64,000 nt of DNA. Origin: an uncultured Tolumonas sp. (GTDB lineage Bacteria > Pseudomonadota > Gammaproteobacteria > Enterobacterales > Aeromonadaceae). This document shows positions 1 through 64,000 of this stretch, piece after piece. The stretch's first letter is position 1, and every line of letters begins with the position of its first letter. The stretch spans positions 1,337,501 to 1,401,500 of the forward strand of contig NZ_OY829944.1 in assembly GCF_963556105.2 (NCBI RefSeq), in the 5' to 3' direction. Both the position numbers and the translations under genes were made by a program. The notes beneath the pieces were generated by a model, which searched no databases, was not told where the DNA came from, and saw nothing but the letters and a program-made list of their open reading frames with translations.

Positions 1-394
<394 letters not shown>

Positions 395-495
395 ATACAA
401 CACCCAAGTGGTTTTAAGCTAAGAGCTTGTTTGATTGATTGAACGAACTAGATAAAGAAACGAATTTAGAGTCAGCTTTCTGATTTAACCGAATA

Positions 496-613
496 TGCCT
501 GGCGGCAATAGCGCGATGGAACCACCTGTACCCATGCCGAACACAGAAGTGAAACGTTGTAGCGCCGATGGTAGTGTGGCATTCGCCATGTGAGAGTAGG
601 ACACTGCCAGGCT
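496..613 (+). rRNA. rrf: 5S ribosomal RNA
   Basis: A complete 5S rRNA starts TGCCTGGCGGC and ends with the complementary GCCAGGC(T). It contains the conserved CCCATGCCGAACACAGAAGTG segment. It follows the 23S end by about 100 bp, the normal arrangement for the end of an rrn operon. No tRNA gene is seen between 5S and the terminator. Confidence 0.97.
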
Positions 614-636
614 CCTAAATTGAAGAAAAAGCAAGA

Positions 637-658
637 ACCCCGCAATGCGGGGTTTTTT
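637..658 (+). terminator. rrn operon intrinsic terminator
   Basis: A GC-rich hairpin (ACCCCGC / GCGGGGT, 637-653) is followed by a run of T, directly after 5S rRNA. Confidence 0.9.
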
Positions 659-790
659 GTTATCTGAAATTCAGTAAATCCACATTAAAACATCATTTAC
701 GCCCGAGCAATGCAGCACAAATAAAGAATTTTGTGTCACCGTTGGTGTCCTTTTTAATTCGGGCTAAGACTTTCTTTATTTCCCCAAATA

Positions 791-821
791 AAAAAAGAGG
801 GCATGTTTGCATGCCCTCTTG
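791..821 (-). terminator. argG intrinsic terminator
   Basis: The stem AAGAGGGCATG / CATGCCCTCTT flanks a 4-nt loop. On the minus strand it is followed by a run of T (the A run at 791-798). It lies just past the argG stop codon. Confidence 0.9.
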
Positions 822-845
822 ATCTATCTGCTATTTAAATCGGTA

Positions 846-2279
<1,434 letters not shown>

Positions 2280-2403
2280 CTACCAATCACATCGGCGAAT
2301 CACACACACTGATGAGAAAATATTCTCCACCTGCCCCTTGGTCAACAAAATCTGTGTTGCCGAGAGTCTAGGTGTAATGGAGTCATGCTCTTAACTTTTA
2401 TTG

Positions 2404-2438
2404 TGCATATTTATGCATAATAAGTGAGTGAGAATTTA
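2404..2438 (-). promoter_or_regulatory. Tandem ARG boxes (ArgR operator) upstream of argG
   Basis: Two 14-bp cores resembling the ARG box core TGAATWWWWATTCA lie 21 bp apart start to start, the spacing of classical tandem ARG boxes (18-bp boxes plus 3 bp). They are TGCATATTTATGCA (2404-2417, perfectly palindromic arms) and TGAGTGAGAATTTA (2425-2438, two arm mismatches). ArgR binding in the presence of arginine is inferred. The boxes sit about 230 bp from the argG start, so a long leader is implied. Confidence 0.6.
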
Positions 2439-2699
2439 ATCATTTTTTCCCGCTGACGGGAAGGGATAAGAGCATATTTATTCGAAAAAATGCTCATTTC
2501 CCGATGATTAACTCGGTCATTTTACAGCATACGTACACCGTATCAGTAATTAAGTGAACGCATGAGCAAAATAACTCAAGAAAAATTCGTTCTAGTCAAA
2601 TTCAACGCTTAAATTGGACAAGTATTACCCATAATTTCAACCATCCTATCTCACTGTCAAAATTGGCTAGATCAATTCTGCGATCAATATCAAAAATAA

Positions 2700-2726
2700 T
2701 GAAACCGGTTGCTGAAACCGGTTTCA
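2700..2726 (+). promoter_or_regulatory. LacI-family operator upstream of bglA region
   Basis: A perfect 14-bp palindrome, TGAAACCGGTTTCA, occupies 2713-2726. An overlapping partial copy (TGAAACCGGTT) starts at 2700. The central CG and A/T-rich arms are typical of GalR/LacI-family operators, and AscG-type sites look like this. It precedes the PTS remnant and bglA. A near-identical site (13 of 14 bases) precedes the GH4 glucosidase gene at 19617-19630. Confidence 0.65.
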
Positions 2727-2779
2727 TGTTGTTTTATAGTTTAGATATCTCGCCATAAAAGAACATTCAGTAATCTGCT

Positions 2780-2941
2780 ATGAAGAAAATATTTCTCTGC
2801 TGTACCGCCAGAATGTCTACCAGTATGGTTGTAAATAAAATGAAACAAGCGGCTATGCAAAAAGGGATTGCTGCTGAAATTATTGCAGTAGCAATGGTAG
2901 CGTTTGATAGCTCGTTCCAAAAAATGACTGCTGTTTGTTAG
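2780..2941 (+). pseudogene. Truncated PTS lactose/cellobiose-type EIIB remnant
   Basis: A 53-codon open frame starts MKKIFLCCTARMSTS, which matches the N-terminus of EIIB-cellobiose proteins (MKKI-L-C-aGMSTS...), including the phosphorylatable cysteine region and the following VNKMK helix. Intact EIIB proteins are about 100 residues. This one stops at residue 53 and carries Arg where the family has Gly after the Cys loop (C-T-A-R-M-S-T-S). No EIIC or EIIA gene is nearby. It is probably the decayed last cistron of a cellobiose PTS operon that once supplied phospho-sugar to BglA. Translation of the short peptide cannot be excluded. Confidence 0.65.
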
Positions 2942-2975
2942 AGCCGCATATCAAATATCATTAAATACCAATTAG

Positions 2976-4421
<1,446 letters not shown>

Positions 4422-4427
4422 TCGTAG

Positions 4428-4454
4428 ATCCCCTCTAAATAGAGGGGATTTTTA
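4428..4454 (+). terminator. bglA intrinsic terminator
   Basis: The hairpin ATCCCCTCT / AGAGGGGAT with a 4-nt loop is followed by TTTTTATTT, 7 bp after the bglA stop. Confidence 0.9.
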
Positions 4455-5070
4455 TTTCTGAGAGTCCATGAGATAAGAGATGCTTCATCTATTCCGCAAG
4501 TCATTAAATTTTGAAAACCTGTGATACATCAGGTATTTCCTTAGTTATGGATGTGGCATTACTTTTGGATTGATGGTTTTGTTTTTGTATGGAATCCGCA
4601 AGGATCAAGCTTCTATCATGGCGGCAAAGGGTATAACACTAGTATTAGCTTTTGTGGTTTTTGGTATGAAGCTGCGTTATCGTTAATGGGCTATGAGTAG
4701 CAAAATAAAACAATATTATTTTGCTACAACTTGGATGATTTTTTCTCCATCTATTACTCAATAATAGCCCTATAAATTCAACCGTTCTTAATCGTTATAA
4801 GTTGATAGCTTAAGTTATCAGTAAGTACCTTTAAGCCAGATGATGTTTCTTTGTGCATAACTAGCATGCGTAATTTGCTTGAATGTCTAAATATACTACA
4901 ATGTTATTGCTGGACTCGTTATATAATTAAAGGGGCCTTTTTCATGGTCAATCATGAAAATTACAGCTAAATTTAATAAAATTAATGTCGAATGTATTGT
5001 TAAATACAATTTGTATGTTAAATTGCATCGGAAGTCGCCAGTCTCATATAACTTTTTAAAGGCAAACACT
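4455..5070. other. AT-rich intergenic region with a possible 37-codon membrane peptide
   Basis: No recognised gene is present. On the plus strand, 4573-4686 encodes a 37-residue peptide (MVLFLYGIRKDQASIM...) whose second half is one hydrophobic segment (about residues 20-33) ending in KLRYR. The open frame runs back in frame to about 4520 without a start or a visible ribosome site, so it may be the tail of a lost membrane protein. A promoter-like pair for hns, TTGCTT (4875-4880) and TACAAT (4897-4902) with a 16-bp spacer, lies near the end. Many A/T tracts fit a curved H-NS-type promoter. Confidence 0.35.
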
Positions 5071-5469
5071 ATGTCAGATTTTCTGAGAACATTTTTAAAC
5101 GCTCGCAGCCTGAAAGCCGTAACCCGCGAACTGACTCTGGAACAATTAAATGAAGGCTATGAAAAATTAACAGCCATTGTTGAAGAGCGTCGTGCTAATG
5201 AAGAAGCTGTTCGTAAAGGACAAGCAGAACGCTTACAGAAAATTGCTGAATATAAAGAAATGTTGCGTGCAGAAGGTATCGATTTAGCTGATTTAATTGA
5301 TGCCTCTACCGTAACTGAAAAAACTTCTAAGCGTGCGCCACGTCCGCCTAAATATCAGTACACTGATGCTGATGGTTCTGTAAAAACCTGGACTGGCCAA
5401 GGTCGTCAACCAGTGCCAATTCGTGAAGCAATTGCTCAAGGCAAATCACTGAACGATTTTCTGATCTAA
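5071..5469 (+). CDS. hns: H-NS family nucleoid-associated DNA-binding protein
   Basis: This 132-residue protein has the two-part H-NS layout. A helical oligomerisation region (about residues 1-75, with LRTFLNARSLKAVTRELTLE) is joined by a basic linker to a C-terminal DNA-binding domain with the core motif TWTGQGRQP (about residue 107) and the ending GKSLNDFLI. It coats and silences AT-rich, often foreign, DNA. The ATG at 5071 has an AAAGG site upstream and gives an H-NS-length protein; an upstream in-frame ATG at 4954 adds 39 residues unlike the family and is rejected. It is monocistronic with its own terminator. Confidence 0.95.
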   Translation: MSDFLRTFLNARSLKAVTRELTLEQLNEGYEKLTAIVEERRANEEAVRKGQAERLQKIAEYKEMLRAEGIDLADLIDASTVTEKTSKRAPRPPKYQYTDADGSVKTWTGQGRQPVPIREAIAQGKSLNDFLI

Positions 5470-5491
5470 TCATCCAGATTTGATCTGACAT

Positions 5492-5525
5492 CACCGCACA
5501 TATTTTATTTATGTGCGGTGTTTTT
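5492..5525 (+). terminator. hns intrinsic terminator
   Basis: The 10-bp stem CACCGCACAT / ATGTGCGGTG is followed by TTTTT. Confidence 0.9.
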
Positions 5526-5581
5526 ATTTGTGCGAAACCTGAATTAAAACTGATCACATATCTTCAGACTTATTACTTTAA

Positions 5582-6361
5582 CTATTTGTGTTCATTCTTT
5601 ACGCGTTCCAGAAGCGGTGCCACAAGATCCATCGGTAAAGGGAAGACAATAGTTGAATTCTTATCAGCACCAATCACCGTCAATGTTTCTAAATAACGCA
5701 GCAGTATTGCCTGTGGTTCTTGGGCAAGAACTTTAGCCGCTTGATATAGTTTCTCTGATGCCTGCAGTTCACCTTCCGCATGGATCACTTTGGCGCGACG
5801 TTCACGTTCAGCTTCTGCCTGTCTGGCGATCGCTCTGATCATCGATTCTGTTAAATCAACTTGTTTGATTTCAACGTTTGATACTTTAATTCCCCACGAA
5901 TCAGTTTGCGCATCGAGTGCCTGCTGGATGTCGGTATTTAATTTTTCACGTTCAGCCAACATATCGTCGAGTTGGTGTTTACCCAACACCGAACGTAACA
6001 TCGTTTGGGCTAATTGACTGGTCGCATTGAGATAATCCATCACTTGAATAATGGCTTTTTCAGGATCAATCACTCGGAAATAGACAACTGCACTGACTTT
6101 GACGGAAACATTGTCGCGAGAAATAACATCTTGAGTTGGTACTTCCAGGACAATTGTTCGCAGATCTACGCGAGTTGCTTTTTGTATAAAAGGAATAATG
6201 ATCACGAGGCCTGGACCTTTTACTTTCCAGAATCGACCGAGTGTAAATACTACTCCGCGTTCATATTCCCGAAAAATATAGATTGCTGATGACAGAAACC
6301 ACCCAAATACAGCAATAACAATAAAAACTTCCATCCAGGTTGATGTGTAGTCAATAAGCAT
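5582..6361 (-). CDS. Slipin-type SPFH/band 7 membrane protein
   Basis: The 259-residue protein has one N-terminal transmembrane segment (about residues 10-28), then the slipin opening YIFREYERGVVFTLGRF and an SPFH domain (about 30-190), then a charged helical region (RAIARQAEAERERRAKVIHAEGE) typical of stomatin/slipin proteins. Family members form ring-like oligomers in membrane microdomains, often beside an NfeD-type partner; no nfeD gene is visible here. The function is otherwise unknown. It is convergent with hns and has no obvious operon partner. Confidence 0.88.
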   Translation of the reverse strand: MLIDYTSTWMEVFIVIAVFGWFLSSAIYIFREYERGVVFTLGRFWKVKGPGLVIIIPFIQKATRVDLRTIVLEVPTQDVISRDNVSVKVSAVVYFRVIDPEKAIIQVMDYLNATSQLAQTMLRSVLGKHQLDDMLAEREKLNTDIQQALDAQTDSWGIKVSNVEIKQVDLTESMIRAIARQAEAERERRAKVIHAEGELQASEKLYQAAKVLAQEPQAILLRYLETLTVIGADKNSTIVFPLPMDLVAPLLERVKNEHK

Positions 6362-6567
6362 TTTGAATCTCCTTTTTGACTTAATAGGAAGATGTCTCGC
6401 TTAATGGATGCATTGTAGTGATGGGGGAGACATCGGCAATAACCTAAAGAAACAACGCGGTTTTCTAACGATGATAGGGGGTTATTATCTGGCGAGGTTC
6501 TCTTAAAAGTATGGTTCGCTGGTGCTATAAAGCAAGTTAAGCACTGAAGCGCTTATTTAATCCGTTC

Positions 6568-6770
6568 TTGTTTTCCGCCGACTTGGGTTATCAGCATCCG
6601 ACACGCACGGCATTATTTGTCGGTGATTTTATGGAGCGGGGTCTGGCACAATTAGACGTGCTGGATATTGTCAGAATGATGGTTGAAAATCGTACATCAA
6701 GGCGTGCCAGCAGTTGCATATCAGGCAATAGAATCTTTACTCAAGTGGGTTGAATTACCCTAATCAGCGA
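6568..6770 (+). pseudogene. Metallophosphoesterase remnant
   Basis: A short open stretch encodes LGYQHPTRTALFVGDFMERG and then LAQLDVLDIVRMMVEN. It resembles the segment of diadenosine-tetraphosphatase-like metallophosphoesterases around the metal-binding GDxxDRG motif, here degraded to GDFMERG. The reading frame is lost soon after; the NHE motif expected next is absent and another frame (…GVPAVAYQAIESLLKWVELP) continues to a stop near 6765. The N-terminal third and the rest of the protein are missing. It is a non-functional fragment beside the diguanylate cyclase gene. Confidence 0.55.
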
Positions 6771-6774
6771 TTCA

Positions 6775-7713
6775 CTACAACGTATCAGTAGATGGATTGT
6801 AAATCCGACTTGTATTTTTCCCTTGTTGCTTTGATTGATACATCGCGCTATCAGCGCGACTGATAATCTCGTCAAAAACAGAGTCAACAGATTGAAATTC
6901 ACTTAGCCCAATACTGATGGTAATAAATATATCGCGTTTACCCGTGTGAAATGGCGTTGTACAAATAGCAGCTCTAAGCCGTTCACTGCAGGCTGTTGCT
7001 TCGTCTATCGATGTATTGGGTAAAATAATGCCAAATTCATCGCCACCCAATCGCCCGATTAAATCGACGTTACGCAATTGGGAAAGACATAATTGGGTGA
7101 CGTGTTTTATTGCCGCATCGCCAGCTTGATGGCCAAACTGATCGTTGATTGATTTAAACTGATCGATATCTAAAAGAAGAAAACAGGTGGGTTGCTGATA
7201 GCGTTGAAACTCTTGAAATTTCTCATCCAGTTTTTCCAGTAATTTTCTGCGATTACTGATCCCGGTTAAAACATCAATTTCCGATAAATGTCTTAATTTC
7301 ATTTCGAGATGGCGTTTATTGGTGACATTACGTGCCACCCAAACCACAGCTCTCTCGTTATTATAAAGCGAGGGTAGTGGTTTAACCCGACCTTCAAACC
7401 AGAGACTGCCAACGGGGCCACTTTGTTTATCGATGCTATCTACATCATCCCCCGCCAGAGAATATTCAACGACCATGAGTTTATTATGTTGCAAGGTCAA
7501 ACGAATTTGCTCTAGAAACCAATCTGCTTTTTCTTTTGGTAAAACATCATAGAGCGATTTGCCAATTAACCCTGAGCCATCATGGTAAAATTCTGAATCT
7601 GAACCACCAAAAATATCAGCATAACGACCCGACTCAGTCAGTATAAAGACCAAATCAGGCAGGGCTGAAATAATGGTCATGAGTTTTTCATTCTCTGTAA
7701 TATTAGTGCGCAT
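6775..7713 (-). CDS. PAS-GGDEF diguanylate cyclase
   Basis: It is predicted to make cyclic di-GMP from two GTP. The 312-residue protein has an N-terminal PAS-like sensor (about residues 10-135, with ALPDLVFILTESG) and a GGDEF domain (about 150-305). The catalytic signature GGDEF is intact, and an RxxD inhibitory-site motif (RNVD) sits five residues before it, as in feedback-inhibited cyclases. There is no transmembrane segment, so it is cytoplasmic. The ATG at 7713 has an AAAGGGA ribosome site; a longer frame reaching 7866 adds a low-complexity Phe-rich stretch and is unlikely. The chemoreceptor gene is divergent from it. Confidence 0.9.
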   Translation of the reverse strand: MRTNITENEKLMTIISALPDLVFILTESGRYADIFGGSDSEFYHDGSGLIGKSLYDVLPKEKADWFLEQIRLTLQHNKLMVVEYSLAGDDVDSIDKQSGPVGSLWFEGRVKPLPSLYNNERAVVWVARNVTNKRHLEMKLRHLSEIDVLTGISNRRKLLEKLDEKFQEFQRYQQPTCFLLLDIDQFKSINDQFGHQAGDAAIKHVTQLCLSQLRNVDLIGRLGGDEFGIILPNTSIDEATACSERLRAAICTTPFHTGKRDIFITISIGLSEFQSVDSVFDEIISRADSAMYQSKQQGKNTSRIYNPSTDTL

Positions 7714-7966
7714 ATTCAAATCCCTTTCACCAGTCGCATCATCCTGATCATGGATGCCCAAGAACACGTCGATTTCTTGTGCTGTATAAAATGCAATTCG
7801 AATGAAAAAGAAAAAAGGCTGTTTACTGTGCAAACTGCATGTTCTGATTGGTATACGAATTAGCATGGATTACTTCATCGGTATCGTCAAATCAAGCAGA
7901 GCCATGCGGCAGTCGCGCATCATCTATATAAAGGTGAATCGCGATTAATCGCTAATATCAGTTTCT

Positions 7967-7990
7967 GTGCACACTTTGATAAGTGTGCAC
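7967..7990. repeat. Perfect 10-bp inverted repeat upstream of the chemoreceptor gene
   Basis: GTGCACACTT (7967-7976), a TGAT loop, then AAGTGTGCAC (7981-7990). It lies about 85 bp before the chemoreceptor start, in the 362-bp divergent region 7714-8075. It could be an operator for one or both divergent genes, or a hairpin. I see nothing else recognisable in that region. Confidence 0.6.
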
Positions 7991-8075
7991 TTTATGATTC
8001 ATTTGTATCAGTATAAGATGCATGGGTAATGCATCTTTAGCTTAATATAACTAATTATAAAACAAGGATTTGTTT

Positions 8076-10124
8076 ATGCTGTCTTGGTTATCAATATTTT
8101 CTACCCGCCGCTTTATTCTCCACTCATCAACATTAATATTACTCGCCATTGTGCTTACAACGGGTTACCGCTTATTTGCACTGGAACAATTAGAGCGTGT
8201 TGTTGCTGAAGAGATGAAACTGCATGATGACGCGATTACATTGCAAAATCTGCGTTATCACACAACCCAAATTCAACAATATCTTACCGATGCGTCGTTA
8301 ACAGGAGATGCTGATGCAATCAGTGAAGCGAAACAGCATCAGGCGTCAACACTGCCATTGTTAGATGAGCTTTCTAAGCTAGATCTCGGTGCTTTAACTG
8401 AATTGCTGAAGCAACAAGTTTCGGTTGGGCAACAAATGGTCTCCGCTTATAACCAGGGCGATAAACGCGAGGGAGATCGACTTATGAAGGCATCTGGAAT
8501 TGGGTTTGATGCAATTTCTGATGAGATCAATACCAAAGTAGAACGCGCGTTATCATTACAAACTGACCGCATGGAGGCATCACAAGCGATTGCTGAGGCG
8601 GGTCAGTTGCATATTAGACGTGTCGAATGGGTGAGTAGTTTTTTTCTGATCTTGTTGGCGTTGGGCACGTTGAACCTGATCCGTTTAAAAGTGAATCGTC
8701 CATTAGCGCGTCTTATTTCACAATTACAGGATCTGACGGCCGGAGACAAAAATCTGAGCTTCCGTTTGCCGGTGGTCGGTCGGGATGAGTTCGCGAGTGT
8801 TGCCCGTCGATTTAACCAATTCCTGACAGATCTCGATCATATTCTTTGTACCGTACAGCAAGTCTCTAGCCGTTCTGGTCAGCAAATGAGTATGTTGATG
8901 TCTCGTTCACAAGCGACATTGCAGGATATGGCTCAGGTTCAAGGCAATACAGATGCATTGGCCACAGCAGCTCAAGAGATGTCATCAACAATCCAAGAGA
9001 TTGCCAATAATACCGAGCAAGCAAAACATGAAACTGCCACGGCCCAACAACAAGCCGATGATGGTCAGGATCAAGTTGGGGAGGCTGTCACGCTGATCCA
9101 GAATGTAGCATCTGAAATAGAACAGGCAGTGACCAGCATAAACCAGTTGGATCAACAGAGTGCGCAAATAGGCGACATACTGAATGTTATTCGTACCATC
9201 TCGGAACAAACAAATTTGCTTGCGCTGAATGCAGCAATTGAAGCCGCGCGTGCAGGTGAAGCGGGCCGGGGATTTGCCGTAGTAGCGGATGAGGTTCGTC
9301 ATTTGGCTAACCGCACGCAACAAGCAACAGTAGAGATCCAGCAACGTATTCAGCAACTACAGCAACAAACTACCAATGCTGTCAGTATTATGAATCATAC
9401 AGCCCAGATCAGTGATAAAGCGGTTGAACAAGCTGTTGCTGCAGGGCAATCGTTAAACACGATAGTTCAAGCCGTAGGGCGTGTTGCTGATTTGAATCTG
9501 CAAATTGCGACCGCGGCAGAGCAGCAATCGTTAGTAGCACAAGAAACATCACGGAATGTGGTTAATGTTGCTGACATTGCTCGTACTGCATTTGATGATG
9601 CCGGTGCTAGTTTTCGTTTTGCGCGGGAAGTTAATTTCAGTTCCAAAGAAGTAAATATGCTCGCCAATCAGTTCATTGTGAGTGCCGATCATAATGGTGC
9701 TGAAGAGCATGATATTAATGAGATCGTGCGTTGGAGCGATGCTTTTAAGGTGGGGATCCGCCAAGTCGATGAGCAACATTATGCGTTATTCAGCGGTATG
9801 AATAGTTTATATCAGGCTATCCACGATGAAATTGCTGCAACGCAAGTGCAACAACGCCTAGATGCACTGGTACAGTTGGCGAAAAAACATTTGGCTGATG
9901 AAGAGGTGTTAATGCAACAGGCTGGGTATAAAGACATTCATGCGCATAAGCAGGTGCATAACCGATTGCTCGGTGAATTGGATCGTTTACTCAGTCGCTA
10001 TCATGCCAAAGAGGCTGATATTGAAATGGAAATTGTGTTTTTCCTCAAGCAATGGCTCGTGGAGCATATTTTCAGTGTGGATAAACGTTATGTACCAGAA
10101 TTACGAGCGGCCGGTGTTAATTAG
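8076..10124 (+). CDS. Methyl-accepting chemotaxis protein with C-terminal bacteriohemerythrin domain
   Basis: This is a membrane chemoreceptor of 682 residues. In order it has a TM segment (about 9-27), a helical periplasmic sensor, a second TM (about 190-205), HAMP, a cytoplasmic coiled-coil signalling domain with the conserved hairpin ([19 protein letters not shown], then [15 protein letters not shown]), and a C-terminal hemerythrin domain (about 555-675). The hemerythrin iron ligands are visible as H in [20 protein letters not shown] and the final H..D in VEHIFSVD. The di-iron site implies oxygen or redox sensing, as in DcrH-type receptors. An AAGGA site precedes the ATG at 8076; a TTG two codons earlier is possible. 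Confidence 0.95.
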
Positions 10125-10193
10125 GCTGGTCTAGATCGTTATTGCAGCAATCAATTTTCGGCAGAGATATTTTGCAATTGAATGATTGAATAG

Positions 10194-10220
10194 CCAGATA
10201 GCATATGTTATCTGGTTTTA
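10194..10220 (+). terminator. Chemoreceptor gene terminator
   Basis: The stem CCAGATA / TATCTGG with an 8-nt loop is followed by TTTTATTTTATT. Confidence 0.75.
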
Positions 10221-10674
10221 TTTTATTAATTTATTTTGCAACAAAAAAACCAAGAGTTCAGTAATTTAAACAAGGTAAGAAAAGGCTTAAGCCTCTCATA
10301 ATCCAATAACGACTGGATTTTCCGTATTTAAGATCTGAATGCGTGCCATATTAATAATACCAATAAACATCATTAATAAGACCCTAGTTGTCGTAACCAT
10401 TTTTACGCAGGCTGTTATATCTTCCATTCTGAAACCTCACAGATAAAGTTCCATCTATAAGCGCCTATAACAGCGATATTTATCAAATGAGTCTAATTTC
10501 GAGGAAAGATTAACGTATAGCGGTGAGTTTAGAGTCTTTGTAGTTGTAGTATCATTTTGTGAATGAAGGTTGCACTAAATATCATCACTTTTCACATAAA
10601 ACTAAAAGATTGCCGGACTACGATTGTGGTAAATTACACCGTAATTGTGTGACCCGGTACACGTAGAGGATGTT
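10221..10674. other. Intergenic region with a possible 34-codon minus-strand ORF
   Basis: No recognised gene is present. On the minus strand, 10400-10296 reads as a 34-residue peptide (MVTTTRVLLMMFIGII...) with a hydrophobic first half. It is followed at once by the small palindrome AGGCTTAAGCCT and TTTTCTT, a weak terminator. No convincing ribosome site is seen, so this is only a small-protein candidate. The stretch before 10675 carries the promoter of the next gene, with an AT-rich TAAATT near 10632. Confidence 0.25.
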
Positions 10675-11148
10675 ATGAGCAATATTAACCATCAAATTCG
10701 TAGATGCGCCAAAATCAATTCAGCCGTATTTGATATCGTATATGAAGATATGTGCCTGAATGATGAGGTAAAAAGCATTCATGCGGTTGTTCTGGCATCT
10801 TGCGTTGACAGTAATGGTGAACTGAAACTGAGCCCATGGATCCCTGCTTCATTGGTGCCGCATGTTCACAAAGATGACAATCTATGGTTTGTTACTCTGT
10901 CTTTGACGCCGGCAGCGATGAAGTATTTTATTCATAGTGACAACGTGATCAATTTTGAGTGCAGAATTCAGAACGTAGTGACACGAATTTCATTTTGTAC
11001 CGATCAATTGATCGGCCTCAACGGTTTAAACGGTAAAGAGCTGGTTGACTCTCAACCTTTCCAATATCTTATCAACGAAGATAAGCCAATCGAACAACCT
11101 GAACCACAAGCTAAAAAAAGACCGACGCTTTCAGTTGTTAAAAATTGA
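10675..11148 (+). CDS. SspB-like protein, putative ClpXP adaptor (second copy?)
   Basis: This 157-residue protein is not a standard annotated family on sight, but resembles SspB, the ClpXP specificity-enhancing factor, in two ways. The middle (about residues 68-110; VTLSLTPAAMKYFIHSDNV, then NFECRI) aligns nearly without gaps to the SspB core (VLNIAPRAVGNLELANDEV, then RFNARF). After a flexible Pro/Gln-rich linker it ends KKRPTLSVVKN, close to the ClpX-binding tail of E. coli SspB (GGRPALRVVK). The predicted role is to bind a class of substrates and tether them to ClpX. Start: ATG at 10675 with GAGGA 6 bp upstream. It stands alone, not beside sspA, so the normal sspB is presumably elsewhere and this may be a diverged paralogue. 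The similarity was judged from memory. Confidence 0.55.
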   Translation: MSNINHQIRRCAKINSAVFDIVYEDMCLNDEVKSIHAVVLASCVDSNGELKLSPWIPASLVPHVHKDDNLWFVTLSLTPAAMKYFIHSDNVINFECRIQNVVTRISFCTDQLIGLNGLNGKELVDSQPFQYLINEDKPIEQPEPQAKKRPTLSVVKN

Positions 11149-11613
11149 TATAAATTAAATCTGGTCTGATAGATGTCCCATTTTTAATGAGCATTTGTCA
11201 GACCAAGGTTGGTTTATAAAAACCAACAAGAACGACAACATTCCATCCTTAATAGAATAAATTGGCTTATTTATTATTGCGACTGGGTTACATGATTATA
11301 AGATTAAACCTTAAAGGGCTATCGATAATTTGTTTTTTAATGAATCATCAATATTTGTTACGAAATTTAAATTAAATTTATAGGATGTTCTAACTTTTAG
11401 GTGTGATGTGATATACCTGAAATGGCATTAAGTCTTTATGTGTTAATCAAATGGTGTATAAAGGTGTATATCTAAATGGATATAATTCTCACTTATTGTT
11501 TATCCATGAAATGTGTTCTTTTTTATTAAACCTTAATGAATCATCTTTAAAAGATCTATATGATTCAGTCAGTATTCCTAGAGCCGAACAACATAGCTTT
11601 CTGAGAGCAATAT
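11149..11613. repeat. AT-rich spacer with two hairpins, one similar to the nearby IS481 end
   Basis: No gene is seen. The first hairpin (11163-11204) has arms GGTCTGA / TCAGACC around CCCATTTTTAATGAG. It resembles the hairpin just inside the left end of the IS481-family element (12370-12408; ATCTGACAG / CTGTCAGAT around CGATTTTTAATGGG). The second (11208-11227) has perfect 8-bp arms GTTGGTTT / AAACCAAC. The first may be an IS-end relic or MITE-like unit now serving as terminator of the upstream gene. Past 11228 the region is about three-quarters A/T, with direct repeats of GGTGTATA near 11453 and 11463 and a TATAAT at 11481. Confidence 0.45.
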
Positions 11614-12342
11614 ATGCGTGAAACTGATTTTTTAGATGATAATGAAATTAATCCTGAGTTAAGAGCCGAAGCTGCGAAAAAAAGTACCTGGATCAGTGTG
11701 TTTGTGAATTGTATTTTAACTATTGGCCAGGTTGTTACAGGGTTTCTCTCTGGCTCTCAAGGGTTAATTGCAGACGGGATCCATTCATTATCTGATTTGG
11801 TTGCTGATTTTGTGGTGTTAGTGGCTAACCATAAGAGCCAAAAAGCACCAGATGATGACCATCCATACGGTCACTATCGATATGAAAATGCTGCATCATT
11901 GGTATTAGGCGTGTTATTGCTTGTTGTTGGGATTGGAATGTTAATCTCAGCTGTGCACAAAATTCAGCAACCCGATTCTATTGCCGCAGTCCATTCCATC
12001 GCATTGTGGGTTGCATTAGTTGCACTTACATTTAAGGAATCATTATTTCGATACATGTTGGCAGTCGCTAAGAAAGTGAAATCCAGCATGTTAGTTGCTA
12101 ATGCCTGGCATGCCCGCTCTGATGCTGCTTCCTCTTTAGTCGTTGCAATTGGGATCATCGGTAATCTATGTGGTTATAAAATATTAGATCCAATAGCAGC
12201 ATTAGTTGTTGGCATCATGATTTGTAAAATGGGTGTGGAATTTACTTGGGAGTCATTGCACGATTTAATGGATCGGGCTGCTGACGGGGAAATAGAAAAA
12301 CAAATCAAAGAAACCATACTTGCTACTGCAGGGATACATGGA

Positions 12343-12349
12343 ATTCATG
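12343..12349. repeat. IS481 target-site duplication, left copy
   Basis: ATTCATG immediately precedes the TGT end of the insertion element. The identical 7 bp follow its other end at 13553-13559. The preceding A is also shared, so 8 bp is possible. Confidence 0.88.
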
Positions 12350-13552
12350 TGTACTAGTTCAGACAAGATCTGACAGTTACCGATTTTTAATGGGTGTCTG
12401 TCAGATTAAATCTGGTTCAAATTCTTTTCTTCCCAGACTTTTTTACCATCAATAAACGTTTCCATTGGTGTTCGGCCACAGCACATTTTTCCTTGATGGG
12501 TTCGCTGATTATTGTAATAGCTCAACCAGATGTCCAGATCTGACTGAAGACTATCTAAATCGCTGTACAGCTTTTTCCTGAATGTGACTTGGTAAAACTC
12601 CTGAAGGATTGTCTTATGGAATCGTTCGCAAATGCCGTTCGTCTGCGGGGACATTGCTTTTGTTTTTGTATGATCGATATCGTTAATGGCCAGATATAAC
12701 TGGTAATCGTGCTGCTCAACTTTCCCGCAATATTCCGTGCCTCGGTCGGTCAATATTCGCAGCATCGGAATATTCTGAGCTGCAAAAAACGGTAATACGC
12801 GATCATTCAGCAAGTCGGCGGCTGTAATGGGCGTTTTTGTTGTATACAGTTTGCAATAAGCAACTTTGGAATAGGTATCGACGAACGTTTGTTGATAAAT
12901 TCTTCCGACACCTTTTAGATTGCCAACATAAAACGTGTCCTGTGAGCCCAGATAACCTGGATGCATCGTTTCAATTTCGCCACAGACTTCATCATCCTGC
13001 TGCTTGCGTTCCAGCGCTGCAATTTGAGCGTCAGACAGCAATATACCGTCTTGAGCCACCTTGTGTTCCAGCGCCTTAAGTCGTTTTTTAAAGTTCTCTA
13101 AATCATGACGTAGCCAGACTGAACGCACACCACTTCCCGAGATGAAGATGCCCTGTTTACGAAGTTCATTACTGGTTCGCTGTTGTCCATGTGCCGGATA
13201 CTCAATGGCATAATTGATGACAGCTTGTTCTGTCGTATCGTCAGTGCGATTTTTTAAGTTGGGAGCGCGTCGAGATTTATCAAGCAAAGCATCGATACCA
13301 CCTTCTTCGACCAGTTCTTTATAGCGATAGAAGGTGTCTCTGGATACGCCCATGACTTTACAGGCACGGGAAACGTTATTCAGCTCTTCTGCCAAATTGA
13401 GAAGACCTGCTTTGTGTTTAATAACGGGATTGTTACTATGGATCATGAGAGTTACCTCTAGGTTGTTTTGATTAAGGATTCGACACCCATATCAAAACCG
13501 GTAACTCTCTTCTTTTCAAACAGAAGTGTCAGATCAAGTCGCGACTAATACA
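12350..13552 (-). mobile_element. IS481-family insertion sequence, 1203 bp
   Basis: The element runs from TGTACTAGTTC... to ...GACTAATACA. The ends form imperfect terminal inverted repeats of about 27 bp (TGTACTAG / TGTATTAG outer parts, GATCTGACA inner parts) and start with TGT, as usual in the IS481 group. It encodes one transposase on the minus strand and is flanked by 7-bp direct repeats. A strong hairpin near its left end (ATCTGACAG / CTGTCAGAT) could terminate transcription. The structure appears complete, so it may be active. Confidence 0.9.
12406..13446 (-). CDS. IS481-family transposase
   Basis: This is a DDE transposase of 346 residues. Its N-terminal helix-turn-helix region (VSRACKVMGVSRDTFYRYKELV) is followed by a second HTH/linker and an rve integrase core (about 150-330). 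The catalytic triad fits D in FVDTYSKVAY, D in ILTDRGTEYCG and E in NGICERFHKT. The C-terminal YYNNQRTHQG motif is typical of the IS481/IS3 superfamily. The start has GAGGTAACTCTC directly upstream. The frame is intact. Confidence 0.95.
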   Translation of the reverse strand: MIHSNNPVIKHKAGLLNLAEELNNVSRACKVMGVSRDTFYRYKELVEEGGIDALLDKSRRAPNLKNRTDDTTEQAVINYAIEYPAHGQQRTSNELRKQGIFISGSGVRSVWLRHDLENFKKRLKALEHKVAQDGILLSDAQIAALERKQQDDEVCGEIETMHPGYLGSQDTFYVGNLKGVGRIYQQTFVDTYSKVAYCKLYTTKTPITAADLLNDRVLPFFAAQNIPMLRILTDRGTEYCGKVEQHDYQLYLAINDIDHTKTKAMSPQTNGICERFHKTILQEFYQVTFRKKLYSDLDSLQSDLDIWLSYYNNQRTHQGKMCCGRTPMETFIDGKKVWEEKNLNQI

Positions 13553-13559
13553 ATTCATG
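13553..13559. repeat. IS481 target-site duplication, right copy
   Basis: ATTCATG, identical to 12343-12349. The interrupted metal transporter gene resumes in frame immediately after it. Confidence 0.88.
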
Positions 13560-13829
13560 ATTTTAAAACGCGGATGATGGGCGATCTTGTGATGGTGGAT
13601 GTTCACCTCGAAGTCGATGGTAATTTATCTGTTCGGGAAGGGCATGATATCGCGTCTAATGCGCGTCAGCAGGTAATGAGTAAACACGAAGTGTTATATG
13701 TCATGACGCATGTCGACCCAGTTTGATTGCATGCGAATAAGTTTGCCGCTATTAACGTATCTTTTGTTACGTATAGCGGCAGATTTTTTTGCGAGGTAAT
13801 TAATTGAAAGTATTATTTTGTCTCTTCTA

Positions 13830-14306
13830 TTAACAGCCAGGCCAGCGTTGACCGATTTCAGCATTACGATACCAACTCATTAATGCTTTGTAATTGTCAT
13901 CATCAGCTGCTGGTGACCAAGGCGCAAAATCTTCTTCTTTGAATGGCATATAAGGCCCGTGTTTCACTTCAAAGATAACTGCACCTGTATCAAGAGAAAG
14001 CACGGCATGCCAGCCAGCAATCGGTGTTTCAATGACAGAAACATCTTCACCTAACACCGCACGATCAATCACTATTCCTGCATCATCAAAAGTCAGAACG
14101 ATAAAACGGCCACGTAAAGAAGTCAAAAGTTCCCACGTTTGCATATGACGATGTGGACGAATATACGTATCAGGTTCCATCGCAATTGCTAACCGCTGAA
14201 TCGGATCTGTTAGATCAGTATGAATGTTGTGATTCATACGATTGCGCGGTGATTGTTTTGCTTCTGTGCTGAGCGCGGAAAGTTGGTCAAAACTCAGTTT
14301 ATTCAT
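13830..14306 (-). CDS. WbuC family cupin-fold protein
   Basis: This small cytoplasmic beta-barrel (cupin) protein has about 158 residues. The WbuC/cupin signature is visible as HRHMQTWELLTSLRGRF, holding the clustered His and Glu metal ligands, and GWHAVLSL further on. The N-terminal AKQSPRNRMNHNIH segment is also typical of the family. WbuC-like genes often sit in O-antigen loci, but this one is isolated between an IS481-disrupted gene and an IS630 remnant. The biochemical role is unknown. Start: ATG at 14306; a GTG four codons upstream (14318) is an alternative, and neither has a strong ribosome site. Confidence 0.8.
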   Translation of the reverse strand: MNKLSFDQLSALSTEAKQSPRNRMNHNIHTDLTDPIQRLAIAMEPDTYIRPHRHMQTWELLTSLRGRFIVLTFDDAGIVIDRAVLGEDVSVIETPIAGWHAVLSLDTGAVIFEVKHGPYMPFKEEDFAPWSPAADDDNYKALMSWYRNAEIGQRWPGC

Positions 14307-14365
14307 GTGATCGGGCACTTATACAAAAGATGAAGGAAACAACGCTAAGGCTAGTACGCTTGCTA

Positions 14366-15503
14366 AATAACTGTTTCGAAATGTAGATCGCTTGGCGGGA
14401 GTAACTCGGTTTTGTTTATGCGATCGTATCGTCGCCAAACTAAACAACCGCCCCAAAACCGAGTCAGGTCTATGTTACCAGTTTTACCTCGAGTCGAGCG
14501 CAGACGCATCGAAAAAATCATTTATAAAACCAACGATAAAGAGCATGCCCGTCGTCTGACGGCCATTCTCATGCTGCACCAAGGGCATACTATTTTATCT
14601 GTTCATCGACTCACGGCTGCTGCTCGTTCATCCATTCAACGTTGGCTAAGTTGGCATCAGGAATGCGGTATTTCCGGACTTGAAAGTAAACAGCGTGGAC
14701 GATTTCGTTCTTTGCCATACCACCAAATCAGCCTCATCCTTGAGATGCTTATTCAATTTTCACCCGAAGATTTTGACTATCAGCGCTCTCGTTGGAGTTC
14801 AGAACTTTTTGCTTCCTTTATCCATCGTATTTGCCCTGAACATAATATCGCTGCTTCAACGCTCAGCCGTTGGTTGCTCTGGTTTGGAATTGTCTGGCGC
14901 AGAGCAGCACCGACACTTCATATCCGAGACCCGCATCGAGATGAAAAAATAGCATTGATAAACAATGTATTACAAAAAATTCCGTCGACGAACCTGTATT
15001 TTATGTTGATGAAGCTGACATCGATCTTAAATCCGAAGATTGGTGCTGACTGGATGCGATGTCATAACCAAAAACGGATCCCAACGCTAGGCAAAAATGA
15101 AAAACATAATGTTGCCGTGGCACTCAATAGTCAGACAGGAAAAGTGGTTTATACCACTGGAACCAGTAAAAACTCTGTGCTATTCATTCAGCTACTGGAA
15201 ACGCTAAAACGGCACTATCGTCGGGTAAGGATTGGACAATTATGTGATCCACAAAAGCCAAAAGACGCAGTTATGGCTGACAAACAACCCGAAATTTAAA
15301 TTGTTATTTCAGCCTGTTTATTCACCTTGGGTGAACCGCATTGAACTACTATGGCATTCAATGCATGAGATGGTCACAAGAAACCACCGATGTCAGGCTA
15401 TGTGGGAGTTACTGAGAAAAGTGAAATACTTTCTGGATCATGTCAGCCCATTTGCGATAGAAGGACAGAATAAACAGGTGGAGCACAATTAGGATCAGTT
15501 ATT
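14366..15503 (+). mobile_element. Degenerate IS630-family element (tentative limits)
   Basis: Short inverted ends AATAACTG (14366-14373) and CAGTTATT (15496-15503) flank the broken transposase gene. With neighbouring bases they match at 10 of 11 positions (CTAAATAACTG / CTTAATAACTG). A TA dinucleotide, the usual IS630 target, precedes the left end, but the right flank is AA. The boundaries are therefore provisional. Confidence 0.55.
14412..15492 (+). pseudogene. Frameshifted IS630-family transposase
   Basis: The N-terminal HTH half is intact (RRIEKIIYKTNDKEHARRLTAILMLHQG...). The DDE half is broken. Around 14990-15035 the family motif YVDEADIDLNP is present only in another frame, so the main frame reads LYFMLMKLTSILNP and loses the first catalytic Asp. 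A second frameshift near 15230 moves the DNYVIHKSQKTQLWL segment and the C-terminal YSPWVNRIELLWH (with the last acidic residue) into a separate frame ending at 15492. At least three indels are implied, so it cannot transpose by itself. Confidence 0.88.
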
Positions 15504-15531
15504 AAGTCAATTCATGATTTTTAATTGTATT

Positions 15532-15567
15532 CGATAAAAATGGCCGGGAGACCGGCCATTTTTATCG
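15532..15567. terminator. Bidirectional terminator downstream of asnS
   Basis: The long hairpin CGATAAAAATGGCCGG / CCGGCCATTTTTATCG has T runs on both strands. It lies just past the asnS stop (minus strand) and the IS630 remnant (plus strand). Confidence 0.88.
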
Positions 15568-15594
15568 AGAGTTTACTGTCACTGACAGCAAATC

Positions 15595-16995
15595 TTAGTA
15601 TTCAGCGTTACGTGGCGTACGTGGGAATGGGATCACGTCACGCACGTTACCCATACCGGTAACATACACAACCAGACGCTCAAAGCCCAGACCGAAACCA
15701 GAATGTGGTACGGTGCCATAACGGCGCAGATCACGATACCACCAGTAATCTTCTTTATTCAGACCCATTTCTGCTAAGCGGGCATCCAGCACGTCTAAAC
15801 GCTCTTCACGCTGTGAACCACCGATGATTTCGCCGATGCCTGGTGCCAGAACATCCATTGCAGCAACGGTTTTACCGTCGTCGTTAAGGCGCATGTAGAA
15901 TGCTTTGATATCTTTCGGATAGTTTTTCACAACCACTGGCGCTTTGAAGTGTTCTTCTGCCAGATAACGCTCGTGTTCAGAAGACATGTCGATACCCCAT
16001 TCCACTGGGAATTCAAAGGTACGACCACTGTTCTTCAGAATTTCGATGGCGTCGGTGTAATCAACCTGAGCAAAGTCTGCGCTGATAAACTGTTCCAAAC
16101 GGGTGATGGCTTCTTTATCGACACGCTCTGCGAAGAATTCCAGATCATCACGACGTTCATCTAACACAGCTTTGAATACATATTTCAGCAGTTTCTCAGC
16201 TAATGCGGCGTTGTCATTCAGATTAGCGAACGCGATTTCTGGTTCAACCATCCAGAATTCAGCCAAATGACGGCTGGTGTTTGAGTTTTCTGCGCGGAAT
16301 GTTGGGCCAAAGGTGTACACCTTCGACATCGCACAAGCATAGGTTTCTAGGTTCAGCTGGCCAGATACGGTCAGGAAGGCTTCTTTACCGAAGAAATCCT
16401 GGTTGTAATCAATGGTGCCTTTATCGGTACGTGGCAGGTTTTCCATATCCAGGGTTGATACACGGAACATTTCACCGGCACCTTCACAGTCTGAAGCGGT
16501 GATCAGCGGGGTTGCGATCCACATAAAGCCTTCATCATGGAAGAAACGATGGATGGCTTGCGCGATACAGTTACGCACACGAGTCACGGCGCCCATCATG
16601 TTGGTACGTACGCGTAAGTGAGCATGTTCACGCAGGTATTCAACAGAATGGCGTTTTGGTGCCATAGGGTAGGTATCTGGATCTTCAACAAAACCTAATA
16701 CGGTGACACTGTCAGCCAGAATTTCAAATTGCTGGCCGGTGCCTGCAGATGCCTGAATAACACCTGTAACTTCAACAGAGCAGGAGGTGGTCAGACGCAA
16801 CACATCATTTTCGTAATTAGACAGGGTATTCGGTACTACGGCCTGAACCGGGGCAAAACAAGAGCCATCATGGATAGCCAGAAACGAAATACCAGCTTTA
16901 GAATCGCGACGGGTGCGGATCCAGCCTTTTACTGTCAGAGTCGTGCCAACGGCATGTTTACCCTGCAGCACGTCAACTACGGGAACGTGAGTCAT
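15595..16995 (-). CDS. asnS: Asparaginyl-tRNA synthetase
   Basis: This class IIb synthetase charges tRNA-Asn in the cytoplasm. The 466-residue protein has an N-terminal OB-fold anticodon-binding domain ([25 protein letters not shown]) and a catalytic core with class II motif 2 ([25 protein letters not shown]) and motif 3 ([12 protein letters not shown]). The length equals the E. coli enzyme. GGAG lies upstream of the ATG. Its substrate is encoded by four tRNA-Asn genes at 51.3-52.1 kb in the same window. Confidence 0.97.
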
Positions 16996-17176
16996 CTGAA
17001 TTACTTCTCCATTTAATACTTATATTTGGCTTAGCCAAGCTGAAAATGCTCTCATCTTACCTTCGTCGGAAAATGTCTCAAGGCTAATGTAGAACTGAGA
17101 GAGTATTTTGTGTCAAAGAGGTGCTTTTTAGCTCAGTCAGCGGTAATTTCACGTTTAATTTATCAGAAATAGACGT

Positions 17177-17923
17177 TTATTTGTTGTTGGGTAATTTCAC
17201 CGATAAATGTGTCATTAGCTGGTTAAAGCTTTCATTAACCTGATCGATTTCATCATTATGAACGACAGGAAGACGAGTGGAGATGTCATCGAAATCGACG
17301 ACATCATCAATAGCCTGACGTAAGTTTTGCAGTCGCAACACGATATGTTTACGCGTGATCGACAACGTCATCAGTAATACACCACTGAAAATGGTTGAAA
17401 GCATGATGGCGGAAATCAAAATGTGCTGTTCTACCAGATCGAGCTGTTTATCGAGCGAGTATTCCATACGGATCGCTGCGACTGGCTTCGCGTCAGAAAT
17501 GGATTGGGTCGGCAAATAATAGGGGATAATGGTGACTATCTGCGTTTTGCCATTATGGCTTGTCGTCAGTTGCGTTGTTTGCCCTTGCAATGCCCGCTTT
17601 TCTTGTTCGTCAGAGGGCGCATTGTCGGCAGTAACAGCACCAAAAACATCATTACCTTGTGTTCGTATCCATTTCACGCGGAGCACATTTTTCTGCTCTG
17701 ACAGTGTTTGCTGATAATGAGTGAGTTGTTCCGGCTGATGGCTGTTACTGATCAGATCTAAACCATTACGGTAATTCTGCAGTAAGGCAGAGACATGCTC
17801 TGTGCCCAGTTTCAGCACTAATTCGCGCTCACGAAACGCCTGATATAGCGTAGTACTGATCAGTACCAGTGAAAAGATGACCAACAGAATGAAGCAGATT
17901 TTCCCAGTAATGGAAATGCGCAT
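17177..17923 (-). CDS. Orphan membrane sensor with HAMP domain and no output domain
   Basis: The 248-residue protein has an N-terminal TM helix (about 8-27), a periplasmic region of about 135 residues, a second TM (about 168-188) and a HAMP domain (about 190-240; RLQNLRQAIDDVVDFDDISTR, then NDEIDQVNESFNQLM). It ends right after HAMP with no kinase, GGDEF or MCP signalling domain. No continuation of such a domain is visible downstream (the next gene is asnS), so either this is a natural stand-alone sensor or the output domain was deleted. The ligand is unknown. It is probably expressed from its own promoter upstream of asnS. Confidence 0.75.
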   Translation of the reverse strand: MRISITGKICFILLVIFSLVLISTTLYQAFRERELVLKLGTEHVSALLQNYRNGLDLISNSHQPEQLTHYQQTLSEQKNVLRVKWIRTQGNDVFGAVTADNAPSDEQEKRALQGQTTQLTTSHNGKTQIVTIIPYYLPTQSISDAKPVAAIRMEYSLDKQLDLVEQHILISAIMLSTIFSGVLLMTLSITRKHIVLRLQNLRQAIDDVVDFDDISTRLPVVHNDEIDQVNESFNQLMTHLSVKLPNNK

Positions 17924-18002
17924 TACAGACTCTCGTTGCCAGAAACTTAATTAGTCTAACAGAGCGCACTTTTCTGTTCGATGTTTTATTCAGTTGTTAT
18001 TT

Positions 18003-18039
18003 GTCAAAAAGAAAACCGGAAATGTTGGGCATTTCCGGT
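18003..18039 (-). terminator. Terminator for the GH4 glucosidase gene
   Basis: The stem ACCGGAAATG / CATTTCCGGT (18015-18039) is followed on the minus strand by TTTTCTTTTT. It lies about 210 bp past the GH4 stop; the palindromic repeat at 18092-18214 lies in between. Confidence 0.75.
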
Positions 18040-18091
18040 AAAAGCGCATCCTGCGATTAACACACACGGGTTGCAACTCAGCATCACCTTA

Positions 18092-18214
18092 ACCCCTTTG
18101 TACTTGAAGTTGCTGCATCGTTGACTATGTTCTCTCACCCCAATCACATAGCTGTCTATGCTCATGGGGATTCGATCTCTTGTCGCCTTGCCGCAACGTC
18201 AATTACTTTGGGTA
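18092..18214. repeat. Palindromic intergenic repeat (about 120 bp, MITE/ERIC-like)
   Basis: The outer arms ACCCCTTTGTACTTGAAG+TTGCTGC and the reverse complement of GCCGCAACGTCAATTACT+TTGGGT match at most positions over about 25 bp. Inner arms (CCCCAAT-CACATAG / CTATGCTCATGGGG) form a second palindrome at the centre. The whole unit closely resembles a dispersed repeat I remember from Yersinia, Serratia and other enterobacteria (acttgaagttgc ... caccccaatcac ... catggggattcg ... gcaac). It carries no gene. Confidence 0.7.
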
Positions 18215-18246
18215 GACAGGACGGCATTGCGCCGTCCTTGAAGCAA

Positions 18247-19581
18247 TTATTTCAGATTAGTTTCGTAGTAGTCCTGAAACTGTGGCATATATTTGATGTT
18301 TTCACGGATGGTTTCATCCAGTGCGGCTTCCAAAACCTTACCGGTTTTAACCAGTGGGTTCAGTGTCAGAGCGCGCAGCGCACTTTGATAGTCGCCATTG
18401 ACCGCAGCATCAATAGTGAAACGCTCGAAGGTTTTCATGGTTTGTAGCATAGCCAGTGTATCTGGTTCAAACGGCGCAACATTCAGCGGCATTGGGCCAG
18501 ATTTAGTGATCACTGATGTTACTTCAACAGAGCAATTATCAGGCAGGCCAGCAATGGTGCCGTTGTTGCGGGTATTAACGTGCATCAGTGTACGTTTGTC
18601 ATTGAAAATCGCACTCATCAGATCACAAGCGGCGTCAGAGTAATATTGACCACCACGGCCTTCCAGCTCTTTAGGTTTTACATACAGAGAGGGGGTGCTG
18701 TAGATCTCGAAAAGTTTTTCTTCCAACGCTTTTACTACTTCGCCACGAGTGCCTTCGGTTTCTGCTTCGTGTACTGATTTTTTATAGGTGTCATCAGCAC
18801 TGAAGTAATAACGCAGATATGGGCAAGGGATCTGGTGGCGATTTGCTAGCAGCTTACGCGGCCATTTCAGGGATGGAATGTTTTTTGGGTTGAAGGCTTG
18901 GTTATCGTTCAGGAATTCTTCCAACACGAAATCCATCTGATCTTTACCTTGATAGTTCACCTGACGGGCAAAGATGAAGTGGTTCAAACCAGCAACTTGT
19001 ACGAACACATCTTTTTCTTCTGCATTGAGCACTTGTGCGATGCCTTTTTGCATCAGTACCGGCACGTTACACAGGCCAACTACTTTAACTTTGGTATGAC
19101 GCAGCACGGCTTCAGTCACGATACCTGACGGATTGGTGAAGTTCAGCAACCAGGCATCAGGGCTGTATTTTTCGATGTCTCGGCAGATGTCTAAGGTCGC
19201 AGGAATCGAGCGTTGTGCTTTGGCAAAACCACCTAAACCATTGGTTTCCTGACCCAGCATGCCGTGTTTCAGGGAGATCCGTTCGTCACGAATACGGGCA
19301 TCTAAACAGCCAACACGGAATTGTGAACACACAAAATCAACATCGGTTAAGGCTTCTTTGCGATCTTGCGTCAGAATAACTTTTACTGGCAGACCGGCAT
19401 GTTCAAACATACGGCGCGTCAGGGATAGAATGATTTCTGCTTTATGCCAACCTTCATCGATATCAACCAAGCGCACTTCAGTAATCGGCAGCTGGCTGCT
19501 GCGTGCAATTAAACCGTCAATCAATTCTGGGGTATAGCTGGAACCGGCACCGATAATGGCAATTTTCAGATCTTTTTTCAT
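18247..19581 (-). CDS. GH4 family 6-phospho-beta-glucosidase (CelF/ChbF-like)
   Basis: GH4 enzymes cleave 6-phospho-glucosides by an NAD+ and Mn2+-dependent redox mechanism. The 444-residue protein has an N-terminal Rossmann NAD-binding segment (KIAIIGAGSSYTPELIDGL), the substrate region NFTNPSGIVTEAV, the metal-binding Cys and His in GLCNVPV and GLNHF, and ELEGRGGQYYSDAA near residue 320. Similarity to ChbF/CelF suggests beta-linked phospho-disaccharides, but GH4 specificity cannot be fixed by eye. The ATG at 19581 gives the family N-terminus; an AAAGGA site lies about 11 bp upstream. A LacI-type operator 36 bp upstream matches the one before bglA. Confidence 0.88.
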   Translation of the reverse strand: MKKDLKIAIIGAGSSYTPELIDGLIARSSQLPITEVRLVDIDEGWHKAEIILSLTRRMFEHAGLPVKVILTQDRKEALTDVDFVCSQFRVGCLDARIRDERISLKHGMLGQETNGLGGFAKAQRSIPATLDICRDIEKYSPDAWLLNFTNPSGIVTEAVLRHTKVKVVGLCNVPVLMQKGIAQVLNAEEKDVFVQVAGLNHFIFARQVNYQGKDQMDFVLEEFLNDNQAFNPKNIPSLKWPRKLLANRHQIPCPYLRYYFSADDTYKKSVHEAETEGTRGEVVKALEEKLFEIYSTPSLYVKPKELEGRGGQYYSDAACDLMSAIFNDKRTLMHVNTRNNGTIAGLPDNCSVEVTSVITKSGPMPLNVAPFEPDTLAMLQTMKTFERFTIDAAVNGDYQSALRALTLNPLVKTGKVLEAALDETIRENIKYMPQFQDYYETNLK

Positions 19582-19616
19582 GACTGGGTTGTCCTTTGTT
19601 GGGTCTATGAAATAAG

Positions 19617-19630
19617 TGTAACCGGTTTCA
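19617..19630 (-). promoter_or_regulatory. LacI-family operator upstream of the GH4 gene
   Basis: TGTAACCGGTTTCA differs at one base from the bglA-region operator (TGAAACCGGTTTCA, 2713-2726). It lies 36 bp upstream of the GH4 start, where repressor binding would block transcription, and in the 117-bp region shared with the divergent LysR gene. Confidence 0.65.
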
Positions 19631-19698
19631 TTTTGACTAAAAGCGAAATAAATCACATTATGGATTAAATAGGCTAATCCATAAAAAGGGGATAAAAA

Positions 19699-20706
19699 GT
19701 GTTAGTTGAACAAAGCATGTTGGCGTTGTTGCATACCTTTGAAGTCTCAGCGCGTCACTTAAGTTTTACCAAGGCAGCGGAAGAGCTTTACCTGACGCAA
19801 GGTGCTATCAGTCAGCGGATTCGACGTTTGGAAGAGTTACTGAAATTCAAATTGTTCGTTCGCCTTACGCGCAAGTTAGTTCTAACACCGGAAGGGGAAC
19901 AGCTACTGCTGGCCTTGACCAGTTCACTGCAACAGATCACTGAAGTCATTGAGGACATTCGTTTTAATGAATTGCGCGGCATGTTGTGTATTGGTTTACC
20001 ACCCGCATTTGGCCAGTTATGGTTGATGCCCCGGTTAACCAGCTTTAAGACTGCCTATCGCTCTTTGGATCTCTTGTTTTACGGTCAGCATGGATTACCC
20101 AATTTTGAGACGGAACCCGTCGATATGGCTGTCTATTACGGGAATGCCAGTTTGCCGCATTTACATTCCTGGTCGTTGCTGGAAGAGTGGCTGGTGCCGG
20201 TATGTAGCCCGGAATATGCGGCCAGTCATGGCTTGCTCAGCACAGATAAAACCGATCTGCGCAAATGTTCTTTGTTGCATTGTACGGAGTCGCTCGAACA
20301 GTATGAGTTTGGTTATGAATGGCAACACTGGAGCCAGTCTACCGGCGTGGTATTGCCGCACAGCAACCGCAAATATGTTTTTAATCAACATGCAATGGCA
20401 TTAGAAGCGGCTAAGCACGGCATGGGGCTGGCGATGGGGCGCTGGTTTCTGGTGATGCCGGCAGTGTTGCGGGGGGAGTTGGTGATACCGGTGGACTATA
20501 AGATCCCTTCTGGTATGGGGTATCAGTTGTATTGTTCGCGTGAACATGTGCAACGCCCGCGTTATCAGGCGTTTGCACAGTGGTTACAACGGACTATCGA
20601 TGAATGGCAGGAAATAAAAGAAGCATCGTTGTCAGCAGAGCACCCTTTTATTTATTCAGGCCATGCTATCGAGCCCGACGCCGATTGCTTTTGTGAGCCG
20701 ACTTAA
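19699..20706 (+). CDS. LysR-family transcriptional regulator (GcvA-like)
   Basis: The 335-residue protein has an N-terminal winged HTH (about 15-75; [28 protein letters not shown]) and a periplasmic-binding-protein-like effector domain. The GTG start at 19699 has AAGGGG 8 bp upstream; an ATG six codons later is possible. It is divergent from the GH4 phospho-glucosidase gene and may regulate it, although the visible operator there is of LacI type. The 3' end overlaps the end of bioA on the other strand by 51 bp; the last 17 or so codons (…[10 protein letters not shown]) therefore lie within bioA and look like an extension beyond the normal family end. Confidence 0.88.
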
Positions 20707-21927
20707 CTCGGCGGTTGGCATTACAAACGGCGGCATGATGTAGATCAGTCGCCCGAACGGACGGATCCAGACCCCTTGTTCCACGAAGGTGGCTTGTAGT
20801 TCGGCCATGTTCACCGGGGTTTTGGTTTCCACCACACCGATAGCGCCGAGCACTCGCACATCAGCAACGGCCGGATGTTGCCGATAGACCGACAGCTCTT
20901 CGTTGAGTTGCTGTTCGAGCTGTTTGACACGTTGCTGCCACGGAGAATTTAGCAGCAGATCAAGCGAGGCATTCGCGACGGCGCAAGCCAGCGGGTTACC
21001 CATAAAGGTAGGGCCATGCATCAAGACACCCGCTTTGCCTGCACAGATGGTGGTGGCCACTTTTTCAGTCGTTAATGTCGCTGATAACGTCATATAACCG
21101 CCGGTCAGCGCTTTGCCGATGCACATAATATCGGGTGTGATTTCCGCCCATTCACAGGCAAACAGTTTGCCGGTGCGCCCGAAACCGGTGGCGATCTCAT
21201 CGGCAATCAGCAGGATCTGATATTCATCGCACAGCTCTCTAACCCGGCGCAGATATTGTGGATGATAAAAACGCATACCGCCGGCACCCTGCACGATGGG
21301 TTCCAGAATAACGGCGGCGATTTCATGTTGGTGCGCTGCTAACTGACGGGCGAAATCAGCGATATCCTCTTCCTGCCACTCATCTTGTGGTTGGCATTGC
21401 GGTGCGTCAGCAAACAGATGTTCTGGCAAAAAGCCTTGATACAACTCATGCATGCCACCTTGCGGATCACAGACACTCATCGCACCAAACGTATCGCCAT
21501 GATACCCCTTGCGGATGGTCAGAAAGCGATTTCGTGGCGTGCCTTTACTATGCCAATATTGAATGGCCATTTTCAGCGCGACTTCTACCGCCACCGAGCC
21601 GGAATCGGCCAGAAAAACGCGATCTAAACCTGCTGGCGTGATCTCAACCAGTTTACGGCACAGCTCAATGGCAGGTTGGTGAGTAATGCCACCAAACATC
21701 ACATGCGCCATATCCTGCAGCTGATTTTGTGCGGCAGCATTGAGTTCCGGTACATTATAACCGTGGATACACGCCCACCATGACGACATGCCATCGATCA
21801 GACGCCGCCCATCTTCCAGCTCAAGATAAACGCCTTCCGCTCGTTTGACGGGGTAAACCGGTAACGGCTGGCTTAACGAGGTGTAAGGGTGCCAGATATG
21901 CTGACTATCAAACTCTGAGTTGTTCAT
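20656..21927 (-). CDS. bioA: Adenosylmethionine-8-amino-7-oxononanoate aminotransferase
   Basis: BioA transfers an amino group from S-adenosylmethionine to KAPA, giving DAPA, the antepenultimate intermediate of biotin. The 423-residue protein is a class III PLP aminotransferase. Seen are the BioA N-terminus ([18 protein letters not shown]), [10 protein letters not shown], the PLP-ring motif [13 protein letters not shown] and the Schiff-base lysine in [16 protein letters not shown]. It is divergent from bioBFCD across a 101-bp region, as in E. coli. AGGA precedes the ATG. The end overlaps the convergent LysR gene. Confidence 0.97.
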
Positions 21928-21964
21928 TTTTTATCCTGATGTAAATATCAGATTTCATTTTTAA

Positions 21965-21992
21965 TTGACAGTTTAACGGGCAGACATAGACT
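21965..21992 (+). promoter_or_regulatory. Putative bioBFCD promoter
   Basis: TTGACA (21965-21970), a 16-bp spacer, then TAGACT (21987-21992), 37 bp before bioB. The canonical BirA operator (TTGTAAACC...GGTTTACAA) is not recognisable here, unlike in E. coli, so biotin control by BirA cannot be claimed from the sequence. Confidence 0.5.
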
Positions 21993-22028
21993 ATCCAAAT
22001 AAATTCCGTCATTGAGTACAGAGAACCC

Positions 22029-23096
22029 ATGTCAGCCAGCATCCGTCATAACTGGACAGTTTCCGAAGTAGAAGCTTTGTTTGCTTTACCATTCAACGAC
22101 CTGCTATTTCAGGCGCAACTGGTACACCGTGAAAACTTCAACCCGAATGAAGTGCAGGTGAGCACCTTACTGTCGATTAAAACGGGTGCTTGCCCGGAAG
22201 ACTGTAAATATTGCCCGCAGAGCGCGCGTTATAATACAGGCTTGGAAAAAGAGACGTTGCTGGAAGTTGAAAAAGTATTGCAACGTGCTCAAGAAGCGAA
22301 AGAAGCAGGTTCTTCCCGTTTCTGTATGGGGGCGGCATGGCGTAACCCACGTGACCGCGATATGCCGTACATCATCCGGATGATCCAGGAAGTGAAAGGT
22401 CTTGGCATGGAAACCTGCATGACGCTGGGTATGCTGACCGAAGATCAGGCACAGCAACTGGCGGAAGCGGGCTTAGATTATTACAACCACAATCTGGACA
22501 CTTCACCGGAATTTTATAACGCCATCATTACTACCCGTACTTATCAGGAACGTCTGGATACGCTGCAGCATGTGCGTGATGCGGGTATGAAGATCTGTTC
22601 TGGCGGTATCGTCGGTATGGGCGAACAGGTTGAAGATCGTGCCGGTTTGCTGGTGCAGTTGGCTAACTTGCCGGTGCAACCAGAAAGCGTGCCGATCAAC
22701 ATGCTGGTGAAAGTGAAAGGCACGCCGCTGGAAAATCAGGCTGAGCTTGATCCATTCGATTTTATTCGCACCATTGCTGTTGCGCGTATTCTGATGCCGA
22801 AATCGCATGTTCGTCTGTCTGCGGGCCGTGAGAAAATGAACGATCAAATGCAGGCGCTGTGTTTTATGGCCGGCGCAAACTCGATTTTTTACGGCTGCAA
22901 ACTGCTGACAACTCCGAATGCCGATGCTAACGAAGACATGCAGCTGTTTTCCCGCTTAGGTCTGAAACCTGAAGCGCGTGCACAGAAACCAGATATGGTG
23001 GAAGAGCACGCATTACTGGAAGCTATTGCTGATCAGGCAGAAGGCGCATTGTTTTATGATGCCAGCAAACCAAAGGCACCGGCTAATGCCGTTTGA
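22029..23096 (+). CDS. bioB: Biotin synthase (radical SAM)
   Basis: BioB inserts sulfur into dethiobiotin to form biotin, the last step of the pathway. The 355-residue protein carries the radical-SAM Cys triad in [16 protein letters not shown] and the further conserved Cys/Arg positions that bind the auxiliary 2Fe-2S cluster ([36 protein letters not shown]). It is the first gene of a tightly packed bioBFCD operon; its last 11 bp overlap bioF. Confidence 0.98.
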
Positions 23097-24237
23097 TCTG
23101 CAAACCGAATTAAATGAGCGGGCCCAACAGGGCCTGCTTCGTCAGCGGCAGATTTTGCAATCGGGGCAAGGGCGGTATATCACGCTGAATGACCGACGTT
23201 ATCTCAATTTCTCCAGCAATGATTATTTAGGTTTAGCGGCACAGCCGTTTTTGATCAAAGCCTGGCAGGAAGGGTTGGATCGCTGGGGTGTGGGCTCTGG
23301 TGCATCGCCATTGGTCACGGGATATACCGAAGCGCATGCGATGCTGGAACAAACCCTAGCGGAGTGGTTGCAGGTGGAATCAGTGCTGCTGTTTTCTACC
23401 GGTTTTGGTGCTAACCAAGCTGTAATCAAAGCGTTATTGCAGAAAGAGCATATCCAGTATCAAGACCGCCTCAATCATGCTTCGCTGCAGGAAGCGGGTG
23501 CGCAATCGCCAGCTAAAATGCTGCGTTTTCGGCATAACGATATGGCTCATCTGGCATCTCTGTTACAACCACGTTCTGGTTTGATCATGAGCGAAGGTGT
23601 GTTCAGCATGGATGGTGATCAGGCGCCTTGCCAGCAACTGGCGGAACTGGCTGCTCAAAGCGGCAATTGGCTGATGCTGGATGATGCGCATGGTATCGGT
23701 GTGCTGGGTGAGCAGGGCCGTGGCACGTTAGCGCAGCAGGGCGTTGCCCCCGATAGCGTACACATTCGTATGGCGACATTTGGCAAAGCGTTGGGTGTAG
23801 CTGGCGCATTTGTTGGCGGTAGCCGACAGTTCACCGATTACCTGGTTAATTTCGCGCGTGATTATGTCTACAGTACTCATATGCCGCCGGCACAGGCGCA
23901 TGCCATCAGTGCTGCCGTGGCATGGGTAAAACACGCTGATGATGAACGTGCGCATTTGCAGGCGTTGATCCGGCAATTTAAAGCAGGTATCGCTGAATTA
24001 GGCTTGGTGGCTGGGGAATCCTCAACGGCGATCCAACCGCTAATAATCGGTGATGCCGATAAAGCCGTGGCAGTAGCGAATAAATTACGTGAACGAGGTT
24101 TGTGGGTAACCGCGATCCGCCCGCCTACCGTACCGAAAGGGACGGCCCGGTTGCGAATTACGCTAACTGCGGCACATCAACCTTCAGATGTATGCCTTTT
24201 GCTTAATGAGTTAAAAGAGTGTGTGACAGATGCTTGA
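23086..24237 (+). CDS. bioF: 8-amino-7-oxononanoate synthase
   Basis: BioF condenses pimeloyl-ACP (or -CoA) with alanine to KAPA, using PLP. The 383-residue protein has the alpha-oxoamine synthase signatures [38 protein letters not shown] and the PLP-lysine motif [14 protein letters not shown]. The start at 23086 ([16 protein letters not shown]) lies inside the end of bioB, an 11-bp overlap suggesting translational coupling. It also overlaps bioC by 8 bp. Confidence 0.97.
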
Positions 24238-25003
24238 ACCGGTAGATAAACAGGCGGTGGCACAGCGTTTTAGCAAAGCAGCGCAATCGTATGATCAATA
24301 TGCCTTGTTACAAAAAGAAGTTGGTCGTAATCTATTGAGTCTTATTCCTGATGAAAAATATGGGAATGGTCTCGATCTGGGATGTGGCTCCGGCTTTTTT
24401 TTGCCTGATTTGCAACAATTATGTAACTACCTGCTGGCGCTTGATATTTCACCCGGCATGCTGAAACAGGCCTCTTTGCGTGACAAAGCTCAAGGCTATG
24501 TTTGTGGTGATGCGGAAGCCTTACCGCTGCGCAGTGAGTCGTTGGATCTGGTGTTCTCCAGTTTGGCATTGCAGTGGTGCCATGATCCAGCGCAAGCTTT
24601 CAGGGAAATAAAAAGGGTATTAACGTCACAGGGTTACGCGCTGTTTGCTACGCTTAATTCGGGAAGTTTATTTGAGCTACGGGAAGCATGGATGGCGGTG
24701 GATGACCATGAGCATGTTAATCAGTTCATGGAGGAGCTGGAGCTTCGTTCAGTGTTACAGCAAGCGGAAATACAATGCAAAACCTGGCAGGTGCAACGCC
24801 ATGTTATGTATTACGCAGATGTGAATGCCATCTTGCAGAGTCTGAAGCGGATTGGTGCGAGTCAGGTTAATGGTCAGCGCAGTCAGGGATTATTAACCAG
24901 ACAAAAATTGCAATGCTTGCAGCAGGCATATGAACGATATCGGTTACCCACGGGACTGCTTCCGGTCACCTATAACGTGTGTTACGGAGTTTTACATCGA
25001 TGA
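24230..25003 (+). CDS. bioC: Malonyl-ACP O-methyltransferase
   Basis: BioC methylates malonyl-ACP to disguise it as a primer for the fatty-acid pathway making pimelate. The 257-residue protein has the BioC N-terminus (VAQRFSKAAQSYDQYALLQKEV) and SAM-binding motif I (GLDLGCGSGFF), followed by VCGDAEALPL and LDLVFSSLALQW. It overlaps bioF by 8 bp and bioD by 4 bp (ATGA). The esterase bioH that completes the route is not in this window. Confidence 0.95.
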   Translation: MLEPVDKQAVAQRFSKAAQSYDQYALLQKEVGRNLLSLIPDEKYGNGLDLGCGSGFFLPDLQQLCNYLLALDISPGMLKQASLRDKAQGYVCGDAEALPLRSESLDLVFSSLALQWCHDPAQAFREIKRVLTSQGYALFATLNSGSLFELREAWMAVDDHEHVNQFMEELELRSVLQQAEIQCKTWQVQRHVMYYADVNAILQSLKRIGASQVNGQRSQGLLTRQKLQCLQQAYERYRLPTGLLPVTYNVCYGVLHR

Positions 25004-25683
25004 GCAAAACCTTTTTTGTTACCGGCACTGATACCGATGTAGGTAAAACAACGAGTACGCTGGCTTTATTACATGCGGCTGCAGCACAAGGATTAAAAGC
25101 GGTTGCTTACAAACCAGTCGCTGCCGGTTGTGAAATTATGGAAGATGGCCTGTGCAATCAGGATGTCTTGTTATTGCAAAAGAATAGCTCTCTGCAATTA
25201 AGTTATGATCAGGTGGTGGGTTATTCTTTCGAAGCGTTTTCTTCCCCTCACATTGCTGCAGAAGAGTCGGGAACAACTATCAAATTAGATATACTGTCGG
25301 AAGGGCTTGCCTATTTGCAACAAAAAACCAACGCGGATATTATTTTTGTCGAAGGTGCGGGCGGCTGGCGCGTTCCGATCGGTCATGGGCATTTTCTGTC
25401 TGACTGGGTTAAATATGAAAACCTGCCCGTGATCATGGTAGTTGGTGCGCGCTTAGGTTGTATTAACCATGCGGTGCTAACACAAGAAGCAATTCATCAT
25501 GACATGTTGCAGCTGGCGGGTTGGTGCATGAATCGGATTAATCCGGCCATGAGCCACTACCAATCTAATCTCGAAACATTAAAGAGCTTATTACCTGCAC
25601 CGTTTTTAGGGGAAATCCCTTACATCAATAAGCCTTATGAGCATAATCTCGGGCAATATCTCGATATCTCCTCGCTTCTCTAA
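25000..25683 (+). CDS. bioD: Dethiobiotin synthetase
   Basis: BioD closes the ureido ring of DAPA with CO2 and ATP to give dethiobiotin. The 227-residue protein has the P-loop FVTGTDTDVGKTT at the N-terminus, AYKPVAAGCE and the EGAGGWRVPI motif. The start at 25000 overlaps the bioC stop by 4 bp. It is the last gene of the operon and is followed by a hairpin. Confidence 0.96.
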   Translation: MSKTFFVTGTDTDVGKTTSTLALLHAAAAQGLKAVAYKPVAAGCEIMEDGLCNQDVLLLQKNSSLQLSYDQVVGYSFEAFSSPHIAAEESGTTIKLDILSEGLAYLQQKTNADIIFVEGAGGWRVPIGHGHFLSDWVKYENLPVIMVVGARLGCINHAVLTQEAIHHDMLQLAGWCMNRINPAMSHYQSNLETLKSLLPAPFLGEIPYINKPYEHNLGQYLDISSLL

Positions 25684-25695
25684 TTTTACGCATAT

Positions 25696-25725
25696 AACCG
25701 AGGTGTTTTTATAAATACCTCGGTT
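25696..25725 (+). terminator. Probable bioBFCD terminator
   Basis: The 9-bp stem AACCGAGGT / ACCTCGGTT is followed by a short T run, 12 bp after the bioD stop. Confidence 0.65.
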
Positions 25726-25765
25726 TATTCGAAAGATATGCATTGTATTTCTTACATTTCATTTA

Positions 25766-25792
25766 CTTGAAATTCCTGTTGGCGCCCCTATG
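25766..25792 (+). promoter_or_regulatory. Sigma-32 (heat-shock) type promoter for htpX
   Basis: CTTGAAA (25766-25772) followed after 12 bp by CCCCTATG (25785-25792) resembles the RpoH consensus CTTGAAA-N13/14-CCCCATNT. It lies about 50 bp before htpX, a gene known to be heat-shock induced in E. coli. Confidence 0.6.
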
Positions 25793-25840
25793 ATCAGGTT
25801 GTGTGCGTATGCACATTAACGCACGTTGAAAGGAGCTGAA

Positions 25841-26716
25841 ATGAAACGCATTGTGCTGTTTCTTGCGACAAACTTAGCAGTGATGCTGGTGCTGTCGATC
25901 GTATTGAGTCTGTTAAGTAGTTTTTTTGGTATCAACACCCGTGGGTCGTCCGGTTTGTTGCTGATGGCAATGGTGTTTGGTTTCGGCGGCTCAATTATTT
26001 CTCTGCTGATGTCCAAATGGATGGCCAAACGTGCCTATGGCATTCAGCCGATTGAACAGCCACGCAATGAAGTTGAATACTGGTTGGTCAATACGGTTAA
26101 ACGTCAGGCGGAACAAGCTGGTATCGGTATGCCGGAAGTGGGTATCTATGACGCACCGGATATGAATGCATTCGCGACAGGTGCTAACCGTAATGAAGCG
26201 TTAGTGGCAGTCAGCTCGGGTTTGCTTTACAGCATGAGCCGTGATGAAGCTGAAGCGGTGTTGGCGCACGAAATAAGCCATGTTGCCAATGGCGATATGG
26301 TCACACTGACGTTAATTCAGGGGGTAGTGAATACCTTCGTGATTTACCTGTCGCGTTTGCTGGCGGGCATTATCAGTAATGTATCGCGCTCGGATGATGA
26401 AGAGTCCAGTTTTGGCGGTGGGATGGCTTATTTTGCTATCTCCATGGTGCTGGAGCTGGTATTTGGTATGTTGGCATCCGTCATTGTGATGTGGTTCTCT
26501 CGTCAACGTGAGTTCCGGGCTGATGCCGGTTCTGCCCGATTAGTCGGTAAAGAAAAGATGATCGCCGCCTTGGAACGACTGGCTCGGGGTCATGAATCAC
26601 AACTGGATGGCACTATGATGGCATTTGGTATCAATGGTAAAACGGCAATGACTGAACTGTTCATGAGCCATCCACCATTGGAAAAACGTATTCAGGCATT
26701 ACGCGACATGCGCTAA
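25841..26716 (+). CDS. htpX: Membrane zinc metalloprotease HtpX
   Basis: HtpX is an inner-membrane protease that degrades misfolded membrane proteins together with FtsH. The 291-residue protein has two N-terminal TM helices (about 4-22 and 34-55), the zinc-binding motif HEISH (about 140), two further hydrophobic segments (about 155-175 and 195-215) and the third ligand region [10 protein letters not shown]. The ATG at 25841 has AAGGAG 8 bp upstream. It is monocistronic with a heat-shock-type promoter and its own terminator. Confidence 0.97.
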
Positions 26717-26729
26717 TAGCCAATAAATG

Positions 26730-26767
26730 AAAAAAGGTCGCTACGTTATGAGCGACCTTTTTTATTT
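26730..26767. terminator. Bidirectional terminator between htpX and ribB
   Basis: AAAAAAGGTCGCT / AGCGACCTTTTTT stem with an 8-nt loop. Poly-T tails occur on both strands, between two convergent genes. Confidence 0.92.
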
Positions 26768-26796
26768 CCATTGCTGGCTGTTTCAGTAAAAAATAA

Positions 26797-27450
26797 TTAA
26801 CCCGCTTCTTTGGCGTTCTCGGTCAGATAAGCCACCAAATCTTCGATACACAGCACCGGCATATCGTGTTTATCGGCAAATTTCACAATCTCTGGTAAAC
26901 GCGACATCGAGCCATCTTCATTCTGTAACTCGCACAAAACGCCATACGGTTTTAAACCGGCAAGCTTCATCAGATCGACAGTCGCTTCGGTATGACCACG
27001 ACGGGTTAAGACACCACCAGTACGGGCACGCAGAGGGAAGACATGGCCCGGACGATTAAGATCTGCAGCTACAGCCCCATCAGCGGTTGCTGTTCGAATG
27101 GTGGTGATGCGATCTTGAGCGGAAACACCGGTTGTAACCCCATGGGCGGCTTCAATGGTGATGGTAAAGCCAGTTTGATAAGCGCTGGTGTTATGTTCCA
27201 CCATCATTGGCAAGGCCAACTGGCGTACACGCTCTTCCGTCAGACATAAACACACAATGCCGGAACACTCACGGATCATCAGTGCCATTTGTTGCGGGGT
27301 CATTTTTTCTGCGGAAAAGATAAGATCGCCTTCATTTTCACGATCTTCGTCATCGACGACTAATACACCGTTACCTTGCTGCAATGCAGTCAAAGCTCGT
27401 TCTACACGTTGAAATGGATTGCCAAACGGGGTCAGTAAAGACTGATTCAT
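26797..27450 (-). CDS. ribB: 3,4-dihydroxy-2-butanone-4-phosphate synthase
   Basis: RibB converts ribulose-5-phosphate to the four-carbon precursor of riboflavin, releasing formate. The 217-residue single-domain protein matches E. coli RibB, with the acidic active-site loop [15 protein letters not shown], the ECSGIVCL motif and [12 protein letters not shown]. No RibA domain is fused. An FMN riboswitch lies in its leader. Confidence 0.96.
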
Positions 27451-27499
27451 GGTAATACTCCTATGTATTGTTACCAGAATCAGGGCATGGAATAACAGA

Positions 27500-27681
27500 G
27501 CCTCCGCGAGACGCGGAGGCTTGTATTCTCTTTCATCCGGACTATAACCGTCGGCCCCGGAATTACACCGGATCTGCTGACATTAAAACGATGTTTTGTT
27601 TTAACCGCTCGCGGGCTCTCAGTCGGGAACCATTCCTGACTGTATACCGCCGGTGGGGACTTTCACCCCGCCCTGAGAATA
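27500..27681 (-). promoter_or_regulatory. FMN riboswitch (RFN element) with expression platform, ribB leader
   Basis: Read on the minus strand, the leader holds the conserved RFN pieces in order: CAGGGCGGGGTGAAAGTCCC, CACCGGCGGTAT, GAGAGCCCGCGAGC, CAGATCCGGTG, GGCCGACGGT and CCGGATGAAAGAGAA (aptamer about 27524-27681). A perfect 9-bp GC-rich hairpin (GCCTCCGCG / CGCGGAGGC, 27500-27520) follows and probably forms the expression platform; it is not followed by a clean T run, so control may act partly on translation. FMN binding is expected to reduce ribB expression. Confidence 0.95.
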
Positions 27682-27827
27682 TGCTCTGCTAGGTTAGTCC
27701 CAAATTTCATAAAATCCAAGTAATAGAATTGAAACATATGCCTTTTTCTGACTCATGCGAAGCAGTGCTGTGATAGGATTGAAGGTGTTACAGTGTATTA
27801 ACAAATCTACCCTTATGGTGCACGGGA

Positions 27828-29567
27828 ATGAGCGGAGATTCGTTGAAATATAAAAAATACCGAAATTACCTGATTGCTGGCAGTCTGTTTTTGGGCTGTA
27901 TTTCGGCTGCGCAGGCGAAGCCCGTTGTCTATGATATTCGCGGTGTTAAAGGCGAATCATTGGATAATGTGCGTTATTATCTTGCGGCATTACCAGCCAT
28001 TGATAGCCAAAAAGTTGAAGGCCGGGCAAGAAAAGTTGAGCTGGCTGTTCGGCAAGCCATGCAAGCGATTGGTTATTATTCCCCGCGCATCAATTTCACC
28101 TATCCCGCAGATAAAGATAACCGGTTACAGATACAAATCGACGCGGGTAAACCCGTGTTAATTCGCCAGCTTCAGGTCGAATTAGAAGGTGATGCCCAGA
28201 AAGATCCTGATTTCCTGAAAATTTTATCGTCGATGGATTTAGACGTTGGCGACGTCATGCATCACGGTAAATATGAAAATATCAAACGTCGGTTAAAAAC
28301 ACTGGCGGCTACCCACGGCTATTTTGACGCTAAGATGGAAAAAGCCGACGTCCAACTCTATCCCAATGATCGGGCGGCTGATATTCATATCATTTTCAAC
28401 AGCGGTCACCGCTATCGTTTTGGCGCGATTACGGTGGATGGTATTGCACAAACGAGTGTGATCCAGCCGTTATTACATTTTAAACAAGGTGATTTTTACG
28501 ATACGCGGAAATTGGCTAAACTCAGTCAGGCATTATCACAAACCCGTTATTTTCAGGTGGTGGATGTTCACCCACAAATGACAGATAACAGCGATTTTGT
28601 GATCCCCGTAATCGTGCATTTAGAGAAGAAAAAACAGAATCAGATGGAAACCGGTATCGGCTTTTCGACCGATGAAGGCCCTCGGGTACAGTGGAACTGG
28701 GAACGCCCGTGGGTGAATGATGACGGGCATCGTTTTTCCTCACAGATCAAGGTGGCACAAACCACACAAACTGTTGATTTCAGCTACCGCATTCCCAAGA
28801 AAAATCCGATCGATGATTATTATCAGCTGCAGACTACCTATGCCAATGTGGATCAGGCGGATACTCGCTCGCAGAAAATTGAGACGGGGTTACATTACTG
28901 GACTACGTTGCTGGGACGATGGCAACGAGATTATTTTTTCAAGACGGCGTATGAAAAATATGAACAAGGTGAAGATACCGGCAATAGTTTGTTATTCATG
29001 CCTGGCGCTTCCATTACCCGCGTCCGTAGTCAGGGCGGGATAGATCCGTATTGGGGCGATCAGCAGACGGTTTCTGTGATGTTTTCTGACCCTAGCTGGG
29101 GTTCAGATACCCGCTTTGTGAAAGTATGGGGACGCACCAAATGGCTACGGACTTATGCCAGTAAACATCGTTTCATCTTCCGCGCCGAACAAGGCGCTTT
29201 GCTTTGGGGAAACCTGAGTGAGATCCCGGCATCACAGCGTTTCTTTACGGGGGGTGATCAAACGGTACGTGGTTTTGGTTATGACAGTATTTCGCCATTG
29301 GACTCTTCCGGTAAGCTTTCCGGTGCGTTGAATGTCAGTGCGGGGAGTCTGGAATATAACTATCAGATCGCACCGAAGTGGCGAATAGCGACTTTTGTTG
29401 ATGCGGGTACCGCAACGAATGACTACAAAGATCCGTGGAAAATTGGGACTGGTGTGGGGGGGCGTTGGTTAACCCCCGTTGGTCAATTACGATTTGATTT
29501 AGCTTTTGGTGTATCGGAGCAACAGGTACCATTCCGTTTGCACTTTGCGTTGGGGCCTGAGTTATGA
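27828..29567 (+). CDS. tamA: Translocation and assembly module outer-membrane subunit TamA
   Basis: TamA is an Omp85-family outer-membrane barrel that works with TamB in inserting some outer-membrane proteins or moving lipids. The protein has a signal peptide (cleavage near AAQA-KP), three POTRA-like domains (about 30-265) and a C-terminal 16-strand barrel with the family motif TGGDQTVRGFGYDS and a final aromatic-rich strand. Length 579 fits TamA. The ATG at 27828 has a weak ribosome site; a TTG five codons on (27843) has a well-placed GGAG and may be the true start. It overlaps tamB by 4 bp. Confidence 0.94.
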   Translation: MSGDSLKYKKYRNYLIAGSLFLGCISAAQAKPVVYDIRGVKGESLDNVRYYLAALPAIDSQKVEGRARKVELAVRQAMQAIGYYSPRINFTYPADKDNRLQIQIDAGKPVLIRQLQVELEGDAQKDPDFLKILSSMDLDVGDVMHHGKYENIKRRLKTLAATHGYFDAKMEKADVQLYPNDRAADIHIIFNSGHRYRFGAITVDGIAQTSVIQPLLHFKQGDFYDTRKLAKLSQALSQTRYFQVVDVHPQMTDNSDFVIPVIVHLEKKKQNQMETGIGFSTDEGPRVQWNWERPWVNDDGHRFSSQIKVAQTTQTVDFSYRIPKKNPIDDYYQLQTTYANVDQADTRSQKIETGLHYWTTLLGRWQRDYFFKTAYEKYEQGEDTGNSLLFMPGASITRVRSQGGIDPYWGDQQTVSVMFSDPSWGSDTRFVKVWGRTKWLRTYASKHRFIFRAEQGALLWGNLSEIPASQRFFTGGDQTVRGFGYDSISPLDSSGKLSGALNVSAGSLEYNYQIAPKWRIATFVDAGTATNDYKDPWKIGTGVGGRWLTPVGQLRFDLAFGVSEQQVPFRLHFALGPEL

Positions 29568-32500
29568 GTCTGAGAAGTCGACGTTGGGTTGCTTCTTCTA
29601 TCTTGTTGATGGCCTTCTTAGTGGCTATCGTATTTTTTCTGCTTTTTTCTTCATTTGGCAGCCAATTGGTATGGAATCAGTTAGTCCGAGTCGTACCGGA
29701 TCTGAAAGGCGAGTTAGTTTCAGGTTCTCTGGCTGATGGCTGGCAAGTGCATGATCTGAAATGGCAAAACAAAGAAATCACCGTTTCGCTAAAACAAGGT
29801 CAGGCACAATGGAAACTGGCCTCTTTGCTGGCCGGCGAGGTTGAGGTTAATTCACTGATAGTCGATGGTTTGACTGTTACTCGTCGGGATGTGGTTGAGC
29901 CTGCAACTCCAACAGTGGTGGCCGCCAATGCCTATATTTCAACACCGTTGCCTATTGTATTACATCAACTGCAATTATCAGATTTTACCTATGATGATCC
30001 GGTAGTTAGGGTCAAACTCCAACAGTTGACTACTGCGGCGGAATGGCAGACGCATCGTATTACTATTAACCCTTCACAATCAGACGCTGTCGATGTTTGG
30101 TTAAAACCAAGCGTACCTGCAAAGCCGTCTGTTAAAGCAGAAAAAACTAAAGCGACAGGGTCAGAATTACCGGAAGTGTTTGTGCCATTTGATATTAATT
30201 TGGCGCAATTAGACTTAAAAAATGGGCGCTACCACCAGCAAGATTTTGATACCGGTCAGTTAGATATCGGCCTGCAGGCGCGTTTTGATGGTACTGTGCT
30301 GACAGTGCAGAAACTGGCGGTTAAACAAGAAAAGCGTAGCGTTGAACTATCAGGCCAGATGACTTTTATTCAGCACTATTTGTTGGATGCCACCTTAAAA
30401 GCGCAGGCGGCGTTACCCGTTATATTACCGGAAACAGCACGAGTGCTTACTCTTGCAATAAAAGGTGATTTGCAGCAATTAACGTTTAATGCTGGGCTGG
30501 AAGGGAAAGAAAAGCTCCAGTTTCAGGGCAAACTGAAACCACTGACGGATCATTTACCTTTTGAGCTGACGGGTGACTGGTTGCAATTGCCATTACCCGC
30601 ATCATTGGCTGGCTTATCGGTAGAGAAAGGCAAACTTGATTTACATGGTTCATTAACTAACTACCAGTTCAATCTGGAAAGTAATGGTAAGTGGCTTGAT
30701 TTACCCTCAACCCGTCTGCAGTTAGCGTTGCGAGGCACAACAGAAAAACTAGAGCTGCAGCGGCTGCAGCTGGGTGATGGTGTGAATCAGCTGGAGGTGG
30801 CTGGCCAGTTAAGTTGGCAAAAAGGATTGCACTGGCAAGGGCAATCGCAGCTGCAATTACCGGAAGTAAACCGCTGGTTACCAGATACCAAAGCGAGTGT
30901 TTCTGGTGGATTAAAACAGGAATTGCATTGGCAGGATGATCATTGGCAAGGCAATGTATCGAATATCGATTTGAAAGGTAAATGGAATGGTTTTCCATTA
31001 ACAACTCAAGGCGCTATTCGTGGTGATGAGCAGGGCAATTGGCAATTTCAACAAATTGCGATTGAAAATGGCCCGAATACTTTGACGCTAAATGGCAAAT
31101 TAGACAAACAGTGGTCATTAGCCGGTAAACTGCGTGCGCAAAAACTATCCGCGATTAATTCACAATGGGATGGCGGTGTCGATGGTGATTTTCGTCTGAA
31201 TGGCCCAGCCAAAGCGCCCGTCCTGGCGTTGCGACTGGCTGCAGCACGAATGGTCATGCCGGGGCAACTTATCCGTGATCTTGAAGTAACGGGGCATGCC
31301 ACACTAAACCAAACTCTGCCGGGGCAGCTACAGCTCCACGCCAATCGCTGGAATATTAATGGTACACGTTTACAAAATGTCGCGCTTTCCATGAATGGAG
31401 ATGTTCGGCAACATCAGCTGAAATTATCAGCCAGTGGTAAACAGTTAAATGGCAGTGTTTTTCTGACCGGTGGTTGGCAGAAAAATAGCTGGCAAGGGCA
31501 ATTTAAAGAAGGTGTTATCGGCGGCTTGTTAGGCGAATGGACGCTTCGTTCTCCCGTTGCCTTACAGTGGAAAAATAGTTCATTCACCTTAAAATCACAT
31601 TGCTGGAGTTCGTCGTCGTCGCAACTTTGTTTTGCCGACTCAGCGATGTCGGCATCTCGTGGCAAAATTCCATTTACGCTGGCCGAGTTTGATACGCAAC
31701 GCCTTAAGCCTTGGCTTCCTGATGCGTTAGACTGGCAGAGCGCTTTACAAGCCAATGGTGTTTTAGGATGGAACGCTCATTCTCCGGATCTGTCGGTAAC
31801 CTTGCACAGCCAACAAGGCGAATTGATTACCGATCAAATCCACACACCCTATCGGGATCTGTTGCTGCAAGTTGATGTGACGTCAAAATCAGCACAAATG
31901 AAGTTTGTACTCGATTCTGAAATGCTTGGAAATATTAACGTGACAGCTCAAGTCGCTGATCCGTTAAAACGCCGGCAACTCAGTGGCACTGTGAATCTGA
32001 CAAATTTGCAGTTGTATGGTGTGGCTCCGCTGATCGATGCCTTGCACAGCACAAAAGGCACGGTTGATATCGACGGCCGACTGGCTGGTACACTCGATGC
32101 ACCACTGTTTTACGGTCAGGCACGGTTGAAAGATGGTGAAGTCGATACAGAAACCGAAATGCTAAGCCTACGTCAGATCAATGGCACCTTAGTGATTAAT
32201 GGCGATCAAGCGGAATTGAATGCCAGCCTGCTCGCTGGCAAGGGATCTGCCACCTTGACAGGCCATACGCGCTGGCCAGGTGGCGTACCGTCGGGAGTGC
32301 TGGCATTACGTGGTAAAGAAATGGAACTGGCTTTTGCTGGTTATGGTAACGGCAGAGTCGATTCTGATCTGCAATTACAATTTGATGCGGAGCAAGCCTC
32401 ACTGAATGGCAATATCGTTGTGCCATGGGCACGAATTGATATCAAAAGCTTGCCCGAAAATGGCATTGAACTATCAGATGATGTGCATATTGTCCGACCG

Positions 32501-33250
32501 CAGCAACAACAAGATCGCCCTGCACCATTTCCTTTTTTTATGAATGTTGATCTTAGCTTAGGCTCCGATGTTCAGTTCAGTGCGATGGGCCTGAAAACGG
32601 CGCTGGGCGGCGGTTTGCGTTTTCGCCAGAAGCCAGGGCAGAACCTGATGACGCAAGGTGAAATTCGTCTGGTCAACGGTCGTTTCAAAGCGTATGGGCA
32701 GAATCTGGTGATCCGTAGCGGTAAGCTGATGTTTAATGGGGATGTCACTGAGCCTTACGTCATGGCAGAGGCAATTCGTGATCCGTCGACGATGGAAGAC
32801 AGTAGTGTCACCGTTGGGGTGAAAATTAACTCGCCGATCAATGCTATCAGTGCGCAAGTTTTCTCTGAGCCGGAATTACCCGACACCGATAAATTGTCTT
32901 ACCTGTTGCGTGGACGCAGCTCTACCGCAACCACCAATGGTTCGACGGAAGAAGCCATGGCAGCGATGATGATTGGTGCAGGGCTAGGGCAGACCAACGG
33001 TGTCGTGTCTGATGTAGCATCGACCTTTGGCCTGAAAGATGCGGCGTTTGATACCAGTGGCAGCGGAACAGACACTAAAGTGAATTTATCTGCGTACCTG
33101 CTAAAAGATTTACAACTGCAATATGGCGTGGGCGTTTACAGTGCCGTCAGCGAAGTGAAATTGAAATATTTCCTGTTGCCGCAGCTGTATTTACAAGCGG
33201 TGAGCAGCCTGGATCAGGCGGTTGATCTGTTCTATAAATTTGAGTTTTAA
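29564..33250 (+). CDS. tamB: Translocation and assembly module inner-membrane-anchored subunit TamB
   Basis: TamB is a very long AsmA-like, beta-helical periplasmic protein anchored by one N-terminal TM segment (about 9-31) that spans to TamA. The 1228-residue protein has the repetitive beta-rich body (many LxLxGxL-type repeats) and the conserved DUF490 C-terminus (about 900-1228, with KLSYLLRGRSS, the glycine-rich GAGLGQTNGVVSD and the final FYKFEF). The ATGA overlap with tamA implies coupled translation. No third gene follows. Confidence 0.95.
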   Translation: MSLRSRRWVASSILLMAFLVAIVFFLLFSSFGSQLVWNQLVRVVPDLKGELVSGSLADGWQVHDLKWQNKEITVSLKQGQAQWKLASLLAGEVEVNSLIVDGLTVTRRDVVEPATPTVVAANAYISTPLPIVLHQLQLSDFTYDDPVVRVKLQQLTTAAEWQTHRITINPSQSDAVDVWLKPSVPAKPSVKAEKTKATGSELPEVFVPFDINLAQLDLKNGRYHQQDFDTGQLDIGLQARFDGTVLTVQKLAVKQEKRSVELSGQMTFIQHYLLDATLKAQAALPVILPETARVLTLAIKGDLQQLTFNAGLEGKEKLQFQGKLKPLTDHLPFELTGDWLQLPLPASLAGLSVEKGKLDLHGSLTNYQFNLESNGKWLDLPSTRLQLALRGTTEKLELQRLQLGDGVNQLEVAGQLSWQKGLHWQGQSQLQLPEVNRWLPDTKASVSGGLKQELHWQDDHWQGNVSNIDLKGKWNGFPLTTQGAIRGDEQGNWQFQQIAIENGPNTLTLNGKLDKQWSLAGKLRAQKLSAINSQWDGGVDGDFRLNGPAKAPVLALRLAAARMVMPGQLIRDLEVTGHATLNQTLPGQLQLHANRWNINGTRLQNVALSMNGDVRQHQLKLSASGKQLNGSVFLTGGWQKNSWQGQFKEGVIGGLLGEWTLRSPVALQWKNSSFTLKSHCWSSSSSQLCFADSAMSASRGKIPFTLAEFDTQRLKPWLPDALDWQSALQANGVLGWNAHSPDLSVTLHSQQGELITDQIHTPYRDLLLQVDVTSKSAQMKFVLDSEMLGNINVTAQVADPLKRRQLSGTVNLTNLQLYGVAPLIDALHSTKGTVDIDGRLAGTLDAPLFYGQARLKDGEVDTETEMLSLRQINGTLVINGDQAELNASLLAGKGSATLTGHTRWPGGVPSGVLALRGKEMELAFAGYGNGRVDSDLQLQFDAEQASLNGNIVVPWARIDIKSLPENGIELSDDVHIVRPQQQQDRPAPFPFFMNVDLSLGSDVQFSAMGLKTALGGGLRFRQKPGQNLMTQGEIRLVNGRFKAYGQNLVIRSGKLMFNGDVTEPYVMAEAIRDPSTMEDSSVTVGVKINSPINAISAQVFSEPELPDTDKLSYLLRGRSSTATTNGSTEEAMAAMMIGAGLGQTNGVVSDVASTFGLKDAAFDTSGSGTDTKVNLSAYLLKDLQLQYGVGVYSAVSEVKLKYFLLPQLYLQAVSSLDQAVDLFYKFEF

Positions 33251-33296
33251 GAGATATGTCCGAGTGTTTTGAATGACTCGGACATAGATTTTTCAA

Positions 33297-36239
33297 CTAC
33301 AGTTTCGTTTGTTTAAGCTGTTCCAGCAAACGGGTAAATTCTTGCTGTGGTAATGGCTTGTTACGCAGATAACCCTGGAAGAAATCACATTTCAAGGTGC
33401 GTAACACATCCAGTTGTTGCTCGGTTTCAACCCCTTCCGCTAATACCCGAAAGCCTAAAACGGTTGCCAGATTCACCACACAAGAGACCAGCGCTTGATC
33501 TTTATAGTCTTCTGCTAGCCGGTTGATGAATGAGCGATCTAACTTCACTTCATTGACGGGCAATGTTTTCAGATAGGCTAACGACGAATAGCCGGTACCA
33601 AAATCATCAATTGATAAACTAACCCCTAACTGGCGCAGTTGCTGCATTTTATTGATGGTGTCTTGCAGATTTTCCAGCACGACTGACTCGGTAATTTCCA
33701 GCATCAGTTTTTCCGCTGGCATATTGGTATTTTTCAGCAGCCATTCCACTTGGGTTACGAAGTCATGGCAATGATATTGGCGGGCACTGACGTTGACGGA
33801 TACTCCCGGCAGATGTAGCCCGTTATCCTGCCAGTACACAAACTGTTCGCAGGCCTGTTTCAGCACCCACCAGCCGATATCGTTGATAAGGCTGGTTTCT
33901 TCGGCGACCGGAATAAACTCACCGGGAGGGATCAGTTTTCCCTGATGTTCCCAACGGATCAAGGCTTCTGCGCCAATCAGCTTGCCAGTCGCGGTTTCAT
34001 ACTGTGGCTGATAATGCAGACGGAATTCACCAGAGGTGAGAGCGCTGCGTAATTTGATATTCAGCTCAAGCCGCTTTCTTATTTCATCGGCCATATCTTC
34101 CGTAAAGAAGGCAAACTGGCCACGGTTATGCTGTTTGGCAGTATGCGAGGCTGTTTCCACCTGCTTTAATAATTCTAACGGCTCTGACTCTGAACCAAAC
34201 AACGTAATGCCTAACGTGCAGGTGACATGTAAAGAGATGCCATTCAGTATGTAAGGTGTTTGGAATATACCGAGTAATTGAGTCGCGATAAATTCGCAAT
34301 GAATGCGTGCGGTGACATCGCTTTGCCCAAGTGAGGCGGCAATTAACAACAGCTGGTCGGAGGATATTCGAGTCAGATAATAGTTAGGGAATTGTTGCTG
34401 CAGGCGTTGAACCATTTTAATCAGCAGTAAATCACCATAAGCGTGACCGAGCGAGTCGTTAATGTTTTTGAAGTTATCAACATCAATTAGTAATAACCCA
34501 TTGATCTCTTTACTTTGCTGAGCACTTTCTACGGTCTCGGCAAGCTTTTCCAATAACGATCTGCGATTAGGTAAACCGGTTAAATCATCGGAATAAGCCA
34601 ATCGTTCAATTTGTGCTTCGGTACTGCGTTGTTCTGCCAAATCTTCAAAGGCACAGACATAATGGCGAACCACGCCATATTCCATAATGGCATTAACTCT
34701 GAGGTGCACCGGGAAATAAAAGCCACTGCTGCGAACCAGGCGCTCTTCGCCTTGCCAGCAATTATCTTGTTCCAGTGCCGTCAGTAATGTATCGAAGAAA
34801 TCATCGCCGTAATAACGTGGCCGAAGTAGCCGGAAGTGTTTGTTTAACACCTGTGCTTCGCTGTAACCGGTAATACTGCAAAATGCTGAATTAACCCGCT
34901 CGATAATGCCGCGGTGGTTGATGATCAACATCGCCAGCCGGTTATCAAAGGCGGCTTCCGCAGTTTTCAGCTGACTCTTTAATGACTGATGGTGTAACTC
35001 AGCTTGTATCCGCACCTGCACCAGTGCGAGCACTTGCATGATGTTGGTCCAATGTTCCGGCAAATCACGGAAAAACAGCAGAATGACTCCGGACAGATTA
35101 TTTTTGTCATCTTTCAGGGCCAGTGCAAAACACCATTGTTCATGTTGCATCAGCTGGTGGGGCAGCGATTCCTGATCCCAGATCATATGCCCGGATTGTA
35201 ATAATTGCTGACGCAGGCTGTGGCTAAATTCCAGTACGGGTGGCAGATGACCATCATTGGTCGGGCAAGGCTGGATGTAGCCGGGTAAATCAGCGCATTG
35301 CACTGCGAGCAGACAACGTGTGGCACCGGTTTTTTGTTGCAATAATTCCTGAACTTCAGCAAAGAAATCCGCACCATGCAATGCAGCTATTTCCGTATTA
35401 AATTGGTGTAGCCAGTCAGACGTTTGTTGGGTAATTGCTTTGGGGGCTGGTGAGCTTTGCGGCGCTGGTAACTCATTGATCATAAGCAACGTTGCTGCAG
35501 TTTGCGCTAGCTGGAATAACTCGGGAGCAAAGCTGTCTTGCAACTGCCGATATTCCAGCGTCAACACACCGCACAGTTGTCGTTCTACCCGAATCGCCGT
35601 ATCCAAACGTGCCAAAATGCCGCTTTCTTTGTAATAATTCTGGCCTACAAGCAGTGGTTGGTGATGTACATCAGAAAAGCCTAACTGCTGGCGGATATCC
35701 AGTGCCCGTTGATAGCGCCGATCGACGGGTTGGCTTCGTGGTAGTGCTTCATTACTACTGCTATAAATCGGTAATAGTGTTTGTTGCTGTAATTGCCAGA
35801 CAATCAGACGGTCGCAGCCGGAATAGTATTGAATTGTTTCCAGTAACTGGCGGTTACGTTCAGGGCCGGATAATCCCTGTACTGATTTTTCCAGTTCAAG
35901 AACGGCTAACCCTTGTGTTGATGCAACTTTGCGCATCGGTTTGGCAAAAATAAGCCAATGTGAAGATTCAGTTGGCGTAACATTAAGTTGCCAACAAACG
36001 TTATCCAGCTCTATGTTGATGGTTTGTGGCTGATTTTTACTGAATATGGCATTAAGTCGCTGAGCATGAAGCGGCGGCAATTGATCGGGCCAGTACATTT
36101 CTGGCTTAGGGAATAACGAAACAGGATGATTAGCATGGGGGTTAGCCAGTTTTAACTGGCGAGTTGCTGAATTCCACAGCAAGAAACAACCATCGGTATC
36201 TGTATCGTCGTCTACAATTGGAGCGCTTAAAAAATTCAT
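33297..36239 (-). CDS. GAF-PAS-degenerate GGDEF-EAL c-di-GMP phosphodiesterase
   Basis: This multidomain signalling protein has about 980 residues. The N-terminal half has GAF-like modules, followed by a PAS domain (about 455-575; [26 protein letters not shown]), a GGDEF domain whose signature is SSDQL instead of GGDEF (no cyclase activity expected), and an EAL domain with intact motifs [28 protein letters not shown] and AEGVET. It is predicted to hydrolyse c-di-GMP to pGpG. It is cytoplasmic (no clear TM). Start chosen: ATG at 36239 (MNFLSAPIV); a longer frame to 36377 would overlap the divergent gene. The ribosome site is weak. Confidence 0.88.
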
Positions 36240-36370
36240 ATAAAACAATGTTCTGCGTAGATGAACTAAAGAATAGCTTAAAATACTAAAAGCACAACCC
36301 GAGAAAACATACTTGTTATCTAAATTAGATAAAGCTAAATTAAAGCCATAGATTTTTAAGGGAAGCAAAT

Positions 36371-38023
36371 ATGACAAAAATAATCATTGTCGGTGGCGTA
36401 GCAGGCGGTGCCTCTGCCGCGGCACGAGCGCGTCGTTTGTCAGAAGACGCTGAAATCATCATGCTGGAGCGTGGCGAATTCATCTCTTTTGCGAATTGCG
36501 GTCTGCCTTATCACGTCAGCGGTGATATTACACAACGTGATGCTTTATTACTGCAAACACCGCAAAGTTTTAAGTCACGCTTTAATGTTGACGTTCGTAT
36601 TTTCTCTGAAGTTGTTGCGATTGATCGTCAGCAAAAAGTGCTCACCGTAAAAAATGTGTTGTCGGGTGAAGAATATAAAGAGTCTTACGATAAATTATTA
36701 CTGAGCCCAGGGGCTGCGCCAATTCGCCCGCCCATTCCCGGTATCAATAGCGCTAATACTTTTAGCTTACGTAACATTCCGGATATGGATCGCATTGTTG
36801 CTGCTGTTTCACAGAATAAACCACAGCATGCTACGGTCGTGGGTGGTGGTTTTATTGGTTTAGAAATGGTGGAAGCACTGCATCAGCTCGGTATCGCGGT
36901 GACGTTGCTCGAGCTGTCTGAACAAGTAATGGCGCCCGTTGATCTGGAGATGGCAAATTTCGTGCATCAGGTGCTGCTGCAAAAACAAACCGATCTGCGT
37001 TTGAACACCGGGCTAACAGCAATAACAGAACTTCCTGAACATCTGGAGCTGACGTTAAGCAATGGCGAGAAATTAACAACCGGGCTAGTGATTCTGGCGA
37101 TCGGTGTGAAACCAGAAATTATGCTGGCATCAGCTGCAGGGCTTGAGCTAGGTGCGCGAGGTGGTATCAAAGTTGATGACGGTATGCGCACCAGTGACCC
37201 CGATATTTATGCGGTTGGTGATGCCGTCGAAACGCTGGATTTTGTGACTGCGCAACCGGCGCTGATCCCGCTGGCTGGACCTGCCAATCGTCAAGGGCGT
37301 ATCGCTGCCGATAACATGCTGGGGCGTGACGAAAAATATCAGCGCACGCAAGGCACTGCGATTTGTAAGATCTTTGACTTCGCCATTGCCAGCACCGGCC
37401 ACAGTGAAAAGAGTTTGCGCCGCCAAGGGCGAGCTTATGAAAAAGTGTACGTTCATCCGGGTAATCACGCCGGTTATTATCCGGGTGCATTTCCGGTCAG
37501 CTTTAAACTCATTTTTGATCCAGTTACTGGGCAAATTCTGGGTGGGCAGGCGTTTGGGAAAGAAGGCGTGGATAAACGGATCGATGTATTAGCCGTTGCC
37601 ATGCGTGCCGGTTTGAAAGTACAAGATTTGGAACACCTTGAGCTGACTTATGCACCGCCATTTGGTTCGGCGCGTGATGTGATCAATCAGGCTGGGATGG
37701 TTGCAGCGAACGTGATCAAAGGTGATGAACGTGTTTGCCACACTGCGGATGTCTTGAATATCTCACCAGAACAGTTTTTGTTAGATGTGCGTAATCCCGG
37801 CGAGTTAACCAAGATCGGTACCATTGCAGGCGCAGTGAATATTCCGGTCGATCAACTGCGTGAGCGGTTAGCGGAATTACCGAAAGACAAAGAAATTCTG
37901 ATCACTTGCCAGGTGGGGTTGCGTGGGCATGTCGCTTATCGTTTATTGGCGAACCACGGGTTTAATGCGCGTAATCTTTCCGGTGGTTTCAAAACCTTCC
38001 AGATCACCACCGCAAAATTCTGA
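36371..38023 (+). CDS. CoA-disulfide reductase / rhodanese fusion (persulfide reductase type)
   Basis: This FAD- and NAD(P)H-dependent enzyme of 550 residues has an N-terminal pyridine-nucleotide oxidoreductase (FAD motif [22 protein letters not shown] motif [16 protein letters not shown]; second FAD motif DIYAVGDA). The single active-site cysteine lies in [10 protein letters not shown], as in CoA-disulfide reductases. A C-terminal rhodanese domain (about 465-550) has its catalytic cysteine in ITCQVGLRG. Fusions of this kind reduce CoA-persulfides or polysulfides and help with sulfane-sulfur handling. It is divergent from the EAL gene, with a terminator after it. Confidence 0.92.
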
Positions 38024-38058
38024 CGGCTGTTCATATGAAATGGGTGGCTGAGTAATAC

Positions 38059-38094
38059 AAAGGGCGACTGTCATTGCGAGTCGCCCTTTTTAAT
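38059..38094 (+). terminator. Terminator after the CoA-disulfide reductase gene
   Basis: The stem AAAGGGCGACT / AGTCGCCCTTT is followed by a T run. Confidence 0.88.
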
Positions 38095-38099
38095 CATTA

Positions 38100-39071
38100 T
38101 TAGTCAGTCACTCGTTTGGCATAACGCTGCGCCAGCACAGCACAGACCATCAATTGAATTTGATGAAACAGCATGATTGGCAACAAGATCGGGCCAAGAT
38201 GTGCACCGGCAAACAATACTTTGGCCATAGGCACACCACTAACCAGACTTTTCTTTGAGCCACAAAACACAATGGTAATTTCGTCCGGCACCGAGAAACC
38301 CAAGCGGCGACTGAGCAGGCGGGAACTGAATAGCGCAATGGCTAAGATCACCACACACACCACCAGTAAACCGAGTAAAGAACGCATTGGCACCGTGCTC
38401 CACAGATGTTCAATGACGGCGGCACTGAACGCGGTATAAACCACCAAAAGGATCGAGCCACGGTCGACAATACCCAGCATTTTCTTATGTTTAGTGACAA
38501 ATCCGCCAATCCACGGTTGCAGCAGGTGGCCGCTGACAAAAGGCAGCAATAATTGCAGCAAGATCTTACTGATGCCATGCAGATCACTGTTACCCGTTCC
38601 TTTGGCTAAAATAAGACTCACCAAGATCGGCGTGACGAAGATGCCCAATAAACTGGAGGCCGATGCGCTACAAACTGCGGCAGGCACATTGCCTTTTGCC
38701 ATCGAGGTAAATGCAATCGCAGACTGAACAGTGGCAGGCAAACAGCATAAATACAGAATGCCTTGATAAATCACTGGGCCCACTAACGGTGTCAGTAGCG
38801 GTTGCAGTAACAAGCCAATGATGGGAAACAACAAAAAAGTCAGGCTCATCACCAGCAAATGTAAACGCCAGTGCGTGATACCCGCTAATACCGCACTGCG
38901 TGATAATTTGGCGCCATGCAGAAAAAATAGCAATGCGATAGCGATATCGGCAATTTGATTAAAGATCACGGCAGTATAACCCTGACACGGCAAGAAACTG
39001 GCTAGGGTTACTGTGCTGATCAGCATCAGCGTAAATCGATCAGGGAACAGACGTGATAATCCACTGAACAT
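38100..39071 (-). CDS. yfeH: YfeH-type bile acid:sodium symporter family transporter
   Basis: The 323-residue integral membrane protein has about ten hydrophobic segments and the SBF-like (PF13593) motifs ALLFFLHGAKLSR near the N-terminus, CCLPATVQSAIAFTSMAKGN in the middle and FCGSKKSLVSGVPMAK near residue 270. Family members are Na+-coupled organic-anion transporters, but the substrate of YfeH is unknown. It is divergent from an AraC-type regulator 78 bp away, which probably controls it. Confidence 0.88.
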   Translation of the reverse strand: MFSGLSRLFPDRFTLMLISTVTLASFLPCQGYTAVIFNQIADIAIALLFFLHGAKLSRSAVLAGITHWRLHLLVMSLTFLLFPIIGLLLQPLLTPLVGPVIYQGILYLCCLPATVQSAIAFTSMAKGNVPAAVCSASASSLLGIFVTPILVSLILAKGTGNSDLHGISKILLQLLLPFVSGHLLQPWIGGFVTKHKKMLGIVDRGSILLVVYTAFSAAVIEHLWSTVPMRSLLGLLVVCVVILAIALFSSRLLSRRLGFSVPDEITIVFCGSKKSLVSGVPMAKVLFAGAHLGPILLPIMLFHQIQLMVCAVLAQRYAKRVTD

Positions 39072-39149
39072 ATATAATTCCTGTGTTAATACTTTCCGAC
39101 ATACTCTAAGCTTTCCAGTAATGCACCACTAACGATAAAAAGTCATTTT

Positions 39150-39941
39150 ATGTCGATAAAAGGACATCTCGTCCGCACAGAGCGGATCGTTCCAGATATA
39201 GAACAATTACCACGCCCTGTTTATGCCAGAAATGAGTCTGTTGCCCGTGATTCGCAAACGGTGTGGCATCAGCATGATTGGATACAGATCTCTTATGCGA
39301 TCCGCGGCATGCTGACGGTGTATACCGAGAGTGGCAGTTATGTGGTGCCACCGATGTGGGCGGTATGGATACCTAACGGTGTTAGCCATCAAGTGATCAC
39401 CTCTGATCGCGTGGAAATGCGCGGGCTTTATATTGAGGCGAGCGTCGCATGTTTTGACAACGAGGCAGCAGGATGTCACGTGTTTGAAGTGACACCGTTG
39501 TTACGAGAACTGATCTGTACGTTTTGTGCATTGCCTGTGTTATATGACATTGCTGGCGAACAAGGGCGGTTGGTGCAAGTTCTGCTTGATCAACTGCGGA
39601 CAGCTAAGACCGTAGAATGGTCGTTGCCAATGCCGACCGATCCACGGCTGAAGCGATTGTGTGACGAATTACAGCTACACCCGGATGATCAGCGCACGTT
39701 AGTTGTCTGGGGGCAATTATTAGGTGCATCAGAAAAAACCCTCAGCCGACTTTTCCTGAAACAAACGGGGCTGTCATTTCGGATCTGGCGCCAACGGCTA
39801 CGTTTATTCAGTGCATTACGCCGTTTGGAGTCGGGAGAAAAGGTCACCTCGGTGGCGCTGGCTTGCGGTTATGAGTCGACGTCCTCGTTTATTGCCGCTT
39901 TCCGGGCTCAGTTTGGTATGACGCCGGGCGAAGTCTTTTAA
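39150..39941 (+). CDS. AraC-family transcriptional regulator with cupin sensor domain
   Basis: The 263-residue protein has an N-terminal AraC-type cupin (about 25-110; HQHDWIQISYAIRGMLTVYT, then VVPPMWAVWIPNGVSHQV) and a C-terminal pair of HTH motifs (LGASEKTLSRLFLKQTG and VTSVALACGYESTSSFIAAFRAQFG). The architecture matches NimR/YqhC-like regulators that usually control an adjacent, divergent transporter gene, here yfeH. The effector is unknown. Confidence 0.9.
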   Translation: MSIKGHLVRTERIVPDIEQLPRPVYARNESVARDSQTVWHQHDWIQISYAIRGMLTVYTESGSYVVPPMWAVWIPNGVSHQVITSDRVEMRGLYIEASVACFDNEAAGCHVFEVTPLLRELICTFCALPVLYDIAGEQGRLVQVLLDQLRTAKTVEWSLPMPTDPRLKRLCDELQLHPDDQRTLVVWGQLLGASEKTLSRLFLKQTGLSFRIWRQRLRLFSALRRLESGEKVTSVALACGYESTSSFIAAFRAQFGMTPGEVF

Positions 39942-39945
39942 ATAC

Positions 39946-39975
39946 AAAAAAAGCACCCGACAATTGCCGGATGCT
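39946..39975 (-). terminator. gabDT terminator
   Basis: On the minus strand the imperfect stem AGCATCCGG / CGGGTGCT is followed by TTTTTTT. It lies 36 bp after the gabT stop. Confidence 0.75.
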
Positions 39976-40010
39976 CTGCTTATGGACACGGAGGAGATTT
40001 TTAGGAACCG

Positions 40011-41288
40011 TTACACAAGTTCTTTGATAACGGCTTTCAGCAGTGCCATGCCTTCATCGATGATTTCCATTTCGGTGGTCAATGGTGGCAGGAAGCGGAT
40101 CACGTTAGCGCGAGTGCCGCATGACAGCAGGATCAAACCTTTTTCAGCCGCTTTGGCACAGATAGCTTTGGTCAGATCTGAATCCGGCTTTTTCATGTCG
40201 CCGTCTTTGACCAATTCCAGCGCGATCATGGCACCCAAATTACGGATGTCACCTACAATGGCTGGGTGTTCGGCTTTGATATCGCGCAGATGGTTGACCA
40301 TGCGCTCACCAATCGCCAGTGCACGATCACACAGTTTTTCTTCTTCGATGGCATCGAATACGGCCAAGCCAGCCGCGCAACCCAATGGTGAACCGGCATA
40401 GGTGCCGCCCAAGCCGCCAGGCTGTGGTGCATCCATAATTTCTGCCTTACCTACGACGGCAGAAATTGGGTAACCACCGCCCAGTCCTTTCGCCATGGTC
40501 ACTAAATCAGCTTCGATGCCGGCGTAATCATGCGCAAACATACGGCCAGTACGGGCAAAACCTGTCTGGATTTCGTCACAGATCAGCATGATGCCTTTTT
40601 GATCGCACAGTTCACGTAATTTTTGCAGGAACGAAGCCGGCGCTGGGTAGAAACCGCCTTCGCCTTGCACACATTCAATGATGATGGCCGCAACACGATT
40701 CGGGTCGATATCGCATTTGAACAGCTGGTTCAGCGCTTCAAAACTGTCGTCTTCTGAGACACCCAGCAGTTCATTTGGGTAAGCGACATGATAAATTTCA
40801 GCCGGGAATGGGCCAAAACCCGCTTTGTATGGCTGCACTTTACCGGTTAAACCGACGGTCAGCAGGGTACGACCGTGGAAACCACCGTTGAATGCGATCA
40901 CGCCAGAACGGCCAGTGTAAGAGCGGGCAATTTTCACTGCGTTTTCTACCGCTTCCGCACCAGTAGTAACAAACATGGCTTTTTTCGGTGTGTTGCCTGG
41001 AACCGCTTTAACCAGTTTTTCCGCCAGTTTCACAGCTGATTCATAAGGCGTTACCGTCATGCAAGTGTGGCTGAAGTTATCCAGCTGCGCTTTTACGGCG
41101 GCAACCACTTTCGGATGGCTATGGCCGGTATTTACTACCGCGATACCACTACCAAAATCAATGTAACGTTTACCTTCGACATCCCACAGTTCGGCATTTT
41201 TGGCTTTCGCGACATAGATACCGTAGGCATTGCCTTCACCACGAGCAAAAACAGCTTGTTTACGTTGTTGCAGTTCAGCGTTATTCAT
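40011..41288 (-). CDS. gabT: 4-aminobutyrate aminotransferase
   Basis: GabT moves the amino group of GABA to 2-oxoglutarate, giving succinate semialdehyde. The 425-residue class III PLP aminotransferase has the motifs GSGIAVVNTGHSHPKVV, AFNGGFHGRTL, ICDEIQTGFARTGRMFA and the Schiff-base lysine in TMAKGLGGGYPISAV. The ATG at 41288 has AAGGAG 8 bp upstream and gives MNNAELQQRKQ as in E. coli. It lies 40 bp after gabD on the same strand; the two form a GABA-to-succinate unit. Confidence 0.95.
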   Translation of the reverse strand: MNNAELQQRKQAVFARGEGNAYGIYVAKAKNAELWDVEGKRYIDFGSGIAVVNTGHSHPKVVAAVKAQLDNFSHTCMTVTPYESAVKLAEKLVKAVPGNTPKKAMFVTTGAEAVENAVKIARSYTGRSGVIAFNGGFHGRTLLTVGLTGKVQPYKAGFGPFPAEIYHVAYPNELLGVSEDDSFEALNQLFKCDIDPNRVAAIIIECVQGEGGFYPAPASFLQKLRELCDQKGIMLICDEIQTGFARTGRMFAHDYAGIEADLVTMAKGLGGGYPISAVVGKAEIMDAPQPGGLGGTYAGSPLGCAAGLAVFDAIEEEKLCDRALAIGERMVNHLRDIKAEHPAIVGDIRNLGAMIALELVKDGDMKKPDSDLTKAICAKAAEKGLILLSCGTRANVIRFLPPLTTEMEIIDEGMALLKAVIKELV

Positions 41289-41328
41289 TGGTAACTCCTT
41301 AAAATATGCAGCCACAATCCTTTGAGAA

Positions 41329-42792
41329 CTATTTTAAGCCGCCCATACAGAGGTATTTGATTTCAGTAAATTCTTCCAGACCGTATTTAGAACCTTCACG
41401 ACCCAGACCTGATTCTTTGACGCCACCAAACGGGGCGACTTCGCTGGAAATTCCGCCTTCGTTGATACCAACCATGCCGTATTCCAACGCTTCGGATACG
41501 CGCCAGATGCGGCTGATATCCCGGCTGTAGAAATAAGCAGCCAGCCCAAACGGGGTATCGTTTGCCATGGCGATGGCTTCGGCTTCCGTTGAGAAGCGGA
41601 ACAGCGGTGCCACTGGGCCAAAAATTTCAGAGTGGAAAATTTTCATATCACTGGTCACTTCTTTCAGCACGGTTGGCTGATAGAAATTGTCACCAGCTGG
41701 ATGAACTGATCCGCCGGTTAATAATTTCGCGCCGCGCGTGATGGCATCAGAAACCAAGTGCTGTACTTTGTGCATCGCCGCTTGGTTGATCAGCGGGCCA
41801 ATAGTGGTGCCAGCGTCAGTGCCTAAACCGACTTTTAATTTTTTCACTGCAGCAACCAGCTTCTCTGCAAAAGCATCATAAATGCCATCTTGCACCAGAA
41901 TGCGGTTAGCGCAGATACAGGTTTGCCCAGCATTACGGTATTTCGACACCATCAAACCGGCGATAGCGGCATCAATGTCTGCATCGTCGAACACGATAAA
42001 CGGTGCATTGCCACCCAGCTCTAAGCCCAGCTTTTTCACAGTCGCGGCGCATTGGCTCATCAATTGCTTACCAACAGGAGTCGATCCGGTAAAGGTGAGC
42101 TTACGAACCCGACTGTCGCCACAGAAAACCTGGCCAATTTCCGCTGCTTTGCGACTAATGACTACCTGGAAGACATCTTCCGGAATACCGGCCTGATGCG
42201 CCAGTGTGATCAACGCCAGTGCAGATAGTGGCGTTTCATCCGAAGGTTTCACTACGATAGTGCAGCCTGCACCAAGAGCGGGCGCTACTTTGCGCGTGAT
42301 CATGGCGTTCGGGAAGTTCCACGGGGTGATCGCAGCGACGACACCAATGCTTTGTTTGATGGTCAGAATTCGACGATCACCGCTGGCAGCTGGAATGATG
42401 TCGCCATAAACGCGTTTGGTTTCTTCGGCAAACCATTCGATATACGAAGCGCCATAAGCGATTTCACCTTTGGCTTCGGCCAATGGTTTACCTTGTTCTA
42501 AGGTCATCAGCAGGGCTAGCGCATCTTGGTTTTCCAGAATCAGATCGAACCAGCGACGCAGCAGCAAGGCACGTTGTTTGGCTGGTAAGGCTTGCCAGGC
42601 TGGCAGTGCGGCACTGGCGCGATCAATCGCGGCTAAAGCATCACCTGCGGTTTGATTTGGCAGCGTGGCGATAACGGCCCCCGTCGCAGGGTTGGTCACA
42701 GAGAAAGTGGTGCCAACTTTTGGCGTCATCCACTGCGAAGCTTGCCATTGGCAAAATGGAGCTAGCAACGGATCAATAGATGGGTAGCACAT
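41329..42792 (-). CDS. gabD: Succinate-semialdehyde dehydrogenase
   Basis: GabD oxidises succinate semialdehyde to succinate with NAD(P)+. This aldehyde dehydrogenase has 487 residues, the catalytic Glu motif KLGLELGGNAPFIVFDDAD, the catalytic cysteine in NAGQTCICANR and the nucleotide-binding FTGSTPVGKQL. It is the first gene of gabDT here, whereas in E. coli gabD also precedes gabT. It is divergent from a LysR regulator 119 bp away. A GGAG ribosome site is visible. Confidence 0.95.
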   Translation of the reverse strand: MCYPSIDPLLAPFCQWQASQWMTPKVGTTFSVTNPATGAVIATLPNQTAGDALAAIDRASAALPAWQALPAKQRALLLRRWFDLILENQDALALLMTLEQGKPLAEAKGEIAYGASYIEWFAEETKRVYGDIIPAASGDRRILTIKQSIGVVAAITPWNFPNAMITRKVAPALGAGCTIVVKPSDETPLSALALITLAHQAGIPEDVFQVVISRKAAEIGQVFCGDSRVRKLTFTGSTPVGKQLMSQCAATVKKLGLELGGNAPFIVFDDADIDAAIAGLMVSKYRNAGQTCICANRILVQDGIYDAFAEKLVAAVKKLKVGLGTDAGTTIGPLINQAAMHKVQHLVSDAITRGAKLLTGGSVHPAGDNFYQPTVLKEVTSDMKIFHSEIFGPVAPLFRFSTEAEAIAMANDTPFGLAAYFYSRDISRIWRVSEALEYGMVGINEGGISSEVAPFGGVKESGLGREGSKYGLEEFTEIKYLCMGGLK

Positions 42793-42911
42793 ACGGGATC
42801 TCCGGTGACTGTTGGATGCCCTGAATTATCGGGCTGATGTGTTCATACTAGCGCGTTATACCGTTGCATAAATGACTAACAATCAACTCTTACATTGAGG
42901 AAGTTAAAACA

Positions 42912-43841
42912 ATGGTGCAGGTTTCACTGATTGAGTTAGGGCAAGTCGGCGATTACGAGATCCGCCTGCTGAAAGTGTTCAAAACCGTAGTGGAATGCGG
43001 CGGGTTTTCTGCTGCAGAAACTGTGTTGAATATCAGCCGCTCAACGATCAGTGTGCACATGGCGAATCTTGAGCATCGTTTGAAATTAAAGCTGTGCAGC
43101 CGTGGCCGTTCTGGTTTTTCGCTGACCGAAGAAGGCTCAATCATTTATGAATCGGTGCGCCGGCTGTTTTCGCAATTGGAAGATTTCCGCTCAACCGTAA
43201 ATGCCTTGCATGTACAGCTTTCTGGTGAACTGAAGCTGGTGGCCAGTGATACGATCAGTTTGGATGACCGCTGTCATTTTCCGCAGGTTCTAGGCGAATT
43301 TTGCCGACAAGCACCCGATGTGTTCCTGCAATTTGAAACAGCGCCAATGAATGACATCGAGCGCATGATATTGAACGGGGAAGTCGATGTTGGCTTTATT
43401 CCTTACCACCGCAAACTAGATGGTTTGATTTACCAGCCATTGTATGAAGAAACCTGTTACTTGTATTGCAGTGACCGGCATCCGCTGTTTAACGAGCTTG
43501 ATGATGAACTGATCCGTCAAGGTTTAAAGAATTGCCGCTCTGTGCAGGCCGGTATTCAGAGTAATCCGGATGTGGCTATGCAAATGGCGGGGCTGGCCAA
43601 AGCTGCGACGGCATATTATTACGAAACACGCGCCACGATGATTTTATCCGGTGCGTATGTGGGTTATCTGCCTGAGCATTATGCCGATCGATGGATTGCG
43701 GAAGGTAAGTTGCGCATGCTGTTACCGGCTGAACGTTGTTACAAGCTCGGTATCGCGGCGATCACGCATCAGTTTGGCCGCTTGAACAAACCACGCGATT
43801 TCTTTATGCGGTTACTGCAAAGCCATATCACGTTTGGTTAA
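42912..43841 (+). CDS. LysR-family regulator, probable control of the gab/transport genes
   Basis: The 309-residue protein has an N-terminal HTH (about 20-75; VECGGFSAAETVLNISRSTISVHMANLEHRL) and a LysR substrate-binding domain. It is divergent from gabD and flanked on the other side by the ABC transporter operon, a placement that suggests it senses GABA, succinate semialdehyde or a polyamine. AGGAAG precedes the ATG. Confidence 0.88.
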   Translation: MVQVSLIELGQVGDYEIRLLKVFKTVVECGGFSAAETVLNISRSTISVHMANLEHRLKLKLCSRGRSGFSLTEEGSIIYESVRRLFSQLEDFRSTVNALHVQLSGELKLVASDTISLDDRCHFPQVLGEFCRQAPDVFLQFETAPMNDIERMILNGEVDVGFIPYHRKLDGLIYQPLYEETCYLYCSDRHPLFNELDDELIRQGLKNCRSVQAGIQSNPDVAMQMAGLAKAATAYYYETRATMILSGAYVGYLPEHYADRWIAEGKLRMLLPAERCYKLGIAAITHQFGRLNKPRDFFMRLLQSHITFG

Positions 43842-43846
43842 GGGAT

Positions 43847-43868
43847 AAAAAAGCGCCGCGAGCGGCGC
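43847..43868 (-). terminator. Terminator of the ABC transporter operon
   Basis: On the minus strand GCGCCGC / GCGGCGC is followed by TTTTTT, about 40 bp after the last permease gene. Confidence 0.88.
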
Positions 43869-43909
43869 AATAGGTGGAACTTGCTTGCAGAAAGAAATAG
43901 CTTCTTAAA

Positions 43910-44737
43910 TCAATGCGCCGTGGTGCGCATTTTTTCTGAACGACCGCGCAACCATTCCAACGTCAACAACATAGCCACTGAGATCAGGATCAAGACCGTT
44001 GCCGCTGCCGCAATAGTTGGGCTGATATTTTCACGAATACCACTGAACATTACGCGTGGTAAGGTTGCCTGCTCTGGCCCAGCCAGATAAAGCGTAACCA
44101 CCACCTCATCAAAACTAGTTGCGAACGCGAACAGGGCACCGGAAATCATGCCGGGGCCAATCAATGGCAAGGTGATTTTAAAGAACGTTAATACAGGATC
44201 AGCGCCTAAGCTGGCTGCCGCACGGCTTAAATTCTTGTTATAGCCTTGCAGGGTTGCCGTCACGGTAATGATCACAAATGGAATGCCCAACACGGCATGT
44301 ACCATGATCAGTGAGAAGTAGCTGTTCGCCAGCCCGAGTGGAGCGAAAAACAGGTACGACGACACACCAACAATCACCACTGGCACCACCATCGGCGAAA
44401 TCAAAATACTGGTTAGCAGCGCTTTACCGCGAAATTCAGCACGCGTCAGGCCAATCGAGGCCAGCGTACCGAAAATCATCGCGACTAAGGTCGCCGCCGG
44501 TGACACAATCATGCTGTTAGCCAGCCCGCGCATCCACTCCGGTGAGGTGAAGAAAGTCTCATACCAACGCAGCGACCAGCCTTGCAATGGATAAACCAGA
44601 AACGCGCCGCTATTAAACGACAGCGGGATCATCACCAGCACCGGCAACATCAGGAACAACAGTACCAGACCGCACAGGCTACGGTGAGACCAGTGCCAAA
44701 TCCGTTCAAAATTAGAAGCATAAGGTTGTAGCATCAT
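43910..44737 (-). CDS. ABC transporter permease, PotC-like (polyamine/GABA type)
   Basis: The 275-residue inner-membrane permease has six hydrophobic segments and the EAA-like loop AAASLGADPVLTFFKITLPLIGPGM that contacts the ATPase. It is the last cistron of a four-gene importer operon (ATPase, binding protein, two permeases), separated by 14 bp from the PotB-like gene. The type and its place next to gabDT point to polyamine or GABA uptake; the exact ligand cannot be read from the sequence. Confidence 0.9.
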   Translation of the reverse strand: MMLQPYASNFERIWHWSHRSLCGLVLLFLMLPVLVMIPLSFNSGAFLVYPLQGWSLRWYETFFTSPEWMRGLANSMIVSPAATLVAMIFGTLASIGLTRAEFRGKALLTSILISPMVVPVVIVGVSSYLFFAPLGLANSYFSLIMVHAVLGIPFVIITVTATLQGYNKNLSRAAASLGADPVLTFFKITLPLIGPGMISGALFAFATSFDEVVVTLYLAGPEQATLPRVMFSGIRENISPTIAAAATVLILISVAMLLTLEWLRGRSEKMRTTAH

Positions 44738-44751
44738 GACATCCTTCTCAA

Positions 44752-46011
44752 TTAGCCCAGACGTAAACGGTTTGCACCGACCAGCCAGCTGTAAATCACA
44801 TATAAGATCAGCGTTGCCAGCAGTAATAAGCCACCTAACGCCGTCGCCATACCCCAGTTGATCGTGGTGTTGGTGTAGAACGCGACGAAATAACTCACCA
44901 TCTGATCACTTGGGCCACCCAGCAATGCTGGCGTGATGTAATAACCAATCGAGAGGATGAACACCAGCAGGCAACCGGCGCCGATACCAGCATACGTCTG
45001 TGGGAAATAAACCAGCCAGAAACTCACCATCGGTGGGCAGCCCAGCGAAATAGCGGCACGCTGATAGGTTTTGGGAATGTTTTTCATCACGCTATACAAC
45101 GGCAAAATCATAAAAGGCAGCATGATGTGCACCATGGCAACATAGACCCCAAAGCGGTTGAAGACTAAGTGCAGTGGTGAATCAATCAAACCCAGGTGTT
45201 CCAGGAATGAATTGACCAACCCGTTATTCTGTAAGATCACAATCCAGGCAGCTACTCGCACCAGCACAGATGTCCAAAATGGCAGCAACACACAGATCAT
45301 CAGCAGGTTAGCAGTGCGATCCGGCAAAGTTGCCAGCATGTAAGCCAACGGATAAGCCAGAACTAAACAGGCAGCCGTAATGATCAAACTCATCCAGAAA
45401 GTGCGGACAAATACATCCTGATAAATAGCCTGGTCTCCCGCCACTTTGACTACTGCACCGGTCTGGTCTTTTTTCAGATCTAATGCGGAAAGCAAATAAT
45501 TAGCGGTGTAAGGCGAGCTATTTCGGTAAATAGATTGCCAGTAGGTGGCATCGCCCCAGCGCGCATCCAGATCAATCAGCGCCTGTTTGTAAGAGGCTGG
45601 CACAGGGTCTAACGGCAGACTATCGGCGGTGTTATTCAGTAAACTGCGATAGCCGGAAATTTCGGTGTTCAGACGCTTGCCCAGATTACCTAAGGCATCA
45701 TTGTTGTTCGCTTTTTCGATATCGGTCGCCAGCGCTTTATAGACCTCTTCTGGTGGTAAGGCTTTACCATCCCAATTGGCCATGGCAGTCACCGTGGCAG
45801 GCAATAAAGCCGACACTTCCGGATTATCGACGCTTTTTTTCAACATGATGACCAGTGGTACTAAAAACACGACCACCAGAAAAATAATTAACGGCAGAAT
45901 GAGCCCGAATGATTTCAGTCGGTTGATTCGTTCCGCACGATGAAGTTTTGCCTTCAGGGATTCGGTATCCACAGGCTGGGGGAGGGTGTCCGTAATGGTC
46001 GTTGACATCAT
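44752..46011 (-). CDS. ABC transporter permease, PotB-like, with large periplasmic insertion
   Basis: This permease has about 419 residues. After the first TM (about 40-60) comes a long non-membrane stretch of about 130 residues, then five more TM helices with the coupling loop AAISLGCPPMVSFWLVYFPQTYAG. The insertion makes it longer than E. coli PotB (about 275) and is seen in some polyamine/opine permease subfamilies. The start at 46011 (MMSTTITDTL) follows an AGGA; an adjacent ATG at 46008 is equally possible. Confidence 0.88.
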   Translation of the reverse strand: MMSTTITDTLPQPVDTESLKAKLHRAERINRLKSFGLILPLIIFLVVVFLVPLVIMLKKSVDNPEVSALLPATVTAMANWDGKALPPEEVYKALATDIEKANNNDALGNLGKRLNTEISGYRSLLNNTADSLPLDPVPASYKQALIDLDARWGDATYWQSIYRNSSPYTANYLLSALDLKKDQTGAVVKVAGDQAIYQDVFVRTFWMSLIITAACLVLAYPLAYMLATLPDRTANLLMICVLLPFWTSVLVRVAAWIVILQNNGLVNSFLEHLGLIDSPLHLVFNRFGVYVAMVHIMLPFMILPLYSVMKNIPKTYQRAAISLGCPPMVSFWLVYFPQTYAGIGAGCLLVFILSIGYYITPALLGGPSDQMVSYFVAFYTNTTINWGMATALGGLLLLATLILYVIYSWLVGANRLRLG

Positions 46012-46073
46012 AAATTCATTCCTGACAGACGGCTCACAGGCCTGGATCATTCCGTTGAGATTGACAGGGTGTT

Positions 46074-46103
46074 CGCGTCGGGCCCTGCAATGAACCCGAC
46101 GCG
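46074..46103 (-). repeat. Intercistronic hairpin within the ABC transporter operon
   Basis: A perfect 9-bp stem, CGCGTCGGG / CCCGACGCG, with a 12-nt loop lies between the binding-protein gene and the first permease gene. It has no T run, so it is more likely an mRNA-stabilising or processing element that keeps binding-protein levels above permease levels than a full terminator. Confidence 0.65.
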
Positions 46104-46110
46104 AGAGGTA

Positions 46111-47145
46111 TTACTTAGCTGCCCAAGCGTTGAAGCGACGTTCCAGCTCTTCACCGTGATCCAACCAGAAGGTTGGGTCAACTGCGACTGCCATACCTAA
46201 GTTGGCGGGTGAAGATGGCAATGTGGCTGCTAAAGCTGCATCGATCTTGCTTGCTGCACCTTTGTTCGTTGGGCCGTAAGGGATCTGTTTGGCGTAATCG
46301 ATCTGGCTTTCCGGTTTCACGGTAGAAGCAATGAATTTCATCGCCAGATCTTTATTTGGTGTGCCTTTCGGAACAACCCAATATTCCACTTCATACAAAC
46401 CACCGTTCCAGGTGATGTTCAGGTTTTTATTACCTTCTTTCTGCGCATTGGCAATACGACCGTTAAATGCAGAAGTCATTACCACATCACCGGAGATCAG
46501 ATATTGCGGAGCTTGTGCGCCAGCTTCCCACCACTGAATGTTCGGTTTCAGCTCATCCAATTTTTTGAATGCGCGGTCAACACCTGCTGGGGTGGCTAAT
46601 ACGGCATACACATCTTTTTGGGCTACGCCATCAGCCAACAGTGCCGCTTCCAGTGCATATTTAGCGGTTTTACGCAGGCCACGTTTGCCAGGGAATTTTT
46701 TAACGTCCCAGAAATCAGCCCAAGAGGTTGGCGCTGCTTTCAGTTTATTTGCGTCATACGCGATAACGGTGGAGTAAACAAACATGCCGACGCCACATTT
46801 GCTGGCAGCACCCGGAATGAAGTCACCTTTCGCGCCGATCACTTTATAATCCAGTTTTTCAAAGAAGCCTTCGTCACAGCCGCGAGCGACTTCAGAAGAT
46901 TCAACTTCGACGACGTCCCATGACACACTTTTGGTTTCTACCATCGCTTTCAGTTTGGCCATTTCACCGTTGTATTCACCGGCAACGACTTTAGTGCCTG
47001 TCGCTTTAGTAAACGGCTCATAATAGGCTTTGATCTGAGCTTCCTTGTTGGCACCACCAAAAGAGATAACAGACAGTTCGTCAGCTTGTGCTGCTACACA
47101 AGCGCTCGCTGCCAACACCGCTAACAGAGTACGATTTGCATTCAT
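46111..47145 (-). CDS. Periplasmic substrate-binding protein (PotD/F family)
   Basis: This binding protein has about 344 residues. The start at 47145 gives a standard signal peptide (MNANRTLLAVLAASACVAAQA-DEL) with an AAGGA site upstream; longer frames add a non-signal stretch. The mature part is a bacterial type 8 extracellular solute-binding fold (LSVISFGGANKEAQIKAYYEPF..., WDVVEVESSEVARGCDEGFFE). It captures the ligand for the two permeases encoded next. The family covers polyamines, GABA and related amines; the gab neighbourhood favours GABA or putrescine. Confidence 0.9.
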   Translation of the reverse strand: MNANRTLLAVLAASACVAAQADELSVISFGGANKEAQIKAYYEPFTKATGTKVVAGEYNGEMAKLKAMVETKSVSWDVVEVESSEVARGCDEGFFEKLDYKVIGAKGDFIPGAASKCGVGMFVYSTVIAYDANKLKAAPTSWADFWDVKKFPGKRGLRKTAKYALEAALLADGVAQKDVYAVLATPAGVDRAFKKLDELKPNIQWWEAGAQAPQYLISGDVVMTSAFNGRIANAQKEGNKNLNITWNGGLYEVEYWVVPKGTPNKDLAMKFIASTVKPESQIDYAKQIPYGPTNKGAASKIDAALAATLPSSPANLGMAVAVDPTFWLDHGEELERRFNAWAAK

Positions 47146-47201
47146 CGATATCATCCTTGTTTCAGTTATTAGGGTGGAACGTTTATTAGATAGGAACGTT
47201 A

Positions 47202-48296
47202 TTAATCCAGCATGTCGAGGGCGCGGACATGATCCTTTTGCCACCCGATCGCCAGCTTGTCGCCCAGTTTGATGCTTGGATCGAACTGGCTCACTGGCAT
47301 CTTCACTATAAAGTTAGAGCTGCCACAGGTATCAATACACAGGCGGATGTGATCGCCTAAGTAGATGAATTCTTTCACTTGTCCATGTACCACGTTATCG
47401 CAACTTTGGCTGGCAGCACCCAGTAAGATCCGCTCTGGTCGGATTGACAGCGAGGTCTGTTCGCCACTGTGTGACACATTGACTGCGAGTGATTTGATTA
47501 ATGAACCATCCTGCATCCGCACCAGACAATAATTGCTGTCGATGCTCTCAACTACACCCTGTAAGCGGTTGTTTTCACCGATAAATTGCGCCACAAACGC
47601 ATTTTTCGGTTCTTCATACAAGGCTTTAGGGCTGTCGATTTGCTGGATTTCACCTTTATGGAACACTGCAACGCGATCGGACATGGTCAGGGCTTCCGAT
47701 TGATCATGTGTTACATAAACAATGGTCAGGCCAAACTTGTCATGCAAATGTTTAATTTCCATCTGCATATGTTCACGTAGCTGTTTATCCAGCGCACCAA
47801 GTGGTTCGTCCATCAATACCAGTTTCGGTTCAAACACCAAAGCACGTGCCAACGCAACACGTTGTTGTTGGCCACCTGATAGCTGTGCTGGGTAGCGATG
47901 GCCGAAACTGTCCATCTTGATCATGGCCAGTGCTTCCTGCACTTTTTCCTGAATATCGGCTTTTGCCATGCGACGAACAAACAGAGGGAACGCCACGTTT
48001 TCAGCCACGGTCATGTGTGGAAACAGAGCATAATTTTGGAACACCATACCAATGTCACGTTTGTGTGGTGGCTGGTTATTCAGCAATTTGCCGCCCAGTG
48101 TGATTTCACCGCTGGTGGCGGTTTCAAAGCCAGCCAGCATCATCAGGCTCGTGGTTTTCCCTGAACCACTTGGGCCTAACAGAGTCAGAAATTCGCCCCG
48201 ACGGATATTTAAATTGAGGTCTTTTACTATGAGTGTTTCGCCGTCATAGCTTTTTTGTACGTTGCGAAACTGAACAAATGGCGTTTGTTGTTTCAT
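47202..48296 (-). CDS. ABC transporter ATP-binding protein, PotA-like
   Basis: The 364-residue cytoplasmic ATPase drives the importer. Seen are Walker A (GPSGSGKTT), the Q-loop (VFQNYALFPHMTV), signature LSGGQQQRVALARAL, Walker B (KLVLMDEPLGALD), the switch His (VTHDQSEAL) and a C-terminal TOBE domain (about 280-360). It is the first gene of the operon, 56 bp before the binding-protein gene. Confidence 0.94.
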   Translation of the reverse strand: MKQQTPFVQFRNVQKSYDGETLIVKDLNLNIRRGEFLTLLGPSGSGKTTSLMMLAGFETATSGEITLGGKLLNNQPPHKRDIGMVFQNYALFPHMTVAENVAFPLFVRRMAKADIQEKVQEALAMIKMDSFGHRYPAQLSGGQQQRVALARALVFEPKLVLMDEPLGALDKQLREHMQMEIKHLHDKFGLTIVYVTHDQSEALTMSDRVAVFHKGEIQQIDSPKALYEEPKNAFVAQFIGENNRLQGVVESIDSNYCLVRMQDGSLIKSLAVNVSHSGEQTSLSIRPERILLGAASQSCDNVVHGQVKEFIYLGDHIRLCIDTCGSSNFIVKMPVSQFDPSIKLGDKLAIGWQKDHVRALDMLD

Positions 48297-48329
48297 AAGG
48301 TTCTCTTCACGTCGTCAGGTTAACGATGC

Positions 48330-48350
48330 TTCAGCAAGATACGTGCTGAA
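48330..48350 (-). promoter_or_regulatory. Sigma-54-like promoter or palindromic operator before the ABC operon
   Basis: Read on the minus strand, CAGCACGTATCTTGCTG resembles the sigma-54 consensus TGGCAC-N5-TTGCW, with the -12 element exact and two mismatches in the first three -24 bases. It lies about 37 bp before the ATPase start. The same segment is also an inverted repeat (TTCAGCA / TGCTGAA with 7 bp between), so it could be an operator instead. Confidence 0.35.
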
Positions 48351-48840
48351 TATTTAAAAGAACGCTAACTTTTCGGCCGAGACACTAAGTGCCTATCAGT
48401 TCCGTTGATGTAGCCAGCAGTCTGGAGACCACTATAGGTGCGGGGTATAGGTGTAAAAAGCGTAATGTTTAAATGTTTACATTGAAAAATATAGAACAAA
48501 AAGAGGGCTGAATGGTACTTGTAAGATCAATGCGGATATGGGAAAAAGAAAGGTTTTTGATCGTAAAAAAAGGGGCTAATTTGACGCTATTTTGCAGCAA
48601 TGCTACCTATTATACGTCTTTCTGCTCTGAAAGGTAGCCCCAGAATGGGATTCATGTAGCAATTTGGTGCTGTAGGTGTTTGGTGCATATTTTTCTGATT
48701 AAATTGGTGCAATCGTGATTGAGCATCGTTTAGCACTGATCTGCGCTATGCTTCAAAACGTACATACAAAAATAATGCGGAATCAGCGTGTTAATCAGCG
48801 CCAGCGCCATATTTTGCTGGCTTACATATAAGGATAAACC
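48351..48840. other. Intergenic region with overlapping hairpins and TTGGTGC repeats
   Basis: No gene is seen. GGGGCTA (48572-48578) can pair with TAGCCCC (48635-48641), while GCTACCT (48602-48608) can pair with the overlapping AGGTAGC (48632-48638), so two mutually exclusive hairpins are possible. Three direct copies of TTGGTGC lie at 48664, 48680 and 48704. They may be half-sites for a regulator of the divergent transporter or ybgA-phrB genes. Confidence 0.4.
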
Positions 48841-49794
48841 ATGACCCAGTTTGATACTCAACAGATCCAGGTTGGCATTAGTTCCTGCTTGTTAGGCCAG
48901 CAAGTTCGCTTCGATGGCGGGCACAAACGATCTGAATTTGTAGAAAAAGAATTAACCCGTTATTTTTCTTTTACATCTGTGTGCCCTGAAATGGCGATTG
49001 GTCTTGGCTCACCGCGTAAAGCGATCCGGCTGGTTAAACGAGACGATATTATTCACGTCGAAGCTTCAGATGGCAGTATTGATGTTACTGACAAACTAAC
49101 TGCCTTCTCTTATCAAAAAACAGCAGAGTTTGATCATCTGGCGGGTTATATCCTCTGTGCCAAATCACCAAGCTGTGGCATGGAACGCGTCAGGATCTAT
49201 TCATCGCAAGGATCAGCGAAAGAAGGTACCGGCGTTTACGCCCGTATATTGATGGAGCAAAACCCACTGTTGCCGGTGGAAGAAGATGGTCGTTTGTGTG
49301 ATCCGGTGTTGCGTGAGAATTTTGTCACTCGCGTGTTTGCTTATCATGATTGGTTAACGTTACAACACAGCGGTATTACGCGTGGCAAGTTGATCGCTTT
49401 TCATTCCCGCTATAAATACCTGCTGTTTGCTCACCAGCCTTCGGCCTATAAGTCACTTGGCAAACTATTGGGGGATGCCATTGATTTACCATTAGAGACG
49501 CTGGCTGCCCGCTATATTTCAGGCTTGATGCAAGGCTTACAACAACGTGTAAGCCGGAAAAACCATTCCAATGTATTACAACATTTACAGGGCTACTTCA
49601 AAAAGCACCTCAGCCCAGCACAAAAAGCAGAATTACAAACCACCATCGATAAATACCGCCGAGGCTTGTTACCACTGATGTCGCCGATGACACTGCTCCA
49701 GCATTATCTGCGGGAATATCCGAATCCTTATTTAGCATCGCAGGTTTACTTTAATCCTCATCCTGAGGATCTGGCGCTGCGTTACAGCTTATAA
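48841..49794 (+). CDS. ybgA: YbgA family protein (DUF523 + DUF1722)
   Basis: This is a 317-residue protein of unknown biochemistry. The N-terminal DUF523 (about 8-150) has conserved cysteines in GISSCLLGQQVRFDGGHK, SVCPEMAIG and AKSPSCGMERV, which could bind a metal cluster or act in persulfide chemistry. The C-terminal DUF1722 (about 190-300) contains HSRYKYLLFAHQPSAYKSLG. As in E. coli it directly precedes the photolyase gene (10 bp apart), so the two are likely co-transcribed and linked to light or DNA-damage responses. Confidence 0.92.
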   Translation: MTQFDTQQIQVGISSCLLGQQVRFDGGHKRSEFVEKELTRYFSFTSVCPEMAIGLGSPRKAIRLVKRDDIIHVEASDGSIDVTDKLTAFSYQKTAEFDHLAGYILCAKSPSCGMERVRIYSSQGSAKEGTGVYARILMEQNPLLPVEEDGRLCDPVLRENFVTRVFAYHDWLTLQHSGITRGKLIAFHSRYKYLLFAHQPSAYKSLGKLLGDAIDLPLETLAARYISGLMQGLQQRVSRKNHSNVLQHLQGYFKKHLSPAQKAELQTTIDKYRRGLLPLMSPMTLLQHYLREYPNPYLASQVYFNPHPEDLALRYSL

Positions 49795-49804
49795 GGAGGT
49801 ATTG

Positions 49805-51202
49805 ATGTCATCATTAGTCTGGTTTCGGGACGATCTGCGTCTGCACGATCATCCGGCGTTGTATGCCGCCAGTTTGCGCAATGAGCCATTACAGGCCATC
49901 TATTTCATTACGCCAAAGCAGTGGGAAAAACACGATCTGGCGCCGATTAAAGCGGATCTAATGGCGCGGCAACTCAATCAATTGGGGGCAGAGTTGGCTG
50001 TGCTCGGTATTCCATTAACCGTATTCACAGTCGATGATTATCAGCTGTTACCTCAGATGTTACTGAATTTCTGCCAACAGCAGAGCATTACACAGCTATT
50101 TGTAAATCGAGACATTGGTGAGTATGAACTACAACGTGATCTCGCGGTGCAACAGCAGTGCGATGTTGCCAAGATTCAGGTGCAGTGGTTTGATGCGCGT
50201 TGTGTGTTTGCGCCTGGAACCGTGTTAACCGGTAGCAAAGAGATGTTTAAAGTCTTCACGCCGTTTAGTAATGCCTGGTTAAAACGATTAATGGCGGAAG
50301 GTTATCAGGTCTGGCCAAAACCTGTGAGCAGGGGGGAAGCACTTAACTGGTCGCCCGTGCAATTTACTTATCCAAAAGTGGATAGTAGTGCTTGGCCTAT
50401 TGGTGAAGAGCATGTGCTTGCCCGATTGCGCGATTTTTGTGCTGAAAAAGTGGATGCCTATGGCGAACAACGTGATTTCCCCGCTACTGCTGGCACCAGC
50501 CAGTTATCCCCTTATTTAGCGCTTGGAATTATTACGGTTCGCCAGTGTTTAGCGGCGATGCAAGGTGCTCTGGGTCAATTGCCTTTTGAGCGTGGTGCTG
50601 CCGGATTTGTGTGGTTGAATGAATTGATCTGGCGGGAGTTTTATCAGCATCTGCTGGTGGCATTTCCTCATCTGTCAAAACATAAGGCATTTAAACCTGA
50701 TACTGAACATGTACGCTGGCTTTGGGATGAAACGCGGTTTAATGCGTGGTGTGAAGGTAAAACGGGTTATCCAATCGTCGATGCCGCCATGCGCTGTCTG
50801 AATCAAACCGGCTGGATGCATAACCGCTTACGCATGATTGTGGCGTCCTTCCTGACCAAAGATCTGCACATCGATTGGCGTCATGGTGAACGTTATTTTA
50901 TGCAGCAGCTAATTGATGGTGAATTAGCCGCCAATAACGGCGGTTGGCAGTGGGCGGCGAGCACAGGTGCCGATGCAGCACCTTATTTCCGTATCTTTAA
51001 CCCGACCACACAAGGAGAGCGATTTGATGAGAAAGGCATTTTTATCAAACAATGGTTACCAGAGCTTGCTGCGGTACCAGAAAAATACATTCATACACCG
51101 CGAGATTGGTTAACCGTTTTCCAGCCACAAAATGAATATCCGGCACCGATAGTTGATCATAGTGAAGCGCGGGCTATTGCTTTGGCATTGTTTCAGCGAT
51201 AG
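49805..51202 (+). CDS. phrB: Deoxyribodipyrimidine photolyase
   Basis: PhrB repairs cyclobutane pyrimidine dimers using blue light. The 465-residue class I photolyase has the N-terminal antenna domain (LVWFRDDLRLHDHPAL) and the C-terminal FAD domain with signatures GTSQLSPYLALGIITVRQ, WREFYQHLL, TGYPIVDAAMRCLNQTGWMHNRLRMIVASFLTKDL and GGWQWAASTGADAAPYFRIFNP. A very strong SD (AAGGAGGT) precedes the ATG at 49805; the TTG one codon earlier is an unlikely start. Confidence 0.96.
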   Translation: MSSLVWFRDDLRLHDHPALYAASLRNEPLQAIYFITPKQWEKHDLAPIKADLMARQLNQLGAELAVLGIPLTVFTVDDYQLLPQMLLNFCQQQSITQLFVNRDIGEYELQRDLAVQQQCDVAKIQVQWFDARCVFAPGTVLTGSKEMFKVFTPFSNAWLKRLMAEGYQVWPKPVSRGEALNWSPVQFTYPKVDSSAWPIGEEHVLARLRDFCAEKVDAYGEQRDFPATAGTSQLSPYLALGIITVRQCLAAMQGALGQLPFERGAAGFVWLNELIWREFYQHLLVAFPHLSKHKAFKPDTEHVRWLWDETRFNAWCEGKTGYPIVDAAMRCLNQTGWMHNRLRMIVASFLTKDLHIDWRHGERYFMQQLIDGELAANNGGWQWAASTGADAAPYFRIFNPTTQGERFDEKGIFIKQWLPELAAVPEKYIHTPRDWLTVFQPQNEYPAPIVDHSEARAIALALFQR

Positions 51203-51210
51203 GAAATACA

Positions 51211-51254
51211 ACAAACGCTTGTACCGCACCGATGTGCAGGCGTTTTGTTTTAAA
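51211..51254 (+). terminator. Probable phrB terminator
   Basis: The imperfect stem ACAAACGC / GCGTTTTGT is followed by a T-rich stretch, 8 bp after the phrB stop. Confidence 0.55.
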
Positions 51255-51330
51255 AAAGCGGAATTAAAGAGTGAAAGTGACTTGCTGAGAATTTATTTGT
51301 GCTGAACTTTACCCAGACAGGTAAAGAAGA

Positions 51331-51406
51331 TGGCTCCCTCGACTGGACTTGAACCAGTGACATACGGATTAACAGTCCGCCGTTCTACCGACTGAACTAC
51401 GAGGGA
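51331..51406 (-). tRNA. tRNA-Asn (GTT), copy 1
   Basis: Read on the minus strand the 76-nt sequence folds as a tRNA: acceptor TCCCTCG / CGAGGGA, anticodon GTT in CTGTTAA, T-loop GGTTCAAGTCC and encoded CCA end. Confidence 0.96.
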
Positions 51407-51410
51407 ATCG

Positions 51411-51486
51411 TGGCTCCTCCTGCTGGACTTGAACCAGCGACATACGGATTAACAGTCCGCCGTTCTACCGACTGAACTAAGGAGGA
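51411..51486 (-). tRNA. tRNA-Asn (GTT), copy 2, variant acceptor and T stem
   Basis: It has the same anticodon arm and D arm as its neighbours. The acceptor stem is TCCTCCT / AGGAGGA (others TCCCTCG / CGAGGGA) and the T stem is GCTGG / CCAGC (others ACTGG / CCAGT). All changes keep base pairing. CCA is encoded. Confidence 0.95.
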
Positions 51487-51501
51487 ATTACTGTCTGATG
51501 A

Positions 51502-51577
51502 TGGCTCCCTCGACTGGACTTGAACCAGTGACATACGGATTAACAGTCCGCCGTTCTACCGACTGAACTACGAGGGA
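51502..51577 (-). tRNA. tRNA-Asn (GTT), copy 3
   Basis: Identical in sequence to copy 1 over the 76-nt tRNA. CCA is encoded. Confidence 0.96.
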
Positions 51578-52023
51578 ATCGTCGCATCAGGACGGGGCGC
51601 ATGTTACTGATTGGTATGGTGGCTGTCAACCAAGGAAACAGCAAAAAGTGTCTGTAATGGTTTGATTGCCGAATTGATGAGCAGTTTCATTCAGGTTTTT
51701 TTTATCAACAGAAAGGCAATGCCAGTGGTGACAAGGGCTGGCGTCGTTTACCCACAGAATCTGTGGATAACCCTGTGTGTTGTTTTATTATATTTCTGTG
51801 TAAGCCATGTGGCTCAAGGGGTACAAAAAACCCACGCAAAAATATTGCAAATTTAAAACACAGTAAAATCAATTAATTAGTTTTTTAGGTGCGGATAGTT
51901 GAGATTTGGGTATGAATAGAATATGAGCGAAAATACAGCATGACTAGATGTGCATTATTTTGGCGCAGTATAGATGGAAACCGTGGATAAGTGGGTTCTT
52001 GCAGTATGAAACGCTGAGAAATT
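51578..52023. other. tRNA spacer with DnaA-box-like sequences
   Basis: No credible gene is seen in this 446-bp spacer between tRNA-Asn copies 3 and 4. TTACCCACA (51750-51758) and the complement of TTATCCACAG (CTGTGGATAA, 51763-51772) form a near-perfect inverted pair of DnaA boxes. A third, CGTGGATAA (complement of TTATCCACG), lies at 51982-51990. An 81-codon open frame here (51611-51856) has no ribosome site or family resemblance and is treated as chance. Confidence 0.45.
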
Positions 52024-52099
52024 TGGCTCCCTCGACTGGACTTGAACCAGTGACATACGGATTAACAGTCCGCCGTTCTACCGACTGAACTACGAGGGA
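52024..52099 (-). tRNA. tRNA-Asn (GTT), copy 4
   Basis: 76-nt tRNA identical to copies 1 and 3. It is separated from copy 3 by 446 bp and is the promoter-proximal copy on the minus strand if all four are co-transcribed. Confidence 0.96.
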
Positions 52100-52300
52100 A
52101 TGGGCCAATAATCCTACGCATATGAGTAAGGTCGGTCAAGACAAAAATACGTGCGAGATCACACACTGCTGAAAAGTTCACCGTAATGGCGAAAATATAT
52201 ACGACGGTGTGGCTTTATTGTTTTTGTTTGGGCGTAATTGTGTCGCGGTAACACGGGAACATATTATGATGTTGTTAAGATTTCTGGTGTGGTAATCAAT

Positions 52301-54310
52301 ATGAGTAAAGCCTTTAAGCTGGCGAGTCAGTTTCAGCCAGCAGGAGATCAGCCCAACGCCATCGCTAAGTTGTTGGAAGGTATCGATGCAGGTTTGGCGC
52401 ATCAAACCCTGCTCGGGGTGACCGGTTCCGGTAAAACATTCACGATGGCGAATGTGATCGCTAAATTGAATCGTCCAACCATGATTTTGGCGCCGAATAA
52501 AACACTGGCCGCACAGTTGTATGGTGAGATGCGGGAGTTCTTCCCCGAAAATGCGGTTGAGTACTTTGTTTCTTATTATGATTACTACCAGCCAGAAGCC
52601 TATGTGCCGACTACCGATACTTTTATTGAAAAAGACTCATCGATCAATGATCACATTGAACAGATGCGTCTTTCTGCCACCAAGGCTTTGTTAGAACGCC
52701 GTGATGTGGTGATCGTGGCGTCGGTTTCTGCGATCTATGGTTTGGGTGATCCGCAATCTTATCTCAGTATGATGTTGCATTTACGGCAAGGCGACATCAT
52801 TAACCAACGTGATATTTTACGCCGTCTGGCTGAGTTGCAGTACACCCGCAACGATGTGGTGTTTCAACGCGCTACATTTCGGGTGCGTGGTGAAGTGATC
52901 GATATTTATCCGGCGGAATCTGACAAGCTGGCACTGCGTGTTGAGTTGTTTGACGAAGAAGTGGAACGGCTGAGTTTGTTCGATCCGTTGACTGGTGCGG
53001 TAGAAAAAGTGATCCCACGCTTTACCGTATTTCCGAAAAGCCATTATGTCACGCCACGGGATACCATCTTACAAGCAATTGAAACCATTAAGGTCGATCT
53101 GGCTGAGCGTCGCGAGCAGCTTTTATCAGCGAATAAACTGCTTGAAGAACAGCGGCTAACCCAACGCACCCAGTTTGATATCGAAATGATGCAAGAGCTG
53201 GGTTATTGCTCCGGTATTGAAAACTACTCTCGTTATTTGTCTGGCCGCACTGCTGGCGAACCGCCGCCAACATTGTTCGACTATCTGCCTGCCGATGGCT
53301 TATTGATCATCGATGAATCGCATGTCACGGTGCCGCAAATCGGCGGTATGTATAAAGGTGACCGTTCCCGTAAAGAGACCTTGGTGGAATATGGTTTCCG
53401 TTTACCCTCCGCGTTGGATAACCGGCCGCTCAAATTCGACGAATTTGAAGCCTTGATGCCGCAAACCGTCTTTGTATCTGCTACGCCAGCAGCTTACGAG
53501 TTGGAGAAATCGGGTGGGGATATCGTGCAGCAAGTCGTGCGTCCGACCGGTTTGCTGGATCCTGAAGTTGAAGTTCGTCCAGTTGCGACACAGGTAGACG
53601 ATCTGCTGTCTGAAATTCGCCAGCGGGTTAAGTTAGAAGAACGAGTTCTGGTTACTACGTTGACCAAACGGATGGCCGAAGATCTGACCGAATATTTGCA
53701 TGAACATGATGTCAGAGTTCGTTATTTGCATTCGGATATTGATACCGTTGAGCGTATGGAAATCATCCGTGATTTGCGCTTGGGTGAATTTGATGTGCTG
53801 GTCGGGATCAACCTGTTGCGGGAAGGCTTAGATATGCCAGAGGTGTCGCTGGTCGCCATTCTGGATGCAGATAAAGAGGGTTTCCTGCGTTCTACTCGTT
53901 CCATCATACAGACTATCGGTCGTGCAGCCCGAAATCTGAATGGTAAGGCTATTTTGTATGGCGATCGCATTACTGATTCGATGCGTACTGCGATTGAAGA
54001 AACTGAGCGGCGACGGTCGGTTCAACAAGCCTTTAACCAGGAACATGGTATTACGCCAAAAGGGCTCAATAAGAAAGTCGTCGATGTCATGCAATTAGGT
54101 GGTGTGACTAAATTGTCTGCCAAAGCGAGTCGCAATAAAGTGGCGGAAGAAGCGGCACATTATCAACGGTTAAGCCCTGATGCGTTGGCGAAAGAGATCA
54201 AACGATTGGAAAACCAGATGTTTGAACATGCTCGTAATCTTGAATTTGAGCAAGCGGCTGGCTTACGCGATCAAATTCATGAGCTACAGCAACAATTGTT
54301 GTTGGGATAA
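52301..54310 (+). CDS. uvrB: Excinuclease ABC subunit B
   Basis: UvrB is the damage-verifying helicase-like subunit of nucleotide excision repair. The 669-residue protein has Walker A ([10 protein letters not shown]), the beta-hairpin region [16 protein letters not shown]-like motif II (LLIIDESHV), the motif V/VI region ([23 protein letters not shown] and QTIGRAARN) and a C-terminal UVR motif (about 630-665) that binds UvrA/UvrC. The ATG at 52301 gives the E. coli-type N-terminus. No CTG-N10-CAG LexA box was seen upstream, so SOS control is not supported by sequence. The photolyase gene lies just upstream of the tRNAs. Confidence 0.97.
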
Positions 54311-54366
54311 ATCAGGAACAGCGTTGAAAGGATAGCCACTGCCTCTTAGCAGTGGCCATATATCTA

Positions 54367-55017
54367 TTAAGCGCGGCTCAGGAACTCATGTCGTGTTGCG
54401 GCATTACTCTTAAACACACCACCCAATGCGGTGGTCGTGGTCTGGCTCAATGCATCCATGATCCCACGCGATTTGACGCAATAATGTGTTGCTGTCATGG
54501 TGATTGCGACATTATCTGTACCCAGTAACACTTGTAACGCAACGAGGATCTGTTGTGTTAGTCGTTCTTGAACTTGCGGGCGTTTGGCAAAGAAATTCAC
54601 GATGCGATTTATCTTTGATAAACCAATAATTTTGTCTTTAGGAAGATAAGCGACTGTCGCACGGCCATCAATAGTAACGAAATGATGTTCACAGGTACTA
54701 GTTACACCAATGTCTTGCACCTTGATCATTTCATCAGTACCCATTTTATTTTCAATCAGGGTAATTTTAGGAAACGTGCTGTAGTCGAGGCCGGCAAAAA
54801 TCTCATCGACATACATTTTTGCAATTCGGTGTGGTGTTTCTGCCAGGCTATCATCAGCTAAATCAAGGCCAAGTAGCGTCATAATGGAGGCCATGTGTTG
54901 CTCTATCTGCTGTTTCTTCTCATGTGCCGAAACAGTGGTATGCAGCATGGGGGTTTCAAGCCCTTTCGCTTCCAGAGCAGAGCGAACAATTACAGCTTCT
55001 TTACTTAGTTGAGTCAT
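54367..55017 (-). CDS. folE: GTP cyclohydrolase I
   Basis: FolE opens GTP to dihydroneopterin triphosphate, the first step of folate synthesis. The 216-residue protein has the conserved zinc and active-site motifs [13 protein letters not shown], the third Zn cysteine in [11 protein letters not shown], and [21 protein letters not shown]. The ATG at 55017 was chosen for family length; an upstream in-frame ATG at 55098 adds 27 unrelated residues. It is convergent with uvrB; a hairpin without a T run (54334-54355) separates them. Confidence 0.95.
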
Positions 55018-55281
55018 TGTCTCTTTATCTCCTGCATCGGGGCTGATGCTTATTCCCGACACATAATTACGGCTTCTGAACTTATTATACACATCCAATG
55101 AGGCTTAGGCTTATTGAGCCGAGGCAAACCTGTCTTACTAATACGCATCGAATTTACGGATAGATTGCTGATACGGATAAAAATTAACGGGAAATAAAGT
55201 TTGGCCGTATTCCTGTCTATTTAGTGAACAAGCTTTCATTCGATGTGCATTTTGCGAAAATGCAAATCGAATATGGATTCA

Positions 55282-55339
55282 TTTGCAAATTGCAAAAATG
55301 CGCAATTTGCAAAGTCTTTTGACTCTGTTGTGTTATAAT
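55282..55339 (+). promoter_or_regulatory. Extended -10 promoter with a 12-bp operator-like inverted repeat
   Basis: TGTTATAAT (55331-55339) is an extended -10 element. Directly upstream lies a perfect inverted repeat, TTTGCAAATTGC (55282-55293) and GCAATTTGCAAA (55302-55313). A second small palindrome, GCATTTT-GCG-AAAATGC, lies at 55247-55263. The arrangement looks like a repressor or activator site over the -35 region of a plus-strand promoter. Confidence 0.5.
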
Positions 55340-55345
55340 TTAGAT

Positions 55346-55546
55346 GCAATTAAAGACTTAATTGACGCTATTTTGAGGTGGAATCACTAAAAAAGTGCGT
55401 AATTTATATCTTTATAAAATAATTTAGATATATATGGAATGTTGGCACGGCTTTTCCATATATAAATATGTAAACCAGTTTTATCCCGTGCTCTCTTCAG
55501 CAAAAGCTGAAGTTCGGTCAACTACATTGTGGTTGACCTTTTTTTT
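55346..55546 (+). ncRNA. Candidate small RNA (about 200 nt)
   Basis: Between the promoter at 55331-55339 and a strong intrinsic terminator (GGTCAAC, 8-nt loop, GTTGACC, then eight T; 55516-55546) lies about 200 bp with no convincing coding sequence. A second hairpin, CTTCAGC-AAAA-GCTGAAG (55495-55512), precedes the terminator, and A/U-rich single-stranded stretches lie upstream, a layout common in Hfq-dependent sRNAs. No plus-strand gene follows (sbcB is convergent), so the transcript must be self-contained. It does not match sRNAs I remember (Spot 42, GcvB, RyhB, 6S). The transcript start is approximate. Confidence 0.5.
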
Positions 55547-55551
55547 GCCCG

Positions 55552-56967
55552 TCATTTACCCTGCAAATACAACGCCAGCGATTTAATGATGTTCCATTCG
55601 CGAGAACCCTGTATTTTGCCTTCCAGCAGTTGTTCTAGTCGCAGTAAATAAGTTTCTGCCTGTCGATTTAATGCATCAACACAAAACTGTTGCCATTGCT
55701 CTTGTTCGCGTGGTGACAGTGTGTGGGGATAATTTCTGGCCCGGTAGCGAAACAGTAATGTATGCAGACGAGGATCATGAAATTGATAACGGCCTGGTGT
55801 TAATTGTTCTGCCGTCGCTTGTTGGATCAAATCAATCGTTGCCCGATCTGCTTCAGAGAAAAAGCCTTGATACAGCATATGCTCGGGATCCTGATTTTCA
55901 GGCGGAACAAAATCATCATTGAATAAGGTGACCAATTTTTCTCTGATTTCAGGATTTTCTCGGATCAATTGCAGGTTCTGCATACAACGATCTCGATTGA
56001 TACCTAATTCTTGCGAACGCTCTTCGCTCAGACTGGCGGCTGGTGCCAAGATTGGGCACTTATTTATATGGATCAATTTAACGGGGACTGGTGATTCACC
56101 AGCCAATTCATTACGTCGGGTATAAAGACGATCACGTAAAGCTGCGACATCTAATTTGAGCAAAGGTGATATGTCTTTGTGTAAATCCACGACAATCACG
56201 GCATTATTATTGGTTGGATGCCAAGCTAATGGGGCAATCCAACTGGCACAGCCTTGCCACGCGGAAAACATACCAGAGACATGCACCAGCGGTTTGATAT
56301 TAATAATGTCGATCAGGTTTTTGAGTTTATGTTTATTGCGGTGTTCTAACAAATAATCAAATAAGCGTGGCTGGGCTTGTTTGAGACATTTGGCTAAACC
56401 AATAGTGGCGTACACATCAGACATCGCATCATGTGCATTTTCATGTTTGATGCCATTGGCAACGGAGAGTTTTTCCAGACGAAATGACGGTTTACCTTCA
56501 TCGTCATAAACCCAATTGATGCCATCCGGGCGCAAAGCATAAAATGCACGGACTACATCTAACAGATCCCAGCGTGAATTGCCTTGTTGCCAGCTATAAG
56601 CATACGGGTCGAAAAAATTGCGGTAAAAACCGTAACGCGTAAATTCATCATCAAAGCGGATATTGTTGTAGCCCAGTATACAGGTTTCTGGTTGCGCAAA
56701 TTGCGCATGAATCGAGCGGAAAAAATCGGCCTCACAGACACCGTTTTGGTTCACAATCTGAGGAGTAATACCGGTTATCAGGCAAGCTTCTGGCGCTGGT
56801 AAATAATCTGGCGCCATCTGGCAATAAAGAACGACGGGTTCGCCACAAATATTGAAGTCAGCATCAGTTCGAATTCCGGCAAACTGGGACGGCCGATCGC
56901 GGGCTGGGTCGATACCAAAAGTTTCGTAATCGTGGAACACGAAAGTTTTTTGCGGTTTAGTAATCAA
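55552..56967 (-). CDS. sbcB: Exodeoxyribonuclease I
   Basis: ExoI digests single-stranded DNA 3' to 5' in recombination and mismatch repair. The 471-residue DnaQ-fold protein has ExoI motif I (FHDYETFG, the DxE pair), motif II (LGYNNIRFDDEFTRYGFYRNFFDPY) and motif III (HENAHDAMSDVYAT), followed by the SH3-like and C-terminal helical domains. The start at 56967 is TTG, with an ATT one codon upstream and no ATG nearby in frame, so translation may be weak. An intrinsic terminator on the same strand lies 62 bp upstream of the start. Confidence 0.95.
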   Translation of the reverse strand: MITKPQKTFVFHDYETFGIDPARDRPSQFAGIRTDADFNICGEPVVLYCQMAPDYLPAPEACLITGITPQIVNQNGVCEADFFRSIHAQFAQPETCILGYNNIRFDDEFTRYGFYRNFFDPYAYSWQQGNSRWDLLDVVRAFYALRPDGINWVYDDEGKPSFRLEKLSVANGIKHENAHDAMSDVYATIGLAKCLKQAQPRLFDYLLEHRNKHKLKNLIDIINIKPLVHVSGMFSAWQGCASWIAPLAWHPTNNNAVIVVDLHKDISPLLKLDVAALRDRLYTRRNELAGESPVPVKLIHINKCPILAPAASLSEERSQELGINRDRCMQNLQLIRENPEIREKLVTLFNDDFVPPENQDPEHMLYQGFFSEADRATIDLIQQATAEQLTPGRYQFHDPRLHTLLFRYRARNYPHTLSPREQEQWQQFCVDALNRQAETYLLRLEQLLEGKIQGSREWNIIKSLALYLQGK

Positions 56968-57028
56968 AATGACACCACTTGTGGCTGTAAAACGTTTATT
57001 GAGCCTATTCTGGATGAATTTCGGGAAT

Positions 57029-57060
57029 AAAAAAACCCAGTCAACTTTTCATTGACTGGG
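57029..57060 (-). terminator. Intrinsic terminator upstream of sbcB
   Basis: On the minus strand CCCAGTCAA / TTGACTGGG with a 7-nt loop is followed by seven T. No minus-strand gene lies upstream of it (the next genes read plus), so it ends either a short transcript that starts between about 57060 and 57300 or the sbcB leader itself. The rest of 56968-57307 holds no recognised gene. Confidence 0.7.
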
Positions 57061-57270
57061 CCAAGACTCAATGTTTAATTGCAGTGGCATTAAGTTAGAG
57101 TTCAGACATTGTAAAAAGTTCCGCTAAGTCGCATAAAAATTGTGATTTTCATCTCGTTACGCATAGGTCTCTGCAATATTTTTTCCATTAGAACGATAAA
57201 AATGAGCAAAACCTAATTTCAAATAACGCGTTTTTCTTATCAATTGCATTGAAAGTAAGAACATTTCAAA

Positions 57271-57294
57271 TTAAATTAGAATTATCTAATTTAA
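57271..57294 (+). promoter_or_regulatory. Perfect AT-rich palindrome before pmpA (ArsR/BigR-type operator?)
   Basis: TTAAATTAGA (57271-57280), ATTA, then TCTAATTTAA (57285-57294): perfect 10-bp arms, ending 13 bp before the pmpA start. Sulfide-responsive ArsR-type repressors (BigR, YgaV, PigS) bind AT-rich palindromes before similar sulfur-transport genes. The link is inferred; no ArsR gene is adjacent. Confidence 0.5.
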
Positions 57295-57307
57295 TGGGTG
57301 TTTATGT

Positions 57308-57709
57308 ATGCACAATTTTACCCCGTGGAGTTCGTTGCTTGGCGGGCTCCTGATTGGTTTTGCAGCCCTGATACTTTTATGGGGCAAAGGTCGGATCGCG
57401 GGTTACAGTGGAATTATCTCCGGGTTATTTTCAATGCCTGATGGCAAACGCTGGCGTATCTTATTTTTAGTGGGAACAACCCTCGGGGCGAGTGTGGCAA
57501 CGTATGCGCTACATCTCAAAGTCGCAACGCTTGAAATATCGCCGTTGCTGATATTAGCAGGCCTCTTAGTCGGAGTTGGTTCTCGCTTAGCGAATGGCTG
57601 CACCAGTGGTCACGGTATTTGTGGAATTGGTCGTTTTTCAGTCCGTTCATTAATGGCAACCGGATTATTTATGTTTTCTGGCGCATTGATTGTTGCCATG
57701 ACCCATTAA
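57308..57709 (+). CDS. YeeE/YedE family sulfur transporter half, PmpA-like
   Basis: The 133-residue membrane protein has about four hydrophobic segments, GSRLANGCTSGHGICGIGRFS (conserved Cys residues that handle thiosulfate or sulfane sulfur in YeeE-type channels) and GYSGIISGLF. It is the N-terminal half of a YeeE/YedE transporter; the next gene encodes the other half, as in PmpA/PmpB pairs of proteobacteria. The ribosome site (GGGTG) is weak. It may work with the sulfur-transferring enzymes such as the rhodanese fusion encoded at 36.4 kb. Confidence 0.85.
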   Translation: MHNFTPWSSLLGGLLIGFAALILLWGKGRIAGYSGIISGLFSMPDGKRWRILFLVGTTLGASVATYALHLKVATLEISPLLILAGLLVGVGSRLANGCTSGHGICGIGRFSVRSLMATGLFMFSGALIVAMTH

Positions 57710-57719
57710 GAGGTGAGTA

Positions 57720-58169
57720 GTGATTTCTTTAATTGCCGGTGTTCTTTTTGGTTTCGGATTAGCGCTTTCTGGCATGATGCAACCCGATAAGGTAGTGGGT
57801 TTTCTTAATGTTACCGGGGAGTGGGATGCATCATTGATGTTGGTGATGGGAGGGGCTTTGGCTGTCTTTACTCTGGGCTATCACTTTTTTATAAAAAAAC
57901 GCCAACAAACATGGAATGGTGCTGCTTTGCATTTGCCAACTAAAAAAGCGCTGGATCGCCAGTTGGTATTAGGTGCTTTGATATTTGGCGCAGGGTGGGG
58001 GCTTGCGGGTATTTGTCCGGGGCCGGCAATTGCTATGGCGGCACTGATTGGTTGGCCTGCGATTGTGTTTATTTTCGCTATGATTGCTGGAATGTTGATG
58101 GTTGGATACTGGCAGCAGAAAAAGAATCTATTGGCGGAACAAATGACACAATTAGCTGCATCGGAATAA
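57720..58169 (+). CDS. YeeE/YedE family sulfur transporter half, PmpB-like
   Basis: The 149-residue membrane protein has about four TM segments, GFGLALSGMMQPDKVVGFLNVTGEWDASL near the N-terminus and the conserved Cys motif GAGWGLAGICPGPAIA. GTG start at 57720 with GAGGTG 6 bp upstream, 10 bp after pmpA. Together with PmpA it would form a small inner-membrane importer for thiosulfate or another sulfur compound. A hairpin (AATCAGCC / GGCTGATT, around 58173-58213) separates it from the convergent yfbU. Confidence 0.85.
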   Translation: MISLIAGVLFGFGLALSGMMQPDKVVGFLNVTGEWDASLMLVMGGALAVFTLGYHFFIKKRQQTWNGAALHLPTKKALDRQLVLGALIFGAGWGLAGICPGPAIAMAALIGWPAIVFIFAMIAGMLMVGYWQQKKNLLAEQMTQLAASE

Positions 58170-58221
58170 AAATAATCAGCCAACCATCTTCTAACGAAAT
58201 GTCTGGCTGATTATCACGTTA

Positions 58222-58722
58222 TCAAGCAGTGATGATGTTACGAATTTCTTGAATAGATAATTTGTATTGACGTGGGCAATCACGCCATTCGGCCAACATG
58301 CGCTCATATTTGTCATGCATTGCCATTTCAGAATTTAAGCTTGCACAGCATTTACCTAAATCTGGGAAACGTTTTTCTACATCTAACAGATAACAGACAT
58401 AATCGGCCAGTTCCCGTTCATAGCCTCTGGCATAACCAATGAAATCTAAGCGTGATGCAGAGATTTGCGCCTGATCTTCAGCAGATAAGTTTTCATAAGA
58501 AACTTTAAGAGCATGATGCATTTCCAATGTATCAATCACTTCTCTACACGTTTCTTCGGTCAGATGACCAAACTCTTTTTCCAGTTCCAGCATCTGTAAA
58601 CAGTAACCACGTTCAACAATAGTCTTGCAGCGATGGTAATAATCAGCTTTCTCAGGATTCAGCTTACTCAGTATTTCATATTGATTACTGAGTATCAGTC
58701 GCTGAGCATGATTCATATTCAT
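58222..58722 (-). CDS. yfbU: YfbU family protein (UPF0304)
   Basis: The 166-residue soluble helical protein matches E. coli YfbU, with the N-terminus NHAQRLILSNQYEILSKL, the VERGYCLQMLELEKEFG segment and the ending CPRQYKLSIQEIRNIITA. The function is not established. It is single-gene and convergent with pmpAB. Confidence 0.92.
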   Translation of the reverse strand: MNMNHAQRLILSNQYEILSKLNPEKADYYHRCKTIVERGYCLQMLELEKEFGHLTEETCREVIDTLEMHHALKVSYENLSAEDQAQISASRLDFIGYARGYERELADYVCYLLDVEKRFPDLGKCCASLNSEMAMHDKYERMLAEWRDCPRQYKLSIQEIRNIITA

Positions 58723-58931
58723 AAGTGGTATCCTGCCAGTAATAGATGTATTTAGTGTATAAGTATCAGGCGTTAAAGTTCTTTATCTATATCAAAAAGC
58801 AGGTGAAAACGTTTGCTTCGACTGTCAAGTTATCTGAAACGATATATTTTTATGTGATCAAGCCATCACTCTCTGTTGTTTCTCTGTGTTCTGAATTAGG
58901 ATTGGCGCAAACGATAATGAGGTCAGAACTA

Positions 58932-59486
58932 ATGATGACTCGTGGTGTTAAATTTCTCTTTATCCTGACGTTTCTGGCACTGAGTGCCTTTTACTTATAT
59001 GTGCTTTATCTTGCTAAGCATCCTGATGTGTCAATGGCATATCGTATGTATTATTTGGACAAGAAAACCCATATTTGGAACCGTAACCAGACTCTCGCAT
59101 ACATTCCCGGCACGTTAATGGATCTCACCAATGAACGTGAGCGCTGCCCGTATCTCTCTCGTGACGGCTGGGATATTCCTGAAAAAGATGGTTCAGGTTC
59201 ACCGTTTACCGATAAGGGCGGATTATATTTCACCTTACATCAAGAGCCTGGCGCCCTAAAATTCCAGGGCACCTTGACTACAAAGGCAGCGAATACAGAA
59301 CTTAGTGTTAGTTTTGGAGATAAATGGTCTCAAACGGTTAAATTTGATAAAGCAGGCCCACAACAATTTGAATTATCACTTCCAGCGGGTTTATTCATTG
59401 CTGATCCGCTAGAACCAAATTATGTGTCACTGCATAGCAACCAATCTGTCATGTTCAAAACATTTAAATTATCCCATGTGGGATGA
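58932..59486 (+). CDS. Hypothetical membrane-anchored protein of the glycosylation operon
   Basis: This 184-residue protein is of a type I do not recognise. It has one N-terminal TM helix (about 8-28), then a periplasm-facing domain of about 150 residues predicted beta-rich (GGLYFTLHQEPGALKFQGTL, then LSVSFGDKWSQTVKF). The start (ATG 58932, with another at 58935) has GAGGT 8 bp upstream; longer frames lack one. It ends 7 bp before the GtrB-like gene, so it is probably the first gene of the four-gene unit and may bind glycan or modulate the transferases. Confidence 0.7.
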   Translation: MMTRGVKFLFILTFLALSAFYLYVLYLAKHPDVSMAYRMYYLDKKTHIWNRNQTLAYIPGTLMDLTNERERCPYLSRDGWDIPEKDGSGSPFTDKGGLYFTLHQEPGALKFQGTLTTKAANTELSVSFGDKWSQTVKFDKAGPQQFELSLPAGLFIADPLEPNYVSLHSNQSVMFKTFKLSHVG

Positions 59487-59493
59487 GGTTATT

Positions 59494-60486
59494 ATGAGCA
59501 AACAATCATTCACTGTTTCATTAGTTGTACCTGTTTATAACGAAGAAGAAAGTATTGATACCTTTATTGAAACGATCGACAAAGAACTAGCACCACTGCG
59601 TGATCAGCTGGAAATCGTTTTTGTTAATGACGGTAGCCGTGACCGTACACGTGAAGTTGTTGAAAAAGCGATTGAAAAAGACGGCCGTGTAACTCTGATT
59701 AACCTTGCTCGTAATTTCGGTAAAGAAGCTGCGATGACTGCGGGTCTTGCACATGCCCGTGGTGATGCGGTTGTTCCAATGGACGTAGATTTACAAGATC
59801 CACCAGCATTAGTGCTGGAGTTTGTCCGTATGTGGAAAGACGAAGGTTATGACACCGTATATGGTGTTCGTACAGACCGTAACGCAGACACTGCAATGAA
59901 ACGCCTGACTGCGGGCGGTTTCTATCGCTTCTTTAACGCGGTATCAACTACCACCAAGATCCCAGAGAATGCAGGTGATTTCCGTTTAATGGATCGCCGT
60001 GTCGTGGATGCGATCAACCAATTGCCAGAGCGTAACCGCTTTATGAAAGGGCTGTTTGCATGGGCTGGCTTCCGTTCAATTGGTGTACCTTATGCTCGCC
60101 CGGAACGTGCGGCCGGTACGACAAAATTCAATTATTGGAAACTGTGGAACTTTGCTCTGGATGGTTTGTTCAGCTTCTCCAGCTGGCCATTGCGGGTTTG
60201 GAGTTATATCGGCGGCGCAGTTGCTGGGATCAGTTTCCTTTACATGCTCATTATCATCTTAAAAGTGATTTTCGTCGGTGTTGATAGCCCTGGTTATGCT
60301 TCATTAATGTGTGTGATCCTGTTCCTTGGCGGTATGCAACTGTTATCTATTGGTATCATGGGCGAATACATTGGTCGTATGTTCCTCGAAGTAAAACAGC
60401 GTCCGGTATTCCTTGTGGAAGGCGTTTATGGTCAGTATTCACGCCCAGCAGTAACTGTTGCTACGGAAGAAGATAAACAAGCATGA
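59494..60486 (+). CDS. GtrB-like bactoprenol glycosyltransferase
   Basis: The 330-residue GT2 enzyme is predicted to move a hexose from a nucleotide sugar to undecaprenyl phosphate on the cytoplasmic face. The N-terminal GT-A domain has SLVVPVYNEEESID, FVNDGSRDRT, the DxD-like VPMDVDLQDPP and the RNRFMKGLFAWAGF helix. Two C-terminal TM helices (about 230-255 and 265-290) follow. GGATGAGG precedes the ATG at 59494. It overlaps the gtrA-like gene by 4 bp. Confidence 0.93.
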   Translation: MSKQSFTVSLVVPVYNEEESIDTFIETIDKELAPLRDQLEIVFVNDGSRDRTREVVEKAIEKDGRVTLINLARNFGKEAAMTAGLAHARGDAVVPMDVDLQDPPALVLEFVRMWKDEGYDTVYGVRTDRNADTAMKRLTAGGFYRFFNAVSTTTKIPENAGDFRLMDRRVVDAINQLPERNRFMKGLFAWAGFRSIGVPYARPERAAGTTKFNYWKLWNFALDGLFSFSSWPLRVWSYIGGAVAGISFLYMLIIILKVIFVGVDSPGYASLMCVILFLGGMQLLSIGIMGEYIGRMFLEVKQRPVFLVEGVYGQYSRPAVTVATEEDKQA

Positions 60487-60854
60487 TCACAAAGAGTGAA
60501 TTCTGGCGGTTATTCCGGTTTGGTCTAGTCGGTGGCGGTGCAACCATTGTTGATTTAGGTATAGCGACGCTATGCCTTCATTTATGGCCAGAGATCTCCG
60601 AGTATCTGGTGACATCGATAGGTTTTTTTGTGGCGTTCTGGTTTTCTTTTTTTGGGCACCGATACGTCACGTTCCAGAAACACGGTAAAGTTAGTAAATT
60701 TTTACTGGTAGCGCTCAGTTCTCTCGGCGTTCGCTATGTGTTGTTATCTGTTTTACTGTGGATCGGTTTGTCGGGTCTGCTGCCAATTGTTATAGCGACA
60801 CTGGCGGTTACCGTTCTGACTTATGTGTTATCCCGAATTTGGGTTTTTGCCTGA
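60483..60854 (+). CDS. GtrA family flippase-like membrane protein
   Basis: The 123-residue protein has four TM segments and the GtrA signatures RFGLVGGGATIVDLG at the N-terminus and FFVAFWFSFFGHRYVTFQ in the middle. GtrA proteins are thought to flip the lipid-linked sugar made by GtrB to the periplasm. ATGA overlap with the upstream gene; 18 bp before the next. Confidence 0.92.
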   Translation: MITKSEFWRLFRFGLVGGGATIVDLGIATLCLHLWPEISEYLVTSIGFFVAFWFSFFGHRYVTFQKHGKVSKFLLVALSSLGVRYVLLSVLLWIGLSGLLPIVIATLAVTVLTYVLSRIWVFA

Positions 60855-60872
60855 GTAACGCTGGAGTAAGTT

Positions 60873-62054
60873 GTGCCAACAGATAAGGTAGATGTAATTT
60901 ATTCTCCATTGCAGATCAGTCGGCAAGACTGGGGCATCATTGGGCTGGCCTTTTTGGTCAGCCGCATCATGCTGTATGCAATCGGTTATTTTGGTGCCAT
61001 GCACTACAACGTCGAAACCGATCAGATCGGGCGGATCAATCTGCTTGAGTCTGTTGAAACAGATGTCTGGAATGTCTTTTGTCAGTTTGATTGTACTTGG
61101 TTTAAAAGTATCGCAGATATTGGTTACGACACCTATCCTCATGGTTTAACTACTGGTCATGCGGCGAATTGGGCCTTTTTCCCCATGTTTCCGATGTTAG
61201 GCCATTATATTGGTGAATTGTTCGGCATCAGTTCCTTACATGGATTTTATGTCGTTGCCAATATTTCGTCCTTCGCTATGTTGCCACTGTTTTTCTTGTG
61301 CTTACGCCAATTAGGTCAGGAACTGGATGTGGCACGCTTTGGCGTTTGGATGTTAGCTTTTTCACCCTATTCCGTTTATTTCATCGCACCATATACCGAA
61401 GCTTTGTTTATCACACTGACCATGGTGGTGTTTTTATTCGCTTACCGGCATCAGTGGTTCTGGGTCGGATTGGCGGGTATGCTGATGACCGCCACCCGAA
61501 ATATCGGCGTTATGGTTGTTTTTTCGGTAGCGATTCTGGCCTTACAAGCATATGGCTGGCGTGAACTGGTGAAACTTGGCGACCGTGCTTATCGGGTTAT
61601 TTTAGCGATCTGGTTTATACCGCTGGTTATGTTCATGTATATGTTCTACATGCATTACCATGTTGGCGATGCCTTTTCATTTAAAAATATTCAGTTGGCC
61701 TGGGGACGTATTGCTGGCAATCCATTTTATTACTGGATTGAAGGCTTTGAAGCCGGTGGCAGAAAATTGTACCTCGCAATCATGGTTGCAATCGGATGGA
61801 GTTTGAATATCTATCTGGTTAAGCAAAAGAGATATGCTGAGGCGTTGTTTATGTTCATCTGTACATTCGTGCCTATTACTACCAGTATTAATACAATACC
61901 TCGGTATATGTTCGGGTTGTATCCAACCACGCTTGCTATCGTATTGATTGCGCGTGATCGCCCTAACTTAAGACCGATAATGCTGGCGGTCTCTGCACTA
62001 TTGTCGAGCTATTTCGTGATTGCGTGGGTAAACGCGAAATTCTTTACTGTTTAG
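60873..62054 (+). CDS. GT-C mannosyltransferase-like membrane protein (PIG-V type)
   Basis: The 393-residue protein has about nine to ten TM segments and an N-terminal periplasmic loop with QFDCTWFKSIADIGYD and acidic residues typical of GT-C glycosyltransferases that use lipid-linked sugars. YTEALFITLTMVVFLFAYR and MLMTATRNIGVM match the PIG-V/mannosyltransferase pattern. It would be the third, acceptor-specific part of a GtrABC-like system: it transfers the flipped sugar to an O-antigen, lipid or protein target. GTG start with GGAG upstream. Followed by a strong terminator. Confidence 0.82.
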   Translation: MPTDKVDVIYSPLQISRQDWGIIGLAFLVSRIMLYAIGYFGAMHYNVETDQIGRINLLESVETDVWNVFCQFDCTWFKSIADIGYDTYPHGLTTGHAANWAFFPMFPMLGHYIGELFGISSLHGFYVVANISSFAMLPLFFLCLRQLGQELDVARFGVWMLAFSPYSVYFIAPYTEALFITLTMVVFLFAYRHQWFWVGLAGMLMTATRNIGVMVVFSVAILALQAYGWRELVKLGDRAYRVILAIWFIPLVMFMYMFYMHYHVGDAFSFKNIQLAWGRIAGNPFYYWIEGFEAGGRKLYLAIMVAIGWSLNIYLVKQKRYAEALFMFICTFVPITTSINTIPRYMFGLYPTTLAIVLIARDRPNLRPIMLAVSALLSSYFVIAWVNAKFFTV

Positions 62055-62071
62055 TTCTGCAAAGAAACAAA

Positions 62072-62102
62072 AAAGCCGGAATGAAATTTCCGGCTTTTTT
62101 TA
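62072..62102 (+). terminator. Terminator of the glycosylation operon
   Basis: AAGCCGGAA / TTCCGGCTT stem followed by TTTTTTT. Confidence 0.9.
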
Positions 62103-62108
62103 TTGTAA

Positions 62109-62243
62109 TCATAATGAATCGAGGTAATCGATAACGATTTGATGATGGTTGCTGGTTTTGAAGTTATCAAATACATGTTCGATAACACCCTGTTCGTTGA
62201 TCAAAAAGCTTATGCGGTGAATACCATCGTATTCTTTACCCAT
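62109..62243 (-). pseudogene. bcp: bcp (thioredoxin-dependent peroxiredoxin) 3' remnant
   Basis: The minus strand encodes MGKEYDGIHRISFLINEQGV, then IEHVFDNFKTSNHHQIVIDYLDSL, the clear C-terminus of Bcp (E. coli …FMGKTYDGIHRISFLIDADG). The reading frame continues upstream for only about a dozen more codons that look partly related (…GWFFMG) before similarity and frame are lost. The catalytic N-terminal two-thirds, including the peroxidatic cysteine, are absent. It is a truncation, and its break lies about 40 bp before an unusual 560-bp spacer. Confidence 0.85.
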
Positions 62244-62802
62244 AAAAAACCACCCTTGGGAATACGCTAAGACATAAATTTTGACGATTCTTAATAAAAT
62301 CTATCTTTAACAGTGGGTTAAGTTAATGAGTTTCTTTTTTGAACCCAAATTATAGCAGTCGTCATATTTTTTTGTAAATTTGGCTATTTTTGACGCTTTG
62401 CCAACCGGGAACTTGTCATAAAAAGTTTAAGCGATGTATGAGATGAAGCTGATTGTCATTGCGACAGAATCGATCGGTTTCACAAGCATGACTCTAAATC
62501 TGTAACTCATTTGTGGACATTTCCTAGTTAAGTATTGGATCAAATCATAATCGGATTTATCCAATTAGATTGTCGCGAGCAAAAAATGTGGCTCCTTTTT
62601 GCTCAACGAGAATGAGCAACATAAAAGAGCCCATCATCAAACACTATCGACAACCTTCCAGTATTGACTGCAAAATTATCCCACGAATATTGAAAGATAT
62701 TGTGTCATCAGCAATTGCATCCATTCCGCTGTAAGTCCTTTCATCCCAGTTGTCGTTTGTGAATTAGTGGAATATGGCGTTATGCGAGTGATTGATGGGT
62801 TT
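62244..62802. other. Gene-free junction region between bcp remnant and metC
   Basis: About 560 bp without a recognised gene or IS end. A nested inverted repeat, GGCTC...TTGCTC...GAGCAA...GAGCC, lies near 62592-62632. It marks the junction where bcp was lost and where composition becomes more AT-rich toward metC, so a deletion or insertion scar is likely. Confidence 0.35.
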
Positions 62803-62830
62803 GAATAAAAAGAGCTCGCTCTTTTTATTC
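62803..62830 (-). terminator. metC terminator
   Basis: The perfect 13-bp stem GAATAAAAAGAGC / GCTCTTTTTATTC lies just after the metC stop on the minus strand. Confidence 0.85.
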
Positions 62831-62852
62831 TCTATAGAAAACCATGCTCAGA

Positions 62853-64000
62853 TCACTCATGAAGACGAGCAAAGCCATATTTAAGGTCTGTCTTCAAGTC
62901 ATCCAGGTCCTCTAATCCAATTTGTAATCGAAAGGCAAATCCCTTATATGGCCAAGCTGTTACTGACCTATCACGTTGCGGTTGGATTGGAACAACAAGA
63001 CTTTCATATCCACCCCATGAGTAACCCAGTTTAAAGATACTCATATCATCAAGCATCTTTGTAAATCCTGTCCTTTTGAAGTTGGCATTCAAAACTACAG
63101 AGAAGACACCAGAAGACCCTTTGAAATCTCTTTTCCAGATATTGTGTCCAGGGCAATCATTTATCGCAGGATGAAGAACTTTTTCGACTTCCGGTCTTTT
63201 CTGAAGCCATAAAGCCAGTTCTAAAGCTTTACGTTCCGTTTCTTTGATACGAAGGTGCATAGTTCGAAGTCCCCGTAATGCGAGCAGACAATCCTCAGCA
63301 CCAGGTAACATGGCCATCGCATCATAGGTAGCACGTAACTCTGGCCACGTTTCCCTGTTTGCTGATGCTAATCCAATGAGCAGGTCTGAATGTCCACTTA
63401 AATATTTTGTTCCCGCTTCAACGGATATATCGATACCATTTTCATGAGCATCAAAGAAAATTGGTGTAGCCCATGTATTATCTAAGATGGTCTTTAAACC
63501 ATATTTTTTTGCCACGGAGACCAAAGCAGGAATATCTTGAATCTCCATTGTCTGTGAACCAGGCGATTCCATAAAAATCGTGCTTGTGTTCTTTTTGACG
63601 AGTTTTTCTATATCAGCACCAATTAGTGGTGCGTAATATTCCGTATCAACACCATATTTACGTAAAAAATTATCGCAAAAGCTGCGAGAAGGACCATAGA
63701 TAGAGTCAGGAATAAGAATGTGATCGCCTGATTTAGTTGTGGTCATCAAAGCTAAAGCAACTGACCCAAGCCCAGATGGCGATAACACAGTTCCGTGAGC
63801 ACCAGTGAGTTGTGTCCATGCATCCTCAAGACTTGCGATAGTTGGCGAGCCTGCTGTACCGTAAAAGAAACGTCCACGCCGTTGTTCGATATCCTCTACT
63901 GTTTTATGAACAACCGTAGATCCACGGTATAACGGTGGATTAACAAATCCACATTGCTCATCCGTATTCCGCCCCAACATCGTGATCCGAGTAGCAAGCT
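62853..64000 (-). CDS. metC: Cystathionine beta-lyase (partial, 5' end outside the window)
   Basis: This PLP enzyme cleaves cystathionine to homocysteine, ammonia and pyruvate. At least 382 residues lie in the window; the frame is open to the edge (…LATRITMLGRNTDEQ), so the true start is beyond 64000. Seen are GFVNPPLYRGSTV, FFYGTAGSPT, LSPSGLGSVALA, the PLP-binding region DNTWATPIFF and the Schiff-base lysine in SVEAGTKYLSGHSD, and YSWGGYESL that favours beta-lyase over gamma-synthase. Codon use is more AT-rich than in the neighbouring bio or tam genes, so transfer is possible. The exact specificity (MetC versus related lyases) is inferred. Confidence 0.88.
   Translation of the reverse strand, partial: LATRITMLGRNTDEQCGFVNPPLYRGSTVVHKTVEDIEQRRGRFFYGTAGSPTIASLEDAWTQLTGAHGTVLSPSGLGSVALALMTTTKSGDHILIPDSIYGPSRSFCDNFLRKYGVDTEYYAPLIGADIEKLVKKNTSTIFMESPGSQTMEIQDIPALVSVAKKYGLKTILDNTWATPIFFDAHENGIDISVEAGTKYLSGHSDLLIGLASANRETWPELRATYDAMAMLPGAEDCLLALRGLRTMHLRIKETERKALELALWLQKRPEVEKVLHPAINDCPGHNIWKRDFKGSSGVFSVVLNANFKRTGFTKMLDDMSIFKLGYSWGGYESLVVPIQPQRDRSVTAWPYKGFAFRLQIGLEDLDDLKTDLKYGFARLHE

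Follow-up and report, generated by a model that had tools for sequence, protein, structure and literature searches.

An SspB-like protein with a ClpX-docking-like tail in Tolumonas: a possible second ClpXP adaptor

The window, i.e. the whole stretch of 64,000 nucleotides of Tolumonas DNA analysed here, features an intact open reading frame of 157 codons plus stop whose product ends in KKRPTLSVVKN (Table 1), in agreement with its preliminary description as a stand-alone gene for an SspB-like protein with a ClpX-docking-like tail. An alternative TTG start at position 10645 gives a longer frame, and the ATG at 10675 is preceded by a GAGG/purine-rich stretch that is partly conserved in an alignment of the upstream regions of 8 genomes. 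The extra N-terminal sequence relative to SspB that had been noted is also present: the protein is 23–27 residues longer than ordinary SspB ahead of the block aligned between them, depending on the start of the latter; this sequence may, as suggested, lie where SspB binds ssrA peptides. SspB dimerises through its N-terminal helix; for residues 1–72 of the window protein, homology to SspB is only putative.

Table 1. Features of the SspB-like gene and its product (positions in the window).
Feature	Position	Strand	Evidence
SspB-like gene, 157 aa, stop included	10675..11148	+	ORF, orthologues, dN/dS
Ribosome-binding-like stretch TAGAGGATGTT before ATG, partly conserved	10664..10674	+	Upstream alignment, 8 genomes
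N-terminal part, residues 1–72, exceeds SspB length	10675..10890	+	Offset of aligned block
SspB-like core block, residues 73–116	10891..11022	+	hhalign; same register in 7 orthologues
Hypervariable linker, residues 132–146	11068..11112	+	39% mean pairwise identity, 7 orthologues
ClpX-docking-like tail KKRPTLSVVKN, residues 147–157	11113..11145	+	88% identity (residues 147–156); strict motif

Upstream of the gene lie a chemotaxis receptor gene (8070–10124) encoding HAMP, MCP signalling and C-terminal hemerythrin domains, and a 66-base stretch (10137–10202) that recurs at two other places of this genome in copies about 85% alike, and in genome G010 in one copy 82% alike. Downstream, a cation-efflux gene (11614–12357) appears to be split by an insertion carrying an rve-type transposase gene; its probable end, recognised by eye, is the ORF at 13526–13726. 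The product of the insertion gene (12406–13446) has an integrase (rve) core, and a further ORF (14412–15299), with helix-turn-helix matches only and these below cut-offs, looks transposase-like by eye. The SspB-like gene itself, described as sitting in an accessory patch beside IS elements, is found throughout the genus and is not confined to this patch.

Of 11 Tolumonas genomes, 9 have an orthologue of the SspB-like gene, as against none of 64 other Aeromonadaceae genomes; the two Tolumonas genomes lacking it are drafts (one 95% complete in 730 contigs, the other 63% complete). Across the order (345 genomes, E<=0.05) and the class (369 genomes, E<=0.1) no further orthologue was recognised. 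Seven copies are intact, and those of G009 and G006 are frame-broken yet still encode the tail; the breaks (L006 and L010/L011, respectively) may represent sequencing errors or decay. The gene is under purifying selection, with dN/dS of 0.04–0.12 in the 9 of 21 pairs for which dS was computable, dS being near or above 1 in several of these and saturated in the other 12. An origin from phages or plasmids was considered and rejected, since two peptide patterns retrieved no relatives from viral contigs, the window protein had no relatives in phages at E<=10, and plasmids yielded only two insignificant partial matches (E 1; 31% identical across 35% of the protein length). An attC-like element, as expected for an integron cassette, was not seen by eye.

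The position of the gene on the chromosome varies across species, which was unexpected. Its flanking genes differ among the window genome, G003, G005, G002, G007, G006 and G008, and agreement was found only between G009 and G010; BLAST served to compare each locus with the window, except for G008, where ORFs were read by eye, and the loci were set against each other by eye, with one flank only available for G006 and short flanks for G008. These differing places are seen across window positions 10675–11148 and loci L069–L073, L099, L100 and L103–L105. The window genome and G003 have some 400 upstream bases in common. The sequences flanking the G002 and G007 copies are also present at other places in the window genome, where they enclose different genes and the SspB-like gene is missing; in G001, different genes come after the gene that lies upstream in the window. 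A non-systematic look through the loci compared brought up no mobile element linked to the SspB-like gene. In five genomes, the identity to the window copy changes roughly in step with that of ordinary SspB (SspB-like/ordinary: G010, 97/99%; G003, 96/97%; G005, 82/79%; G002, 79/86%; G007, 78/84%), a pattern that fits vertical descent with relocation and leaves recent horizontal gain unsupported.

E. coli SspB in PDB entry 8ET3 ends in GRPALRVVK, so the comparison of the tail KKRPTLSVVKN with it, originally drawn with RPALRVVK, is right. The description depended on orthologues retaining this tail, and they do: it is encoded at all nine loci, in the seven intact and the two frame-broken copies alike. 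RPxL[ST][VI]VK is encoded in eight of them, the ninth, G006, having one extra residue inside the tail; N or ND follows the final K in 8 of 9 loci, and nothing follows it in G008. A strict motif for the ClpX-binding end was found at the terminus of 37 ORFs out of 671 distinct ones, and each of the 37 is an SspB or a member of the window SspB-like family. The 671 come from six-frame translation, with a minimum of 100 codons, of the window and of the loci fetched, and many are surely not genes. Since SspB loci were among those fetched, SspB is over-represented, and what the count tells is that matches are confined to SspB and the SspB-like family. Among the seven copies, mean pairwise identity is 82% for residues 1–34, 79% for 35–71, 85% for 72–116 and 87% for 117–131, drops to 39% in the linker (132–146) and returns to 88% in the tail (147–156). 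SspB is built in this way too, with a linker that drifts and, on either side of it, a core and an end peptide that are conserved. The family has an RPxLxVVK-type C-terminal peptide after a variable linker, and is predicted to bind ClpX.

Ordinary SspB is encoded elsewhere. As proposed, the SspB-like gene is not next to sspA: no sspA was found in the flanking ORF lists inspected, and a separate sspA-sspB pair, for which a search had been recommended, is located on contig C2 of the window genome. There, directly behind an ORF read as sspA, lies the single gene of this genome above the PF04386 cut-off (E 5e-42), which is intact and whose product ends in GRPTLRVIK. PF04386 gave a match above cut-off in 58 of 61 genomes searched, with exactly one gene in each of the 58. 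The window genome also has a 426-codon frame with a ClpX-type zinc-binding domain (E 3.9e-21) and a tmRNA with the tag ANDETYALAA.

The preliminary description further proposed an alignment of the core with the SspB fold over about 40 residues with one small gap. Comparison by hhalign of the SspB-like family core with 35 SspB cores did yield a match of this extent, albeit a weak one and with no gap (44 ungapped columns, E 1.9e-4, probability 47.5%); 1 of 400 column shuffles was as good. The hhalign E-values are those of single comparisons; an earlier comparison with 24 SspBs had given E 0.0024 and a probability of 12%, and a global alignment of the core to SspB gave E 0.0091 and 2%. The matched block, about residues 73–116, corresponds to the SspB stretch IVLNIAP..NARF..AVLAI, and against a profile of 27 SspB cores all seven orthologues matched best on the same block and in the same register. 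The core score of the window protein (23.7) was reached by none of 330 unrelated ORFs (a background of 337 minus 7 ordinary SspBs; best 22.7) and by none of 200 shuffles (best 23.6), and two of the seven orthologues scored below the best unrelated ORF (20.8 and 20.5). For the most divergent orthologue the core match had an E-value of 1.3e-5.

Searches with family models were less favourable. PF04386, the Pfam model for SspB, with which a search had been advised as a check, matched neither the window protein nor any of the seven orthologues, which speaks against simple membership in that family, and a sequence search of PDB gave no match for the window protein. Its only NCBIfam match at E<=10 was the SspB model NF008769 (E 0.092, residues 60–116), at 12.7 bits versus a cut-off of 135. 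At full length, five of seven orthologues matched the same model (best E 0.001); with the tail removed, an SspB match was left in only one of seven (E 0.11). A full-length profile of the family, searched against the 369 class genomes, gave four best foreign matches (E 3e-5 to 9e-3) that read as sspB beside sspA; with the tail removed, three of these vanished and the fourth fell among noise at E 0.087. Neither set of matches was accepted as proof of core homology, the NCBIfam matches being mostly lost and the class-search profile falling to noise once the tail is absent.

In ungapped register, 4 of 15 positions invariant in 9 SspBs are kept (L75, A81, F94 and R97) and 11 are changed, and within the 44-column block 7 of 11 such positions are changed. 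When a gap was allowed (MAFFT), D68 paired with an aspartate of two phage SspBs. The arginine of the NARF motif of SspB contacts the ssrA peptide. AlphaFold models from five genus rows, and from the same rows plus two phage SspB rows, were poor (pLDDT 42.6 and 47.8), and even a good model from the second alignment would have been partly circular since it contained SspB rows. Among the top 50 Foldseek matches listed for both models, mostly antibody and other Ig-like chains, SspB did not occur, and since the models were poor these matches were taken as meaningless. In both models residues 70–113 follow the order strand, short helix, strand, strand, helix, which may correspond to the order in SspB. 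The SspB-like core is probably homologous to SspB.

On balance we favour the view that this protein serves ClpXP as a second, divergent tethering adaptor of SspB type, kept in Tolumonas beside ordinary SspB. Its folded core, up to about residue 131, would bind some protein or peptide, and its tail would dock on the zinc-binding domain of ClpX, as reported for the tail of SspB (PMC12373786, PMC7804408, PMC8138137); bound cargo would thereby be held near the ClpX pore and be degraded by ClpP. Docking, cargo delivery and, as first suggested, a substrate range differing from that of SspB are inferred. With 7 of the 11 SspB-invariant residues of the block changed, the plain ssrA tag is not the likely cargo, and the changed block together with the longer N-terminal part makes another cargo the more probable one. 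It is tempting to go further, though this is somewhat less likely than not, and to picture two SspB-type adaptors serving one ClpX, with the ordinary one handling ssrA-tagged proteins and the diverged one a separate cargo; the two would compete for docking sites, and the adaptor would have been duplicated and re-targeted.

Other explanations differ in what they make of the core. It may be unrelated to SspB, the protein being an independent small one that gained a ClpX-docking motif and serves either as a separate type of adaptor or as a substrate of ClpXP. Convergence can produce short linear motifs, the sequence signal is mostly tail-dependent, both in the class search and in the NCBIfam comparison with and without the tail, and Pfam SspB recognises none of the seven orthologues; we nevertheless regard an unrelated core as unlikely, given its same-register match in 7/7 orthologues, equalled by 1 of 400 shuffles, and an order of core, variable linker and tail that is the same as in SspB. 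If the core is homologous, the protein could still be a redundant second SspB delivering ssrA-tagged proteins like the ordinary one, perhaps under other conditions. That the SspB-invariant residues A81, F94 and R97 are kept, and that a tmRNA tag is available in the genome, would suit such redundancy; the 11 of 15 examined invariant positions that are changed, the longer N-terminal part and the intact ordinary sspB argue against it and make it improbable.

The divergent second adaptor also has to be weighed against a protein that delivers nothing and merely occupies the ClpX zinc-binding domain, blocking or tuning SspB and other adaptors in the manner of an anti-adaptor. SspB tail peptide alone is reported to inhibit RssB-driven turnover by ClpXP (PMC7226468), so a tail-bearing protein could compete; the core of the window protein is, however, about as conserved as its tail (79–87% versus 88%), which suggests that it binds something, and a pure competitor is thus quite improbable. 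Lastly, the link with ClpX is drawn from sequence and the HMMER core homology is not significant, so the tail likeness might be due to chance and the protein unconnected with ClpX. We give this next to no credence, as conservation of the tail across the genus contrasts with a drifting linker and the strict motif is found in no ORF among the 671 outside SspB and the SspB-like family.

SspB is a textbook adaptor, present once per genome in the 58 genomes with a match. If the preferred explanation is true, one genus would have a second, diverged protein with such a tail, illustrating how a protease gains a new substrate channel by a change in the adaptor core only, and degradation tools could draw on it as a naturally occurring module that docks on ClpX and offers a new binding pocket. 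In the open-licence literature, no paper pairing Tolumonas with SspB was found, nor, among the titles and abstract openings listed, any second or paralogous bacterial SspB, both being weak evidence of absence.

Among known systems, RssB resembles SspB in being an adaptor that competes for the same docking domain of ClpX. It differs, as described in PMC7226468, in being of the response-regulator type with a phosphatase-like C-terminal domain, and in that its putative C-terminal motif is not recognised by the zinc-binding domain, another site having been proposed.

Large phages such as Pseudomonas phage pf16 and Erwinia phage RAY likewise have SspB relatives outside an sspAB pair, which have been reported previously (pf16, PMC5587285; RAY, PMC10299810). 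Clear SspB proteins with a ClpX tail are encoded on two viral contigs of 158 and 165 kb (L077:4001–4387 and L078:3995–4399), the protein of the first sharing 99% identity with its pf16 counterpart. Matches at E<=1 number 38 records in the phage collection, the 30 listed being mostly from Erwinia and Pseudomonas phages, with at least one bacterial record. The two phage-type proteins clearly match PHROG 8945, SspB-like (2e-48 and 5.5e-19), whereas for the window protein neither a PHROG family nor a phage record matches at E<=10.

SspB itself (PF04386; NF008769 and sister models), a dimeric protein (PMC8138137) described in the literature as a tethering adaptor, which binds ssrA-tag or RseA peptides and accelerates their degradation by ClpXP, shares with the window protein its size, the order of core, variable linker and RPxLxVVK tail, and the weak core match over 44 residues. 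The SspB-like protein differs in a gene that does not stand beside sspA, a score far below the family cut-off, a longer N-terminus without the RPYLLRAFYxWLLDN-type start of SspB, 11 of 15 examined invariant positions changed in its family, and the N or ND that follows the final K at nearly all of its loci.
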